Source: Acidobacteriota bacterium (GTDB lineage: Bacteria > Acidobacteriota > Holophagae > Holophagales > Holophagaceae). From it: a stretch of 64,000 nt of DNA. Shown in pieces: positions 1 to 64,000 of the stretch. The stretch spans positions 1-64,000 of the forward strand of contig SXYX01000012.1 of NCBI GenBank assembly GCA_005788175.1. The letters are read 5' to 3'. Below the pieces are notes generated by a model. It was not told the DNA's origin, did not search any database, and saw only the letters and a list, made by a program, of their open reading frames with translations. The translations under genes and the position numbers were made by a program. Position 1 is the first letter of the stretch, and each line of letters starts with the position of its first letter.

Positions 1-319
1 CCGAAGCCATAATTTTAACCTATCTCATCCGATCCTCGAATGTATTGGCCATAAAAGGGTCTTTTTAAGAAACTTTATTAGGTTTTTCAATTCTTAATAA
101 GTATCTTATTCCATGACTTGCGGAGCTAGTAGTTGACCATAAAATCCTAAACAAATAAGCGATTCTATTACAAACTTTTCAAATTTTTTGTGATTTAGAA
201 CCTACCTCTTATTCAAGAATCATGAATTACGGGTCTCTTAGATTTTGCGTTAATATCTGTCTTGATTTATGCCTATTAATATCATTCAAATAGGGTGATA
301 ATAAATCTGAGGTCAAAAT

Positions 320-2218
320 ATGACAATCGATATCCATAGTGCTAACTCTAGTGGTAACACAGATATAGCGAAGAGACTTTCAGTAGAGGAATCCAGACAA
401 GTCGCTGAAGATGCAAGACAAGACTCTTGGACTTCAGAGAGTTTCATTAAAGAGGTGTTTGGAGGTTCCTTCAATTTAGACATTCTTGAGTCGGTCCCTG
501 CTGCAAAGCCCTTGAGTGAAGATTTTCATAATTTTCATACTAAGTTGAAACTATTTCTCGAAAATGAAGTGGATTCAAATAAAATTGACCGCGAAGGTCA
601 ATACCCACCCGAAGTAATTCAAAAATTGGCTGAAATGGGTGCTATGGGGATGAAAATACCTAAAAAGTATGGTGGCTTGGGATTCAACATGTCTGAGTAC
701 GGAAAAATCATGGAATTACTCGGAACCCAAGATTCCAACATACTAGCTTTATTATCAGCTCATCAAAGTATTGGTGTCCCAAACCCATTAATGCACTTCG
801 GAACCGAGCAACAAAAAGAAAAGTACCTGCCCATGGTTGCTCGTGGAGTGATTTCAGCTTTTGCCCTAACCGAAGGGGAAGTTGGCTCAGATCCGGCTAA
901 TTTAAGCACCACCCTCACTCGTACTTCAAATGGAGACTTTATCCTTAGTGGTGAAAAACTTTGGTGTACCAATGGAACAATAGCTGGGCTTTATGTAGTT
1001 ATGGCTCGCCACGAGGATACCAAGAAAATTTCAGCTGTCATTGTTGAGAGAGAATGGCCCGGAGTAGAAGTTGTTACCCGGTGTCATTTCATGGGTATGC
1101 GGGCATTAGAAAATGGAGTTATTCGTTTTAGCAATGTCCATATTCCTAAAGAAAATATACTCTGGAAAGAGGGCAAAGGACTTAAACTGGCTCTTGTCAC
1201 CCTCAATACAGGAAGACTTTCCATCCCCAATGGAGTAGTAGGTGGAGGAAAGCGCTTGACCCAAATCGTACGTGCATGGGGAGCAAAAAGATATCAATGG
1301 GGTAGCATAATTGGAAAGCATGAAGCAGTCGGTCATATGATTTCAGATATAGCATCTACCTCGTTCGCCATTGAATCTATGTCCTACCTCTGTAACCGCA
1401 TGGCCGACGAAGGTACTCGAGACATAAGATTAGAGGCCGCTATTGCTAAATTGTGGACCACTGAAGAGGGATGGCAAATGGTAGACAGAACCCTCCAAAT
1501 CAGAGGCGGTAGGGGATTTGAAACAGCCGATAGCTTAATTAACCGTGGTGAGGCGGGTGTTGCGATCGAAAGAATGCTTCGAGACTTCAGAATTAATTTA
1601 ATTTTTGAAGGTAGTTCAGAGATCATGCATCTTTTTATTGCTCGAGAAGCTCTAGATAAACATTTATCCAAGGCTTGGGATCTTGTTAATCCCAAAAGCA
1701 CATTGGCTATCAGAATTAAAGCTATACCCAAAGTGATCGCATTTTATTCTTGGTGGTATCCCAGTCGTTGGTGGGGACTATCAACATTTTTCAAATACTA
1801 CTCCTACGGGTCATTAGGTAAATATTTCAGACAATCCGAGAGACTAACTCGTAAGTTGAGTAGATCCATTTTTCATCAAATGGTCATCCAGGGTCCCAAA
1901 TTAGAAAAGAAGCAAGCAACACTTTTCCGAGCTGTAGATATCGGCGCAGATCTTTTTGCTCTCTCGGCAGCCATTATTCATGCTGTTGATCAACAAAAAA
2001 TCAACGGTATAGATTCAGAAAAACAAAAACAACTAGCCGACATATTTGCACGAAAAATGCTTCGTCGTATACGAAATAAATTCAATGACCTTCACTCCAA
2101 TGACGATAATGAAAAAACCCGTCTCTCGTGTTCAATACTTGAGGGCGAATATAAGTTTATGGAAGAAGGACTAACTCGAGATAAGGAAATAGAATTCATG
2201 GAGTTTGGAAAACTATAA
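320..2218 (+). CDS. acyl-CoA dehydrogenase family protein (long form with C-terminal extension)
   Basis: 632-aa ORF; motifs FALTEGEVGSDPANL, LSGEKLWCTNG, IRGGRGFETADSLINRGEAGVAIERMLRDFRINLIFEGSSEIMHLFIAREAL typical of acyl-CoA dehydrogenases; SD-like GAGG upstream. Confidence 0.92.
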   Translation: MTIDIHSANSSGNTDIAKRLSVEESRQVAEDARQDSWTSESFIKEVFGGSFNLDILESVPAAKPLSEDFHNFHTKLKLFLENEVDSNKIDREGQYPPEVIQKLAEMGAMGMKIPKKYGGLGFNMSEYGKIMELLGTQDSNILALLSAHQSIGVPNPLMHFGTEQQKEKYLPMVARGVISAFALTEGEVGSDPANLSTTLTRTSNGDFILSGEKLWCTNGTIAGLYVVMARHEDTKKISAVIVEREWPGVEVVTRCHFMGMRALENGVIRFSNVHIPKENILWKEGKGLKLALVTLNTGRLSIPNGVVGGGKRLTQIVRAWGAKRYQWGSIIGKHEAVGHMISDIASTSFAIESMSYLCNRMADEGTRDIRLEAAIAKLWTTEEGWQMVDRTLQIRGGRGFETADSLINRGEAGVAIERMLRDFRINLIFEGSSEIMHLFIAREALDKHLSKAWDLVNPKSTLAIRIKAIPKVIAFYSWWYPSRWWGLSTFFKYYSYGSLGKYFRQSERLTRKLSRSIFHQMVIQGPKLEKKQATLFRAVDIGADLFALSAAIIHAVDQQKINGIDSEKQKQLADIFARKMLRRIRNKFNDLHSNDDNEKTRLSCSILEGEYKFMEEGLTRDKEIEFMEFGKL

Positions 2219-2227
2219 AATAGTTTT

Positions 2228-3448
2228 ATGTGGAAAAATATACGTCGTGCCTGTACCTCTACTGTTTTTGTTGCAGCTTTAGGTTATTTCGTTGATATTT
2301 TTGATTTATTACTCTTTGGTATCGTCAGGCAACAGAGCTTAATAGATATAGGAATCCCCCTTGAGCAAACTCTTCCTGTAGGTATATACCTTCAGAATAT
2401 GCAGGTATGGGGATTAGTTATTGGAGGAATTTTTTGGGGAATCCTTGGCGATAAGAGAGGCCGACTAGCAGTCCTGTTTGGATCAATCGCTGTCTATTCG
2501 ATCGCTAACATTGCTAATGCGTACGTCACAACGATTCCACAATATGCCTTCTGGAGGTTCATTGCTGGTTTTGGATTAGCCGGAGAATTAGGAGCTGCCA
2601 TTACCTTAGTTGCCGAGACATTACCTTCAGATATTCGGGGGTATGGAACAACGATTGTGGCTGCCGTGGGTATCAGCGGTGCCGTTGCAGCCAATTTCGT
2701 CGGCCAGTATTTTTCTTGGAGTTATGCCTATCTTACAGGAGGTATTTTAGGTCTAGCTCTATTGCTACTAAGAGTAAAAGTTGGAGAAAGTATACTCTTT
2801 AGGTCGAACCAGAATAAAAATGTACCGCAAGGTGATTTTCTATCTTTATTCAAAAATAAAGATCGCTTCATTAGATTTGCTCGATGCGTAGGTATCGGTA
2901 TTCCTCTATGGTATGGTGTGGGAATTCTAATATTCTATTCCCCGGAGTTTTCTATATCTCTAAACTATACGAGTGCAATAAAAGCCGGTAATGCAATCGC
3001 CTGGTGCTACGCTGGCTTAGTAATTGGCGATTTGGTTAGTGGATTCCTTAGTCAAATACTCGAAAGCCGTAAAAAGGTTCTATATATATTTCTTTGCCTC
3101 AGTGCCTTATGCTCTACTCTCTTCCTCACTCTTCGGGGACTCAATGCGTCTCAGTTTTATATTCTAGCTTTCTGTTTTGGAATCACCCTGGGATACTGGG
3201 CTGTTTTTGTGACTACAACGAGTGAGCATTTTGGAACCAATCTCAGATCTACTGTGACCACTTCAGTACCTAATTTCGTAAGATGGTCTGTGAGTCCAAT
3301 GTCGATCCTTTTTCTTTTCTTAAGCGGTCAATTGGGCAACTTGGTTTCTGCTTTCATAATTGGAGTGGTTGTGTTTGCTATAGGATTTACTTCCCTTCGT
3401 GGGATGAAAGAGACACACAATCGATCCCTTGACTTTGTGGAAGACTAA
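2228..3448 (+). CDS. MFS transporter
   Basis: 406 aa, about 12 hydrophobic segments; GDKRGRLAVLFGSI resembles the MFS loop 2-3 motif; 9 nt after the acyl-CoA dehydrogenase gene. Confidence 0.88.
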   Translation: MWKNIRRACTSTVFVAALGYFVDIFDLLLFGIVRQQSLIDIGIPLEQTLPVGIYLQNMQVWGLVIGGIFWGILGDKRGRLAVLFGSIAVYSIANIANAYVTTIPQYAFWRFIAGFGLAGELGAAITLVAETLPSDIRGYGTTIVAAVGISGAVAANFVGQYFSWSYAYLTGGILGLALLLLRVKVGESILFRSNQNKNVPQGDFLSLFKNKDRFIRFARCVGIGIPLWYGVGILIFYSPEFSISLNYTSAIKAGNAIAWCYAGLVIGDLVSGFLSQILESRKKVLYIFLCLSALCSTLFLTLRGLNASQFYILAFCFGITLGYWAVFVTTTSEHFGTNLRSTVTTSVPNFVRWSVSPMSILFLFLSGQLGNLVSAFIIGVVVFAIGFTSLRGMKETHNRSLDFVED

Positions 3449-4185
3449 TTAGGTTGTACAGCTCCTGCGCCACCGTCAAATGGGATTACTGCACCTGAAA
3501 GCCACAGGCTTTCGGGTCCCAAAAGATAAACAACAAGTGAAGCAATTTCTTCCGATTGTCCGATGCGATGTAATGGATTAACCCTCTTCAAATTATTCAA
3601 GGTTTCTTCTGGTTCAAGAGTTTCCTCAATGCGGTCAAGAAGCATATCTGTTGCCACGGGACCAGGCGCAACGGCATTGACTCTAATTTGCCTATGCCCC
3701 CATTCCTGCGCAAGGTATTGGGCTAACATATGTAAGCCTGCCTTAGCAACACCATAGGCTGCTTGCAAAGGTACTACTCTAATGCCTACATTGGATCCCG
3801 TTAAGACAACACTTGATCCCTCTTGTAAATTGGGGCCGAGAAAATGTGCCATATTCCAGGGACCTAAGAGATTCTGATCAATCATACGATTGAAAATAGC
3901 TAGATCACTTTTTTCAACGCTCCCGGCTTCAAAAGATCCGGCGTTGAGAAAAAGTCCATCAAGCGGCCCACATTGATTGGCAAATTTCTCGACAGCACTT
4001 TGATCACTATGATCCAAGGAAATAGCCTGCACTTTTGGTAAAGTTTCTTTAAGTTTGTCTAAACGACGGCCAACCAAGATTAGTTCTGCGCCCAGCGAAT
4101 GCAGTTTACGAGCCGTTGCTCTTCCTATTCCGCTACCTGCTCCAGTAATTAGAATCTGTCTGCCTTCGAAAATACCCTTATTCAT
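3445..4185 (-). CDS. SDR family oxidoreductase
   Basis: TGAGSGIG cofactor motif, YGVAKAG (YxxxK), C-terminal IPFDGGAGA. Confidence 0.92.
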   Translation of the reverse strand: MNKGIFEGRQILITGAGSGIGRATARKLHSLGAELILVGRRLDKLKETLPKVQAISLDHSDQSAVEKFANQCGPLDGLFLNAGSFEAGSVEKSDLAIFNRMIDQNLLGPWNMAHFLGPNLQEGSSVVLTGSNVGIRVVPLQAAYGVAKAGLHMLAQYLAQEWGHRQIRVNAVAPGPVATDMLLDRIEETLEPEETLNNLKRVNPLHRIGQSEEIASLVVYLLGPESLWLSGAVIPFDGGAGAVQPN

Positions 4186-4793
4186 TGACGAGGTCCATGC
4201 GGGACAATGGCTCCCCCGCTAACGATCCAAGAAAGAGCTTCGTCGGGTGCGATCGAAGTAGCTTTTATTTTATCCTTAGGTAGCATCAGCACATATCCAT
4301 TGCTAGGATTAGGAGATGTGGGGATAAAAACGGAATACCACTCTACCCCTTGGGGACTTATCCAAGAGCAATCTTTATGAGTTATAAATCCAAGAGTTTG
4401 ATTGCCCTCACTGGGAAACTCTATGAGGACAACTTCGCTAAAAACTGCTTTATCAGGGTTTTGGATTGCAGCGGTGAGGCGATTAATCGAACTATAAACA
4501 CTTTTTACAACTGGTATCTTAAGAATAACTATTTCAATCCACCTAAAAAGTTGCCGACCAATAAAATTACTGACTAAGAGTCCTGTAAAAAGAATGGTTA
4601 GGAAGGTGCATAAAACAGAGAGGAGGAAAATCTCTAAATCAGAAAGGCGCGTATAACCTAATGTGCTAAATACACTGCTGACCGGTTCTTGATAAAGCGA
4701 GGTAAGCCATCCACCCACTAATTTTATGAGGTAAAAAGTAATTAAGAGTGGCAGAAGTCTATATGTACCGCTCCAAAGATATCGTTTAATCAT
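4182..4793 (-). CDS. DUF502 family membrane protein
   Basis: MIKRYLWSGTYRLLPLLITFYLIKLV..., IPVVKSVYSSIN, FIPTSPNPSNGYV are DUF502-like; start moved to the ATG at 4793 (ATG overlapping pgsA end, AAACCGATGATTAA) instead of 4868. Confidence 0.82.
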   Translation of the reverse strand: MIKRYLWSGTYRLLPLLITFYLIKLVGGWLTSLYQEPVSSVFSTLGYTRLSDLEIFLLSVLCTFLTILFTGLLVSNFIGRQLFRWIEIVILKIPVVKSVYSSINRLTAAIQNPDKAVFSEVVLIEFPSEGNQTLGFITHKDCSWISPQGVEWYSVFIPTSPNPSNGYVLMLPKDKIKATSIAPDEALSWIVSGGAIVPHGPRQ

Positions 4794-5427
4794 CGGTTTT
4801 GTCCCCTTCAGACTGAAAATAATTCCAGTAGGTTGATAAATACTTATAGCCGCTCCATAGAGCCACAAAAAGAGAACACCATAGGATGAGGGTCCCTATG
4901 CCCAGGAAAAAACTGAAAGGATAGCGAAGAGTAATGAAGTATTGAAATATGCCCAAGTCCGTCCACTCATAAAACCATTGATCTAATTTGGGGCCCAAAA
5001 TTAGGAGCGAGATAGCTGTAATTTGTAGGCCCACTTTCCATTTTCCAAGAGTGCCTGCTTTAATAATTATGCCATCCTCGGCAGCAATTGATCTCAGTCC
5101 TGTGATTGCAAATTCTCTAATTAAAATTATGAAAACCATCCAAGCTGGAGCAAGGCTATGGCCATCGTGTTGCAATTCAATTAAAGAGATGAGAGCGCCT
5201 GTAATGAGCATCTTGTCGGCCAAGGGATCCAGTAATGTACCTAATTTAGTGACCTGTCTCCAGCGACGAGCAAGATAACCATCAAGACCATCTGTAATGG
5301 CCGCTACCCAGAAAACAATAACGCCGATGACGTGGTAATACTCGATTCGTGTCAATAATATCACTACCAAAACTGGAACCAATAGAATTCTCGAAACACT
5401 GAGGTAGTTGGATGTGGTCATTTTCAT
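4786..5427 (-). CDS. pgsA: CDP-diacylglycerol--glycerol-3-phosphate 3-phosphatidyltransferase
   Basis: CDP-alcohol phosphatidyltransferase signature DGLDGYLARRWRQVTKLGTLLDPLADK. Confidence 0.93.
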   Translation of the reverse strand: MKMTTSNYLSVSRILLVPVLVVILLTRIEYYHVIGVIVFWVAAITDGLDGYLARRWRQVTKLGTLLDPLADKMLITGALISLIELQHDGHSLAPAWMVFIILIREFAITGLRSIAAEDGIIIKAGTLGKWKVGLQITAISLLILGPKLDQWFYEWTDLGIFQYFITLRYPFSFFLGIGTLILWCSLFVALWSGYKYLSTYWNYFQSEGDKTDD

Positions 5428-5568
5428 GGCATGTTCTAGGCTATCTATAAGGAGGGTGAGATTGTTATTCTGAATTTACCATTTATACGACAAAATTTGG
5501 ACAATAATTCCACATAAATGATTGATAGCTTAAGCATGTAACCCGACTTCTATGAGTCCGAGATATTT

Positions 5569-6510
5569 ATGCAACTCGACAAATTAAAAAATCAAATAAT
5601 CGATTTTGCCCTCCAAGAAGGATTCGGCCGGGCGGGCATAGCAAATTTAAGTCCATTCGATACTGAATCTCAACGGATAAATCGTTGGTTTAAAAACAAA
5701 TATCATCGCCATCTTTCTTATCTTGATCCTGCTGTACTTTTATTTCCGCAAAGTCTAGAACCATATGCCAAAACAGCTTTGGTCGTATTTTATCCCTACG
5801 CTCGTCCCAATTGTATTCCTGGAGAACGGGGAGCACAAAAAATCTCTCGATATCTGTGGGGAGATGACTACCACTGGATTATTAAGAAAAAACTACTACG
5901 GATCCTAGAAAGTATTCGAAATATTGATCCGACTATTGAAGGTAAACCTTGTGTTGATACAGCCCCGATTCTAGAGCGACAACTAGCCCAAAGAGCTGGA
6001 ATTGGATGGCAGGGTAAAAATACAATACTCATTGCCGAACGAGATGGTAGCTGGGGTTTTTTGGGAGTTCTTCTATTGGGGGTTGAATTGCCTCCAGACC
6101 CCCCATTTAAATCAGAGCAGTGTGGAAGCTGTACCGCGTGTCTCGACGCATGTCCTACGGGTGCTCTTGCCCCATTTGAGCTAGATCCCAATCTTTGTAT
6201 CACGACATACACCATCGAAACAGAACAAGAGGCGCCTGCGATCGTAGAAAAGGCTATTAGGGAGACGGGCTGGGTCGCTGGATGTGATATCTGCCAAGAA
6301 GTGTGCCCGTGGAACAGTAAACCACTTTGGGGAGACGCTGATACTTGGGGTGGATCAACATCAATTCACAGCTTCTCGACCTCCAATTTACGGTTTTCCT
6401 CTTCACAATGGCGAAAAATAACTAAAAAGTCCGCTCTTCGGAGGGTAAGTAGACGGCATTGGCTGCTGACATTAAGGCGTGCGGGCCTCCTGTCAGACCC
6501 CTTAATTTAA
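5569..6510 (+). CDS. queG: epoxyqueuosine reductase
   Basis: CGSCTACLDACPTGAL and CDICQEVCPWN 4Fe-4S motifs; RYLWGDDYH, VDTAPILERQLAQRAGIGWQGKNT. Confidence 0.95.
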   Translation: MQLDKLKNQIIDFALQEGFGRAGIANLSPFDTESQRINRWFKNKYHRHLSYLDPAVLLFPQSLEPYAKTALVVFYPYARPNCIPGERGAQKISRYLWGDDYHWIIKKKLLRILESIRNIDPTIEGKPCVDTAPILERQLAQRAGIGWQGKNTILIAERDGSWGFLGVLLLGVELPPDPPFKSEQCGSCTACLDACPTGALAPFELDPNLCITTYTIETEQEAPAIVEKAIRETGWVAGCDICQEVCPWNSKPLWGDADTWGGSTSIHSFSTSNLRFSSSQWRKITKKSALRRVSRRHWLLTLRRAGLLSDPLI

Positions 6511-6511
6511 C

Positions 6512-6558
6512 CATGCCCAAAAAAAATGAAAATTATACTTTATTATTTGGCATTTTTT
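6512..6558 (+). terminator. possible Rho-independent terminator after queG
   Basis: Imperfect inverted repeat ATGCC(C)AA ... TTGGCAT followed by TTTTT; large loop, weak. Confidence 0.3.
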
Positions 6559-6605
6559 CCTTATAAATCAATTTCACCCCTTTTCGAAAACGAAGGATCA
6601 ACAAT

Positions 6606-8504
6606 ATGCCCCTAAAATGGACAGTCCAAGATTCCGCAAAACTTTATGCCATTGAAGAATGGGGGGATGGATATTTTGGAACTAATCCTAAGGGTCGAAT
6701 TATTGCCATACCTACTCGAGATGAATCTACGAGTATAGATCTTTATGAAGCGGTGCTCAGACTTAAGAAACTTGGCATCCAAACACCAGTCACCCTTAGG
6801 TTTCCCCAAATACTCGAAGGTCGAATTAAAGAAATAAATTTAGCATTCAAAAAAGCAATTAATGATTTCAATTACAACAGCGACTATAGTTCTATCTACC
6901 CAGTTAAAACTAATCAAATCAAAGAGGTAGTTCAAGAAATAGTTAAGGCTGGTAATGATTACAAATTGGGCTTGGAATGCGGGAGTAAGCCTGAATTAAT
7001 TCTAGCTCTGTCTATGAATTTAAATCCTGATTCCCTTATCCTATGCAACGGGTACAAAGATGAAGGCTTCATCAGAATGGCTCTTTTAGCCCGGAAGACT
7101 GGTCGCCGAATTGTTATTACCGTGGAGAAGATGTCTGAACTACCTGTGATTCTTAAAATTGCAAAATCTCTCAAGGTCAAACCGCTTATCGGCCTGAGGG
7201 CAAAATTAAATGCTCAGGGATCTGGTAAATGGGAAACCAGTGCAGGCGATCATGCCAAGTTTGGCTTAACGACAAGAGAGATTCTCGAAGCTGTTGCTAT
7301 TCTTAGCAAGAAGAAAATGCTTGATAGCATCATAGAGCTGCATTTCCATATCGGCTCACAAATTACAGATATTCGAAAAGTTAAAATTGCAGTTAAAGAA
7401 GCTACTAGGATCTACGCTAAATTGAGAAAAATGGGTATCCCCATTGAATATATGAATGTTGGAGGAGGTTTAGCTGTAGATTATGATGGCTCCAAAACAA
7501 CATTTACTTCGAGCATGAACTATACAGTGGAGCAATACGCCTCCGATGTTGTATATAACACTAAAGATATTTGCAAAATGGAGGATGTGCCGGTACCCCA
7601 CTTATTAACAGAAAGTGGTCGTGCACTAACTGCCTACCATGAATTAGTAATAGTGGATGTGATCGGGCTTATTGATACGACTCACTCAAGATACAGTGTT
7701 GAAATCTCAGGAAAAGAAATTCAAATCATCAAAGATTTAGCCTATATCCGAGATAACATTGGTCCTAAAAATTATTCGGAAATGTACAGCGATGCCTTAT
7801 CCTCAAAGGATGAGATCAATAGTCTATTTAATTTGGGCTATCTTTCACTTGAGGATCGGTCTAAAGGCGAAACTTTATTCTGGGAAATCCTGAGGAAAAT
7901 CTCAAAAATTCTCACTCATAAGTCAATAAAATATATTCCTGAAGAGTTTAGAGACTTGAACAAGAGTTTGGCCGATAAATTTATTGCCAATTTCAGTATT
8001 TTCCAAACCATACCCGATCATTGGGCTATTGAGCATTTATTTCCAGTGGCCCCTATTCATCGACTAAAAGAGAAGCCTACCCTTAGTGCTACCTTATGTG
8101 ACATCACTTGTGACAGTGATGGAACCATTGAGAAATTTGTTGACCTCAAGGATGTACGTGATGAAATACCTCTTCACGAACCCACAGATGAACCGTATTT
8201 TATTGGCATATTCCTTACCGGGGCCTATCAAGATATTTTAGGAATGCGACACAATCTTTTCGGAGCCCCAAGCGAAGTATTTATGATAGCTGAGGAAGAT
8301 GATAATTTTAGAATAGATAAAGTAATTCCAGCTGAAACTATAGATGATATGCTTCGAAGTGTTCACTATAATCCAGAAAGTATGGGCCGTATTTCCATCA
8401 ACGGTCGTAAAATAAAGACTAAAATCGATGCTTCAGAAGATCTTCACTCCCTCATCATTAAGCATCGGGGATCTCACACCTATTTGAGTTCCGAAGAAGA
8501 CTAG
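6606..8504 (+). CDS. speA: biosynthetic arginine decarboxylase
   Basis: 632 aa; YPVKTNQIKEVV (PLP Lys region), LELHFHIGSQ, NVGGGLAVDYDGS, LTGAYQDILGMRHNLFG. Confidence 0.96.
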   Translation: MPLKWTVQDSAKLYAIEEWGDGYFGTNPKGRIIAIPTRDESTSIDLYEAVLRLKKLGIQTPVTLRFPQILEGRIKEINLAFKKAINDFNYNSDYSSIYPVKTNQIKEVVQEIVKAGNDYKLGLECGSKPELILALSMNLNPDSLILCNGYKDEGFIRMALLARKTGRRIVITVEKMSELPVILKIAKSLKVKPLIGLRAKLNAQGSGKWETSAGDHAKFGLTTREILEAVAILSKKKMLDSIIELHFHIGSQITDIRKVKIAVKEATRIYAKLRKMGIPIEYMNVGGGLAVDYDGSKTTFTSSMNYTVEQYASDVVYNTKDICKMEDVPVPHLLTESGRALTAYHELVIVDVIGLIDTTHSRYSVEISGKEIQIIKDLAYIRDNIGPKNYSEMYSDALSSKDEINSLFNLGYLSLEDRSKGETLFWEILRKISKILTHKSIKYIPEEFRDLNKSLADKFIANFSIFQTIPDHWAIEHLFPVAPIHRLKEKPTLSATLCDITCDSDGTIEKFVDLKDVRDEIPLHEPTDEPYFIGIFLTGAYQDILGMRHNLFGAPSEVFMIAEEDDNFRIDKVIPAETIDDMLRSVHYNPESMGRISINGRKIKTKIDASEDLHSLIIKHRGSHTYLSSEED

Positions 8505-10780
8505 CGTACTTCAATAATTTTATGGGCAGGCTTATATAATTTAGTTCTTTGGAGTTCAACGTCTCCTTGAATCCAATCCTGCCGCATATTTAACCGATAA
8601 GGACTTGCAACATGACCACTCATTCCTAGAGGGAGAACCAGGGTAGATGCACTAAGATCGTTCACATCGGCTAAAAAGCGCATGCTCTGTCCATATTGGG
8701 GCTGATTGGCCCGGATAGCTCTATAATTCCCGCTTTGCTGTTCTTCTTTTACTCCAAAAATTGACTTTAGAATAAACCCTCCTTGGGCCAGTGGATGCTG
8801 AGGTCGCGATTGATTGTAGTCACCCCATTTTTTTTGAGGATTCTCCTTAATTTCAAATTCTGAAGCACGTAAAACTTCCCTTAGGAATGTATTTTTATCC
8901 CCTAGCCCTGCACGTGACCACCCCTCCTGAGGCGCCAGCATTGACTCAATTAACGGAGCATCATTATTGGTAACGTTCATGGTGGATCCTGTAAATCCAG
9001 TCCCCATGAGGATTTTATTGTATAGTCGGTCCCTAAAATTGATTCGGATAATTTCGGCTTGAGTGAACAACTCGCTATCTTGATATGAGGTTCCATCCCA
9101 AGAAAGGAATAGCTGTCTCATTTTGGATGACATGAAGGGTAGTAAGAGTTTGATTAGGTCGCGATGCGGAATGGATACTGTATCTAACTGAATCTTATTC
9201 ATATCTCCTAAATCCAAGGGTTGGTGAGTCGCAATTAATTGATTGATACGCTGAGCTCTCGCCGGACTTGCCCAACGTGAAGATATATAAACAGAACTCG
9301 AATTACCAACTATCCTTTGATTGGCTGTAGTGATCCACCCATTTTCAGGATTGTATATTTTGGGCATTGCTTTCTGATCGAGATAGCCTATCCAATCTAA
9401 ATGGCCGGGGATCGGTATTGTTCCGTCAAAACCCTTGGGGCGTAGCGGTATTAATCCAGCCGCACGCCACCCAATATTGCCCTGTGCATCACCATAAGTT
9501 ACGTTCATACAGGGCCCATGATATGTATTAAAAGCCTGGTTAAATTCATTCCAATTCCGCGCCATCATGATTTTAACCATTGGTAAACTCATTGTTCTAG
9601 GATCGAGTGCAGCCCAAGCTAATGAATAGCCTGGGCGAACCTGGGGTCCGTGATGTCCATCGTAAACTCTCACGCTCTCCGAAGGCAGATTTCTGACTTT
9701 AATCTCCTCAGTGCGCTCAAGGATTCTAGGCTCACGAAAAAGATCTTGCTGATCTGCAGATAAGTTGGTGAATCCCCAAGCTAAAAATTGATTCTGGCCA
9801 ATCAAAATACCAGGAACAAAAGGTAAGGCTACCCCCTGAATAATCATTGTTTGAGGGCTTTTGATTTCGAATCGTACTGGAAACCAATAACCTGGGCTCT
9901 GAATATCCATATGCGGATCATTCGCAAGAAGAACATGTCCATTTTTACTTTTCTTAGGTGATATGACCCACGAATTAGACCCGAATATCGGGAGATCTAT
10001 CCCTAAAATGTCAGATAAGTTAAATGGATGAAGAAGAGATCTAGAAATCTTTTTCTCTTTTATACCTCTTGATCTGAATAAAAGAAGGGGGTCATTGAGT
10101 TCAGTTTGGTTATCGGGGATAAGTAATTGATCAGAAGATGTATACACAGGAGAAAGAAATTTCCTTTCGAGCTCCCCGAGAACTTGAAGTGATTCATTAC
10201 GTAAATCATTTTTCCATGAGTTGGACTGAGATTCAGTCATGAGTAATAAACATACTAATGAATCCTCAGGTATCCAGGGTTGTGGCTTCGTTCGAAGAAT
10301 TTCGAATTCAATCCCCAAACCCTTCGTCCACCATATATCTTTTGAGTAAATGTCCATGAAACGATTCACACCTAGTGCAAAATCTTTTAGGGCATTTTGC
10401 TGTTCTGTATCGAGAGTCTGCCATGCCTTCGCAGCCACACGAGTAAAACCCAATAGCCGATACCAGCGATCACTCGGAAGAGCTGCTGGCCCTAGTATTT
10501 CTGATAGCGTACCTCGAGCCACTCTTCGAGCGATCTCCATTTGGAATAATCTCTGCGAAGCGACAAGATAACCTTGAATTATAAAGGCATCTGATAAATT
10601 TTCAGCCTGAATGGTGGGGATACCTCGATCATCGATCATTATTTTTGCTGGACGTGATATCTGATTCAGCGCAAGCGTATCTGGTATCTCGGATTGAATA
10701 TGGATATATCGCCAACCTGTGATTAAAATCATCGATAACCCTAGGGTTACAATGATCACGGTTCTAAATTTCGAAATCAT
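8501..10780 (-). CDS. penicillin acylase family protein (Ntn hydrolase)
   Basis: IFGSNSWVISPKKSKNGHVLLANDPHM (nucleophile Ser motif), FPVRFEIKSPQ; start probably MISKFRTV..., otherwise 10813 overlapping purD. Confidence 0.9.
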   Translation of the reverse strand: MISKFRTVIIVTLGLSMILITGWRYIHIQSEIPDTLALNQISRPAKIMIDDRGIPTIQAENLSDAFIIQGYLVASQRLFQMEIARRVARGTLSEILGPAALPSDRWYRLLGFTRVAAKAWQTLDTEQQNALKDFALGVNRFMDIYSKDIWWTKGLGIEFEILRTKPQPWIPEDSLVCLLLMTESQSNSWKNDLRNESLQVLGELERKFLSPVYTSSDQLLIPDNQTELNDPLLLFRSRGIKEKKISRSLLHPFNLSDILGIDLPIFGSNSWVISPKKSKNGHVLLANDPHMDIQSPGYWFPVRFEIKSPQTMIIQGVALPFVPGILIGQNQFLAWGFTNLSADQQDLFREPRILERTEEIKVRNLPSESVRVYDGHHGPQVRPGYSLAWAALDPRTMSLPMVKIMMARNWNEFNQAFNTYHGPCMNVTYGDAQGNIGWRAAGLIPLRPKGFDGTIPIPGHLDWIGYLDQKAMPKIYNPENGWITTANQRIVGNSSSVYISSRWASPARAQRINQLIATHQPLDLGDMNKIQLDTVSIPHRDLIKLLLPFMSSKMRQLFLSWDGTSYQDSELFTQAEIIRINFRDRLYNKILMGTGFTGSTMNVTNNDAPLIESMLAPQEGWSRAGLGDKNTFLREVLRASEFEIKENPQKKWGDYNQSRPQHPLAQGGFILKSIFGVKEEQQSGNYRAIRANQPQYGQSMRFLADVNDLSASTLVLPLGMSGHVASPYRLNMRQDWIQGDVELQRTKLYKPAHKIIEVR

Positions 10781-10793
10781 TTTGATGGATCCC

Positions 10794-12107
10794 TTATGAA
10801 AACCAGGGGTCATAAAGAGTTTTATTCAATTGATGATGTTTCAAAGATTTTTCTCCAATATCAGATCGATATTGCATTCCGGTCCAGGCCACTTGAGTAA
10901 TAATTTCCTTCCCTCTTTCTTGAGCCTGCTCGAGATTTTCTCCAGAAACAACTATATTAAGAACTCGCCCACCATTGGTGAACCATCGATGATTCCTTAA
11001 TATCGTCCCAGCATGAATAATTGATGGGTTCCCTGACTTAATATTAGGAAGTTCAACGGGTGCGTGTGGCATATCCGGATAACCAGAAGACGCCAGAACG
11101 TAGGTGAGATAAGTACCTGGGTGTATTTTTATTACGTTCTTGCATAGGCGCTGCTCAGCCACTTCTAGTAAAAGAGGGAGCAAAGGTTCGTTCATCATCG
11201 CCATCAAAGTTTGTGTTTCTGGGTCACCAAAACGGCAGTTATATTCTAAAAGTTTTGGGCCTGATGATGTCCACATGATTCCAAGAAATAAAATTCCCCG
11301 CCCAATGAGCCCTTCGGACTGCAGGCCTTTTAGGGTAGGATCGATCACTAAATCCTTCATGATCTCCACGTCTTCGTTAGTTAAGAATGGTATGGGGGCA
11401 AAAGCCCCCATACCTCCTGTGTTTGGGCCCTTATCGCCTGTCTTTAATTTTTTGTGATCTTGACATGCCGGAAATAGACAGTAACTTCTGTGATCGGATG
11501 TTACATCTACTAGTAAATGCTGAGACAACTCGATTCCATTTAAATATTCTTCAAATACAATTTTACGACTTGCATCGCCGAATTTACCATCAAGAAAAGA
11601 GCGCAGTGTTTGAAGTGCTACTTCCTTGGAGACAGCAATTACTACTCCTTTTCCACTAGCTAACCCATCTGCCTTGAGAACAATAGGCAACCCATGAGAC
11701 CAATGGGCGATCAGAGATTCGCCAGAAGCCCAATCGCAAATTTCGTAAGATACTGCTGTAGGTATCTCGTATTTTTTCATGAAATTCTTAGCAAAAGACT
11801 TACTACCCTCTAAAAAACTTGTAGATTGATCATGGCCAAAGACTTTCAGTCCGCAATTGGAGCATTTGTTTGCCAATCCAGCAACCAAGGGGCCTTCTGG
11901 ACCTATAATCACAAGGTCAATGTTTTGACTTGCGGCCCAATCAGCCACGAGATCAACCTCGAGAGGGTTCAAATCTACGCAGTGTCCGAATTGTTGCAAA
12001 CCATCGGATCCAGGTAAAAAATATAGATCATTATCAGAACTCTCATGAAATAGTTTTTGGGCTATAGAATATTCACGACCGCCTGAGCCAATCAAAAGGA
12101 TGCGCAT
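10794..12107 (-). CDS. purD: phosphoribosylamine--glycine ligase
   Basis: MRILLIGSGGREYSIAQKL, GPEGPLVAGL, KADGLASGKGVVIA, EYNCRFGDPETQ. Confidence 0.97.
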   Translation of the reverse strand: MRILLIGSGGREYSIAQKLFHESSDNDLYFLPGSDGLQQFGHCVDLNPLEVDLVADWAASQNIDLVIIGPEGPLVAGLANKCSNCGLKVFGHDQSTSFLEGSKSFAKNFMKKYEIPTAVSYEICDWASGESLIAHWSHGLPIVLKADGLASGKGVVIAVSKEVALQTLRSFLDGKFGDASRKIVFEEYLNGIELSQHLLVDVTSDHRSYCLFPACQDHKKLKTGDKGPNTGGMGAFAPIPFLTNEDVEIMKDLVIDPTLKGLQSEGLIGRGILFLGIMWTSSGPKLLEYNCRFGDPETQTLMAMMNEPLLPLLLEVAEQRLCKNVIKIHPGTYLTYVLASSGYPDMPHAPVELPNIKSGNPSIIHAGTILRNHRWFTNGGRVLNIVVSGENLEQAQERGKEIITQVAWTGMQYRSDIGEKSLKHHQLNKTLYDPWFS

Positions 12108-12139
12108 CCGGATGTTCCTCAGTAAATTATGAGCCTTAT

Positions 12140-14950
12140 CTACTTACATTCTAACCAATTAGCACCCTTTCTCACCTCTGCTAAGAGGGGGACGCCGAGT
12201 GGCTTAATATCATCCGCTTGCTCCATAGAAGATTTCAAGAGATCTGAAACCTTGTCAAACTCTTCGGGAGGTGCTTCAAGAAGTAATTCATCATGAACCT
12301 GAAGGAGTATTTTGGCCGAGTATCCCACTGATCTCAACCCCTCATGAAGTTTAACCATTGCTCTCCGCATAATATCTGCTGCAGTGCCTTGAACGACCGT
12401 ATTGACAGCAACACGTAGTCCCGTAGCCCTTACATTACCATTTGCGCTCTCTAGATCAGGGATGCGACGGACGCGACCCCAATAAGTAGTGGCCTGGCCT
12501 TCTTTTTCGGCGAGTATTTTAGTCTGCTCTATCCATTCAGCAACTTTTGGCATACGTTCAAAATATCTATCGATAAACTCCTTGGCTTCCTTGTGACTAA
12601 TCCCAAGAGAGCCAGCTAAGGCAAAAGCACCTTGGCCATATAACAGGCCAAAATTTACTGCTTTAGCTTTAGATCTCTGCTCGTCAGTTACTTTATTAAT
12701 TGGAATACCCATCACTTCACTTGCAGTTCGTCGATGAATATCCTCCCCGGATGCAAATGCACTAAGTAAAACTGGATCTTTAGCAAGGGCTGCAACAACA
12801 CGCAATTCAATCTGGGAGTAATCTGCATCCATTAAAACCCAACCAGATTTTGGTATGAATGCTTTTCGAATTGATTTGCCCTCGCTAGTCCTTATGGGAA
12901 TATTCTGTAAATTAGGTTCTGAACTCGCAAGTCGACCACTCGCAACAGCCGCTTGATGCAGTCGGGTATGAACTCGATCAGTCAACGGATTTATCATCCT
13001 AGGAAGAGCATCGATGTATGTTCCAAGCATTTTTTGAAGTTCGCGATGTCTGAGAAGTATCTTAGCAATCTCGGCATTATGATTTTCGGCTAACTCACTC
13101 AAAGAATCTTCGTCGGTACTTGGAGATTTAGATTTACCTGTATATCGAATTACAGGAAGTTTTAGTTTCTCAAATAATATTTTTCCTAACTGAGAAGGTG
13201 AATTCAAATTGAAGCTTTCGCCAGCGATCTCTATGGCTTTTGATTCACACAAGTCTCTTTCTCGAGAGAACTGTTCGCTAAGATTCGCTAGGACTTTGCG
13301 ATCGAGAGAGATTCCTGTCTTTTCTATATCTGATAGTACTTTCAATAAAGGAATATCTATATCTTGGTAGATTCTAAGTTGATCTGGATTAGTCATACTT
13401 TTATTCAATACAAGACAGAGACGACGAGCCAAATCTGAATCTTCAGCAGCATACTGAGTTGCTTTTTCAATGGTAACCTCATCAAACCTTTTTTGGGATC
13501 GACCCTTGCCGGTTATTTCTTCAAAACTTATTGGTTTTATATTTAGGTGTCGGACCGAGAGATCATCAAGATTATGTCTTAGGTCGGATTCAAGAATATA
13601 CGAGAGCAACATGCTGTCATCTGTAATACCTTCGATAGAAAATCCATGTCTTTCCAGAACTTGTAAATCATACTTGAGATTTTGTCCGCACTTCTGGATG
13701 TTTGGATCTGAAAATAAAGGGAGTAATATTTCACGAACCTTCAAAAATGGTAAGTTCTCCTCGTCGAGATATGTTTGGATTTTTTCGAAGTAAAGACTGC
13801 CTTCATCCTTCAGATCGAGGTCATCATCAGACAGACCTGACTCAGGCATAAGTCCAGGCAATGCTCCCTCTTGATCGATATTTGCAGATTTAAGATGGGC
13901 TAGAGGGATATACACACCATGATGATCTTTCCATGCCAACGAAAGTCCTACAAGGTGGCCTCGAGTCGCATCAATACTAGTTGTTTCGGTATCGAAGGCA
14001 AAATGACCAGTCTCGCGGCAAATTTTGACAATATCTTCTAATTGATCGAGGGTTCTAACCTGCTCATATTTTCTCTCTAAAGAGATTTCTGTAGCATTGT
14101 GGCTAGGTGTGAATTCTTTGGCAAGGGAATGAAACCCCAAATTAAGAAATGTATTTCTTGCTTGAGCTTGATCATAGCCCGTAAAGCGTAGTTCCTCGAT
14201 CTCTATGGGGAGATCTAAATTACGAACGACTGTTACTAATTGTTTGGATAAACCTCTCCACGAATCTGATTCTGCAAGACCTGTCTGCTGACGAGGCTTT
14301 AATTCAGATGCATGTTCAATAATAGCGTCTAAACTTCCATACTTTTCTAGTAATTGGGCAGCACCTTTTTCTCCAATCCCCGGAACTCCCTGGATATTAT
14401 CTGATGCATCTCCTACAATCGTTAAGAAATCAACAATCTGCTCGGGATAAACTCCCATACGCTGGTGAACGCCATCGCGGTCATACCAAATTTCCCCATC
14501 TCGGATATTCAGAACCTTGATATCGTTGTTGCGTACTAGTTGCAGTAAATCCTTGTCCGGGCTAACAATGACAGACTGCAATTGAGTACTGCAGCTTTTC
14601 TCCGCCAAGGTTGCAAGTACATCATCGGCTTCAAATCCCTCTAGTTGAACAATAGGAATTGAAAGACTTTTTATAATATCTCGAATCATTGGAATTTGCG
14701 GGACAAGATCCTCAGGCATTTCGTCCCGATTAGCTTTGTAATCAACAGACAGTTTATGCCTAAAGGTTGGCGTGGGTGTATCAAAGACACAGGCAATATA
14801 TTCAGGCTTATAGGTTTTTACAATCTGTAATAAGATCTTAGAAAATGTAAAAGCAGCTCCATTTTTAAGGTTTTTATTTGCAAAATAGGCTCTAAATATA
14901 AAAGCGAACGTATCAATAAGAAAAACTTGAGAATTCTTGGATTCTGACAT
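12140..14950 (-). CDS. polA: DNA polymerase I with 5'-3' exo, intact 3'-5' exo and polymerase domains
   Basis: 936 aa; FDTETTS and YAAEDSDLARRL (3'-5' exo), MDADYSQIELRVVAALAKD, RSKAKAVNFGLLYGQ, LLQVHDELLLE. Confidence 0.97.
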   Translation of the reverse strand: MSESKNSQVFLIDTFAFIFRAYFANKNLKNGAAFTFSKILLQIVKTYKPEYIACVFDTPTPTFRHKLSVDYKANRDEMPEDLVPQIPMIRDIIKSLSIPIVQLEGFEADDVLATLAEKSCSTQLQSVIVSPDKDLLQLVRNNDIKVLNIRDGEIWYDRDGVHQRMGVYPEQIVDFLTIVGDASDNIQGVPGIGEKGAAQLLEKYGSLDAIIEHASELKPRQQTGLAESDSWRGLSKQLVTVVRNLDLPIEIEELRFTGYDQAQARNTFLNLGFHSLAKEFTPSHNATEISLERKYEQVRTLDQLEDIVKICRETGHFAFDTETTSIDATRGHLVGLSLAWKDHHGVYIPLAHLKSANIDQEGALPGLMPESGLSDDDLDLKDEGSLYFEKIQTYLDEENLPFLKVREILLPLFSDPNIQKCGQNLKYDLQVLERHGFSIEGITDDSMLLSYILESDLRHNLDDLSVRHLNIKPISFEEITGKGRSQKRFDEVTIEKATQYAAEDSDLARRLCLVLNKSMTNPDQLRIYQDIDIPLLKVLSDIEKTGISLDRKVLANLSEQFSRERDLCESKAIEIAGESFNLNSPSQLGKILFEKLKLPVIRYTGKSKSPSTDEDSLSELAENHNAEIAKILLRHRELQKMLGTYIDALPRMINPLTDRVHTRLHQAAVASGRLASSEPNLQNIPIRTSEGKSIRKAFIPKSGWVLMDADYSQIELRVVAALAKDPVLLSAFASGEDIHRRTASEVMGIPINKVTDEQRSKAKAVNFGLLYGQGAFALAGSLGISHKEAKEFIDRYFERMPKVAEWIEQTKILAEKEGQATTYWGRVRRIPDLESANGNVRATGLRVAVNTVVQGTAADIMRRAMVKLHEGLRSVGYSAKILLQVHDELLLEAPPEEFDKVSDLLKSSMEQADDIKPLGVPLLAEVRKGANWLECK

Positions 14951-14958
14951 AGGAAACC

Positions 14959-15816
14959 TTAACGAGTTAAACCATAAATACGTCTAGCCAGAAATTCAAA
15001 CAACGATGTTGGAATTAATTTACTAAATAATAAAATAATATGGGCATCAGGACCGATTAATATCCTTCTTGGAGGAGATAAAAGGTTAATGGCTCGTGCA
15101 ATTTTAGTAGCTGATTGACCAGGATCCTGACTCCAATGTTTATCAGCAGCTTTTCCGTAAGATAATAAGCGCTCAAGTATTGGCTCGAACCTCGTGCCGA
15201 TGACACGCTGAGGAAGATCACCCCACGATTTAGTCGCCGTGCTTCTAAATTCAGTCCGAATGGCTCCGGGCTCCACTAATATGACCTTAATATTCGGAGC
15301 TAGTTCCATTCTTAGCGCTTCACCTAAGGAAACTACTGCGTATTTACTTGCTGTATAGGCACCCGCAAGGGGAATGGTTATTCTTCCAAGCATTGAGGCG
15401 ATATGAACAATTCGACCTTCTCCTGGTCGAGCATTACGTTGGATTAGAGGTAAAAAATAATTTGTAACACGATGAAGCCCTATTACATTAGTTTCCATTT
15501 GGTTTTTCAATTCTTGAGTAGTCAAATATTCTAATGGTCCCACCTGACCATAGCCAGCGTTATTGATTAGTCCTACAATTCTCAGATGCTGACATTGCTT
15601 CACGGCGAGATGAACTGAATCATCGCTGAGCACATCAAGGTCTATTTTAAAAAGGTCTTCACCTTCGGGTAGATTATCTAAACTTTCTTTTTTTCGAGCC
15701 GTCGCAACTACGCCCCAACCAACCTCACGCATTGCCTTGACTAGTGACAATCCTAAACCCGTTGAGCAGCCCGTAATTACAATCCATTTTGTTGGGGTGT
15801 TTTTCATACTTGTCAA
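14959..15816 (-). CDS. SDR family oxidoreductase
   Basis: TGCSTGLGLSLV, NNAGYGQVGPLE, YTASKYAV. Confidence 0.93.
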   Translation of the reverse strand: MTSMKNTPTKWIVITGCSTGLGLSLVKAMREVGWGVVATARKKESLDNLPEGEDLFKIDLDVLSDDSVHLAVKQCQHLRIVGLINNAGYGQVGPLEYLTTQELKNQMETNVIGLHRVTNYFLPLIQRNARPGEGRIVHIASMLGRITIPLAGAYTASKYAVVSLGEALRMELAPNIKVILVEPGAIRTEFRSTATKSWGDLPQRVIGTRFEPILERLLSYGKAADKHWSQDPGQSATKIARAINLLSPPRRILIGPDAHIILLFSKLIPTSLFEFLARRIYGLTR

Positions 15817-15823
15817 TTTTTAA

Positions 15824-16636
15824 CTAGAAAATGCGCACTATGTTAAAAGCGAGTCCCCAATCACTATTTGCTTTGGCACCTACACCTTGATAATCACCAG
15901 GAACCACTTGATGAGCTGTAGTTCCCTGAACGTTGGTACCTATTAGAGTAAATCGATGGCCGAATGTTTCAAATCGATAACCAAACGCAAAGCCTGGCCT
16001 CAGGGATCGACTCATAGACGAACTCAAAGGAACAGAATATTTCTTAACTGAACTAGAAATCGGATAGTACTCAACAATAAAACTATGAAGATTTGATAAT
16101 TGATATTTTAAAGACATCGAAATGTTGAAAATCGAATTGGATGTACTCGTTTTAGTGATGTAAGTAGGTACGATCCCAAAAGTCCATACACCTGAAAAAA
16201 ATTCTGTTGGTATTTGGTAAACTGATCCTGAAATACCTTCATCTATAGTCTGGGTCGATGTATTGTCTTTTACACCTTCGGTAAAATACTCAATTCTTGC
16301 AGAGGAACGAAGGGCTTTTTCTGAGTAAAGAACTCCCTGAATGCTATAAACCATTGTTTTTTGATCACTCGTGCGATAGATCCCATAATTAAGTTCGGGT
16401 ATACTTGGCACCGACCCCCAAAATCCGAACCCCGAATAAGCATAGCCATCGAGTCCAAAGAGATTTTTACCGTTACCAGAAGTCGACTCAGCAAAACGAT
16501 GGGTGAATATAACACCCCAACTATCCTCAATGTATGAAGTTGTTGGAAGATTGAGCCCTAAGGGGACCTGCTGCTGAGCTCCAAGAATGGAAAAGGCACA
16601 TAAACATATAAGATGCAGACGGTACCTTAATCTCAT
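15824..16636 (-). CDS. predicted outer-membrane beta-barrel, DUF5777-like
   Basis: Signal peptide (CLCAFSILGA|QQQ); GVIFTHRFAES..NLFGLDGYAYSG resembles DUF5777 barrels; alternating amphipathic strands. Confidence 0.6.
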   Translation of the reverse strand: MRLRYRLHLICLCAFSILGAQQQVPLGLNLPTTSYIEDSWGVIFTHRFAESTSGNGKNLFGLDGYAYSGFGFWGSVPSIPELNYGIYRTSDQKTMVYSIQGVLYSEKALRSSARIEYFTEGVKDNTSTQTIDEGISGSVYQIPTEFFSGVWTFGIVPTYITKTSTSNSIFNISMSLKYQLSNLHSFIVEYYPISSSVKKYSVPLSSSMSRSLRPGFAFGYRFETFGHRFTLIGTNVQGTTAHQVVPGDYQGVGAKANSDWGLAFNIVRIF

Positions 16637-16657
16637 AGTCCTTCTCCTTCTGTTAGA

Positions 16658-17578
16658 TTAATACATTTGACGATTGACACCTTTGACTTCTCCTGGATCT
16701 TCGGGCGGAGGTGGGTCTGTATATACGTGCATACTTTGGCTTTTCGTAGGTAAATATGACATACCAAAATATGTGAATAGGATCAATGTCCAAGCTAAAG
16801 CGCTGACTTTGAGAGCTATACGACCCTTAAGGAATGATGTATGGTGCATATGAAGTACAACACCGTAGATCAGCCAGGAGATAAGACCCCAGTTTTCTTT
16901 AGGATCCCAGGCCCAATAATCAGACCATGCGAATTTAGCCCACAAGCCACCCGTAATCAAACCCCCCAAAAGGAAGAGGTATCCAATACGAACCCAATCT
17001 CTATGCAATATCTCAAAATTCATTTCTTGGCGCCCTAGCGCACGCGCCCAAAATGAGTCTTTATCTAAACTTATGTCACCGGTTTTAACCAACGCTAGGA
17101 TACTAAGAACAAATGCAACTGTAACACTAGAGTACCCAGAAAAATAAATGGTCACATGGGGAAGAAACCAGCCACTATTGAGCGCTGGTGGCACAGTGAC
17201 AATATCGATGTCTTGTTTCAATAGTGCAAATGTTTCTGCTGAGAGAATGATAGCCAACGAAAGAAATCCTAGTAATTTTATTTTTTTAAACCATTCGATC
17301 GAAAGTGCCAATAATCCGAATAAAAAACTAAAGTAAAGAAGGCTCTCATAGAAGGTTTTAAAGGGAGGGCGGCCTGCCACAATGCCCCTAGAAATTAGAA
17401 TATAAGCGTTCATACACCAAGCAAATAAGAAAAGAATACGAGCTACATGATAGATATTAGCTTCATATTTAGTCTTGATAATGCTCAATGCATAAGCAAT
17501 ACATGAACAAAAATAAGCGACTAGCATGATTTGAAAACCTATTTCAGCTTTAGCGAAGTTGAAATATAAATTCATCAT
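16658..17578 (-). CDS. ccsA: cytochrome c biogenesis protein CcsA/CcmC family
   Basis: Heme-handling motif WAWDPKENWGLISW; multiple TM helices; overlaps resB. Confidence 0.93.
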   Translation of the reverse strand: MMNLYFNFAKAEIGFQIMLVAYFCSCIAYALSIIKTKYEANIYHVARILFLFAWCMNAYILISRGIVAGRPPFKTFYESLLYFSFLFGLLALSIEWFKKIKLLGFLSLAIILSAETFALLKQDIDIVTVPPALNSGWFLPHVTIYFSGYSSVTVAFVLSILALVKTGDISLDKDSFWARALGRQEMNFEILHRDWVRIGYLFLLGGLITGGLWAKFAWSDYWAWDPKENWGLISWLIYGVVLHMHHTSFLKGRIALKVSALAWTLILFTYFGMSYLPTKSQSMHVYTDPPPPEDPGEVKGVNRQMY

Positions 17579-19611
17579 TTTTTAATACCCCCTGCCTGTT
17601 TCTGGAAAAAAGGCTTTAAGTAAAACATCCATATTGTACCGATAGCAATCATTGCAAATCCTAAATAAGTTATCCAAAGACCAGGTTCGTATACAACCAT
17701 CACGCCACTCACGGAAGGATCTTCCGGATTATAGTTACTCTGATAAAACCATAGTCCTTTATAAACAAGAGGGCCATTAACTGAAATTTCTCTTTGTGCT
17801 AGTGTTTTGCCGCTAAAGTCGAGCAAGGTGATCTTTGAACGAAAGTCCTTTGCTTCTTCATCTTTTAGGCGATAAATGAGACCTAGATTATTACCGAAGA
17901 AAGTTGTTGGTCGCGCCTCTCTGCCATCTAGCCATGCTGTTTCAGATTTTCCTGTATCCGGATCCGATAGAGTGACTTGAATGGCGGGGTTTCTTTCTGA
18001 AATAGATCGTGTTTGAGGATTGGGTATATATTTTTGTTCAATTCGTGCATTCGACAAAAGAGAGAGTGGCGTCGCAGAGTATCCATTCTTAAAAACAAAA
18101 GGCCTATCGATGATCAGTGGCATTTCTTTTGAGATTCGACCATTTTCAATCGAACGGATCTTCATATCATTTTTTGAAAAGAGCACGAAATTAGAAAATA
18201 ACTCCTCGCCAGAAGCTTGATATCGTATATCAAGACCTGGTGGAAGATTTTGGGCATTCAGACTATTGGAAAATTCGGGATTACGTGAACTTAAAAGAAT
18301 CTTCCCTCTCTGCCCATCATTTTTTGTCAGTTCTAATTCAGCCCAATTTCCTCTCATCTCCATTGGAATTGTTTCTAATTTTACAGGTCGACCATCAGGA
18401 TCTTTTTCGAATGGAAAATCTTTGTAAAGACGGATCATTTTCAGTTTAAAAACTGGAAATTCCCAAATATCCCCTTTTTTAAATTCTCTATTTAGTTTTT
18501 TTCCTGCGAAAGTGATTTCTATAAGATGACTTGTGGCTTCTCTTTTCTGGAAACTATTAAGATTTTTAGCCTCGAAGACCTCATTAAAGACGAGGGCAAA
18601 CCTCCCTTGAGGATCATTGAACCTTTGGGTACGAGGATCTTGAGCAACTAAATACCCTAGGAGTGGGTTAGGCGAACCTGTTCCAAGCATGATCTGCAGA
18701 ACGGGGTTTTCAGGAGAGGTGGTGTCATTGGTCCAGGTGCTTCGATTGAGGCCATCGGGTAGCGCTTTCAAGATCTCAAGCCGTTTCCATGTGAGTGGTA
18801 GCCTGGCCTTCAAGCCTTCTTTGGATTCGTATGATTTGGGGTTTTCTTCAAAGCCACCTTTACCATCAGGCTGAGTGAAAACATAGAGGCGATATTCCGG
18901 ATCATTCTTAATAACTTCAAATTGATCTAGTCGAACATTGAAAGGGAGAGTGAAAGGATTTTTCCAATCATTAGGGTCAGGGCCTTTGACTTTCCAGAAG
19001 ACCGATACAGGCTGATTTTGTTTTAGTTCATTGAAGGCTCTCACAAACCCAAATTTACCTATCAAGCCGCCAAGTAAAATTACAGTGGTTGCCAAATGAA
19101 CAATTAAGAAGCCCGCTCTTGCTAAGTTATAAGGTCTTCGCTTCCACGCAACCGCTAAGGTACTTGCAGATAAGAGTGCCATAAGGGAGAGAAACCATAA
19201 AGATCGGTAGAGGTCGTAAGCAAAAGCATATTTAACTAGGAAAAGGGCCCAGTCACCCCACCACACAGAGCTATAAAGATCTAAATATTCGGAAAATTTC
19301 AATTCCTGAAGGATGAGTGTTCCCAGGGCCGTTGCAGCAGCCATGAATGTCAGCTGAGAAATAGCAAAGGGGACACTTGTAAGCAGTCGGTATGTCCAAG
19401 AGGGGGCTAATCCAATGACAAGCCCAGTAATAATAATTAAACCGGCCAAAAAGCTGGAAACCTGCTGAACATCATTCCATTTGAGGCTATTGCACAGATG
19501 CTGGAATAATACCCATAGACAAACCCAAAGAATCAAGGCAAAAACTTGCTCTAGAATATTTTCGTGAAAAAGTCTTCTGTTTGAAGCATATTTAAATTTA
19601 CTCAATATCAA
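17575..19611 (-). CDS. resB: cytochrome c biogenesis protein ResB
   Basis: 678 aa with N-terminal TM helices, large periplasmic region and C-terminal YQSNYNPEDPSVSGVMVVYEPGLWITYLGFAMIAIGTIWMFYLKP. Confidence 0.87.
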   Translation of the reverse strand: MILSKFKYASNRRLFHENILEQVFALILWVCLWVLFQHLCNSLKWNDVQQVSSFLAGLIIITGLVIGLAPSWTYRLLTSVPFAISQLTFMAAATALGTLILQELKFSEYLDLYSSVWWGDWALFLVKYAFAYDLYRSLWFLSLMALLSASTLAVAWKRRPYNLARAGFLIVHLATTVILLGGLIGKFGFVRAFNELKQNQPVSVFWKVKGPDPNDWKNPFTLPFNVRLDQFEVIKNDPEYRLYVFTQPDGKGGFEENPKSYESKEGLKARLPLTWKRLEILKALPDGLNRSTWTNDTTSPENPVLQIMLGTGSPNPLLGYLVAQDPRTQRFNDPQGRFALVFNEVFEAKNLNSFQKREATSHLIEITFAGKKLNREFKKGDIWEFPVFKLKMIRLYKDFPFEKDPDGRPVKLETIPMEMRGNWAELELTKNDGQRGKILLSSRNPEFSNSLNAQNLPPGLDIRYQASGEELFSNFVLFSKNDMKIRSIENGRISKEMPLIIDRPFVFKNGYSATPLSLLSNARIEQKYIPNPQTRSISERNPAIQVTLSDPDTGKSETAWLDGREARPTTFFGNNLGLIYRLKDEEAKDFRSKITLLDFSGKTLAQREISVNGPLVYKGLWFYQSNYNPEDPSVSGVMVVYEPGLWITYLGFAMIAIGTIWMFYLKPFFQKQAGGIKK

Positions 19612-19632
19612 AATAGCCTCACATAGTATTGA

Positions 19633-21342
19633 TTACAAATACAATAAACCTAACAAGAAAAAACTAAATTCGGGACGCAGATTGATGCTTGGCGAACCAG
19701 CAGAAAATCGGTGATGATAAAACCACCAATAAAAAATGGGGTACAGCAAAGCGCTACTTAAAGAGATTTGAATTAGTGGCGAACATTGCCTACAAGTTGA
19801 ATAAACGAGTGACAGAGTCAAAAGTACTAAACCAAAGACAACCCAAAGGGACTTTGTTCGCCCTAATGCAATGGGAAGAGTCTCTTTGCCTAGAACGCGA
19901 TCCTTTTGCATATCCCTCAAGTCATAAATAAATGTTCTAGATAGTGCCAAAGTAAAAATGACCATATAAAACTTTGTATGTAAAAGACCAAGAGAGTATT
20001 CATATTGAATACTTGGGGCTGAAACCATAAGGAAACTTATTGCAAGCGGCACAAATAGGTCCTTGCTCCCGGGAATTGATCGCAAACTTAAACTTTGATT
20101 ACTCGAAGCCCCTAATATTCCTATTCGATATCCCAAACTGACTACAACAGTAATAATGAAACATATTAAATACACAGGGCCTATACGTGCAGCGAAAAAC
20201 ATGGATACGATAGCTGAAGTTATAGAGACGTTTAATAAAAGTAAGCGATTATTTTCTAAAAATTTAGCTTGAGCTGGGCCTTTCACATTTAATCCTAGAG
20301 GCTCGAGATAAGGAGCTGCTAAATACATTGAAAAAATATAAAAACCCACCGTTAGTGCAATATCGGTTGAGGCTACATAATTCATTTGATTTGAAATACC
20401 TAGACTTGCAACGATTATTGAACTGCTAAGAAGGAAAGGAGTAAAAAAAGCTCGACTAATTCTTTTCTTTAGGGAGGTCCAGTAATCGTTTGTGGTCTCT
20501 AGGCAATCAACAACTTCATCCACAAGCCAAGTTGGTGTTGATGCACCCGCTAAGACACCAACGGTTTCGGAGCCTAAAAATTGAGATAGATCAATTTCTT
20601 GAGCCGTTTCTACATATTGAACCGGCTTTCCATGCCGTTTAGCCAAATCTGCGAGATGCTTCGTATTACTTGATTCTTTTCCGCCAACGACGACAACGTG
20701 ATCTACCCTTTTGCTTAGGGACTCAGCATCATCCTGTCTCATCCAGGTATCTTCACAAATTGTATTTTCAACAATACAATCATCGGCTTGGCTTTCAAGG
20801 TAGGTTGAGATCGTTTGAAAATCGGCTACCGTGAAGGTGGTTTGGGCAACAATGAGACACTTGGAGAGTTCTTTTGAGGTCAATTGTTTAGCTTCGTCCA
20901 TATTTGAAATAATTATTGAATCGCTTTCGGCAAAACTCCGGTGAGCAATGGACTCTGGATGCCCCTTGGAGCCCAAAATAATAGTGAAGTAACCTTTAGG
21001 GCTCCATTTTTTGATTTTATTATGGACCTTTGCAACCTCTGGGCATGTTGCATTAACAATCTTGAGGTGTCCTTGATCTTGTCTTTCTTTAAGGCCACGA
21101 AGTGCTTGAATGGGGATACCGTGCGCTCGAATAACTACAGTGCCGTCTTTGACCTCATCAGGTTCCGTAACTACAGAGACGCCTCTGTTTTCAATCAGTG
21201 CTAGGGCTTGAGGATTATGGATAAGAGGACCTAGTGTTTGGACTTTATTGCTGTGACTTTGCAAAGACGCCTCAAGTACAGCGTCCATTGCGCGCTTAAC
21301 GCCCCAGCAAAAACCTGCGGTCTTAGAGACAATTACTTTCAT
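19633..21342 (-). CDS. ispH: 4-hydroxy-3-methylbut-2-enyl diphosphate reductase (IspH/LytB) fused to a C-terminal UbiA-like membrane domain
   Basis: N-terminal ~285 aa: AGFCWGVKRAMD, VIRAHGIP, NATCPEVAKVH, VAQTTFT, NTICEDTWMRQ, VVGGKESSNTKHL, LAGASTP. C-terminal ~280 aa multi-TM with FIYDLRDMQKDRVLGKETLPIALGRTKS (UbiA second Asp-rich motif). Confidence 0.9.
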   Translation of the reverse strand: MKVIVSKTAGFCWGVKRAMDAVLEASLQSHSNKVQTLGPLIHNPQALALIENRGVSVVTEPDEVKDGTVVIRAHGIPIQALRGLKERQDQGHLKIVNATCPEVAKVHNKIKKWSPKGYFTIILGSKGHPESIAHRSFAESDSIIISNMDEAKQLTSKELSKCLIVAQTTFTVADFQTISTYLESQADDCIVENTICEDTWMRQDDAESLSKRVDHVVVVGGKESSNTKHLADLAKRHGKPVQYVETAQEIDLSQFLGSETVGVLAGASTPTWLVDEVVDCLETTNDYWTSLKKRISRAFFTPFLLSSSIIVASLGISNQMNYVASTDIALTVGFYIFSMYLAAPYLEPLGLNVKGPAQAKFLENNRLLLLNVSITSAIVSMFFAARIGPVYLICFIITVVVSLGYRIGILGASSNQSLSLRSIPGSKDLFVPLAISFLMVSAPSIQYEYSLGLLHTKFYMVIFTLALSRTFIYDLRDMQKDRVLGKETLPIALGRTKSLWVVFGLVLLTLSLVYSTCRQCSPLIQISLSSALLYPIFYWWFYHHRFSAGSPSINLRPEFSFFLLGLLYL

Positions 21343-21414
21343 ATCACTATTCTATCCGATCAGTGTGATTCGTCCCATACCTGAGGCCTAGATATTACCT
21401 ATACAGCCGAGTGT

Positions 21415-22182
21415 CTAGTTTACAGATACAAACCAAAAATGAATGCCAAGGGTGTCAGCTTCATATCCTTGCGGTAGGGGAGGAAATGATCCAGATCTCA
21501 TAATTGCAAGTCGTGCACTTTCGTCGAAGAATCGATTACCGCTGGGACTTTCTACCTGCAGGCGATCAAAATCTATGCTTCCATCTTTTTTGATTCTGAA
21601 ATATATTGCAACACGTCCTTGGCTACCAGATTTTGACCAATTGGCAGTGATCTTATTTTGTACCTGCTGAAGATAGTACGTATATGGAAATTCACTATCC
21701 GTTGAGGAAAGAAAGCCTTGACCACCGCTGATGCCAGTAGAGGCTCTTAGACCTGAGATGGGTGTTCCCATCCCAATTCCGCCACTGTTACCTTTGCCGA
21801 CTACGCCTTGCATTTTGACCTCTGAAGGATCAGTTGTTTTAGGCGTATTAGAGGCTATTCCAATAGAACGCTCATCTGGATTTGTTCCCTGGACAACTAA
21901 GCCTTTGGATTTAACCCCGAGACGATCCGGTGATTTTGTAGCCGTGACTTTATCCTGATTACGGGCTGCAACCTGTTGTTTTAAACGGATACGCTGACTA
22001 TTTTTTCCAACATCGTTGGTCTCAACACCTCCGCTCTTACCTCCTCCGGCCAAATTAACCCAAGTGATCTTTGTGGGAACTTGTCGAGAGGGAGAATTAT
22101 CCTGAGAAAAAATTAAGAATCCTACGATTAGGGTATGAATAGCGAGGCTTTGAATAAGAGGGGGGGCCATGGCGACACTCAA
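21415..22182 (-). CDS. TonB/TolA-type energy transducer (C-terminal TonB domain)
   Basis: Single N-terminal TM, Gly/Ser-rich linker, C-terminal RVAIYFRIKKDGSIDFDRLQVESPSGNRFFDESARLAIMRSGSFPPLP. Confidence 0.88.
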   Translation of the reverse strand: MSVAMAPPLIQSLAIHTLIVGFLIFSQDNSPSRQVPTKITWVNLAGGGKSGGVETNDVGKNSQRIRLKQQVAARNQDKVTATKSPDRLGVKSKGLVVQGTNPDERSIGIASNTPKTTDPSEVKMQGVVGKGNSGGIGMGTPISGLRASTGISGGQGFLSSTDSEFPYTYYLQQVQNKITANWSKSGSQGRVAIYFRIKKDGSIDFDRLQVESPSGNRFFDESARLAIMRSGSFPPLPQGYEADTLGIHFWFVSVN

Positions 22183-22193
22183 TAGATACGATT

Positions 22194-22622
22194 CTATTTT
22201 TTAGGGGATCTTACTTCTACAGGAGCACCTTCTGTTACAAATCCAACCTGAGAAAATCCTGCCCCGCGAACAGCATCAACAACTTCGATAACACGACCAT
22301 AATTAAGATCTCTATCTGCACGAATCAGAATAGGGCGAGTAGATGAAACCTGAGATTGTCTAAGGAGTTCTTTTTTGAGACTCTCTAGAGACATTCGTGC
22401 TTGCTCAAATTCGATAAGACCATCGGGGGTGATGACAACAGACAAGGCTTGGCTTTCGAGGCTTTTTCCAGTTTGGGTACGAGGTAAATTGATATCCAGT
22501 CCGCTTGTTAATAAAGGAGCAGTAACCATAAAAATAATTAATAAAACAAGCATGACGTCAATCAGCGGGGTCATGTTGATTTCAGCCATTTCCTTTTGTC
22601 GATTGTAGGGACTGAAGGCCAT
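22194..22622 (-). CDS. ExbD/TolR family biopolymer transport protein
   Basis: MAEINMTPLIDVMLVLLIIFMVTAPLLTSGLDINLP, ILIRADRDLNYGRVIEVVDAVRGAGF. Confidence 0.95.
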   Translation of the reverse strand: MAFSPYNRQKEMAEINMTPLIDVMLVLLIIFMVTAPLLTSGLDINLPRTQTGKSLESQALSVVITPDGLIEFEQARMSLESLKKELLRQSQVSSTRPILIRADRDLNYGRVIEVVDAVRGAGFSQVGFVTEGAPVEVRSPKK

Positions 22623-22630
22623 AGCGTCTC

Positions 22631-23485
22631 CTAAAATACTACAGGTGAAACGACGTACTTACCTTTTACATCTTGACTGACAGTTCCAGCAGGAATATCA
22701 GGATCATGCTCAAATACAAGGACGGTCCCCGAATTACAAACCTCCTTGAGTACTTTGAGTTTTTCATCAACACATGTGACCACATCTAGGTCATAGCCCA
22801 TAACCCAAGCAGGCTGAATATGTCTTGTAGTTGGGATTAAATCGGCTAAGTAGAGAATCTTCTTCCCTTCTCCCTCGATGACAACATTTTGAAGAGCTTC
22901 GATGTGCCCCGGAGCTAATCGTACACGAATACCTGGAAAGACTTCTTGGTCTCCATCGACTGTTTCGAGTAGCCCTAATGTTTCGAGACATTCCCAATTT
23001 TTAGCAAGATAACTTGCACGAACTCTAATATGAGGATTTTTTGCATCGGCTAGATCTTTTTTTTGGACTATATACCGTGCATTAGGAAAACTTGGCACAA
23101 GATTATTTTGTGAATCGAATCGCGTACTGCCACCGGCATGATCAAAATGCAAATGGGTAAGAATACAGCATGTAATCTCATTGGGGGTAAGATTAAAACG
23201 AGCAAGCTCACGATCTAAAATCCCACGACCTTCAAATTTAAATCGGGTCATAAACATATCATCTTCTTTATCCCCATTTCCGTTATCGATGAGAATATTT
23301 TCCTGTTTTCCGTTCACTAAACCTCGAACCAAAAGGCAATTAGTAGCCATTAAGATCTGATTATCTTCATCGGCAGGATAGATCTTGGACCAAACAGTTT
23401 TAGGGACTGTACCAAACATCGCTCCGCCATCCAAAGCGAATTGGCCGCCGCTAACAATTTGAACATCCCAAGATCCTATTTGCAT
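22631..23485 (-). CDS. MBL-fold metallohydrolase
   Basis: LTHLHFDHAGG (HxHxDH), APGHIEALQNVVIEG. Confidence 0.93.
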   Translation of the reverse strand: MQIGSWDVQIVSGGQFALDGGAMFGTVPKTVWSKIYPADEDNQILMATNCLLVRGLVNGKQENILIDNGNGDKEDDMFMTRFKFEGRGILDRELARFNLTPNEITCCILTHLHFDHAGGSTRFDSQNNLVPSFPNARYIVQKKDLADAKNPHIRVRASYLAKNWECLETLGLLETVDGDQEVFPGIRVRLAPGHIEALQNVVIEGEGKKILYLADLIPTTRHIQPAWVMGYDLDVVTCVDEKLKVLKEVCNSGTVLVFEHDPDIPAGTVSQDVKGKYVVSPVVF

Positions 23486-23511
23486 AAGATCAAGTTACAG
23501 TTACTAAGAGA

Positions 23512-24303
23512 CTACGATTTAGGTTTATCACCATTTGCATACCTCTCTATAGCTTTTAAGAGATCAATTGGTAACGGGAAGATAATCGTACTATTTTTTT
23601 CAACAGCAATATCTGCAAGGGTTTGTAAATACCGCATCTGTAATGCAGCTGGATTTTGACTAATCAGATTAGCGGCTTCTAGAAGTTGTTCGGCAGCGGC
23701 TAATTCACCCTCAGAATTAATAATTTTAGAGCGTTTCTCTCTCTCTGCTTCTGCCTGTCTACCCATCGCTCTTTGAATCTGTTCAGGAAGATCGATTGAT
23801 TTTAACTCTACGCTTGTCACTTCGACACCCCACGGTTCAGTGGCAAGATCAACAATTTCTCGGAGCCGTCTAACTAGGGCCTCTCGATCACTCAATATTT
23901 GATCAAGTTGGACTTCTCCCAAAATAGAACGTAGTGAGGTCTGAGCTTTTTGGCTTACCGCATAATCGTAGTCTTCGACACCTGTCACTGCCAAAATAGG
24001 GTTGGTAACTTTATAGTAAACAACTGCGCTTACCTTGAGGGTCACATTATCTTTAGTAATAATGTCTTGACTTGGAACATTCAAAACTATCGACCGAAGA
24101 GAGAGTTTCACCGCTCGCTCGAAGGGTCTAAAAACAAAAATGAGCCCAGGGCCTCTTACTCCGACCATACGTCCAAGTCTGAATATGACACTGCGTTCAT
24201 ATTCGTTGACAATGCTAATACATGTGAAGGTATAACCTAGTAAAAGAAGGGTGAAAGGAGCGGAAAAGAAAGCAGAAATTAAGTCACTAAGCATGATAAA
24301 CAC
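23512..24303 (-). CDS. slipin/stomatin-like SPFH-domain protein
   Basis: EYERSVIFRLGRMVGVRGPGLIFVFRPFE, VSAVVYYKVTNP, SVELKSIDLPEQIQRAMGRQAEAEREKRSKIINSEGE. Confidence 0.94.
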   Translation of the reverse strand: MFIMLSDLISAFFSAPFTLLLLGYTFTCISIVNEYERSVIFRLGRMVGVRGPGLIFVFRPFERAVKLSLRSIVLNVPSQDIITKDNVTLKVSAVVYYKVTNPILAVTGVEDYDYAVSQKAQTSLRSILGEVQLDQILSDREALVRRLREIVDLATEPWGVEVTSVELKSIDLPEQIQRAMGRQAEAEREKRSKIINSEGELAAAEQLLEAANLISQNPAALQMRYLQTLADIAVEKNSTIIFPLPIDLLKAIERYANGDKPKS

Positions 24304-24310
24304 CTCTTAG

Positions 24311-24934
24311 CTATTGTCTCACAAATAGATTATGTTCACGCTCTTCCCCAATTGTGGTGAATGGGCCGTGGCCTGGGATTACTAATGTTTTGGGATGGCA
24401 AGGATAGATTTTCTTGACAATACTCTCTTTGATTTGTTCACTAGATCCACCGGGAGCATCAGTACGACCTATAGAGCGGCGGAAAAGGGTATCTCCAGCT
24501 AAAAGAACTTTTCCTTGGTGGAAATCCCCAAGAAAACAGCAAGATCCGGGAGTATGCCCAGGGGTATGGAGGGTGTTTACTCCTAAAAACATATACGACT
24601 CTTCGAGTTGAGTCATCTCAGGAGCATCAATCGAAGGAAAGCCGAAAAAAGATGTCTGGCGATCTAGGTGCTCAATTAAGAAGTCGTCATCTTGGTGGAG
24701 ATATGCTGGACAGTCGTAATATTCCTGTAATTCCCTGGTCGCTCCAACGTGGTCAAAATGGGCATGAGTATGAAGCAAGGATATGATTTTTATTTTTAGG
24801 GAATCAACTTCCTCTTTGATGCGATTGGACTCACCGCCGGGATCTACTACGAATCCCTGATGCGTAATTTCATTCCAAACAATACTGCAATTACATTGTA
24901 GATCACCTACTTTGAAAGTCTTGAGTTTTAACAC
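24311..24934 (-). CDS. MBL-fold metallohydrolase (glyoxalase II-like)
   Basis: LLHTHAHFDHVGA, TPGHTPGSCCF, LAGDTLFRRSIGRTD, VIPGHGPFTTIGEER. Confidence 0.94.
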   Translation of the reverse strand: MLKLKTFKVGDLQCNCSIVWNEITHQGFVVDPGGESNRIKEEVDSLKIKIISLLHTHAHFDHVGATRELQEYYDCPAYLHQDDDFLIEHLDRQTSFFGFPSIDAPEMTQLEESYMFLGVNTLHTPGHTPGSCCFLGDFHQGKVLLAGDTLFRRSIGRTDAPGGSSEQIKESIVKKIYPCHPKTLVIPGHGPFTTIGEEREHNLFVRQ

Positions 24935-24981
24935 CTAATTGCTCCTCGGTGAACGATATACAATGAAATTTAAGGATTTTA

Positions 24982-25659
24982 ATGATGATACCGACTTCCA
25001 CCGAACAAAACCAAGATCATAAACCTTCTGTCCAATTAAGATTAACGTTTTGGGACAGTACTTTAATTTGTTTTCTATTTGTGATTTTGTTTATATATTA
25101 CCGATATATAGAGCTTTTGCCACTTAAAGTTCCTACGCATTTTAATAGTCACGGTATAGCTGATGGGTGGACTTCTCGGGAACATTTAGGATGGCTTTTA
25201 CTGGGTCTTCCTTCTCTACTTTGGCTATTTTTAATGGGAATAAATTTTTTAATGTCCCATGTCAACATTCCAAGTGAAGCCTCTTGGCAAAAAGAGATAG
25301 GTATGAAGGTCTTGGGTCAATTGAGAGGTGTCATTCCTTTGGGAATCGGTGTCACGATAGCAGGGACAACTTTCTTACCTATTTTTTTTAATATTTCTAT
25401 TTCAAAGTTTATTTTTGGGGCTCTAGGTTTTCTTGTTATAGTCATACTTTTGATCCTCCGTGGGGTACAAAACGAGATTCCTCGGGGACATCAAGGTCAC
25501 TATCGGTGGGGATTGATCTACGTGAATCAAGATGACCCTTTAGTATGGGTACCACGCCTAGGGGGTATGGGGCTAACACTGAACTTTGCCCACAAGATGG
25601 CTTATGTTTGGTTAATATTTTTACTCCTCCCTGGATTTTTGATTCTCTTTTTTATTTAA
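24982..25659 (+). CDS. DUF1648-domain membrane protein
   Basis: LPLKVPTHFNSHGIADGWTSREHL (DUF1648 signature), several TM helices. Confidence 0.75.
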   Translation: MMIPTSTEQNQDHKPSVQLRLTFWDSTLICFLFVILFIYYRYIELLPLKVPTHFNSHGIADGWTSREHLGWLLLGLPSLLWLFLMGINFLMSHVNIPSEASWQKEIGMKVLGQLRGVIPLGIGVTIAGTTFLPIFFNISISKFIFGALGFLVIVILLILRGVQNEIPRGHQGHYRWGLIYVNQDDPLVWVPRLGGMGLTLNFAHKMAYVWLIFLLLPGFLILFFI

Positions 25660-27486
25660 TTGAATAGAAATCAACTAATGGTCATTCGTATACAAACTCA
25701 ACGCGAAAAGTCTTCTATTCTAAGACGAAAGCTTCACGATCTCCCGAGTGAGCCTGGATGCTATCTATATCGTGACCAAGAAAATAACCTTCTCTATATT
25801 GGTAAGGCAAAAAATATAAAAAAGAGAGTGAAAAGTTACTTCACCAATAAAGAGTTAGATGCCAAAACCAGTCGGCTGGTTGCACGTATATGGGATATCG
25901 AGTTTCTTATTTGCTCTAACGAAATAGAAGCTCTTATTTTAGAAAATAATCTAATAAGAAAATACCGTCCACCTTTCAATATCATGCTCAAAGATGATAA
26001 AAGCTATCCGTATATCAAGCTCACGCGAGAACCTTTTCCAAAAGTATTCGTAACGAGGAAAATTCTCAAAGATAAGGCCTATTATTTTGGTCCTTTCTTC
26101 CCATCGAGTACGGCTTACCGAACAGCCGAATTAGTATATCGATTTTTCCAGATTCGAGACTGTGATATTGAAATTGATGGGAAACGGGGTCGTGCTTGCT
26201 TAAAGTATCAACTTCATCGGTGCACAGCGCCCTGTATTGGAAAAGTTGATGAAATAACTTATCAAGAGCAAACAAAGGGGGCAAAACTTTTTCTTGAGGG
26301 CAAAAGCGATGAACTCAAAAAACGACTAGAAGCTGCCATGTGGAAAGCCTCTGAAGTCCATGCTTTCGAACAAGCAGCTCATCATCGTGATGCCCTTAAC
26401 CAATTAGATTCCTGGTTCTCAAAACAAAAAGCTTCTACCTCAGATTTAATCAATACCGATATTTACGGATCGGCTCTACTCGATGATCGAGCCTGTATTC
26501 ATCGGCTGATCATACGTGATGGCAATATCATCGGACGTCATGAATATCTTTTGGATAATACCGAAGTCATGACACCTACCATCTGGGCTGAAGTAATTCA
26601 AGGCGTTTATTCGAAGGAGCCCTGTCCTGATCGATTGATTCTCGAAATGAGCCCCGATCAGGAGGATATTCTTCTTCGCTGGTTGGAAAAAGATAGAAAT
26701 TCAAAACCCAAAATTTTAATCCCTAAAAAAGGGAACAAGGTCGAATTGTTATCGATGGCTCAAGAAAATGCCAAATTAGCTCTCGAAAAAAAATTCGAGC
26801 CCGCACAATTAACTCAAGCTACCCTAGACGGTCTTAAAAAAATGCTCGGATTAGTTCGAATTCCTCATCGCATAGAATGCTTTGATATTAGTCATAGCCA
26901 AGGTCAAGACGTAGTTGCTAGTCTTGTGTCATTTCTTGACGGGAAGCCCGACAAATCAAATTATCGGCGCTTCAAAATGAGTGTGGATAAAAATGACGAC
27001 TTTGGGCAAATGAAAGAGGCAGTTACACGACGATACCGTCGCTTAAAAGAGGACGGATTAGGTTTTCCAGATCTCGTTCTGATCGATGGAGGATTGGGCC
27101 AACTTGGTGCCGCGTTAGAATCCCTTAACCAATTAGGGCTATCGCATCTAGAGTGCGCCGCCATTGCCAAAAAAGAAGAATTGATTTATCGACCTTTCTA
27201 TCCTGCTCCACTTCGGATTCCCAAAACTAGCCCAGTTATTCATCTTTTACAGCGTATTAGAGATGAGGCTCACCGATTTGCTGTGACTTATCATCGCTCA
27301 CTTCGTGCCAAGAGAACTTTCAAAAACGAATTAACGTCAATTAAGGGGATAGGTGATAAAACAGCTAGCAAGCTTTTACTACATTTTGGTTCAGCCAAAA
27401 AAGTTAGGCAAGCATCGCCTCAAGAGATTGAGGTTGTTGTTGGATTTCGCTTGAGCCAAATCATCCATAGTTGGCAAAAAACTTGA
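25660..27486 (+). CDS. uvrC: excinuclease ABC subunit C
   Basis: GIY-YIG domain (GCYLYRDQENNLLYIGKAKNIKKRVKSYF), IECFDISHSQGQ, GIGDKTASKLL; TTG 25660 or ATG 25678 start. Confidence 0.96.
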   Translation: MNRNQLMVIRIQTQREKSSILRRKLHDLPSEPGCYLYRDQENNLLYIGKAKNIKKRVKSYFTNKELDAKTSRLVARIWDIEFLICSNEIEALILENNLIRKYRPPFNIMLKDDKSYPYIKLTREPFPKVFVTRKILKDKAYYFGPFFPSSTAYRTAELVYRFFQIRDCDIEIDGKRGRACLKYQLHRCTAPCIGKVDEITYQEQTKGAKLFLEGKSDELKKRLEAAMWKASEVHAFEQAAHHRDALNQLDSWFSKQKASTSDLINTDIYGSALLDDRACIHRLIIRDGNIIGRHEYLLDNTEVMTPTIWAEVIQGVYSKEPCPDRLILEMSPDQEDILLRWLEKDRNSKPKILIPKKGNKVELLSMAQENAKLALEKKFEPAQLTQATLDGLKKMLGLVRIPHRIECFDISHSQGQDVVASLVSFLDGKPDKSNYRRFKMSVDKNDDFGQMKEAVTRRYRRLKEDGLGFPDLVLIDGGLGQLGAALESLNQLGLSHLECAAIAKKEELIYRPFYPAPLRIPKTSPVIHLLQRIRDEAHRFAVTYHRSLRAKRTFKNELTSIKGIGDKTASKLLLHFGSAKKVRQASPQEIEVVVGFRLSQIIHSWQKT

Positions 27487-27492
27487 GTTCTC

Positions 27493-27945
27493 TTATACCT
27501 CGTTATCGGGCAGCCACTGCGAAAGTCTTGGCACAAAGAGGAAGAAACAGATAGGACTTAACATTATAAATGTACCTACATGGCGAGAGACACTCCATCC
27601 TGCCAAAAGCCAGTAAATTAATCCATACCAAGTTGTCATTTGTATCACCAGAACATAGATAAGTGATTCGCGAAAGACAATGTGGGGTTTGAGGTGTTCT
27701 GGCTGATTTTTAAAATTGGTAAGTACTTTACTAGATCGATACACTACGAAAAAAGTACCAATTAGAGTGAGACCAGTGAGGGTATAACTAAATTCTTTTA
27801 TGAGAGTCCCCGAAATCAAATTTCCCGGAACAACCTTCTGGTTCATAATCAATAACATCAATATCAGGGGCCAAGCCACACAAACTATGAGTCCCAGCAT
27901 CCGGGCGATACGAAATCGGGATATTAAATCTGGTTGCGCGCTCAT
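27493..27945 (-). CDS. hypothetical membrane protein (about 4 TM)
   Basis: 150 aa, hydrophobic segments; no family recognised. Confidence 0.6.
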   Translation of the reverse strand: MSAQPDLISRFRIARMLGLIVCVAWPLILMLLIMNQKVVPGNLISGTLIKEFSYTLTGLTLIGTFFVVYRSSKVLTNFKNQPEHLKPHIVFRESLIYVLVIQMTTWYGLIYWLLAGWSVSRHVGTFIMLSPICFFLFVPRLSQWLPDNEV

Positions 27946-27984
27946 TGATCTTTCTTGAGGTCTTGAATGTTAATATTTTGACAT

Positions 27985-29076
27985 ATGAACCTTGGTATAC
28001 CCCATAGAATCCTTACCCTCATATCTATTTGTTTCATCGGATGTATACGCGAAGAGATTCCTTCGGCACAAACTCGTCAAACATCACTCTATCTTTTTGA
28101 TAGTACTTCAAATCAGATTCTCGCCTATAACGACCTTGACTCACTTTACAATGCGTCAATCATACCCATAGCCACGAAAATTCTAAGTAATAGTAACCTA
28201 TCGCAGGTAACCAATTTAGCTTGGGGTGGTATGACATTGGATACTCAAGCTGATCAACTCTACTTGATTTCTGAATCAGGAACCATTACGCGGATCAATC
28301 GGATCAGAGAGCAGACAGGTTTGATCAATTCGACTGATCTCACGATATTTACTCTAGACTCAGGTCAACGACTTTTTAATTCGAAATTCTCTCAAGCCTC
28401 AATCGATCCTGTTACGCACACACTCTATGTTGCTGAGAATGGTGAAAATCTATGTCGCATCTGGGTTATTCCTAACGCTGGAACTCGTTTACAAAATGAA
28501 ACGATCACTTTAAATGCCCTGCAGGTCTCAAATGATTCGGGAGGGCGTTCTATAGTTGCAAATAATGGAACAATTTATGCCTATGCTGATGGCGGTTCAA
28601 GTGTTTTGATTGGAACGGATTTAGTAATTGGACCACGCCTAAGAAAAGGATCGTCATCAGGTTTTCAAAATGTAAATCAACTCATTGGATCTTCGACACA
28701 ACTAGGAACCTATGGATCCTTAGCTTTAGATACTGCAAACAATATTATTTTTGTAGGTCTACACTTACAGGATGGAAATCGAAGTATTAACCAATCGCCT
28801 GTCCTTGCTTTTGATTCAGGTATCTTTGGCTTAGGTTACAACCAACCCCCCAAATTCACACTAGGCGACTCGTCTTTGCAAAGGCAACTTCGTGTACTGG
28901 CACACGGTGGCAATAAGGCATGGTTAATTGCTCTAGTAGGTTCGGGTTCCATTGGGAACAACACCATCACAATCTGGATGGCGCCTCAATCCGGAAGCGT
29001 ACATAAAACTTTAGTGATCCCGGGGACTCCTTCAAGAATTTTCAAAGGCCTTGCACTAGATGGGAATGCAAATTAG
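27985..29076 (+). CDS. putative lipoprotein of unknown function, possible beta-propeller-like repeats
   Basis: Signal sequence with lipobox-like SICFIG|C; repeated LALDTANNIIFVG / LDTQADQLYLI / IDPVTHTLYVAE segments. Confidence 0.6.
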   Translation: MNLGIPHRILTLISICFIGCIREEIPSAQTRQTSLYLFDSTSNQILAYNDLDSLYNASIIPIATKILSNSNLSQVTNLAWGGMTLDTQADQLYLISESGTITRINRIREQTGLINSTDLTIFTLDSGQRLFNSKFSQASIDPVTHTLYVAENGENLCRIWVIPNAGTRLQNETITLNALQVSNDSGGRSIVANNGTIYAYADGGSSVLIGTDLVIGPRLRKGSSSGFQNVNQLIGSSTQLGTYGSLALDTANNIIFVGLHLQDGNRSINQSPVLAFDSGIFGLGYNQPPKFTLGDSSLQRQLRVLAHGGNKAWLIALVGSGSIGNNTITIWMAPQSGSVHKTLVIPGTPSRIFKGLALDGNAN

Positions 29077-29154
29077 GCAACATAAAGACTGATCATTGGC
29101 CAATGTTATCCTAAGAAGTACGACAGAAGTTGTTCCTAGAATTGGAGATACCTA

Positions 29155-31413
29155 TTGGCTAGACGACAAGAAGCTTTGGACTATCATTCCGAAGGCCGAA
29201 AAGGGAAAATAGAGGTCGTTCCTTCAAAACCGACAAGTACGGCTCGTGATTTAAGCTTGGCTTACTCTCCGGGGGTCGCCGAACCCTGTCTAGAGATTGC
29301 ACAAAATCCAGACGATGCTTATAAATATACTGCTAAGGGTAATTTAGTAGGCGTAATTAGCAATGGTACAGCTGTCCTTGGCCTTGGTAATATTGGCGCC
29401 CTTGCAAGTAAGCCCGTCATGGAGGGCAAAGGTGTTCTTTTCAAACGGTTCGCTGATATTGATGTTTTTGATATTGAAATCAATGAAGAAGACCCTGAGA
29501 AATTTGTTCAAATCATAAAATCCTTAGAGCCTACGTTTGGTGGTATTAATCTCGAAGATCTCAAAGCTCCAGAATGTTTTGAGATTGAAGAGAAACTTCG
29601 TAAGATTATGAATATTCCAATCATGCATGATGATCAACACGGTACCGCTATCATTTCTACGGCTGCCTTATTCAATGCTCTCGAAATAGCTAAAAAAGAT
29701 ATTTCAAAGATCAAGATAGTTTTTAGTGGAGCAGGAGCTAGTGCTATTGCCTGCGCTAACATGATGATTTCGACGGGTGTCCGACTAGAAAACTTATGGC
29801 TTTGCGATACCAATGGGTTAGTTCATACAGAACGCAAGGAAGGAATGAACCCATACAAGACAAGATTTGCGAAGGAATCAAATTTTAGAACCTTATCAGA
29901 TGTCCTTAATGGTGCAGATGTCTTTGTAGGCTGTAGCGCAAAGGGTGTATTAACAGTTGAGATGGTAAAGTCGATGGCGCCTAATCCGATTGTCTTCGCT
30001 TTAGCCAACCCCGACCCAGAAATCGATTATCCTATCGCTAAAGCAGCGAGACCAGATCTTATTATGGCTACAGGTCGAAGTGATTATCCAAATCAAGTAA
30101 ATAATGTCCTTGGCTTTCCATTTATTTTCAGAGGGGCTTTGGATGTCCATGCTAAAGAAATTAATGAAGAAATGAAACTTGCAGCTTCAAAAGCTTTAGC
30201 AGCATTAGCGCGAGAAGATGTGCCTGATTCAGTGAGTCGAGCATATGGAGGTCAAAAGTTTTCTTTTGGCCGTGAATATATTATCCCAAAGCCCTTCGAT
30301 AGTCGGGTTCTTTTATGGGTAGCCCCCGCCGTAGCAAAAGCTGCCATGGATTCAGGGGTAGCACGAAATCCTATTAAAGATTTTGACCGCTATCGTGAGC
30401 ACCTTGAAGATCTACAAGGACGCAGTAAGGATCTAATCCGATCTGTCATAAACCGAGCCAAACTAGATCCCAAGCGAATTATATTCCCCGAGGGAGACCA
30501 TCCTTTGATTCTTCAAGCCTGTGAAACTTTGATTGAAGAAGGTATATGTCATCCCATTCTTATTGGATCTCAAGAGAAGATTGAAAGTAATATTTCTGAA
30601 CTAGGATTAAAATTACCGGGAGTCAAAATTATTGATCCTGAGCATACAGATTTAAAGCATGCTGCTACGGAACTCTATCTGGAATTGAGAAAACACAAAG
30701 GAATAGGCTGGGAAGAGGCTAAGCGGCAAGTTACCCGTCCAGTTGTTTTAGGATCTCTTTTGTGTCGAATGAATCACGCCGAAGGATTACTATCTGGTCT
30801 TACTACCACTTACATCCAAACTATTAAACCCTGCCTTGAAGTTATTGGAGTTCGGGAGGGTGTCCGTAGAGTCGCTGGGGTGTACATCACAATCATGAAA
30901 GATCGTGTTTTATTCCTTGCGGATACCACTATGACCATTCAACCCACCGCCGATGAACTAAGCGAAACGGCTATTATGACCGCTGATCTTGCGCTGACTA
31001 GATTTGGCATAGAGCCTAAAGTCGCTTTGCTCTCATATTCTAATTTTGGTACCGTCAATCATCCTGATATTGAAATTATTCGAGATGCAGTCAAGAAAAT
31101 TCATGAAAAGCGACCCGATATCCTGTGCGACGGGGAAGTCCAAGCAGATACGGCTCTCTCTAAACGGATCTTATCGGAAAAATTTCCTTGGTCAGCACTC
31201 CAGGGAGGCGCTAATGTTCTCATTTTCCCCAATCTTGCTAGCGCCAATATCAGTTACAAGCTGATCCAACGATTAGCTAAGGCAGAAATTATGGGTCCCA
31301 TCACCTGTGGTATGAGTACTCCCGTAAATATCCTCCAGCAAGAATCATCACTGAATGATGTCATACATATGGCAGCGATTACTGTTGTCGAAGCACAAGA
31401 TGCTGGACGCTAA
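29155..31413 (+). CDS. maeB: NADP-dependent malic enzyme fused to phosphotransacetylase domain
   Basis: [44 protein letters not shown]-terminal PTA-like domain ([16 protein letters not shown]...); TTG start. Confidence 0.95.
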
Positions 31414-31416
31414 AGT

Positions 31417-32055
31417 ATGCTGTCACATAATAAACCGCTCTGGCTGATCATCGGCGGGCGCATGCGTCTTGGTAGATGGATTGCAGAAGACCTCAGTCGA
31501 GATCACGAACTTATATTGACTAGTTCAAAATCTTGGGAGGAGGAATCTTGGCATCATAAGATACCTTCGATACAACACGCCCTACGTTGGGATGCTTGCT
31601 CTGCAGATATTTATTCGAGAATCACATCTGATCTGAATATGATTTTGGGAGCCTGCCATAAACTAAATGGTGTAGCCTTTTTATCTAGCACATTTGAAGA
31701 ACAAATTATAGGTACTTGGAATGCTGAAGCTATAGAGCGGACATTCAAGACTAATCTAATTTTTCCTATGCTGTGTTCACAGGCTCTTTTACCTCACCTA
31801 CACCCGAACGCCTCTCTTCATTATTTTTTAGATTATGCGATCAAAAGTCCATTTAAAAAACGTCTGCCGTACTCTGCCGCAAAAGCAGGGCTAGCAAATT
31901 TCATCGAGGGACTAAATCTCCACCTCAATGAAGGGCAATCTGCGCATGGACACATACTGGGGACTATTATCAAAGAAGGCGAGCATCAACCCGCTATTCT
32001 TCATACTCCTCCGCACCCTTTCTCTGCTTTGATCAAGACCATAAGAGATAAGTAA
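31417..32055 (+). CDS. SDR-like protein, FolM/pteridine-reductase-like
   Basis: IIGGRMRLGRWIAEDLS cofactor region (R-L-G variant), PYSAAKAGL; 212 aa. Confidence 0.65.
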   Translation: MLSHNKPLWLIIGGRMRLGRWIAEDLSRDHELILTSSKSWEEESWHHKIPSIQHALRWDACSADIYSRITSDLNMILGACHKLNGVAFLSSTFEEQIIGTWNAEAIERTFKTNLIFPMLCSQALLPHLHPNASLHYFLDYAIKSPFKKRLPYSAAKAGLANFIEGLNLHLNEGQSAHGHILGTIIKEGEHQPAILHTPPHPFSALIKTIRDK

Positions 32056-32071
32056 AGGACCAGCAACGAAC

Positions 32072-32179
32072 TTAAAATTTCTTGAGTAAATCTTTAAGTA
32101 TCAAAAATAAAAAAACTATAACTCCTACCGTTAACTCGGGGGCATATTTTTGTTTCATATATCCTAAACGAGATTCCAT
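32072..32179 (-). CDS. candidate small membrane protein (35 aa), not in the supplied ORF track
   Basis: Reverse strand: ATGGAATCTCGTTTAGGATATATG...TTTTAA = MESRLGYMKQKYAPELTVGVIVFLFLILKDLLKKF; AGGAG SD 6 nt upstream of ATG; one TM helix with basic C-terminus. Confidence 0.55.
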   Translation of the reverse strand: MESRLGYMKQKYAPELTVGVIVFLFLILKDLLKKF

Positions 32180-32215
32180 GCGTTGCTCCTATAGTCCTCA
32201 GAATTCCCTAGTGGA

Positions 32216-32221
32216 ATTATA
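32216..32221 (-). promoter_or_regulatory. putative -10 box (TATAAT) for the 35-aa smORF
   Basis: Reverse-complement reads ...CATGTATAATTCC..., exact TATAAT ~36 nt upstream of the smORF start; no convincing -35. Confidence 0.35.
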
Positions 32222-32343
32222 CATGATTTTTAATACTCTGCTGTCGACATAATAGATCTCTATTGGCCTATGAGTTAACCCCCGAAAGGCCGGTTGTATC
32301 GAGAATTGTGGCAGTCTATAGAAGGCTTCTTAGGGTTATAGGT

Positions 32344-33012
32344 ATGAAATTTAAGGTTAACGAAATCTTCACGAGTATCCAAGGCGAAGGAACTCGAGCA
32401 GGTCGTGTCTGTTGTTTTATCAGACTCACAGGATGCCCACTTCGTTGTGTGTACTGTGATACCGAATACGCTTTTTACAATGGTCAAATGAAAGATTTAA
32501 AAGAAATTTTAGATGAAGTGATCAAACAGGTTGGAACCCCAAGACCTGAGATAAATGCTCCCTTTGTGGAACTCACGGGAGGAGAACCCTTAGCTCATCC
32601 TCATGCACCTGATCTTTTACGCCATCTTCTAACCCTTCAATACGAAGTAGCGATCGAGACTGCTGGAAGTCACGATCTTTCTTCCGTACCCTCAGAGATT
32701 ATTAAAATTGTTGATCGTAAAACACCAGGAAGTGGAGAGGTGGATCAGTGGTTAGAAACAAATCTTAAATACCTCGTGCCCGGTCAGGATGAACTAAAGT
32801 TTGTTTTGGTCAATGAGTCCGATTATGAATGGTCGAAAAAATGGTGCCTAAAGCGTTCAATTTTCGACCAGCATACCGTCCTTTTCTCCCCGGCCTGGGG
32901 CTCCTTGAATCCTCAGTGGCTTGCAGAAAAGATTATTCAAGATCAACTGCCCGTTCGCTTCCAAACCCAGCTCCATAAAGTGATCTGGGGCGCTGACCGA
33001 ACAGGCGTTTAA
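32344..33012 (+). CDS. queE: 7-carboxy-7-deazaguanine synthase
   Basis: MKFKVNEIFTSIQGEGTRAGRVCCFIRLTGCPLRCVYCDTEYAF (CxxxCxxC), VELTGGEPLAHP; start moved from 32263 to 32344. Confidence 0.95.
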   Translation: MKFKVNEIFTSIQGEGTRAGRVCCFIRLTGCPLRCVYCDTEYAFYNGQMKDLKEILDEVIKQVGTPRPEINAPFVELTGGEPLAHPHAPDLLRHLLTLQYEVAIETAGSHDLSSVPSEIIKIVDRKTPGSGEVDQWLETNLKYLVPGQDELKFVLVNESDYEWSKKWCLKRSIFDQHTVLFSPAWGSLNPQWLAEKIIQDQLPVRFQTQLHKVIWGADRTGV

Positions 33013-33902
33013 AGTCTAGGTGATTCGAAACTCTCCTTGGCATGGTAACTACTTCTAACCAAGGGGCCCGCCTCAACTTTAGCAAAGCCCATAGATTCTC
33101 CCTGTTGTCGATACATATCAAATTCACTTGGTTCAACATAGCGCTCTAAGGGAAGATGATTAGGCGTTGGAGGAAGGTATTGTCCGAGCGTAATAATATC
33201 GACTTTAGCTCTTGACCAATCTTTCATAAGATCCAAAATTTGGTCTGGTGTTTCCCCGAGACCCAGCATAATCCCACTTTTGGTTTTCATGGATAAGTTC
33301 TTATGTAGACGATATTCATGGGCTCGTCTTAGCAATTCCATAGACTGCCGATAATCTCCATCGGGTCTCACTCTTTTATACAAACCAGGTGTAGTTTCAA
33401 CATTATGATTAAGCACATTGGGATGCGCCTCAAGTACGGTTTCTAAAGAACTTAAGGATCCCTTAAAATCGGGAATCAGTACCTCAATACCACATAATGG
33501 ATTAAGGATTCTGATCCACTCAATAGTCTGCTGAAAATGGCGTGCTCCCCCGTCAGATAAATCATCACGATTGACACTCGTCACGACAGCGAACTTGAGC
33601 TGCAAGGCCGCAACAGCCTCGGCCAATCGCTGTGGTTCATTTGGATCTAAGGCCCCTGGTTGGCCTTTGCCTACTGAACAAAAACTACAATGCCTAGTAC
33701 ATACATCACCCATCAACATAAAAGTTGCAGTGCGGTGCACGCCCCAGCATTCATTCAAGTTGGGACAACGAGCTTCTTCGCAAACGGTCACTAGATCTTT
33801 TGAGCGTATTAGATCCATCACTTCATTAACAACATCTGGTGCAGGAACCTTGATTTTTAACCAGTCTGGTCGAGGACCAGGTAATACAGCGGGTCGAGTC
33901 AA
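33009..33902 (-). CDS. lipA: lipoyl synthase
   Basis: CEEARCPNLNEC and CTRHCSFC clusters; MLGLGETPDQILDLMKD. Confidence 0.97.
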   Translation of the reverse strand: MTRPAVLPGPRPDWLKIKVPAPDVVNEVMDLIRSKDLVTVCEEARCPNLNECWGVHRTATFMLMGDVCTRHCSFCSVGKGQPGALDPNEPQRLAEAVAALQLKFAVVTSVNRDDLSDGGARHFQQTIEWIRILNPLCGIEVLIPDFKGSLSSLETVLEAHPNVLNHNVETTPGLYKRVRPDGDYRQSMELLRRAHEYRLHKNLSMKTKSGIMLGLGETPDQILDLMKDWSRAKVDIITLGQYLPPTPNHLPLERYVEPSEFDMYRQQGESMGFAKVEAGPLVRSSYHAKESFESPRL

Positions 33903-33978
33903 GCATTCTCCCTTAAATCAATACCTGAGATGATTCATTCTAGCCTTAGAAAGCGAGGGGCTGCGTTAGAATATCTTC

Positions 33979-34776
33979 ATGGCAGAATTTCTAAATAATC
34001 CTTCGCATTCTCAAACCGATAATTATCCAGAAAAAGTTTCATTCAAAATACCTGATGGTTTTGAAAGTCGCTTTACGGAGCTTGATTCTATTAGGGTTCA
34101 GGGGTTCGAGGGCCCTTTGGATCTTTTACTCTTCCTTATTAAGGATCAAAAACTCAATATTCTCGATTTGCCTATGGCCCAAATTACCCAGCAGTATATG
34201 CAATATTTAAGGCTGATGGAGGAATTAAATCTTGATATTGCTGCTGAATATATCGCAATGGCTGCGCATCTTATTCAAATAAAGTCGAAATTGATGTTGC
34301 CCCCACTACCTGGCGAAGAAGATGTAGATCCTCGAAAGAAACTGATTCAGAAACTTCTGGAATACCAACAAGTCAAAGAAGCAATAGGGTATTTACACAC
34401 ACTCAAAACAAATTGGGATACCACACCCATGATCCCTCAAGCTGATCTCCAGGAATTTGCACATGTAGAGGAAGAACCCATTAAGGCGACCACGTTTGAT
34501 ATTCTCGCAAGTTATCGCGGTGCACTCAGCCGATTAATTCCCCCGCCTCCTGTCGAGATCCAAACACAACCTAAAACAGTTGAAGAAAGAATTGGAGAAG
34601 TACTCGACTTACTGCAAGATGGGAGCTGGAAAACACTGATGGGGCTATTTTTTGATGTAGCGACTCGGGAAGAAATCGTTTTAACCTTCGTTGCAGTTCT
34701 TGAATTATCTAGAACCAATAAAATTGCCATTGTTCAGAGCGAGCCTTTTGGTGAAATTAGAGTGAAAGCCGCATAA
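33979..34776 (+). CDS. scpA: segregation and condensation protein A
   Basis: FEGPLDLLLFLIKDQKLNILDLPMAQITQQYMQYL, AAEYIAMAAHLIQIKSKLMLP. Confidence 0.94.
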   Translation: MAEFLNNPSHSQTDNYPEKVSFKIPDGFESRFTELDSIRVQGFEGPLDLLLFLIKDQKLNILDLPMAQITQQYMQYLRLMEELNLDIAAEYIAMAAHLIQIKSKLMLPPLPGEEDVDPRKKLIQKLLEYQQVKEAIGYLHTLKTNWDTTPMIPQADLQEFAHVEEEPIKATTFDILASYRGALSRLIPPPPVEIQTQPKTVEERIGEVLDLLQDGSWKTLMGLFFDVATREEIVLTFVAVLELSRTNKIAIVQSEPFGEIRVKAA

Positions 34777-34778
34777 AT

Positions 34779-35870
34779 ATGTCCGAAAACTCCTCTACTC
34801 CGTTCGCCAGTATCGAGGAAGCCCTCCTGCGAATTAAAGGGGGAGAGATGATTGTCGTTGTCGATGACGAACATCGAGAAAACGAAGGTGATTTAACTAT
34901 GGCAGCAGCGAGTGTCACGCCAGAGGCTATTAACTTCATGGCTACACACGGGCGCGGTCTTATCTGTGTAACCCTAGAAGGATCACTGCTTGACCGACTT
35001 CAAATACCCCTAATGGTTCGGGAAAATAGCAGTCCTTTTGAAACAGCTTTTTGTGTTTCAGTGGAAGCCCGAAGTGGGACCACAACAGGTATCAGCGCAG
35101 CCGATCGATCTAAAACGATTCAAACACTCATTGACCCACAATCTAAGGCTTATGATTTTGTGAAACCTGGCCACACCTTTCCACTTCGAGCTAAGCCAGG
35201 TGGTGTTCTTATGCGCACAGGCCAAACGGAAGCTAGCGTTGATTTATCAAGACTTGCAGGGTGCCATCCTAGCGGAGTCATTTGTGAAATTATGAATTCT
35301 GATGGGACGATGGCGCGCCTTCCTCAATTGGTCGCTTTCTGCCAGCAGCATCATTTATTAATGGTGACGGTCGCCGATTTAGTTGCTTATCGTCTATCGA
35401 AAGAACCCCTCGTCAAGCACTTAAAAACTGAAATCAAAGAAACTCACTGGGGTACGATTCAGATCTATCATTTTCAAAGTCTCATAGATGGAGGCATGCA
35501 TCTAGCGATGGTACTTGGAGATATTGCGAAATCTCCAGAACCTCTTGTCAGGGTTCATCTTGAAACGATTCCTGATGACTTATTCAATGGCGGATCCTCA
35601 GGCAATTCTTTTGGCTTAGCGATGGACCATATCCGAAAAGAAGGTACGGGTATTTTGGTTTATTTGCGTCGGCACGCCAAGACTCAAGGAGTTATTCAGG
35701 AAACCTTGATACCCCCCACATCCATGAATGATAAAGATATTGGTATTGGAGCTCAGATTCTTCGTCATCTCGGAGTTTCGAACATGAGGTTACTCGCAAG
35801 AAAAGAGACAAAGTATAGTGGTCTCAAGGGATTTGGGCTAAGTATCACGCGTCATGAAATTCTCAAATAA
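34779..35870 (+). CDS. RibB (DHBP synthase)-like protein with degenerate GTP cyclohydrolase II-like C-terminal domain (RibBX-like)
   Basis: VVVDDEHRENEGDLTMAA, GISAADRSKTI, KPGHTFPLRAKPGGVLMRTGQTEA; C-terminal domain lacks the Cys zinc ligands (DDLFNGGSSGNSFGLAMDHI). Confidence 0.88.
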   Translation: MSENSSTPFASIEEALLRIKGGEMIVVVDDEHRENEGDLTMAAASVTPEAINFMATHGRGLICVTLEGSLLDRLQIPLMVRENSSPFETAFCVSVEARSGTTTGISAADRSKTIQTLIDPQSKAYDFVKPGHTFPLRAKPGGVLMRTGQTEASVDLSRLAGCHPSGVICEIMNSDGTMARLPQLVAFCQQHHLLMVTVADLVAYRLSKEPLVKHLKTEIKETHWGTIQIYHFQSLIDGGMHLAMVLGDIAKSPEPLVRVHLETIPDDLFNGGSSGNSFGLAMDHIRKEGTGILVYLRRHAKTQGVIQETLIPPTSMNDKDIGIGAQILRHLGVSNMRLLARKETKYSGLKGFGLSITRHEILK

Positions 35871-35942
35871 TTTCATGCGCCTAATTGAATCTTGAATTTG
35901 AGGTAAACTAGGAAGTCGTTTTGTATACCCATCGGAGGTTAC

Positions 35943-36263
35943 ATGTCTCAAAAAGTTATGCATATTGGTGATGCAGAATTTACGTCGTCTATCGAAAAGG
36001 GAATTACTTTAGTCGATTTCTGGGCTCCTTGGTGTGGGCCTTGTAAAATGATTGGTCCTATTCTTGACGAGATTTCAGAAGAACTTCCTGAGGGATCTAA
36101 GATTGTAAAAATCAATATTGACGATAATCAGATTACTGCAGGTAACTTTGGCATCATGTCTATTCCAACTCTTTTGGTATTTAAAGATGGAAAAATGATT
36201 AATAAAATGGTTGGTATGTCTAGTAAAGACAAAATTAAATCCTTGATTACGGATGTAGCCTAA
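35943..36263 (+). CDS. trxA: thioredoxin
   Basis: VDFWAPWCGPCKMIGPILDE, MSIPTLLVFKDG. Confidence 0.96.
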   Translation: MSQKVMHIGDAEFTSSIEKGITLVDFWAPWCGPCKMIGPILDEISEELPEGSKIVKINIDDNQITAGNFGIMSIPTLLVFKDGKMINKMVGMSSKDKIKSLITDVA

Positions 36264-36283
36264 TCTCTTCTCATAAATAAACT

Positions 36284-37522
36284 TCAGATTCGCGGCTCGA
36301 GAATTTTCCAAGTTCTATCTAAAGCCTTGCCGAATTCTCTTAGTACGCTCCCCAAGGCAGGATCCGGGGCCCGTAAATCATGGTTCATTAAGGCTTTGAT
36401 CTGAGACGGTAAACGATCTACAGGAAGAGCCCAAAGAGAGTTCGTTGTGAGCAGCGGGCGAACAATATCTTCGAAATTATCGTAACGTGGACCCATAAAA
36501 GTGCGGACACCATACCGGAGTGGCTCTAGTGGATTATGTCCTCCGTTCCCGGACCATCCACCTCCTACAAAAGCAAACTCCCCTAATTGATAAATGGTAG
36601 CCAAATCGCCAACGGTATCAAGTAGTAAAATATCCTGTGGAATCAGTTGAGTATTTTTTTTCCAGATTGAAGCACGTGTATAGGTTAGGTTCAAAGACTT
36701 AATAAGAGCTTCAACATCACCGAATCGTTTGGGTTGTCTCGGAGCTAAAATACATTTTAGATTAGGTCGGGTCTCCTTTTGCTTTTTCCATAGATTCAGC
36801 AATTCAACTTCTTCGCCATCCAGAGTATTACCCATGATCCAAACAGGATGTGATTCCCACAGAATCTTTAAGTCTAGTAGAGGAGTTTGCATAGGTTCAG
36901 GTCGAACGTTAGCGGCTTTAAGATTGCCTCCATAATGAACCCTTGAAGCTCCGAGTTTACGAAAAAGATCCTCGCTATCATGATCGCGGGCGATCACAAA
37001 ATCAATTTGGGAAAGGCTATGCATGGTTAAACTTTTAATCCACTTTGTGGATTTAACTGTAAGCCGCCCATTAACAATACCAATGGGAATATGATTTTTG
37101 CTACATAGATGGATGAGGTTGGGCCATAGTTCCGTTTCCATGAGGATTACACATTTAGGTTTTGCATCTATCCAAGGGTTCAGTGATGACTTCAGATCGA
37201 TAGGGAAAAAACCGCCAGTAATATGACCGTGTTTAAGTCTTGTTTGTAATAAAGTATTCAAAAGGTCTCGGCCTGCTTTGGTACTCGTAGTGATATGAAT
37301 GTGAACTTTTTTCTCAAGCATTCTGCCTACTAACTCGGGGACTAAGAGTAATTCACCGAGACTTACCGCCTGGATCCATATCCATTCACGTCCAGAGAGA
37401 TGAGCTGGGGGCAAAGCGTTTCGCCGCTGCAATAAGTGCTGTGTAAGACAAAAACCAAAAAAACCTGTGATAAACGCCATCAGATGGGAAAACAACCAAT
37501 AGATAAAGTGGAAAAAATTCAT
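36284..37522 (-). CDS. waaA: 3-deoxy-D-manno-octulosonic acid transferase
   Basis: IWIQAVSLGEL, METELWPNLI, FAFVGGGWSGNGGHNPLEP. Confidence 0.92.
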   Translation of the reverse strand: MNFFHFIYWLFSHLMAFITGFFGFCLTQHLLQRRNALPPAHLSGREWIWIQAVSLGELLLVPELVGRMLEKKVHIHITTSTKAGRDLLNTLLQTRLKHGHITGGFFPIDLKSSLNPWIDAKPKCVILMETELWPNLIHLCSKNHIPIGIVNGRLTVKSTKWIKSLTMHSLSQIDFVIARDHDSEDLFRKLGASRVHYGGNLKAANVRPEPMQTPLLDLKILWESHPVWIMGNTLDGEEVELLNLWKKQKETRPNLKCILAPRQPKRFGDVEALIKSLNLTYTRASIWKKNTQLIPQDILLLDTVGDLATIYQLGEFAFVGGGWSGNGGHNPLEPLRYGVRTFMGPRYDNFEDIVRPLLTTNSLWALPVDRLPSQIKALMNHDLRAPDPALGSVLREFGKALDRTWKILEPRI

Positions 37523-37647
37523 TCTTTAACCTTCGCACATGTAGGTGAATCTTGTGAATCAAGAATGCCTCACAAGGCATAAGATCAGGTCTTAAATAGG
37601 GTTTTATGGGGCTTCCTTTGATAAGATTAAGGATTGCGGAGATTTCA

Positions 37648-39264
37648 TTGATCGCGACTCAAAATATCACCATGAGGTACGGCTCTCGAATCTTATTCGA
37701 GAACGTCAACACCATGTTCAGCCCTAGCCGTCGCTATGGGCTGACCGGACCCAATGGATCCGGTAAAAGTACATTTATGAAAATAATGTCAGGCGAGTTA
37801 GAACCCCAAATTGGTATCGTACAGCGTCCTAAGAAAATCGGTATCTTAAGTCAGGATCAATTTGCCTTTGATAATTTTCGGGTCATCGATACCGTCATTA
37901 TGGGAAATCGTAATTTATGGGCTGCACTCCAAGAACGGGATACCCTATACGCCAAGGCTGAGATGAGCGATCAAGAGGGGATCAGGGTTGCTGAGCTAGA
38001 AGGTATTGTCGCTGAAGAGGATGGTTACACCGCAGAAAGTGACGCAGCCATTCTCCTCGATGGTTTAGGCATACTTGAGCAACTACATGATCGTAAGATG
38101 AGCGAGATTCAAGGAGGACAAAAGGTGCGAGTTCTTCTTGCTCAATCCCTTTTTGGAAATCCTCAGGCACTTCTACTTGACGAGCCCACTAATTACCTTG
38201 ATCTTCAGTCAATACACTGGCTCGAAAATTTTCTTAATGATTTCAAAGGTACTGTCATTGTCATTTCGCACGATCGGTACTTCCTGAATAACATCTGTAC
38301 CCATATTGCGGATATTGATTATCAAACCATTATTCAGTACACAGGTGGTTATGACGATATGGTGTTACAAAAAACACAAATTAGATCTCGAATTGAGTCG
38401 GAAAATGCTCAAAAAGAAAAGAAGGTAGCCCAATTGAATGAATTTATTTCTCGCTTTGCTGCAGGTACCCGTTCCTCTCAGGTCAATAGTCGCAGGAAGG
38501 AAGTTGAGCGACTCCAGCCAAATGAATTAGCACGCTCCAACATTCAACGACCCTACATTAAATTCGATATCGAAAAGCCCGGTGGAAAATATGCGATTGA
38601 ATTTGAGGGTGTTAAAAAAGGCTATAAAACCCCTGACGGTCACCTCAGCGTCATTAAAGGTTTCACAGGTATGGTTCAGCGAGGAGAGCATATTGTCCTA
38701 ATGGGGCGTAATGCCTCGGGCAAGAGCAGTCTCCTGAATGCTTTGCTTGCCAACGGACCGAGTGTCACTGAAAAAGGCTTAAAGCTTGACGCTGGCAAGG
38801 TCAAGTGGGGTCATGAAACCTCAATTGGATACTTTGCTCAAGACTATAGAGATAGTATTCCCAAAGGTATTTCAATGATTAATTGGCTTTGGCAATTTAG
38901 ACCTGAAGCCTCAATCGAAGATATCCGAGGCGTCTTGGGTCAGATGTTGTTCAGCGGCGAGGAAGGTACCAAAAAGACTGACATCCTTAGTGGTGGCGAA
39001 GCTTGTCGACTCATGTTCTGCAAATTGATGCTGCAGAAGCCCAATATTCTTGTTCTTGATGAACCTACCAATCATTTAGATCTTGAATCTGTCATCGCTC
39101 TCAATATGGCCCTACAAAAATATCCGGGCACCCTGCTATTGGTCACTCACGATGAAGATTTAATTGATGAAGTCGCCACTCGAACATGGCATTTCACCGA
39201 TAAAGGCGTTGAAGACTTTAATGGAAGCTACGCTGAGTATCTCAAATATACAAAACAGTCCTAA
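37648..39264 (+). CDS. ABC-F family ATP-binding protein (YbiT-like)
   Basis: Two ABC domains (GPNGSGKST, GRNASGKSS), LLDEPTNYLDL / VLDEPTNHLDL, GILSQDQFAFDNF as in YbiT; TTG start at 37648 with GGAG SD (LIATQNITMRYGSRILFENV aligns with E. coli [20 protein letters not shown]); track start 37606. Confidence 0.92.
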   Translation: MIATQNITMRYGSRILFENVNTMFSPSRRYGLTGPNGSGKSTFMKIMSGELEPQIGIVQRPKKIGILSQDQFAFDNFRVIDTVIMGNRNLWAALQERDTLYAKAEMSDQEGIRVAELEGIVAEEDGYTAESDAAILLDGLGILEQLHDRKMSEIQGGQKVRVLLAQSLFGNPQALLLDEPTNYLDLQSIHWLENFLNDFKGTVIVISHDRYFLNNICTHIADIDYQTIIQYTGGYDDMVLQKTQIRSRIESENAQKEKKVAQLNEFISRFAAGTRSSQVNSRRKEVERLQPNELARSNIQRPYIKFDIEKPGGKYAIEFEGVKKGYKTPDGHLSVIKGFTGMVQRGEHIVLMGRNASGKSSLLNALLANGPSVTEKGLKLDAGKVKWGHETSIGYFAQDYRDSIPKGISMINWLWQFRPEASIEDIRGVLGQMLFSGEEGTKKTDILSGGEACRLMFCKLMLQKPNILVLDEPTNHLDLESVIALNMALQKYPGTLLLVTHDEDLIDEVATRTWHFTDKGVEDFNGSYAEYLKYTKQS

Positions 39265-39800
39265 CGAGGAGCTATTTCACTCCAGGGTGTATCAAAAATG
39301 ATTTGGGATGTGTCATAGCCTAGAGCTTTTGCCTTTTCAATGAGAGAATTCAATATTTTAGGATCTATGGATCCTGAGCGCGACATAATCCAAAGCCATT
39401 TACGATTTGGGTGACCAAAAAATACCCACTGATAATTAGTATCTAAATCAATAATCCATTGATCAGCGGTAAACGGCCATACGAATTGAACGCTCCATTT
39501 CGCAGGTACTTGAGGATCTGGAATATGAGCTTTGCCATAGACATACTTCCATGGACCTTGGGGTCCGCCCTTACGATAGGATCCGGTTACTAGAATTGTT
39601 CCGTCCGTTTGTAATTCGTAATGATCTTGCCATCCATATTCGGAAGTTTTTTGTGCAAAGATGGGCATGCGAGCAATTTCAATCCACGAACCTCCCATTT
39701 TAGATATATCAACCTGAGGAATTACCGGCATGGCCTCTGGTTTTGAACAACTTATTCCTAATAAAAATAATAGACTCATTGCAATACGCTCCGCACTCAT
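39261..39800 (-). CDS. lipocalin family lipoprotein (Blc-like)
   Basis: Lipobox LLGIS|C; GSWIEIARMP, YELQTDGTILVTGSYRKGGPQGPW, WVFFGHPNRKWLWIMSR; start at 39800 avoids overlap with the tRNA. Confidence 0.88.
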   Translation of the reverse strand: MSAERIAMSLLFLLGISCSKPEAMPVIPQVDISKMGGSWIEIARMPIFAQKTSEYGWQDHYELQTDGTILVTGSYRKGGPQGPWKYVYGKAHIPDPQVPAKWSVQFVWPFTADQWIIDLDTNYQWVFFGHPNRKWLWIMSRSGSIDPKILNSLIEKAKALGYDTSQIIFDTPWSEIAPR

Positions 39801-39832
39801 TTTGCCTCCTATACTATTATGAAAGGATAATG

Positions 39833-39909
39833 GGTCCCGTAGCTCAATTGGATAGAGCAACGCACTCCTAACGCGTAGGTTGGAGGTTCAATTCCTCTCG
39901 GGGCCACCA
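39833..39909 (+). tRNA. tRNA-Arg(CCT)
   Basis: GGTCCCG TA GCTC AATTGGATA GAGC A ACGCA CTCCTAA CGCGT AGGTT GGAGG TTCAATT CCTCT CGGGGCC A CCA; cloverleaf folds, CCA encoded. Confidence 0.95.
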
Positions 39910-42018
39910 TTAATAAAGAGTGGTCAGGTGAATATTGGTGTAAAAGTGCTTGAGGATCTGATCGTATTTTTTACCTGCAATAGCCATTCCATAAGCACCT
40001 GTCTGAGATAGACCTACTCCGTGACCCCATCCGCGGCCATAAAATATCCAGCGTCTCTGCGTACCTTTGCCGCTAGTTACCAAACTGAACACATTATCTT
40101 TCAATCTCAACAGATTTCTAATCCTCATACCTGTAAAAACATAAGAAGATTTATTTTGGTCACGAATAGTCATGCGGACTACCCTACCTTGTTGATTATG
40201 TTTTACTTCAATTGAATAGATTTCTTTAATAGGGACTCGCCGTCGAATTAGTCCCAAAAGGTCAAATTCGTTATATTCTTGCTTCCAGTGAGAATCAGGA
40301 TGGAATCTTTCTAATGAAATACCATCAGGATCCTTACGGTGAACCGCAAAAGTAACCCCACCTTGCTCATCAGAAATCCAACGGAGTCGATCACCCGCTG
40401 GTATTGATAGATTGGAAACTAATTGATAGTAACCCCCGGGAATCTCAATACCCAGAATGGTTTCTTGATTGAGGTTGATTTTCTTAGGTTCCTCCCTTTT
40501 CTTTCGAACTTCACCAGTTCTGAGTAAAGTTCCTTCCTGAAAAGTGAAAGGAGCCAACTCGTTCCAAAATGTGTAGATCCAGTTCAAATAAGTTTTCCAA
40601 TCAGGCGGATTAGATGTTGTTAGATCTTGGTAAGATGCAAGATTACGCCTCAATAGGAAATAAGCAAGTTCTACATCTTTGCCATCAATAGAGTTACCGA
40701 ACATATAGGTTGCATCCTCTATTCGATCTTGTCCCAGCAATGCACGTTCAAAACCAAAAGCGCGAGCCACTGCCAAAATACTTATTGGATCTTGTAACAT
40801 TCCTATAGAATTTATTTCTAATTTATCTTGAACTTTTTTTAGTATCGAGTGAGCATCGCTTGAAGTGACCTTAGAATTGATTTTATCTTTCAGGAGTGCT
40901 TCGGGTGAAATTAAACCACTAATGAGTAACTTAAATTGTGATTCAGTAATAAGCGATGGGAGTATTTGGGGATATTGACTCGAGGACGCATAAAAAAGAT
41001 TGGGGATTTCAGAAAAATAAGTACTCACTCCCTTGAGATATGGGGCATCACCGCCAAATACTTCTCCAACATCAATTGTTGATCCTCCTGCATTAGCCAT
41101 GAAAAGGGCTTGAATAGGTTTACCTTCGTACGAAGCAATAATGCCTCTTGTCTCTTGAATCGCTTGATCGGTCATTGGCTGTTCGGCATCGTATCCACCA
41201 TAAACCTGATCGGCTACGGTATCGTTTAGATCAAATCCTTCCTTTTTTCGCTTATTTAAATTAGCAACGGCATAGGTTCTTGCTGCGATGGTTTGGGCCT
41301 TTAATGCCTCGATATCTGGAAACTCAGCGGGGCCCATTTCTCTAGGAACAACGCCACGAAGATAGGTTTCTATATCGAGAACATTAATAATTGATAGTCG
41401 GCCAGAGCTATGAGGTAAAACATTTATTTGTCCTCTATATTTGCCTTTATTTAAAACATGAGTTGTAAGTCCTAGTGACTTGAGACTAACTCCTTTCCCG
41501 GGTAACGGGACGCGTTCATATCGTTCGGTAATGAGAAAAAGGCCTCGAGTAGGATTAGGAAAATCCAAATTGCGTTCAGAGCTAATCCATAATTCCTGAT
41601 AACCCAAAGTTTTCAATTTATCAAAATCTAATTCAGCTTGTTCGGAAGTTAAAAAGCGACCTGCAAGTACTCTAAAGAATGCACTATCGACGACGCTTAC
41701 TTTATCGGCAGAAAAACCTTGCGTCTTCAATTGAGCAATCAATTGATCTGCGTCGATATCACTTAAAGGGCCTCTAACCTGAATCCGATATTCATCTGAA
41801 AACTTGGTCTGCGACGAACTATCGATCCAAATTCTGAAACGCTCGCCATTAGTGAATGATCGAAGGGGAATACCTTCTAAAGACTGAACAGTGCCACCGC
41901 TTTCAAAAGAAAACAGGTATTCATTTTGGGATGTTTCTATCCCAACTCGTATTACAGGAGATTGAGCGATCACGAAGGTTGAGAGAATAACAAAGGCGAA
42001 ATATCGAAGCATACTCAT
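39910..42018 (-). CDS. SpoIID/LytB domain protein with SPOR-like N-terminal region
   Basis: RGVVPREMGP, ALKAQTIAARTYAVAN, FMANAGGSTIDVGEVFGG, GRGWGHGVGLSQTGAYGMA; signal peptide VIA|QSP. Confidence 0.92.
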   Translation of the reverse strand: MSMLRYFAFVILSTFVIAQSPVIRVGIETSQNEYLFSFESGGTVQSLEGIPLRSFTNGERFRIWIDSSSQTKFSDEYRIQVRGPLSDIDADQLIAQLKTQGFSADKVSVVDSAFFRVLAGRFLTSEQAELDFDKLKTLGYQELWISSERNLDFPNPTRGLFLITERYERVPLPGKGVSLKSLGLTTHVLNKGKYRGQINVLPHSSGRLSIINVLDIETYLRGVVPREMGPAEFPDIEALKAQTIAARTYAVANLNKRKKEGFDLNDTVADQVYGGYDAEQPMTDQAIQETRGIIASYEGKPIQALFMANAGGSTIDVGEVFGGDAPYLKGVSTYFSEIPNLFYASSSQYPQILPSLITESQFKLLISGLISPEALLKDKINSKVTSSDAHSILKKVQDKLEINSIGMLQDPISILAVARAFGFERALLGQDRIEDATYMFGNSIDGKDVELAYFLLRRNLASYQDLTTSNPPDWKTYLNWIYTFWNELAPFTFQEGTLLRTGEVRKKREEPKKINLNQETILGIEIPGGYYQLVSNLSIPAGDRLRWISDEQGGVTFAVHRKDPDGISLERFHPDSHWKQEYNEFDLLGLIRRRVPIKEIYSIEVKHNQQGRVVRMTIRDQNKSSYVFTGMRIRNLLRLKDNVFSLVTSGKGTQRRWIFYGRGWGHGVGLSQTGAYGMAIAGKKYDQILKHFYTNIHLTTLY

Positions 42019-42023
42019 ATAGA

Positions 42024-42980
42024 CTAAAGGAAATCGACCACTGAACCCAGTAACTCTATCCGCCGAGCATGTATTTGGGACTGAGAAAGCAGCTCTCCCT
42101 GAGGCCCTTTACGATGGGTCAATAGTCCAATACATGCCTGATCTTCAGGTCGGTAAAAGATAGCTGGGCCCGTGAATGCAAGGTGACCCCACCAATCACA
42201 ATCACCTTCATGGTGTTGTTCAACATTAACCGAAAGGTGATCACCAGGTCCCTCTATCACAAGGGGTTCACTGAGGGCTCCAGATGGAATACGAGTAAGC
42301 AGGCTCCCAAGGGACCCCGTGCCTTGACGTAATTTTTGCAGGCCCAAGCCCCATAAGCTTCCGTTTTCTCCAAGTAACGGTTCCTTGGCCATGCGTTTGG
42401 GAAATTCTCCTTCGATCCAATTCTTGATGGCCTGTTTAAACTCGATAGGACTGGCAGCAAAACCTGCATGACCCCGCATACCAGCCCGTGAGTTGACATC
42501 ATGGGGCAACGAGACGTGATAAAAGGGAATCGGTTGCTTAGAATCAATACATTTCCATGCTTCATGATCGGGACCTGGAGGAATTTCTGTACAACCTTGT
42601 ATCCAAGGAAAAGGCTTCAATATTGTGTGTTTTTGAGTCAATGATAAATAGTCTTCATGTGTAGATAGAGAAAGCTGCTCAGCAAGTAAGCGATAATTGA
42701 GATCACTATAGCAAGCCAATTTCTCTGGTGCCTTGCGGAGAAGCGGATGAATTCCCCATGGAATATTCGATTCGAGTAATTCTCTTAGCGGAGTGCCATT
42801 GAAAGGCAACCAGGGCGGAAGTCCTGAACCATGAGATAGTAGTGCGCGAGGAGTAAGATGGTAAATCGAATCTTCAAACCCCAGAGATGATGCGTAGTCT
42901 TGATCTAAATTCAGAAAGGTTATTGCTAGCGGCGCGGTAATAAGCGGCTTAGTGAGAGACGCTAAATCGTAATTTTTCAC
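42024..42980 (-). CDS. serine hydrolase, class C beta-lactamase-like (S12) family
   Basis: YDLASLTKP (SxxK), LLSHGSGLPPW, CYSDLNYRLLA (YxN), WGHLAFTGPAIFYRP. Confidence 0.87.
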   Translation of the reverse strand: MKNYDLASLTKPLITAPLAITFLNLDQDYASSLGFEDSIYHLTPRALLSHGSGLPPWLPFNGTPLRELLESNIPWGIHPLLRKAPEKLACYSDLNYRLLAEQLSLSTHEDYLSLTQKHTILKPFPWIQGCTEIPPGPDHEAWKCIDSKQPIPFYHVSLPHDVNSRAGMRGHAGFAASPIEFKQAIKNWIEGEFPKRMAKEPLLGENGSLWGLGLQKLRQGTGSLGSLLTRIPSGALSEPLVIEGPGDHLSVNVEQHHEGDCDWWGHLAFTGPAIFYRPEDQACIGLLTHRKGPQGELLSQSQIHARRIELLGSVVDFL

Positions 42981-43942
42981 GTACTTTCAATCTCCGAAAG
43001 ACTTTTCTGAACAGCTCTTTGAACGAGATCAGCTACTTTAAGGGCCTCATAGCCTTCGGCCCAAGATACATATTCACCTTCTAAACCTAAACACGCACGG
43101 TAGAACTGTTCTATTTCAATTTTGAGTGGCTCACATTCTTGAATCGATATATTTTCATTTTTAATTTTAAACCCAGTATCTCCTTTAACTAAAGTTAAGA
43201 GTTCCATTGTTTGTTCAGCAAAGTTTAATTTGGCGTAGCTCTGATGACCAAATACACGTAATGTCCTCTCTTTTTTTTGTGCAACGCGGCTTGCCGTTAG
43301 AATAGCTACGGTTCCACCCTCAAATTTAATGCGGGCATTAACGAGATCCGCCTGTTTGGTCAAAACAGGGATGCCAAAAGCTTCGACATCTATGATGGGC
43401 CTGCCCACCAGAGCTCGAATCAAATCTAAATCATGAATCATGACATCTAATACAACATCGACCTCGATGGAGCGCATGGGGAAAGGAGATACCCTAACGG
43501 TTTCCAAAAAGCGTGGTATGAATTTTTTATCTCTCAGAGCTCCAACAACAGGATTAAATCGCTCAAGGTGTCCTACAGCTCTCACTAATGAAGTAGATGA
43601 TGTTAAAGACTGTTCGTGGGCCGCATAAAGTAGTTGAGATTCCTCTAGGTTAGAGGCTAAGGGTTTCTCCATGAGGATGTGCTTGTCCAACTTAATGGCT
43701 TCAATCCCTAGCCGGTGATGATGAATGGTTGGTGCGGCTATTTGGAGTACATTCACCTCATCAGCAATAGCAGACCAATCAGAGACCCATCGGGCACTGT
43801 ACTTATCTGCAATGAGAGATCCCCTTTTTTCATCAGGGTCAACTACGGCGACCAAATCAGCTTGGGGAGATTCATAGGCAATCCGGGCATGATGCTGCCC
43901 CAAATGGCCTACCCCTACAACAGCAACTTTGAGTTGAGTCAT
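42977..43942 (-). CDS. Gfo/Idh/MocA family oxidoreductase
   Basis: VAVVGVGHLGQHHARIA, HILMEKPLA, DVMIHDLDLIRALVG. Confidence 0.94.
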   Translation of the reverse strand: MTQLKVAVVGVGHLGQHHARIAYESPQADLVAVVDPDEKRGSLIADKYSARWVSDWSAIADEVNVLQIAAPTIHHHRLGIEAIKLDKHILMEKPLASNLEESQLLYAAHEQSLTSSTSLVRAVGHLERFNPVVGALRDKKFIPRFLETVRVSPFPMRSIEVDVVLDVMIHDLDLIRALVGRPIIDVEAFGIPVLTKQADLVNARIKFEGGTVAILTASRVAQKKERTLRVFGHQSYAKLNFAEQTMELLTLVKGDTGFKIKNENISIQECEPLKIEIEQFYRACLGLEGEYVSWAEGYEALKVADLVQRAVQKSLSEIEST

Positions 43943-43984
43943 ATCTTTAGGCTAAACTGAATCTTGATTAACAGGGAGTCCGTT

Positions 43985-44437
43985 ATGGATTTACAAGCAA
44001 TCACCCTCCTTTCAGTTGCTAAATGGGTACATTTGGTTTTGTTTAGTACAGCGTTAGGTGGTGGAGCAGCCTGTCTCATTATTTCCGGTCTTGAAGAAAG
44101 CGATCCTGCCTATAAAGGTCTTTCCGCAGCCCTTTGGAAATCATTGGTGAACTGGTCTCTTCGAATTTCAGTCATTGTCGGTGTGCTCCTTCTGATCTTG
44201 AATATGCAAATGGGTGAAAACCTTTTTGTGAATAGATATTTCCACTACAAACTTCTTTTCGTATTTGTCGTTTTAGGTCTTTCAGAATCTGCAAGTAAGA
44301 GTTTAGCCGTCGGGAAGCGCACCTTGGCCTTATCGAGCGTCATCGTGATTGCTTTGATTGGTTTTATCATTGAAAACCAACAAATCTTCGGTCAAATTCA
44401 ACCCAAGGAAACAACGACTATTCAATCAATGCAATGA
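43985..44437 (+). CDS. hypothetical membrane protein
   Basis: 4 hydrophobic segments; start ATG 43985 preferred (MDLQAITLLSVAKWVHLVLF). Confidence 0.65.
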   Translation: MDLQAITLLSVAKWVHLVLFSTALGGGAACLIISGLEESDPAYKGLSAALWKSLVNWSLRISVIVGVLLLILNMQMGENLFVNRYFHYKLLFVFVVLGLSESASKSLAVGKRTLALSSVIVIALIGFIIENQQIFGQIQPKETTTIQSMQ

Positions 44438-46029
44438 TCCTCATTGTCCTCATTTTTGGACTTAGTGTATCTTTATTTAGCCAGGGCTTGTTAACCGTAC
44501 CTGAAAAGACTCAATACCAAAGGACCTCAACGGTTAATGAAGTTAAAGTCTTTATGGATTCTCTCCGGCAGAAGCATTCGGAGTTGAACCCATATCGACC
44601 CAAAGGATCTCCTACGCATACTGAGACAGGTCAACCATTAAATGCTTGGCGCATCAAAGCGACACAAGCAGAGGCCGTTCGAGTTTATATCAATGCCAAT
44701 ATTCACGCCGGAGAAGTTGAAGGCAAAGAGGCTGTTCAAATGCTCGTTCGGGAGTGGCTCACAGGACAACATGGAAAACTTCAAGAGTCCATTGATCTCG
44801 TAGTCATGCCTTGCTACAACGCTGAGGGTACGGATTTGCTAGATCCAAAACACCGCCCATATCAGCCCAATCCGGCAGGAGGTGTGGGCACTAGGGAGAA
44901 TGCTCAAGGCTTAGATCTCAATCGTGATCTCATGAAGGTCAAAACTACGAATACTCAATGGTTTTTAGCCATGCTTACAGATTTCGATCCTCATGTTGTT
45001 ATGGATCTGCATACAACTAATGGGAGTTATCATGGTTTCTATCTTACCTATGCTCCAGCTATGGCTCCCGGTTTCAGCCCGCTGATGAAGCTTAATCGAC
45101 AACTTTTGAGCAATGTCAAGAAAGAGCTTCATCAAAAAAGTTTCCCCACTTTTGATTATGGTAATTTCAGCTCAGAAGGTCCATTACTCCCAAAAACTAC
45201 AATTCTGAATAACGCAGAACCAACTTCAGATCCAAAATCCTGGAGGACATTCGATTGGCGACCCCGCTTTCTAACTAACTATGCGTCCCTACAGGGACGC
45301 CTAGCTATTTTAAGTGAAGCCTATGTTTATCGAAGCTTTGAGCAGCGTGTTCTAGAGACGAAGATTTTTGTTTTAGAGTGTCTCGAAACAATTATTAAAC
45401 AATCTGATTCCATAAAAAGAATTAGGGCTGCAGCCAAAATAGAATTGCCAAGCAAACTGCCTCTCAATGCCTCACTTAAGATTAGTGAACGCTTCGTATT
45501 TGATCTAGTCGATCCAATCAAAGACAATTTCGGTAAAGTCCTTGGCGAGAAATCTCGAAAACAAATCGAGCTCCCTGCCCTGACTTCATATGACTATAAC
45601 GATTGGGTTTTGTTACCTGAGGGATATCTCATTTCTGGAGATGATCTAGATACTGTCAAGAAACACTTAGTAGCTCATGATGTTGCTTATCAAGAAATTT
45701 CTAAATTTAATCTTTCTTCTACACATTGGTATTTTGTCGAAGACGAACGCATTGAAAGTCGACAACCTTTTCAGCAAATTAAAACATTAAGTATTATGGG
45801 GTATTGGGCGATCCCTTCAAGTTCTGAAAAAAAGAACCTGTGGCCCTTGGCGAAACTCCAGAAATCTATTTTCGTTCCCATTGTTAAAGGTAAGGCTCGG
45901 CTGGCTTTTTATCTCATCGATCCAAGAAGCTCAGATGGAATGGTTTATTGGAGAATTCTAGATCCGAAGGACATCATTGCTATTGCACCAAAAAATAGGC
46001 ACATTGATAAAGTCTTCCCGTCTGAGTAA
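44434..46029 (+). CDS. secreted M14-family zinc carboxypeptidase-like protein
   Basis: INANIHAGEVEGKEA (HxxE), VMDLHTTNGSYHG, LSEAYVYRSFEQRV. Confidence 0.88.
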   Translation: MILIVLIFGLSVSLFSQGLLTVPEKTQYQRTSTVNEVKVFMDSLRQKHSELNPYRPKGSPTHTETGQPLNAWRIKATQAEAVRVYINANIHAGEVEGKEAVQMLVREWLTGQHGKLQESIDLVVMPCYNAEGTDLLDPKHRPYQPNPAGGVGTRENAQGLDLNRDLMKVKTTNTQWFLAMLTDFDPHVVMDLHTTNGSYHGFYLTYAPAMAPGFSPLMKLNRQLLSNVKKELHQKSFPTFDYGNFSSEGPLLPKTTILNNAEPTSDPKSWRTFDWRPRFLTNYASLQGRLAILSEAYVYRSFEQRVLETKIFVLECLETIIKQSDSIKRIRAAAKIELPSKLPLNASLKISERFVFDLVDPIKDNFGKVLGEKSRKQIELPALTSYDYNDWVLLPEGYLISGDDLDTVKKHLVAHDVAYQEISKFNLSSTHWYFVEDERIESRQPFQQIKTLSIMGYWAIPSSSEKKNLWPLAKLQKSIFVPIVKGKARLAFYLIDPRSSDGMVYWRILDPKDIIAIAPKNRHIDKVFPSE

Positions 46030-46063
46030 CCACTTGACGGACATGAATAACGGCCTAGGTGTC

Positions 46064-46069
46064 TATAAT
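46064..46069 (+). promoter_or_regulatory. putative -10 box (TATAAT) upstream of the M16 pair
   Basis: Exact TATAAT in a 112-nt intergenic gap; no well-spaced -35. Confidence 0.35.
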
Positions 46070-46141
46070 CACCATTAAAAAAAATTAGGGGCTAAGCAAC
46101 CCCTATGGTTTAGGCTATTCATCTGACTCTACGGAGGTCTC

Positions 46142-47893
46142 ATGAGACGCCCTTATACAACATTGATGTCACTTGTCTTGATGACTTCGACCCTGCTGGT
46201 CGGTCAATTGCCTAGTATCCTTCCCGTCAAAGAACGTACGCTCTCTAACGGCATGAGAGTCCTTATTGTTGAACGAAACGACGAGCCAACAATTTCAGTT
46301 GGTTGGATCGCACGCGTTGGTTCAGTGAACGAAAAACCAGGGATTACAGGTTTGGCCCATCTTTTTGAGCACATGATGTTTAAGGGATCTAAAACCATTG
46401 GGACTAAAGATATTAAAAAAGATCTTGAACTCAATGATCTACAAGATAAATTGAGAGCCAAAATTCGTGAAGAAGAATCGTACCTACGAGCTAGACAAAT
46501 CCGGGGAGATATTGCGGACATGTCTGATCCCAAAAATCGCTCGGAGAAACACCAGGAAATGTTGGTTGAATTCGAAAAACTAGTAAAAGCTCAGCAAGAA
46601 TTAATCATTAAAGATGAATTCTCTAAAGTTTATGCCGAAGCAGGTGGTACAGGGCTTAATGCCTTTACGAGCAATGATGTAACTTGCTACATACAAACCA
46701 TACCTTCAAATAAATTGGAACTGTGGGCATGGATGGAATCCGATCGTCTCTATAATCCTGTCTTTCGAGAATTTTATAAAGAAAGAGATGTTGTTTTCGA
46801 AGAACGTCGATTAAGAACAGAAAGTACACCGACTGGTAAATTCGCTGAACTATTCGAGTCCATGGTGTGGGAAGCGCATCCCTATCATTGGCCGGTCATA
46901 GGATGGGCTTCTGATCTTGATAGCATCACTCGAGAGCAAGCTCTTGATTTTTTTAAGACATACTATGCTCCAAACAATCTAACCGCCGTGCTCGTGGGCA
47001 ATGTTAATGCTGCAGATGCAATACCAATGTTGGAGAAATACTTCGGCAGAATTCCTCGAAATCCTAATGGAGTCCCTGAAGTCGTAACACTTGAACCCAA
47101 ACAGATCGCTGAGAAAAGAATGATTGCCGATGCTGAGACGACTCCTTCTGTGGAGATTGCATGGAAGGCTGTTAGTACTGGCCACAAAGACATATATGCG
47201 CTTGATTTACTCTCTTCCGTTCTCAATGGACGAAGTGGTCGTTTATATAAAACGATCGTACTTGATAAGAAAATAGCTACAAATGTTCGTGCTGAGGGCG
47301 ACAACCGTAAATATGGTGGAGTATTCACCATTAGTGGGACTGTAAGCGGCGACTATAAACCTGAAGATGTTGAACAGGCTATTTATTTAGAAATCGAAAA
47401 AATTAAATCGAACGGTATTACGGGTCAAGAACTTGAAAAAGTAAAGAATCAAATCCAAGCTGATAGTTTCAGACGTCAAGAAAATAATTTCTTTCTAATG
47501 ATTCAACTAGCCCAAGCTGACGCAATTACGGGCTACAAGGAATTCCTGGATTCACCTTCTAAATATCAAAAAGTCACGCTTAAGGAAATTCAGCAGGTTG
47601 CTGAAAAATACTTAACCAAAGAAAATCGAAATGTTGCAATATACAATCGCAAGGCGTCATCTAAACCTGAAGATCCTGAATTAGCCGCATTCCCTGATCA
47701 GATGCGCGCCATGATCAAAAGCCAGCTAAATAGTATCGCTAAGATTGTAGATGTGCCTCAATTAAAAACAATGCTAGGCCAAATGGAAGCGCAAGCTGCC
47801 CAGCTCCCTCCACAAATGAAGGGTGCTTTCGATTATCTAAAAAAGAAGCTTGAAGCTCAAATTGATGTACTCAGCAAGAAGGAGAAAAAGTAA
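46142..47893 (+). CDS. M16 family zinc peptidase (catalytic subunit)
   Basis: AHLFEHMMFKGS (HxxEH), NAFTSNDVTCY, GGAGG SD, signal peptide. Confidence 0.95.
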   Translation: MRRPYTTLMSLVLMTSTLLVGQLPSILPVKERTLSNGMRVLIVERNDEPTISVGWIARVGSVNEKPGITGLAHLFEHMMFKGSKTIGTKDIKKDLELNDLQDKLRAKIREEESYLRARQIRGDIADMSDPKNRSEKHQEMLVEFEKLVKAQQELIIKDEFSKVYAEAGGTGLNAFTSNDVTCYIQTIPSNKLELWAWMESDRLYNPVFREFYKERDVVFEERRLRTESTPTGKFAELFESMVWEAHPYHWPVIGWASDLDSITREQALDFFKTYYAPNNLTAVLVGNVNAADAIPMLEKYFGRIPRNPNGVPEVVTLEPKQIAEKRMIADAETTPSVEIAWKAVSTGHKDIYALDLLSSVLNGRSGRLYKTIVLDKKIATNVRAEGDNRKYGGVFTISGTVSGDYKPEDVEQAIYLEIEKIKSNGITGQELEKVKNQIQADSFRRQENNFFLMIQLAQADAITGYKEFLDSPSKYQKVTLKEIQQVAEKYLTKENRNVAIYNRKASSKPEDPELAAFPDQMRAMIKSQLNSIAKIVDVPQLKTMLGQMEAQAAQLPPQMKGAFDYLKKKLEAQIDVLSKKEKK

Positions 47894-49434
47894 TGTTGAA
47901 TCGTTTTGTTTTATCCCTCTTTTCTATTTCTCTCATTGCACAAGCAGCCACTCCAATTCAAGTTCCCGCAAAAGAACCATTGAAGAAGGCGGGGATCCCC
48001 AATCGCCCAGAAAAGCTTTCTTTTAAGCCGATAGATTTTAAAGTCCCTAATATTCGAGAGGCAAGAACTACTCTCGATAACGGAATCAGCTGTTATCTCG
48101 TGGCTGATCCAACAGGTCAACCTCTCGTTAGCATCAATATCACGCTCACAAGGGGCGGATATTGGGACCCTCAAGGAAAGGAAGGCTTGCATCAACTCAT
48201 GGGGGGACTCCTTCGAACCGGAGGAACTGTCGCCCTAACACCCGAACAACTTGACGAGCGCCTTGAATTTATGGCGGCACAATCTGGCTCTAGCTTAGGC
48301 AGTGAACGTGGCCAAATTTCAATAAGTCTTTTATCAAAAGATCTCAAGGAAGGGATGTCCTTACTCATGGATATGCTTACCCAACCTCGATTTGCACAAG
48401 ATCGATTAGATCTTGCAAAGAAAAATGCCGTCCAAGCAATGCAACGTCGAAACGATGATACTACATCCATCGAGCGTCAACAGATAGGCTTCCTACTCCG
48501 ATCAGAGGATTACTACGGTAATCGTAATACTACTAAAAACTCCATCGAATCCATTAACCTCGACGATATAAAAGCTGCTCATAGTCAAATGATTCACCCT
48601 TCGAACATGCTCGTTTCGGTTTCGGGTAAATTTGATAAGAGTCAAATGCTAGCTCTTTTGAATGAAACGATTGGCAAGTTGTCCCCCATGGCTAATGCTC
48701 AAATTAGATCTGAAATACCAGATAGTACCTATATAGGTAAGCCTGGTATTTTTGTTGTCGATAAAGATGTTAATCAGGGTCGAGTTACTCTCCATCTACC
48801 TGGAATCGCACCTTTAAGCGAAGATTATCCAGCCGTTTTGGTGATGAATTTTATTTTGGGTCAAGGAGGTTTTACTTCCCGCCTGATCAAAAAAATTCGC
48901 TCTGATGAAGGACTTGCCTATTCAGTAGGATCTACCTTTACTACCCCCTTGTATGTCGATCGCGCCGGAGACTTCAGAGCTCTTTTCCAAACTAAAACCC
49001 GAACAGTCGCTTACGGAACTCGATTAGTTTTAACTGAAATTGACAAGATGAGAACTACCTTGGTCTCTGAAGACGAAATCAAAGTAGCCAAGGGTTCCAT
49101 TATTGACGGTTTTCCTGCTCAATTTGCGAATAAATCAACCGTTGCCGCCACGTTTGTGAGTGGTGAACTTACCAAACGTCCGGATGTCTGGCTAGAAACT
49201 CTCCGTGATCGCGTAAAAAAGGTATCTCGCGAGGATATTTTGAGAGTAGCAAAAAAATATCTGCAGATTGAGAAAGCCTCCATTTTAGTTGTTGGTAACG
49301 CAAAAGAAATGGAGGAGGGTGACGTCAAAGATCATCCAGGTAAATTAAGCGAAGTAGGTAAATCATTCGGATTTGATTGGACGGTTACGAACTTGCCACT
49401 CCGCGATCCCATGACAATGAAACCCATTAAGTAA
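47893..49434 (+). CDS. M16 family peptidase-like protein lacking HxxEH (structural partner)
   Basis: M16 fold signatures (TLDNGISCYLVAD, GFTSRLIKKIRSDEGLAYSVGS); GLHQLMGGLLRTGG replaces HxxEH; ATG overlaps upstream stop. Confidence 0.93.
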   Translation: MLNRFVLSLFSISLIAQAATPIQVPAKEPLKKAGIPNRPEKLSFKPIDFKVPNIREARTTLDNGISCYLVADPTGQPLVSINITLTRGGYWDPQGKEGLHQLMGGLLRTGGTVALTPEQLDERLEFMAAQSGSSLGSERGQISISLLSKDLKEGMSLLMDMLTQPRFAQDRLDLAKKNAVQAMQRRNDDTTSIERQQIGFLLRSEDYYGNRNTTKNSIESINLDDIKAAHSQMIHPSNMLVSVSGKFDKSQMLALLNETIGKLSPMANAQIRSEIPDSTYIGKPGIFVVDKDVNQGRVTLHLPGIAPLSEDYPAVLVMNFILGQGGFTSRLIKKIRSDEGLAYSVGSTFTTPLYVDRAGDFRALFQTKTRTVAYGTRLVLTEIDKMRTTLVSEDEIKVAKGSIIDGFPAQFANKSTVAATFVSGELTKRPDVWLETLRDRVKKVSREDILRVAKKYLQIEKASILVVGNAKEMEEGDVKDHPGKLSEVGKSFGFDWTVTNLPLRDPMTMKPIK

Positions 49435-49455
49435 TCAAAATTCATATGATTATAT

Positions 49456-50184
49456 ATGTCGCCTAGTCCTAAAAATTACCTCATCTTTGGAGGAATTGGA
49501 GGAATTGGGGGAGCTTTAGCCAATCAACTCAAGGAGGAGGGTCACCGGATATTTGTGACTGCGCGTACTCCAGAAAAGGCTCTTGAAAGTTCTGTATCCC
49601 CTGATCATACCTTGATCGTTGATGTCTTCAGCCCTGAAACGATTCAACAAGCTGTGGCCATTGCCAATCAAGAGGGCCTCGACGGATTAGCCTACTGTAT
49701 TGGAAGTATCGATCTCAAACCTTTATCCCGAAGTACGCGAGAAGATCTTCTACGTAGTTTCGAAATTAATACCATTGGGGCTTTTTTGGCAATCAAAGCC
49801 GCTGCGCCCTCTCTAGCAGAAAGACGCGGATCCGTCGTTATGTTCAGCTCTATCGCTGCATCAAGAGGATTCGCTAACCATAGTGCAATCGGGACGACGA
49901 AAGCATCTGTTGAGGGTTTGGGTCGCTCACTTGCTGCAGAACTTGCCCCTCATATTCGGGTCAATGTAATCGCCCCCAGCCTCACTGCTACACCGCTAGC
50001 TCAGGCTTTCACGCAAAACCCGAAAGTGGCTGAGGCTATTGCGTCTCTTCATCCCCTGCCTAGATTAGGTGATGCAGGAGAGATGGCTACATTAGCATCG
50101 TTCTTGCTCTCCGACCGTTCTAGCTGGATTACTGGACAAGTATTCCATGTAGACGGTGGCCGATCTTCCCTAGAAAAAAAATAA
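49456..50184 (+). CDS. SDR family oxidoreductase
   Basis: GGIGGIGGALA, FSSIAASRGFANHSAIGTTKASVEG, FHVDGGRS. Confidence 0.92.
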   Translation: MSPSPKNYLIFGGIGGIGGALANQLKEEGHRIFVTARTPEKALESSVSPDHTLIVDVFSPETIQQAVAIANQEGLDGLAYCIGSIDLKPLSRSTREDLLRSFEINTIGAFLAIKAAAPSLAERRGSVVMFSSIAASRGFANHSAIGTTKASVEGLGRSLAAELAPHIRVNVIAPSLTATPLAQAFTQNPKVAEAIASLHPLPRLGDAGEMATLASFLLSDRSSWITGQVFHVDGGRSSLEKK

Positions 50185-50207
50185 GTATCTTTTGGGTAGA
50201 AATATAA

Positions 50208-50948
50208 TTAAGAATTAATTATTCTTTTAATTTCTTTAAGATTTTTATAAAGTAGTATTGCGTCTGACATGGTGTTGACTCCATTTTTAATAAAATCCCT
50301 TTTAGTGGCATCCGACCAAAGTTCTTGCAAGGAGACCGTTTCTACTTTGACTAAGAATAAACTACTTTCTTGATCAGCAAGAGGGGCTGTAATTTGGGTT
50401 TCTAGTCTAAAGAAAAGATCTTCAATTGATCTTGGACGGATTGGTTTAGTTTTCTTTGGATGTTGACTCAATTCTCCTGAAGCTGAGATAGTCCAAACAT
50501 AACGCTTGAATGATCCCTGTTGAAAACTAGCCATACGTTCAGTTAAATTACTACTCGCCTGAACTAAAGCTCTTCCGTCGGCGACTGGAGCATGGATTTG
50601 AGCTAGATTTTGTCCTAAACGCTCTCGAGGGATCCAACTACTCGGAAAACAAAAACATATTGCCTCTAGCTTGCCTCTATTCATAATGGCAATATCTTCA
50701 TCTATCTTGAGGGCTAAATTACAAATATCATCTGAACTATCGATGCCTAGATATTCTGATGCCCTAGCGACTAAAGAAGCAGATTTAGCACTGGACGTTA
50801 CACCGAAGAGGTCTTCCCCGAAAAGATCTAGCTCATTTTTCTTGGCTTCGAGATATCGAGGATCAGGATTTTTATTGAACAAGGGCCCATGGTAGGGCAC
50901 CATGTGGGGTGCCGTCGTATAGTTTTGAATTTTAAACGGAAAATCCAC
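50208..50948 (-). CDS. DUF3445 / heme-dependent oxidative N-demethylase family protein
   Basis: LKIDEDIAIMNRGKLEAICFCFPSSWIPRERLGQNLAQIHAPVADGRAL matches DUF3445 layout. Confidence 0.75.
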   Translation of the reverse strand: MDFPFKIQNYTTAPHMVPYHGPLFNKNPDPRYLEAKKNELDLFGEDLFGVTSSAKSASLVARASEYLGIDSSDDICNLALKIDEDIAIMNRGKLEAICFCFPSSWIPRERLGQNLAQIHAPVADGRALVQASSNLTERMASFQQGSFKRYVWTISASGELSQHPKKTKPIRPRSIEDLFFRLETQITAPLADQESSLFLVKVETVSLQELWSDATKRDFIKNGVNTMSDAILLYKNLKEIKRIINS

Positions 50949-50954
50949 TTGATT

Positions 50955-52346
50955 CTACTGGAGTCGAGTCGATACAAAACTCAAGGTATAGGCTAAGATC
51001 GCGACGGAACCCACGTTGTGTTGCAAATCTCCCTTAATAATTTTGTCAAAGGTATCAGCTTCCGTGTGGTGGACGTCAAAATACTTCGACATATCATGGC
51101 TAGCTCCTATGCCAACTGATCCTGCTTCAACCATGGGAGATACGTCTACTCCTGACATGCCAAGGGTAAAGGTTTTGGCGCCACTGACCTCTTGAAATTT
51201 TGCTAATGACTGAAATCGATATAGAAGTCCGGGATCAGCCTTTAGGTTTCCATTGTCATAAAGATTAACTCCCCTTTGCCTAGCAGGACGTCCGGGAAGA
51301 TCAAGAGTAAATCCGGTGATCCTCCCATTACCAGAATCGGATTCCAAAAGAGCAATATGTTTGGTGAGTTTAAGTTTATTTTGATCTCGATAACTACGGC
51401 CTCCAGCTACGCCATTTTCTTCATTGGCAAATAATATGACACGAATCGTACGCTCGGGGACAATATTCATTTGTTTCAGCAGACTAGCTGCTCCAATAGC
51501 AATAACGCAACCGGCACCATCATCCTGGGCCCCCTGGCCTACATCCCACGAATCTAAATGGCCCGATAGAACAATAATTTCTTTAGGGTTTTTCGACCCC
51601 ATGATCTCACCAATAACATTACCCTCTTCGACATCAGAGAGTTGCTCAGCTTCCATATTTAATCTAACAATTACCTTTTGATTCGCTTCTGACATGCGCC
51701 TCAGTAGAGCAGCGTGTTCAAGACTTAAGGCTGCCGCAGGAATTTTAGGCCAGCGTGGATCATACGACAGGGTTCCGGTATGTGGAGTATTCGAATTGCT
51801 TGACCCAGCTGATCGAACAAGACAAGCCATCGCGCCATATTGAGCTGCGCGACTAGCACCACTAGAACGATAGGATACAGATTTGTCATAAGTTACAAAT
51901 GGGACATCAAATAAAACAATTTTGTTCTTCACTTGCTCACCTAGTTTATCTAAGTGCTCGAAGCTATCTACAATGACAACCTCGGCAGTGATGCCTTCCT
52001 TGGGGGTCCCAACGCTCATTCCTACACCCAACATAGTTAAATTAATAGGCCTTGGTGAAATGAGCTGAATCGACTCTTTGCCTCTAACCCAACGTGGAGA
52101 CATAACTTTTTCAATACGTACATTCTCAAAACCTTTTGCTTTCAACTGTGCCACTCCCCAAGCCATCGCCTTGGTGAAGTTCTCGGATCCACTAAGACGG
52201 TGCCCCACGTTAAGAGTCAAATCATCAAGCATTTCGTAAGCCTCATTTGATATCAGTGCCTTGTCATAGATCGACTTAGATATTTCGGGAGTCTGGGCGA
52301 TCAGAAAAGCTGAAATAAGAAGAAAGGCAAAAGATCGAACATTCAT
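50955..52346 (-). CDS. secreted M28 family aminopeptidase with PA-like insert
   Basis: LSGHLDSWDVGQGAQDDGAG, ANEENGVAGGRSY, HHTEADTFDKI. Confidence 0.93.
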   Translation of the reverse strand: MNVRSFAFLLISAFLIAQTPEISKSIYDKALISNEAYEMLDDLTLNVGHRLSGSENFTKAMAWGVAQLKAKGFENVRIEKVMSPRWVRGKESIQLISPRPINLTMLGVGMSVGTPKEGITAEVVIVDSFEHLDKLGEQVKNKIVLFDVPFVTYDKSVSYRSSGASRAAQYGAMACLVRSAGSSNSNTPHTGTLSYDPRWPKIPAAALSLEHAALLRRMSEANQKVIVRLNMEAEQLSDVEEGNVIGEIMGSKNPKEIIVLSGHLDSWDVGQGAQDDGAGCVIAIGAASLLKQMNIVPERTIRVILFANEENGVAGGRSYRDQNKLKLTKHIALLESDSGNGRITGFTLDLPGRPARQRGVNLYDNGNLKADPGLLYRFQSLAKFQEVSGAKTFTLGMSGVDVSPMVEAGSVGIGASHDMSKYFDVHHTEADTFDKIIKGDLQHNVGSVAILAYTLSFVSTRLQ

Positions 52347-52825
52347 AAATCTCCCTTATAAGTATTTTTCAAAAAGAGCTCAATTTGATTTTTAATGTTA
52401 GGCATTAGAGGATTAGGAACTGTAATAGTTAAATTGTACAAAATAATCTTCCAACCAGAAATAGTTTGTACCAATACTCCGGTTCCCCGAGCAGGTCCCA
52501 AGTTTGGTGTATCTAAATCCTCGTCGAACCAAGCCGTTTGACCATCTTTTGAAAAGGTAACTGAACGGCGAATAGATTTGAAAGACCAACCCTTCCCCTT
52601 CGAAAAAAACGGGCGAGCATAGGTTAGGAATTGATCTTTGGTCCAACGTTCTGTCGCATCGGTTCCCATGAAGATCCCTTCGGGGTGGATAAGATCAAAA
52701 TAGGCCTTTTCATCAGCCTGAGAGGCCGCCACATGCCAAGCGTCCAACTTTTTATTAATGAGGGTCTCTGGGCGAGTTTGGGCAAGCAATGCCAGCGAAA
52801 GGACGCATAGAAAAAAATAGCGCAT
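52343..52825 (-). CDS. secreted SnoaL/NTF2-like protein
   Basis: KLDAWHVAASQADEKAYFDLIHPEGIFMGTDATERWTKDQFLTY; signal peptide LLA|QTR. Confidence 0.82.
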   Translation of the reverse strand: MRYFFLCVLSLALLAQTRPETLINKKLDAWHVAASQADEKAYFDLIHPEGIFMGTDATERWTKDQFLTYARPFFSKGKGWSFKSIRRSVTFSKDGQTAWFDEDLDTPNLGPARGTGVLVQTISGWKIILYNLTITVPNPLMPNIKNQIELFLKNTYKGDL

Positions 52826-52932
52826 TCTTCTCTCCTGTGTATTGACTAACTTTAACGAAGTTTAGATGGAGTCAATATATTAATAATTTCAATTCGCCGA
52901 CCCACCGATACAATAAGGTTTAGGAAACTAGC

Positions 52933-54738
52933 TTGATCGACCCTCAACTAATAAGAAATTTCTCTATCGTTGCTCATATTGACCATGGTAAATCCACTTT
53001 GGCTGATCGCTTATTAGAGATCACCAAAACAGTGGCCTCAAGAGATATGCAGGCACAAATTCTTGATGATATGGACCTCGAGCGCGAACGCGGTATTACC
53101 ATCAAGGCTCATGCAGTAACTTTGAAGTATCGGTATAAAGATGGCAATATTTATACCCTAAATCTGATTGATACACCTGGTCATGTCGACTTCACCTACG
53201 AAGTTTCAAGAAGCCTGGCTGCCTGTGAGGGTGCCATTTTAGTTGTGGACGCAACACAAGGCGTAGAGGCACAAACACTAGCAAATACTTATCTTGCCCT
53301 CGATAACGGACTAGAGATTTTTCCCGTACTAAATAAAATCGATCTACCTTCGGCTGATTCTGTTCATGTTTTAGAGCAGATCGATTCCGTGATCGGCTTA
53401 GTTGATACCCTTCACGCAGTTGAAGTAAGTGCAAAGACAGGTCTTAATTGCGAAAAAGTTTTAGAGGGTATCGTTGAATACATTCCATCCCCTAAGGGTG
53501 ACGGAGCCTCTCCACTGCAAGCTCTTGTATTTGATTCTTATTACGATCCTTATCGAGGAATCGTTAGTCTCATTCGCGTTTTCGAGGGTACCCTAACGCC
53601 TGGAGACAAAATTCGCTTCATGAGTAATGGTTCAGATCACGATGTCCAAGAAATTGGCATCTATGATCCCAAAATGACTAAAGTTGATCGGCTTTCAGTA
53701 GGTGAAGTAGGTTACTTAATGGCAGGGATCAAAGAATTAAAAGATGTGAAGGTTGGAGATACTATTACCCATACGCGTAAGCCTGCAGAATTGATGTTAA
53801 GGGGATTTAAAGAGGTACAACCGGTTGTTTTTGCAGGTATATTCCCAACATCTAGCGATGATTTTGAAAATCTACGAGATGCCATGAGTAAACTTCGCCT
53901 CAATGATAGTAGTTTCACTTTTGAGCCTGAGACGAGTACTGCCTTAGGTTTTGGTTTTCGTTGTGGATTCTTGGGTCTTCTCCATATGGAAATTGTTCAA
54001 GAGCGATTGGAGCGTGAATTTGATCTCGACTTGATCACGACAGCCCCTTCAGTTCGTTATGAAGTCTATTTGAACGACAACAGTAAAGAAATAGTCGATA
54101 ATCCATCTAAATTAGCTAGCACTCAATATATTCATCATATTGAAGAACCTATGATTGAAGCTACTATCATCACCAAGACAGAATTTGTAGGTGGACTACT
54201 CAAATTATGCGAAGTGCGACGCGGTATTCAACAAAAACTCGAATATGTTAGTATGGATCGCGTCATGTTGGTTTACCTTTTACCTTTGAATGAGGTTGTC
54301 CTTGATTTTTACGATAAGCTCAAATCAATTTCAAAGGGTTACGCCAGCTTTGATTATCATCTGAAGCATTATCAGGAATCTGATCTCGTCAAAATGGATA
54401 TCTTGGTCAATTCTGAACCGATCGATGCTCTTTCGGTCCTAGTTCATCGTTCAAAGAGCGTGACCTTGGGTCACGCTTTGACAGCCAAAATGAAAGAAGT
54501 CATACCCACTCAAATGTTTGATGTCGCTATTCAAGCTGCCATTGGAGGGAAAATTGTAGCAAGAACCAATGTACGAGCGCGTCGTAAAGACGTTTTAGCC
54601 AAGTGTTATGGTGGCGATATTTCGCGAAAGAAGAAACTACTCCAGAAACAAAAAGAGGGAAAGAAACGAATGAAATCGATTGGCTCTGTCGAAATTCCAC
54701 AAGAGGCTTTCTTGGCGATTCTCAAGGTCGATTCTTAA
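52933..54738 (+). CDS. lepA: elongation factor 4
   Basis: [36 protein letters not shown]-terminal [35 protein letters not shown] start with AGGA SD. Confidence 0.97.
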
Positions 54739-54965
54739 TGGGTCAACCCTCAGGCATTTCTTTGACAGAGGCAGAAGTAGTTCCGCCTTCAGAGTTTCCT
54801 TGGTTGTCCTCAGGTCAAAAGAATCTTATTATCCTCATTTTACTTGTCTTACTTTATCTTCGGTTGAGACGACGTATGAAGGCTAAAACACGTTATTGTC
54901 CTAAATGCGGAAAAAGTCACCTTCCTGATGCTTTAGTTTGTTTAAATTGCAGTACTAAACTCTAA
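54738..54965 (+). CDS. small membrane protein with C-terminal zinc ribbon
   Basis: TAATG overlap with lepA stop; MGQPSGIS...LIILILLVLLYLRL...CPKCGKSHLPDALVCLNC. Confidence 0.75.
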   Translation: MGQPSGISLTEAEVVPPSEFPWLSSGQKNLIILILLVLLYLRLRRRMKAKTRYCPKCGKSHLPDALVCLNCSTKL

Positions 54966-55071
54966 ATAGTTCAGATCTAAGGTTGGCAGTGTGCCATAAG
55001 AACGATAAACTAATAGATCTGCAGGAAACCTTAGGTTTACCAGTAAATCCATTATGAAGGGGGGGACTACA

Positions 55072-55278
55072 TTGCCGCTAATCAAACTTAAAGAAGACGA
55101 AACTTTTGAAAATGCCTTAAGGCGCTTCAAGCGCAAATGCGAGAAGTCAGGTATTTTGAGCGAACTCAAAAAGCGACAACATTTTGAAAAACCTTCCACT
55201 AAAAGAAAACGTAAGATGTTAGCTGCTCGCAAGAAATCTCTCAAACGTTTGGCACAAGAACGCCGTATTATGGGCTAA
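55072..55278 (+). CDS. rpsU: 30S ribosomal protein S21
   Basis: (M)[50 protein letters not shown] 55072 preferred over ATG 55054, which sits in the AAGGGGGGG SD. Confidence 0.93.
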
Positions 55279-55293
55279 TTTTTTCCTAAGTAT

Positions 55294-55323
55294 AAAAAAA
55301 GCCCACAAGAGTGGGCTTTTTTT
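55294..55323. terminator. bidirectional Rho-independent terminator
   Basis: AAAAAAAGCCCAC-AAGA-GTGGGCTTTTTTT, perfect 13-bp stem with 4-nt loop between convergent rpsU and thioredoxin-like genes. Confidence 0.95.
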
Positions 55324-55342
55324 ATGAACGCTTCTGTCGTTT

Positions 55343-55780
55343 CTACTTTGATGGTTTCTTCGAATAAGAGGCTCTCATTTCTGAGATCCATGAACTTAAC
55401 TTTTCAGGCGTTATAAAACCAAGTTGCATATTCCCAATACGTTTACCATTTTGATCCAAAAACAACATAGAGGGATAAGCTTCAATGCTATAGGCCGTTT
55501 CTGCCCATACATTCTGAGTTGCACTGTTATCTTCAGTGCGCGTTTGGAGATCTAAAGGAATCACCTGAGCCAAGGCTGCTTGAGCTATCGGAGTAGGAAA
55601 GACCTCTTTTTTAAGGCGTATACAAGGACCACACCAAGCGGCCCAAACGTCAACAAAGACAATCTTATTCTCAGCTTTAGCGCGAATCAAAGCACTTTCT
55701 AAATTCGTTTCCCACTTCACCTCTTGCATTGAAAGCAAATTTAGTGATGAAACAAACAGCAATAGTAAGACTTTCTTCAT
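55343..55780 (-). CDS. secreted thioredoxin-family protein
   Basis: VDVWAAWCGPCIRLKKEVF, AYPSMLFLDQNGKRIG; N-terminal signal. Confidence 0.92.
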   Translation of the reverse strand: MKKVLLLLFVSSLNLLSMQEVKWETNLESALIRAKAENKIVFVDVWAAWCGPCIRLKKEVFPTPIAQAALAQVIPLDLQTRTEDNSATQNVWAETAYSIEAYPSMLFLDQNGKRIGNMQLGFITPEKLSSWISEMRASYSKKPSK

Positions 55781-55847
55781 TGAATCTCCTAGTAATATCT
55801 ATATATTACCCTAAAATACTTTTAACCTTCGAATATCTTGGTGCGCA

Positions 55848-56258
55848 ATGATTTCTAGAACTACTTTGGACGTTCGGTATGTAGAAACCGATGCCATGGG
55901 TATTGTTCATCATTCAAACTTTCTTCATTGGATGGAAGTTGCCCGGACGGACTTTATGAAAGATGGTGGTAAGTCTTATAAAGATTTTGAATCGAAAGGC
56001 TTAAGGTTAGTTGTCATCGGTGTTGACGTCATCTATAGAGGATCTGCTCGTTATGGAGACTGTATCAATATCGAAACAGATCTTACTAAAATTCATGCAC
56101 GAGGAGCAACTTTCTTCTACCGTATTTTGGTTAGTGATCGGTTGATTGCCACTGGGCATACCGAACACTTAGTGACGAACACAAATGGGAAATCGGTATC
56201 TATGCCCTCTGAATGGCTTGAATACCTTCAACAAATTCGATCCCCTCAACATGACTAA
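55848..56258 (+). CDS. acyl-CoA thioesterase, YbgC/4HBT family
   Basis: VRYVETDAMGIVHHSNFLHWMEVARTDFM. Confidence 0.94.
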   Translation: MISRTTLDVRYVETDAMGIVHHSNFLHWMEVARTDFMKDGGKSYKDFESKGLRLVVIGVDVIYRGSARYGDCINIETDLTKIHARGATFFYRILVSDRLIATGHTEHLVTNTNGKSVSMPSEWLEYLQQIRSPQHD

Positions 56259-56276
56259 TAGCCTTTACGATTAATC

Positions 56277-57722
56277 ATGATCCTCCTCAAACCCGTATCT
56301 CTTTTTAATACCCTCTCGCGCAAAGTAGAGGCAATTAAAACCTACGAAGAGGGGAAAGTTAGGATGTACTCTTGCGGACCCACAGTTTATAACGTGGCAC
56401 ATATTGGAAACTTAAGAACTTTCCTTTTTCAGGATCTTTTAAAAAGAGTATTATCTGCCTCGGGCTTCTCTATTACCCATTGCATGAATATAACGGATGT
56501 TGAAGATAAAATTATCCGTGATTCTCAGGTAGGCCTGCATTCTAAAGTGAGTAATGATGATCGACATGAAAAAATGAGCGAATTCACAGATCACTTTACA
56601 AATATTTTTTTTAAGGATCTTGAAGCCCTCAAAATTATGCCTGCTACTATTTATCCAAAAGCTACTGACCATATTCCTCAAATGATCAAATTGATAGAGC
56701 AACTGATATGCAAAGATCTTGCCTATACCCAAAATGGTTCCGTGTATTTTCGGCTCAAGAATTTTGAGGGATACGGTCAATTATCTAGGATTTCCCTGGA
56801 TGCCAGCACTTCAGAAGCAAAAGATCAGGACGAATACGATCGTGAGCATGCAAGTGACTTTGTTCTATGGAAGGCTGCTAAGTCTGCCGAACCCTTTTGG
56901 AATTCTCCTTGGGGCCCAGGGCGACCCGGTTGGCATATTGAGTGCTCAGCGATGGGGATGAATATTCTTGGAGATCATATAGATATTCATACAGGGGGCG
57001 TGGATCTTATTTTTCCTCATCATGAAAATGAAATAGCCCAAAGCGAGGGTTGCTTAGGTCATCCGTGGGTGACCCATTGGAGCCATGGTGAGTTTCTACT
57101 TGTTGAGAATGAAAAAATGTCAAAGTCATTGGGAAATTTTTATGCCCTGAAAGATTTGATAGAACGGGGTATTGAGCCGATCCATTTTAGATTCATGATT
57201 CAAAGTAATCACTATCGAAAACTTTTTAATTTCTCTTTTGAGGGTCTCAAGGCTTCGAAGGCGTCCATTGAGCGAATCAAAAATTTCAGACGTCGCATGG
57301 AAGAACCTGTTTCAGAGAGTATCGCCTCGTGGGATGGACCTATGGGGCCTGTCGACCGGATTAACAAAGCAAGAGAAGAATTTTGGGCAGCGCTGCGAGA
57401 TGATCTGAATTCTCCCGAAGCTCTAGCTGCTCTTTTTACTATGATTTCAGACCTCAATACCCTAGATGATCAAGTCCCTTTCAGTTCGCATGAAAGAAAA
57501 CAAGTTCTGTCATTCTTAGATGAAACTAATGGGATCTTTGAAGCTTGGCCTGGGACTATGAACGAATCTGATGGCGACATAGAAGCCTTAATACAAGAAC
57601 GAATCGATGCCAAGAAAAATAAAGACTGGAAGCGTGCTGATGAAATTAGAGATCGTATACAGTCTCAAGGTATTACGCTCGAGGACACTCGAGATGGTCA
57701 GTCCAAATGGTTTAGGCGCTAA
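56277..57722 (+). CDS. cysS: cysteinyl-tRNA synthetase
   Basis: [58 protein letters not shown]. Confidence 0.98.
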
Positions 57723-58692
57723 ATTCTAGAAGATCTAAAACTTGCTTCGGCCTCAAATCTTGTAGGCAGGTGACTCTTTGACAACCGCGATCACGGCAAG
57801 GTGAACAATCGATCTGATTACTCAATATTTTTCCTGATGATGACGGAATGCCAGCAATGATAGGATCTGAGGGTCCATACAGAGCGGTAACAGGAATTCC
57901 AAGAACTACCGCTAAATGCAGAATACTGGTATCTCCTGAAATCACATGATCATATTGAATTAATTGCTCAGCCATTTCCCAAAAAGGCAATTTCGGTAGT
58001 GCGGGTACGTCTGAGGCCTCGATCAACCATGAACGTAGATGGTCTTCTCCGGGCCCCAAACACCAAGCTAGATCCTTTTTTTTCTTTAGCTGCTCGGCTA
58101 AGTTTAACCAGTGATTCAGGGGCCACCGTTTATGGGCTCCACGAAGTGATGCTCCCGGTACAAGCAAGATTTTTGTCGGTTTAGAAATTACTTCTGGAGC
58201 TTCTGAGCCAAAAATAACCTTTCGAAGAGATCTAAATTGTCCTAGGTGCTTTACATTTTGAGAGCGACCAAAAGCCTCAGCGAGCCCGAGTGCTTGATCA
58301 TATCGGGATTGATTTTTATAAGGAAGGATTTGATTTTGAAACCAGTGTGCTCCTTCTTTGTGAATACCATCTCCCCATCGAACCGGAATACTAGCAATAT
58401 AAGGAATTACAGAAGACTTAAACACACCGTGAAAATCTAGAGATACCTCGCAATGTTTAATTTGATCGGCGACTATCCTAAATTCTTTCATAGCGTTAAG
58501 TGGATTGCCGATTTTTTTTCTCTCTAAAACTACAGGATGAATCCATTTGAAAGGTTTCAATAAGTATTCATGTCTATCCTCTATAACCGCGCAGAACTCT
58601 ATTTCAGGTAGACCTTCATGAAGGTTTTGCCAAGCTGGAAGACATCTTAAAATATCGCCAATGGCAGAGAGTCTAATTAGGGCAACACGCAT
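57712..58692 (-). CDS. glycosyltransferase family 9 (heptosyltransferase-like)
   Basis: MRVALIRLSAIGDILRCLPAW, VPGASLRGAHKRWP, VISGDTSILHLAVVLGIPVTALYGPSDP; start moved to 58692. Confidence 0.92.
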   Translation of the reverse strand: MRVALIRLSAIGDILRCLPAWQNLHEGLPEIEFCAVIEDRHEYLLKPFKWIHPVVLERKKIGNPLNAMKEFRIVADQIKHCEVSLDFHGVFKSSVIPYIASIPVRWGDGIHKEGAHWFQNQILPYKNQSRYDQALGLAEAFGRSQNVKHLGQFRSLRKVIFGSEAPEVISKPTKILLVPGASLRGAHKRWPLNHWLNLAEQLKKKKDLAWCLGPGEDHLRSWLIEASDVPALPKLPFWEMAEQLIQYDHVISGDTSILHLAVVLGIPVTALYGPSDPIIAGIPSSSGKILSNQIDCSPCRDRGCQRVTCLQDLRPKQVLDLLEFSA

Positions 58693-58735
58693 ATCTATAT
58701 AGTGTATCGATAGCAATCAAGGTTAGTCTAAAGGC

Positions 58736-59587
58736 ATGGAAGACACGACCTCAAAACCCAAAAAACTGTTTGCAGAAGATCAGTCTAAAAACCCTCCCCC
58801 TGTTAATATATTCGAAGCTTTACTGAGACGATTTGCACGTACCAGTTATTTGATTGCAGTTATTCTCATGTATATTCTGGCTTCATTGGCCTTTGGCGTA
58901 GCGCTTGCCCCAGCAATTTGGGCAGGCCAAGTCCTTGTTACTTTCATTCTTCCGCATGCATCAGCTGGTTGGCTGGGTTGGTTTGTCATGGGTTTTGCCT
59001 ATGCCTTAGCATTCTTTGTCTTCGGGCTTTCGCTCATGGTAACTGTCTGTATTCTCAATTTCGTCTTACCTACTCGATTTAAAAGTTTCAAAGGTGGTTA
59101 CTATACCATTCATGCTGTTCCGTGGTTTCTTCATAATGGACTTTTCTATCTTGTTCGATTCACTTTCTTGCCTTTCGCTACACTAACTCCCTTTGGGGTT
59201 CTTTTTCTCAAGGGTATGGGTATGAAAATTGGGAAACATGCCTTTATCAATACGGAATATATTAGTGATCCAGCTTTTATCGAACTCGGAGATGATGTCA
59301 CGATAGGAGGTAGCGTTCGAATCTTTGCTCATTATGGTGGGGGAGGTAATTTAGTTATTGCTCCAGTGAAAATCCATGATCGCGTTACCTTAGGAGCCGG
59401 TTCATTGGTCATGGGAGACGTTGAAATTAAAGAAGGGGCTGTGATTCTTCCCCATTCGGTCATCCTTCCTGGAGCCCGAGTTCCCGCCGAAGAAACCTGG
59501 GGGGGTGTCCCTGCCCAACCCATCCATCGAACCGATTTATTAAAAATCAAACAACGTATTCGCGGCCTTGAGGGACCCTCTTCTTGA
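58736..59587 (+). CDS. membrane-anchored left-handed beta-helix (hexapeptide) acyltransferase-like protein
   Basis: N-terminal TM helices; IGKHAFINTEYISDPAFIELGDDVTIGGSVRIFAH... VTLGAGSLVMGDVEIKEGAVILPHSVILPG. Confidence 0.85.
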   Translation: MEDTTSKPKKLFAEDQSKNPPPVNIFEALLRRFARTSYLIAVILMYILASLAFGVALAPAIWAGQVLVTFILPHASAGWLGWFVMGFAYALAFFVFGLSLMVTVCILNFVLPTRFKSFKGGYYTIHAVPWFLHNGLFYLVRFTFLPFATLTPFGVLFLKGMGMKIGKHAFINTEYISDPAFIELGDDVTIGGSVRIFAHYGGGGNLVIAPVKIHDRVTLGAGSLVMGDVEIKEGAVILPHSVILPGARVPAEETWGGVPAQPIHRTDLLKIKQRIRGLEGPSS

Positions 59588-59611
59588 AGTCCTCGGCAGA
59601 TAGGTCATTTT

Positions 59612-61798
59612 GTGACTCCTAAACCCGCTCGATCTTTACGATCAACTTCTACTGCACCCAAAAGTAGTCTGAGATTTTTAGAAACTTTTGAAGCCAAGTA
59701 CTTGGGTCATCCCGATGGTGTGGGTTTTTCGGGATTTTTAAGACCGCTGGGAACTTTTGCAAAAGGATCGGATGTATTAGTTGAATGGGGAACTCATCAT
59801 GAAGCTCTTCATGGAGACTACGTTTTAGCCGAGATTACTGGCGAGGATCGTAACGGTCGCGCTAAAGCTCGTATTGTCAAAGTCATTAAATTTGGAACCC
59901 AGGCTGTTGCCGGTACCCTACAAAAACAATCTTGGGGGTGGCGCGTACTACCCTTAGAACAACGTATTGGACCGATGATTGCTGTTCCTCCCTCTGATTT
60001 AGCCGAGGACGGAGATTGGGTTAGCGTTGAACTCCAAAGAGAAAAAGGATCAGGTCAACTTCAAGGTAAAGTCGTTGCTCGTTTAGGAAAAAAGGGCGAT
60101 CTTCGAGTTGAGAATAGACTCACAGCAGAAATGTTTGGTATTCGACAGACATTTCCTGTTGCAGTGATGCAAGAATTAGCACCATTCCCTACTTCCGTTC
60201 CCGTTGAATGGCTTCATAACCGTGAAGATCTTCGTAAGCGCTTGACCTGTACGATTGATCCGCCCACAGCTAAAGATTTTGATGATGCTATTTCGCTTGA
60301 AGCACTTCCTGGACATCAAGGAGGGGGTTGGCTGCTCGGTGTTCATATTGCAGACGTCAGTTTTTATGTCAAAGAAGGGGGCCCTCTAGATCTAGAATCA
60401 CGACTTCGCGGGACATCGGTTTATTTCCCGGATGAATGTATTCCAATGATCCCCGAGCGGCTGAGTGGAGATCTATGCAGTCTCCGAGAAGGGTTAGATC
60501 GATTAACGCTTACGGCTTGGATCACTCTTTCACCTCAATTTGACATCACACATACGTCTTTTTCTGAATCGGTCATTCATTCTAGAAAACGCCTTACTTA
60601 TAATGATGTTCGCGATGCCTGTATTGATAAGCAACCCGCCCTGCGAGCCACTCTAGGACCTGAACTTTGTCATATGTTGGAAACCGGTCTCGAAGTAGCT
60701 GAAGGTTTGAAGGCGCTACGGTTGAAACGTGGGGCAGTCAATCTCGATACCGAAGAAACTGAGTTTCATTTCGATGAAAAAGGTAAAGTTATTCGAGCAA
60801 ATCCTTATGAACGTCACAACGCGCATAAGATGATTGAAGAATTTATGCTGCTGGCTAATGAAGCTGTCGCTCGCTTTTTCAATAACAAAGAAATTCCCAC
60901 TATTTTTCGTATTCATGATGAGCCCGATCCTATAAAACTAGAAGTTTTTGCAAACTTAGCTAGAGCTTTTGGTCTTCTAGGCGTACACGACGCCCCTAGC
61001 CCAGATAATCTCAATCGGTTACTCGATAAGGTTCGTGGTGGTGCCCTCGAGGCCTTGATGAATACGATGTTACTCAGATCTCTTAAGCGCGCAGAGTATA
61101 GTGCCGACAATATCGGCCATTCAGGGCTTGCACTAAAAGATTATCTGCATTTCACGAGCCCTATTCGTCGCTATCCCGATTTGATTGTCCATCGAAGTCT
61201 TCGGAAGATCTTAAGAAAAGAGCCATTTCCTGAAAATTTCCACGGACAACTCTCAAGTATTGCTCGGGAATGCAGCGATGCTGAACAAAAAGCTGTTGAG
61301 GCCGAACGAGAAAATGTTCGTTGGAAAGCGTGCGACCTTATGCGTCCTTTTATCGGTAAAACATTCCAAGGTTTTGTTCAAGGATTCTCTCCTAAGGCCG
61401 TCTATATTCAGCTGCTCGATCCCTTTGTAGAAATAGGATCCCCTATCGCATCTCTAGGGTTTGATTTTAAAGTCGATGAACATAGAATAAAACTAGTCGG
61501 CTCTAAGGGAGCCGTCGTTATTGCCATTGGTGATTTTGTGACGATTGAGGTGGCGGGGATTGATGAGGATCAACACCGTATTTTCGGTTGGATACTAGAT
61601 GCCAAGGCAAAGGATGGTAAGGGCAAAACATTCAGTTTTAAGCCAAATAAGAGTGCAAGAACCCAAGATTTATTCGAAAAACCCAAACGACCGCCCGCTA
61701 GAAGTGGTAAATCAGGACGCCCTTGGTCATCTAAAAAAGATAAGCGCAAAGATCGTTCTTCAGGTCACCCTAAAAAAGGCAAAAAAAAGAAACGCTAA
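59612..61798 (+). CDS. rnr: ribonuclease R (RNB family exoribonuclease)
   Basis: TIDPPTAKDFDDAISLE, VHIADVSFYVKEGGPLDLESRLRGTSVYFPDECIPMIPERLS, HFTSPIRRYPDLIVHR; basic Lys-rich tail; GTG start. Confidence 0.95.
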   Translation: MTPKPARSLRSTSTAPKSSLRFLETFEAKYLGHPDGVGFSGFLRPLGTFAKGSDVLVEWGTHHEALHGDYVLAEITGEDRNGRAKARIVKVIKFGTQAVAGTLQKQSWGWRVLPLEQRIGPMIAVPPSDLAEDGDWVSVELQREKGSGQLQGKVVARLGKKGDLRVENRLTAEMFGIRQTFPVAVMQELAPFPTSVPVEWLHNREDLRKRLTCTIDPPTAKDFDDAISLEALPGHQGGGWLLGVHIADVSFYVKEGGPLDLESRLRGTSVYFPDECIPMIPERLSGDLCSLREGLDRLTLTAWITLSPQFDITHTSFSESVIHSRKRLTYNDVRDACIDKQPALRATLGPELCHMLETGLEVAEGLKALRLKRGAVNLDTEETEFHFDEKGKVIRANPYERHNAHKMIEEFMLLANEAVARFFNNKEIPTIFRIHDEPDPIKLEVFANLARAFGLLGVHDAPSPDNLNRLLDKVRGGALEALMNTMLLRSLKRAEYSADNIGHSGLALKDYLHFTSPIRRYPDLIVHRSLRKILRKEPFPENFHGQLSSIARECSDAEQKAVEAERENVRWKACDLMRPFIGKTFQGFVQGFSPKAVYIQLLDPFVEIGSPIASLGFDFKVDEHRIKLVGSKGAVVIAIGDFVTIEVAGIDEDQHRIFGWILDAKAKDGKGKTFSFKPNKSARTQDLFEKPKRPPARSGKSGRPWSSKKDKRKDRSSGHPKKGKKKKR

Positions 61799-61817
61799 GG
61801 GTTTATAGTCTAGGGTT

Positions 61818-62303
61818 ATGGTGATTAAAGCAGCAAGACGATGTTTGGGGGTTGATCCTGGATCCATTGCCTGTGGTTGGGCCATCGTTGAACAAAAAGG
61901 TAATCAACTCATATTAGTAGACTCTGGAGTTGTTCGTTCCAAGAGTAGTGAAGCCTTCCCTGAGCGTTGTCTCAAGATTCACAATGCCCTCGTTCAAGCC
62001 ATCAAAAGTCACCAACCGACATTTATGGCTGTCGAATCTCCCTTTGTGGAAAAAAATGCAGCTACGGCCATCAAATTAGGACAAATTCGCGGCGCTATTC
62101 TCCTAACGGGGTCTCTTTTTGATCTTGAGGTAGGAGATTACAACCCTATGCAAATCAAAAAAGCGGTCAGTGGGTATGGATGGGCGGGTAAAGATCAAGT
62201 AGGTAAGATGGTCAAGCTGATTTTGGGACTTAAAGAAGAATTGCCCTCCGATGCAGCCGATGCCGCTGCGACTGCCATTGGACATTTAATGGCAACACGG
62301 TGA
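61818..62303 (+). CDS. ruvC: Holliday junction resolvase RuvC
   Basis: CLGVDPGSIACGWAIVE, AVESPFVEKNAATAIKLGQIRGAIL, PSDAADAAATAIGHL. Confidence 0.95.
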   Translation: MVIKAARRCLGVDPGSIACGWAIVEQKGNQLILVDSGVVRSKSSEAFPERCLKIHNALVQAIKSHQPTFMAVESPFVEKNAATAIKLGQIRGAILLTGSLFDLEVGDYNPMQIKKAVSGYGWAGKDQVGKMVKLILGLKEELPSDAADAAATAIGHLMATR

Positions 62304-62314
62304 TCGACGAGGCT

Positions 62315-64000
62315 TCAGTATTTTTTAATTAATTCATTGAAAACTTCGAGTTGATCCAAGGGGACTGAGCAAGTTTGTCCTTCACAGATGTAGATAGACG
62401 GCTTGTGAGGTAAACCCTGTCGTCCTTGATAATGCGGAAGAGATCCCGATTTCCCAACGATAAGACTGAGTTGGGGTAAGTACTTCCGATTCAGGGATGC
62501 TAAAGCTCCAACAATCAAAGGATGCTCAGGATCACCCACCATAACAACTTCGAGAGAAGGTTTTAGATACGTATCTAATATCGAAAGCATACTGAGCATA
62601 GCGCGGGGTCTTTCTTCGAGCCATTTCCCACAGACTTTGAAGGATTGTTCTGCCATTTCAATATAGTTGGGAAGCACGAAGTACCTCGCCAAGCGGATGA
62701 GTGCTCGCAGAGCTTGAGAATTCGGGCTTGGTATGGCTTGATCATAGACATTTTTGATGGAAAAGAGGGTATCGGGCCGCTGAGGATCATTGGAATAGAA
62801 ACCACCGAGGGCTCGATCATAAAATTTGGTTATCAAACTCTCGACGAGCACCTTTGCTTGATGAAGCCCTTGTTCGTTATGGTCCGCTTCATAGAGATCG
62901 ATAAGACCATTAGCCACAAAAGCATAATCTTCACAAAATCCGTGGGTATGGCGTTGTCCCTTTCGGTATACACGATAAAGATTCGTACCATCCCAGAGTT
63001 GTGTCATTAAAAATTGAGCTATTTTTTGTGCTTGATCGAGATAAATTTTTTGGTTGGTTACTCGATATCCTTTTGAAAAAGCAGAGAGCGCTAAACCATT
63101 CCACGATGCCAAGATCTTGTCATCCAAGTGGGGTCGTATGCGTTGATTTCGATAATGTAAGAGTTTGTCTTTACAGATTTTTTCCTTTTCATTGCCCAAA
63201 GGAGCTGCTTGTATACCTGAGAACCGATGAAGAATATTATGCCCCTCAAAATTACCTTCCTTAGTGACTCCAAATATACGCATAAAATCTTTGGCATCTG
63301 AACCGAGACACTTTTGGACCTCTTCTTCAGAGAAAACATAAAACTTACCCTCGACGCCTTCACTGTCTGCATCTTCGGTGGAGTAAATGCCCCCTCCGGA
63401 ATCCGTCATATCACGTAACAGATAATCGAGCGTCTCCTCAGCGATGACACGATAGTTAGACTGTCCTGATCGCAGATAGCCATCAAAATAAATGGAGGCT
63501 AATTGAGTATTATCGTAGAGCATTTTTTCAAAATGAGGAACTAGCCATTCTCTATCGGTCGAATAACGAGCAAAACCACCAGCAAGATGATCAAACAGGC
63601 CTCCTTCCCACATGGCATCTAACGTTTTAAAAGCCATCCTTTGATATGTGGATTCATTATGTTTAAAAATAAGATCAAGAGCCATCTGTTGAGGGAATTT
63701 AGGAGCCGAACCGAAGCCTCCCCACTCATCATCGAATTCTTGAGACAACTGTCTAAGCGCTCGATCTATCACTTTTGAGCTGAGGGGGGCATGATTGCTT
63801 TCAGGGGTAGACATTTTTTGCAACTCTGCGACGATCTCATCGGCTTGAAGTGTTAAATCTTGGGATTTTTCATACCATAGTTTTTCAATATTCTCGAGCA
63901 GCTGAATAAAACCAGGCATTCCTTGGCGGGGTTCTCGTGGGAAATAGGTTCCTCCAAAAAAAGGCTTGAGATCGGGGGTGAGCCATACGCTCATTGGCCA
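62315..64000 (-). CDS. DUF255 thioredoxin-like domain protein (YyaL/SSP411-like), truncated by window end
   Basis: [54 protein letters not shown]; reading frame stays open past 63994 to the window edge. Confidence 0.93.
   Translation of the reverse strand, partial: [561 protein letters not shown]

Follow-up and report, generated by a model that had tools for sequence, protein, structure and literature searches.

IspH catalyses the final step of the MEP route, the conversion of HMBPP into IPP and DMAPP. The closest described relatives of the protein analysed here are the IspH-UbiA hybrids (PT_UbiA_5) of Rao et al. 2015 (Chem Sci), who reported 47 of them, mainly from Desulfobacterales (PMC4746011). 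Those hybrids were said to carry two DXXXD repeats, their hosts were all anaerobes, and expression of the full-length hybrid failed (PMC4746011). In the open-access literature, we found no later study of an IspH-UbiA fusion.

The catalytic residues of UbiA are best considered through the A. fulgidus homolog (AfUbiA), in which motif 1 consists of N68, D72 and D76 and motif 2 of D198 and D202 (PMC4106721). Replacement of R22, N68, D72 or K146 with Ala abolished the binding of GPP, which was 45-fold weaker with D198A and 21-fold weaker with D202A; roles of the tyrosine Y139 and of K146 were described as well, and MenA lost its function when the residues corresponding to these four motif positions were mutated (PMC4106721). 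Another UbiA-fold protein, UBIAD1, has been described as a sensor of GGPP for the mevalonate-route enzyme HMG-CoA reductase (PMC9314443).

Here we describe a fusion protein from an Acidobacteriota bacterium of the family Holophagaceae, encoded in a stretch of 64,000 nucleotides (contig SXYX01000012.1, positions 1 to 64,000), which we call the window. The IspH-UbiA fusion class is already published; what is added here is the degradation of motif 1 in the sampled lineages, with the domain being kept.

Results

Positions 19633..21342 of the window (this and all features below are on the minus strand) form one ORF of 569 aa plus stop, with an ATG start and no internal stop, and full-length counterparts exist in many genomes. 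The original prediction of a single uninterrupted frame that joins IspH to a UbiA-like domain therefore holds, as PF02401 scored 270 bits on this ORF and PF01040 35.5 bits on its C-terminal half. The IspH (LytB) domain occupies residues 1-284 (20491..21342). In the Pfam scan the LytB match covered residues 3-281; TIGR00216 (ispH_lytB) in the NCBIfam scan reached 251 bits, above its cut-off of 187.85, and phmmer matched the domain to A. aeolicus IspH (3dnf) with an E value of 2.4e-52. The cluster cysteines, Cys12 (AGFCWGV), Cys100 (NATCPEV) and Cys196 (NTICEDT), were all present together with GASTP, as had been predicted, and His42, His74, His128, Glu130, Thr169, Ser224, Asn226 and Ser268 were intact too. 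All 11 active-site residues checked were thus intact in the window protein, and they were identical across 14 representatives. The AlphaFold model of the whole protein had a pLDDT of 86.2 and a pTM of 0.76, and its IspH domain matched 3dnf/3f7t. An IspG gene was also found in the genome. From the intact residues, the sole copy and the presence of IspG, we infer that the IspH half would reduce HMBPP.

The remainder of the protein, residues 285-569 (19636..20490), has nine predicted TM helices. PF01040 (UbiA) scored above its cut-off of 34.2 when the C-terminal half was scanned alone; in the full-length scan it scored 33.7 bits over residues 370-545, which is under that cut-off. AlphaFold modelled this half with a pLDDT of 86.2 and a pTM of 0.87. 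Its best PDB match in Foldseek was the A. fulgidus UbiA homolog 4tq3 (TM 0.66, E 6.7e-4), and UBIAD1 (8djk, the HMGCR-UBIAD1 complex) was among the best fold matches. The UbiA fold proposed for the C-terminal half is supported by this model. Neither a lack of UbiA similarity nor a pair of separate genes, the two outcomes that would speak against the proposed fusion, was found, because the fold matched UbiA and the frame recurred in independent assemblies.

Several residues typical of catalytic UbiA proteins are kept. The second Asp motif, D474-LR-D477-MQK-D481 (19900..19923; YDLRDMQKDRVLGKETLP in the window protein), is intact, and its D477 and D481 form the expected DxxxD and correspond to D198 and D202 of AfUbiA, so that the motif had been recognized correctly. 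Tyr405 (20128..20130) is the near-universal UbiA tyrosine of TM4 (Y139 of AfUbiA) and was invariant in both of our alignments (A3 and A4). Loop 4-5 contains the motif RSIPGSKD (residues 421-428; 20059..20082), marked by invariant columns in the same alignments; K427 is invariant, and R421 likely occupies the position of AfUbiA K146, according to a by-eye alignment with AfUbiA PPRFKAWP.

The first Asp motif is different. Where catalytic UbiA proteins have NxxxDxxxD, residues 343-351 (20290..20316) read APYLEPLGL, a register taken from alignment through relatives keeping LNxxxD and not from a solved structure. Ala343, Glu347 and Leu351 thereby replace Asn, Asp and Asp, and no Asp is left at the site. 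The original prediction of a motif 1 without Asp, and with its Mg ligands lost, was right in this respect; it needs to be refined in that Glu347 lies at the D72-equivalent, which is the second Mg ligand position, and in that all sampled relatives share the degradation. When the fused family was compared by hhalign with MqnP-type UbiA, the genome's own type, only the motif 2 half was aligned.

The same fusion was sought elsewhere and proved to be conserved across phyla: there are about 85 distinct fused sequences, which belong to Nitrospinota, to Acidobacteriota (three families besides Holophagaceae) and to one further phylum. When one genome was scanned for each species, the complete fusion turned up in dozens of Holophagaceae genomes, cultured Geothrix included, and in genomes recorded as Nitrospinota, Nitrospinia and Nitrospirae; in genomes whose loci were not retrieved, the fusion was called by frame length. 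In the family of the window (f1), 22 genomes gave a match, and none of them had IspH in any form other than the fused frame. The fusion protein is the only IspH of this bacterium, a fused-only status judged by frame length. Within Acidobacteriota, f1, f9, f20 and f2, which shares its class with f1, contained the fusion, and f3 and many other families had stand-alone IspH, also by frame length. Seven near-complete genomes of the phylum (G001, G017, G059, G144, G152, G159 and G172) had no detected IspH. In Nitrospinota (the phylum of G276), 19 of 24 genomes contained the domain, a few of the frames being cut by contig ends; in the phylum of G275 it was found in 11 of 77. Relatives of the fusion were also searched for in viral contigs, and none were found. 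The UbiA halves of L097 and L098 look unfused only because contig ends cut them, and a match in G046 (L108) was rejected as a relative because it was an ordinary UbiA without IspH. A second, strongly diverged fused paralog of 517 aa was observed in G252 (L110:4418-5968), one of the 22 Holophagaceae genomes; it kept all IspH catalytic residues, and its shortened UbiA half gave only 17.8 bits. An IspH tree, which is unrooted and contains a few long rows, was built from 37 fused and 32 stand-alone sequences, and the fused rows all fell to the same side of one branch (support 99/96).

According to the alignments, motif 1 is degraded in all sampled lineages and not in the window alone. At the D76 position, Asp was present in no fused relative, and the residue was mostly hydrophobic in the alignment of the fused UbiA halves. 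The N68 position was Asn in most members of Nitrospinota, f2, f9, f20 and the G275 phylum; nearly all Holophagaceae had Ser, Thr or Ala, with Asn seen only in L008 and L043. At the position of D72, most fused sequences had Asp. The window's genus, in its three species, had Glu there, one Nitrospinota subgroup Arg or Asn, part of f2 Ser, and L109 Asn; altogether 74 of the 85 tree rows had an acidic residue at this position. On the IspH tree, at least four changes occurred at D72 and at least four at N68, three of each being forced by well-supported branches. Motif 2 was lost twice on this tree, and the fusion was retained each time. In f20, motif 2 reads FDIWVIQSNG, so both of its Asps are lost and the fusion is still there. 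Acidobacteriota fusions with damage to motif 2 in addition to motif 1, and with an intact IspH, were observed at L105 and L106 (f20) and L107 (f9).

In Holophagaceae, the cytosolic loops 2-3 and 6-7, which carry motifs 1 and 2, had mean conservation of 0.89 and 0.91, compared to 0.61-0.76 for TM1-TM8, 0.85 for the short TM9 and 0.48-0.67 for the multi-residue loops of the opposite side (1-2, 5-6 and 7-8); the sampling behind these values leans towards Geothrix. Because its cytosolic loop is highly conserved, the rewritten motif 1 (typically PFLDPLGLGAKGPARARF) is itself conserved. In the window's genus (L003-L004), the UbiA half had a dN/dS of about 0.21, compared with 0.04 in IspH; pairs with saturated dS, of which there were many, were left out. 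The UbiA half is constrained, though more loosely than IspH. Between the window and Geothrix, identity was 33% in the UbiA half, 72% in IspH and 54% in the stand-alone MqnP-like UbiA. The UbiA half also changed much faster than IspH in the pair of Geothrix and L043. At L043:6853-7716, compared with L045, the UbiA half was 53% identical to that of Geothrix and the IspH half 92%, which may reflect either very uneven rates or a domain replacement. Near-complete genomes in the window's genus are about 1.2 Mb and retain the domain, which is therefore kept in small genomes.

The genome also contains a canonical stand-alone UbiA, whose presence the original prediction had suggested checking. This MqnP-like protein (L001) has NRLVDQDID, lies under the cut-offs of the MqnP models and over that of the UbiA-like subfamily TIGR01475, and would be able to carry out quinone prenylation. 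A third stand-alone UbiA with NSSFDNDEGD was observed in two near-complete congeners (L176:1405-2289 and L177:1441-2316), with two conserved genes beside it; it was not found in the incomplete genome of the window.

Downstream of the fusion on the same strand, as had been noted originally, are a resB-like gene (17575..19611; PF05140), beginning about 21 bases away, and then a ccsA/ccsB-like cytochrome c assembly gene (16658..17578; PF01578, with TIGR03144 below its cut-off). From this order a connection with quinone or heme had been suspected. However, resB and ccsA followed the fusion in the window's genus and several other Holophagaceae loci, which is only a part of this family, and in no other phylum. 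At most Geothrix loci, a short-chain dehydrogenase was the sole shared downstream gene. Neighbours were compared by tblastn of the window proteins, clustering being confounded by long antisense ORFs in GC-rich Geothrix, and none of the window neighbours tested was common to fusion loci of other phyla. The neighbours vary between phyla, with ParA/ParB, methyltransferase, symporter and beta-lactamase-fold genes among them; in one Nitrospinota subgroup (L113:7288-8918, L114 and L122), the fusion was observed directly before parA and parB. COX1-family genes were present in 13 of the 14 fusion-host genomes tested. The only COX1-family match in the window genome was nearest to the cbb3 type in the NCBIfam ranking, below curated cut-offs. 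Since cbb3-type oxidases need c-type cytochromes, a cbb3-like oxidase is sufficient to explain resB and ccsA without the fusion. We rejected the quinone or heme link, and consider the resB/ccsA association as local gene order only.

Discussion

On balance, we lean towards the explanation that the protein is a membrane-tethered form of the sole IspH, in which the UbiA half has ceased to work as a conventional prenyltransferase and provides a tether or scaffold. The IspH half would work at the surface of the inner membrane, where the UbiA-fold domain would anchor it, and the tether would most likely place IspH beside membrane prenyl-lipid enzymes. The UbiA half keeps its predicted fold, motif 2, Tyr405 and the cytosolic cap, with the Asn of motif 1 lost and the Asp changed, and it may have retained binding of a prenyl or phosphate ligand. 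Ala343 is the equivalent of N68 and Glu347 that of D72, and AfUbiA loses all GPP binding with N68A or D72A; loss of transferase activity is therefore favoured, and it is from these ligand changes that we infer it. In addition, metal ligands of motif 1 and motif 2 were lost repeatedly in several lineages while the fusion and the cytosolic cap loops were kept, and thus the join was probably not for ordinary prenyl transfer. The UbiA half probably tethers or regulates IspH. The retention of motif 2, Tyr405 and the conserved cap suggests that something is still bound, which makes a tether that also has a ligand role more likely than a simple dead anchor. The residues kept also weigh against our reading, since a pure anchor would not need motif 2, Tyr405, a basic residue in loop 4-5 or an acidic D72 position.

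The same retained residues could belong to an unusual but active prenyltransferase, in which Glu347 or Asp at the D72 position would hold the diphosphate together with motif 2 and the prenyl-PP would be made nearby. Rao et al. 2015 favoured such a reading on the Rosetta-stone argument (PMC4746011), and it is consistent with motif 2, Tyr405 and R421/K427 being retained, with the acidic D72-equivalent of most tree rows and with the strong conservation of the cytosolic cap loops. The conserved, rewritten loop 2-3 could be new chemistry and not the loss of it, and the family may be active in the Desulfobacterales members that were reported with two DXXXD motifs. However, the Asn is gone in nearly all Holophagaceae, and N68A/D72A kills binding or activity in AfUbiA and EcMenA (PMC4106721). 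In other lineages D72 is changed to Arg, Ser or Asn, the f20 proteins are still fused without both motif 2 Asps, and no conserved partner gene pointing to an acceptor emerged when the fusion loci were compared. We regard an active transferase as possible but rather unlikely. The loss of residues that bind GPP in AfUbiA also weighs against a non-catalytic sensor of prenyl diphosphate that would control IspH by feedback in cis, as a bacterial parallel of UBIAD1 with an independent origin. UBIAD1 is indeed a GGPP sensor for HMG-CoA reductase (PMC9314443) and is among the best fold matches, and the substrate-cap loops are the most conserved region; the fold match, however, merely restates UbiA homology and the link to UBIAD1 is an analogy, and we find this sensor improbable.

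Decay of the C-terminal half into a remnant that is gradually being lost and serves only to anchor the protein in the membrane would agree with its faster evolution relative to both IspH and the MqnP-like UbiA, and with the Holophagaceae paralog L110, whose UbiA half is much shortened and weakly matching. Such a remnant would hardly be expected to have a dN/dS of about 0.2 and cytosolic loops under strong conservation, or to persist in genomes of about 1.2 Mb, and none of the loci retrieved contained a broken copy; we give this idea little credit. That two genes were joined by an error of sequencing or assembly is practically out of the question, because independent assemblies, among them that of the cultured Geothrix fermentans DSM 14018 (L045), yielded about 85 distinct sequences with the same junction. 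In cultured Geothrix the fusion is the only IspH.

The protein resembles the hybrids of Rao et al. in that IspH is followed by UbiA in one chain, nine helices are predicted, the IspH cysteines are intact and the host genome has a separate UbiA too. Compared by the published description, theirs have two DXXXD motifs whereas motif 2 only is present here. Their hosts are sulfate-reducing anaerobes; ours are Holophagaceae, Nitrospinota and relatives. Many of ours have haem-copper oxidase genes, which makes restriction of the fusion to anaerobes less likely. The published fusion was read as two enzymes of the same pathway joined together, and the repeated loss of metal ligands described here points elsewhere. 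With the UbiA prenyltransferases (AfUbiA 4tq3, ApUbiA 4od5 and MqnP/MenA), the C-terminal half shares the fold, motif 2, the active-site tyrosine and the basic loop 4-5, but in the window the N and D of motif 1 became Ala and Glu, the third Asp became Leu, and the domain is fused to IspH. The IspH-RPS1 fusion similarly has a C-terminal domain joined to IspH; RPS1, however, is soluble, RNA-binding and unrelated to UbiA. In the complex of UBIAD1 with HMG-CoA reductase (8djk), a UbiA-fold protein is likewise physically paired with a key reductase of an isoprenoid route, although there the proteins are separate, the reductase is a different one and the motifs of UBIAD1 are kept, so that the functional parallel is speculative. 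If the domain does regulate IspH, bacteria too would use a UbiA fold to control a key reductase of isoprenoid synthesis.
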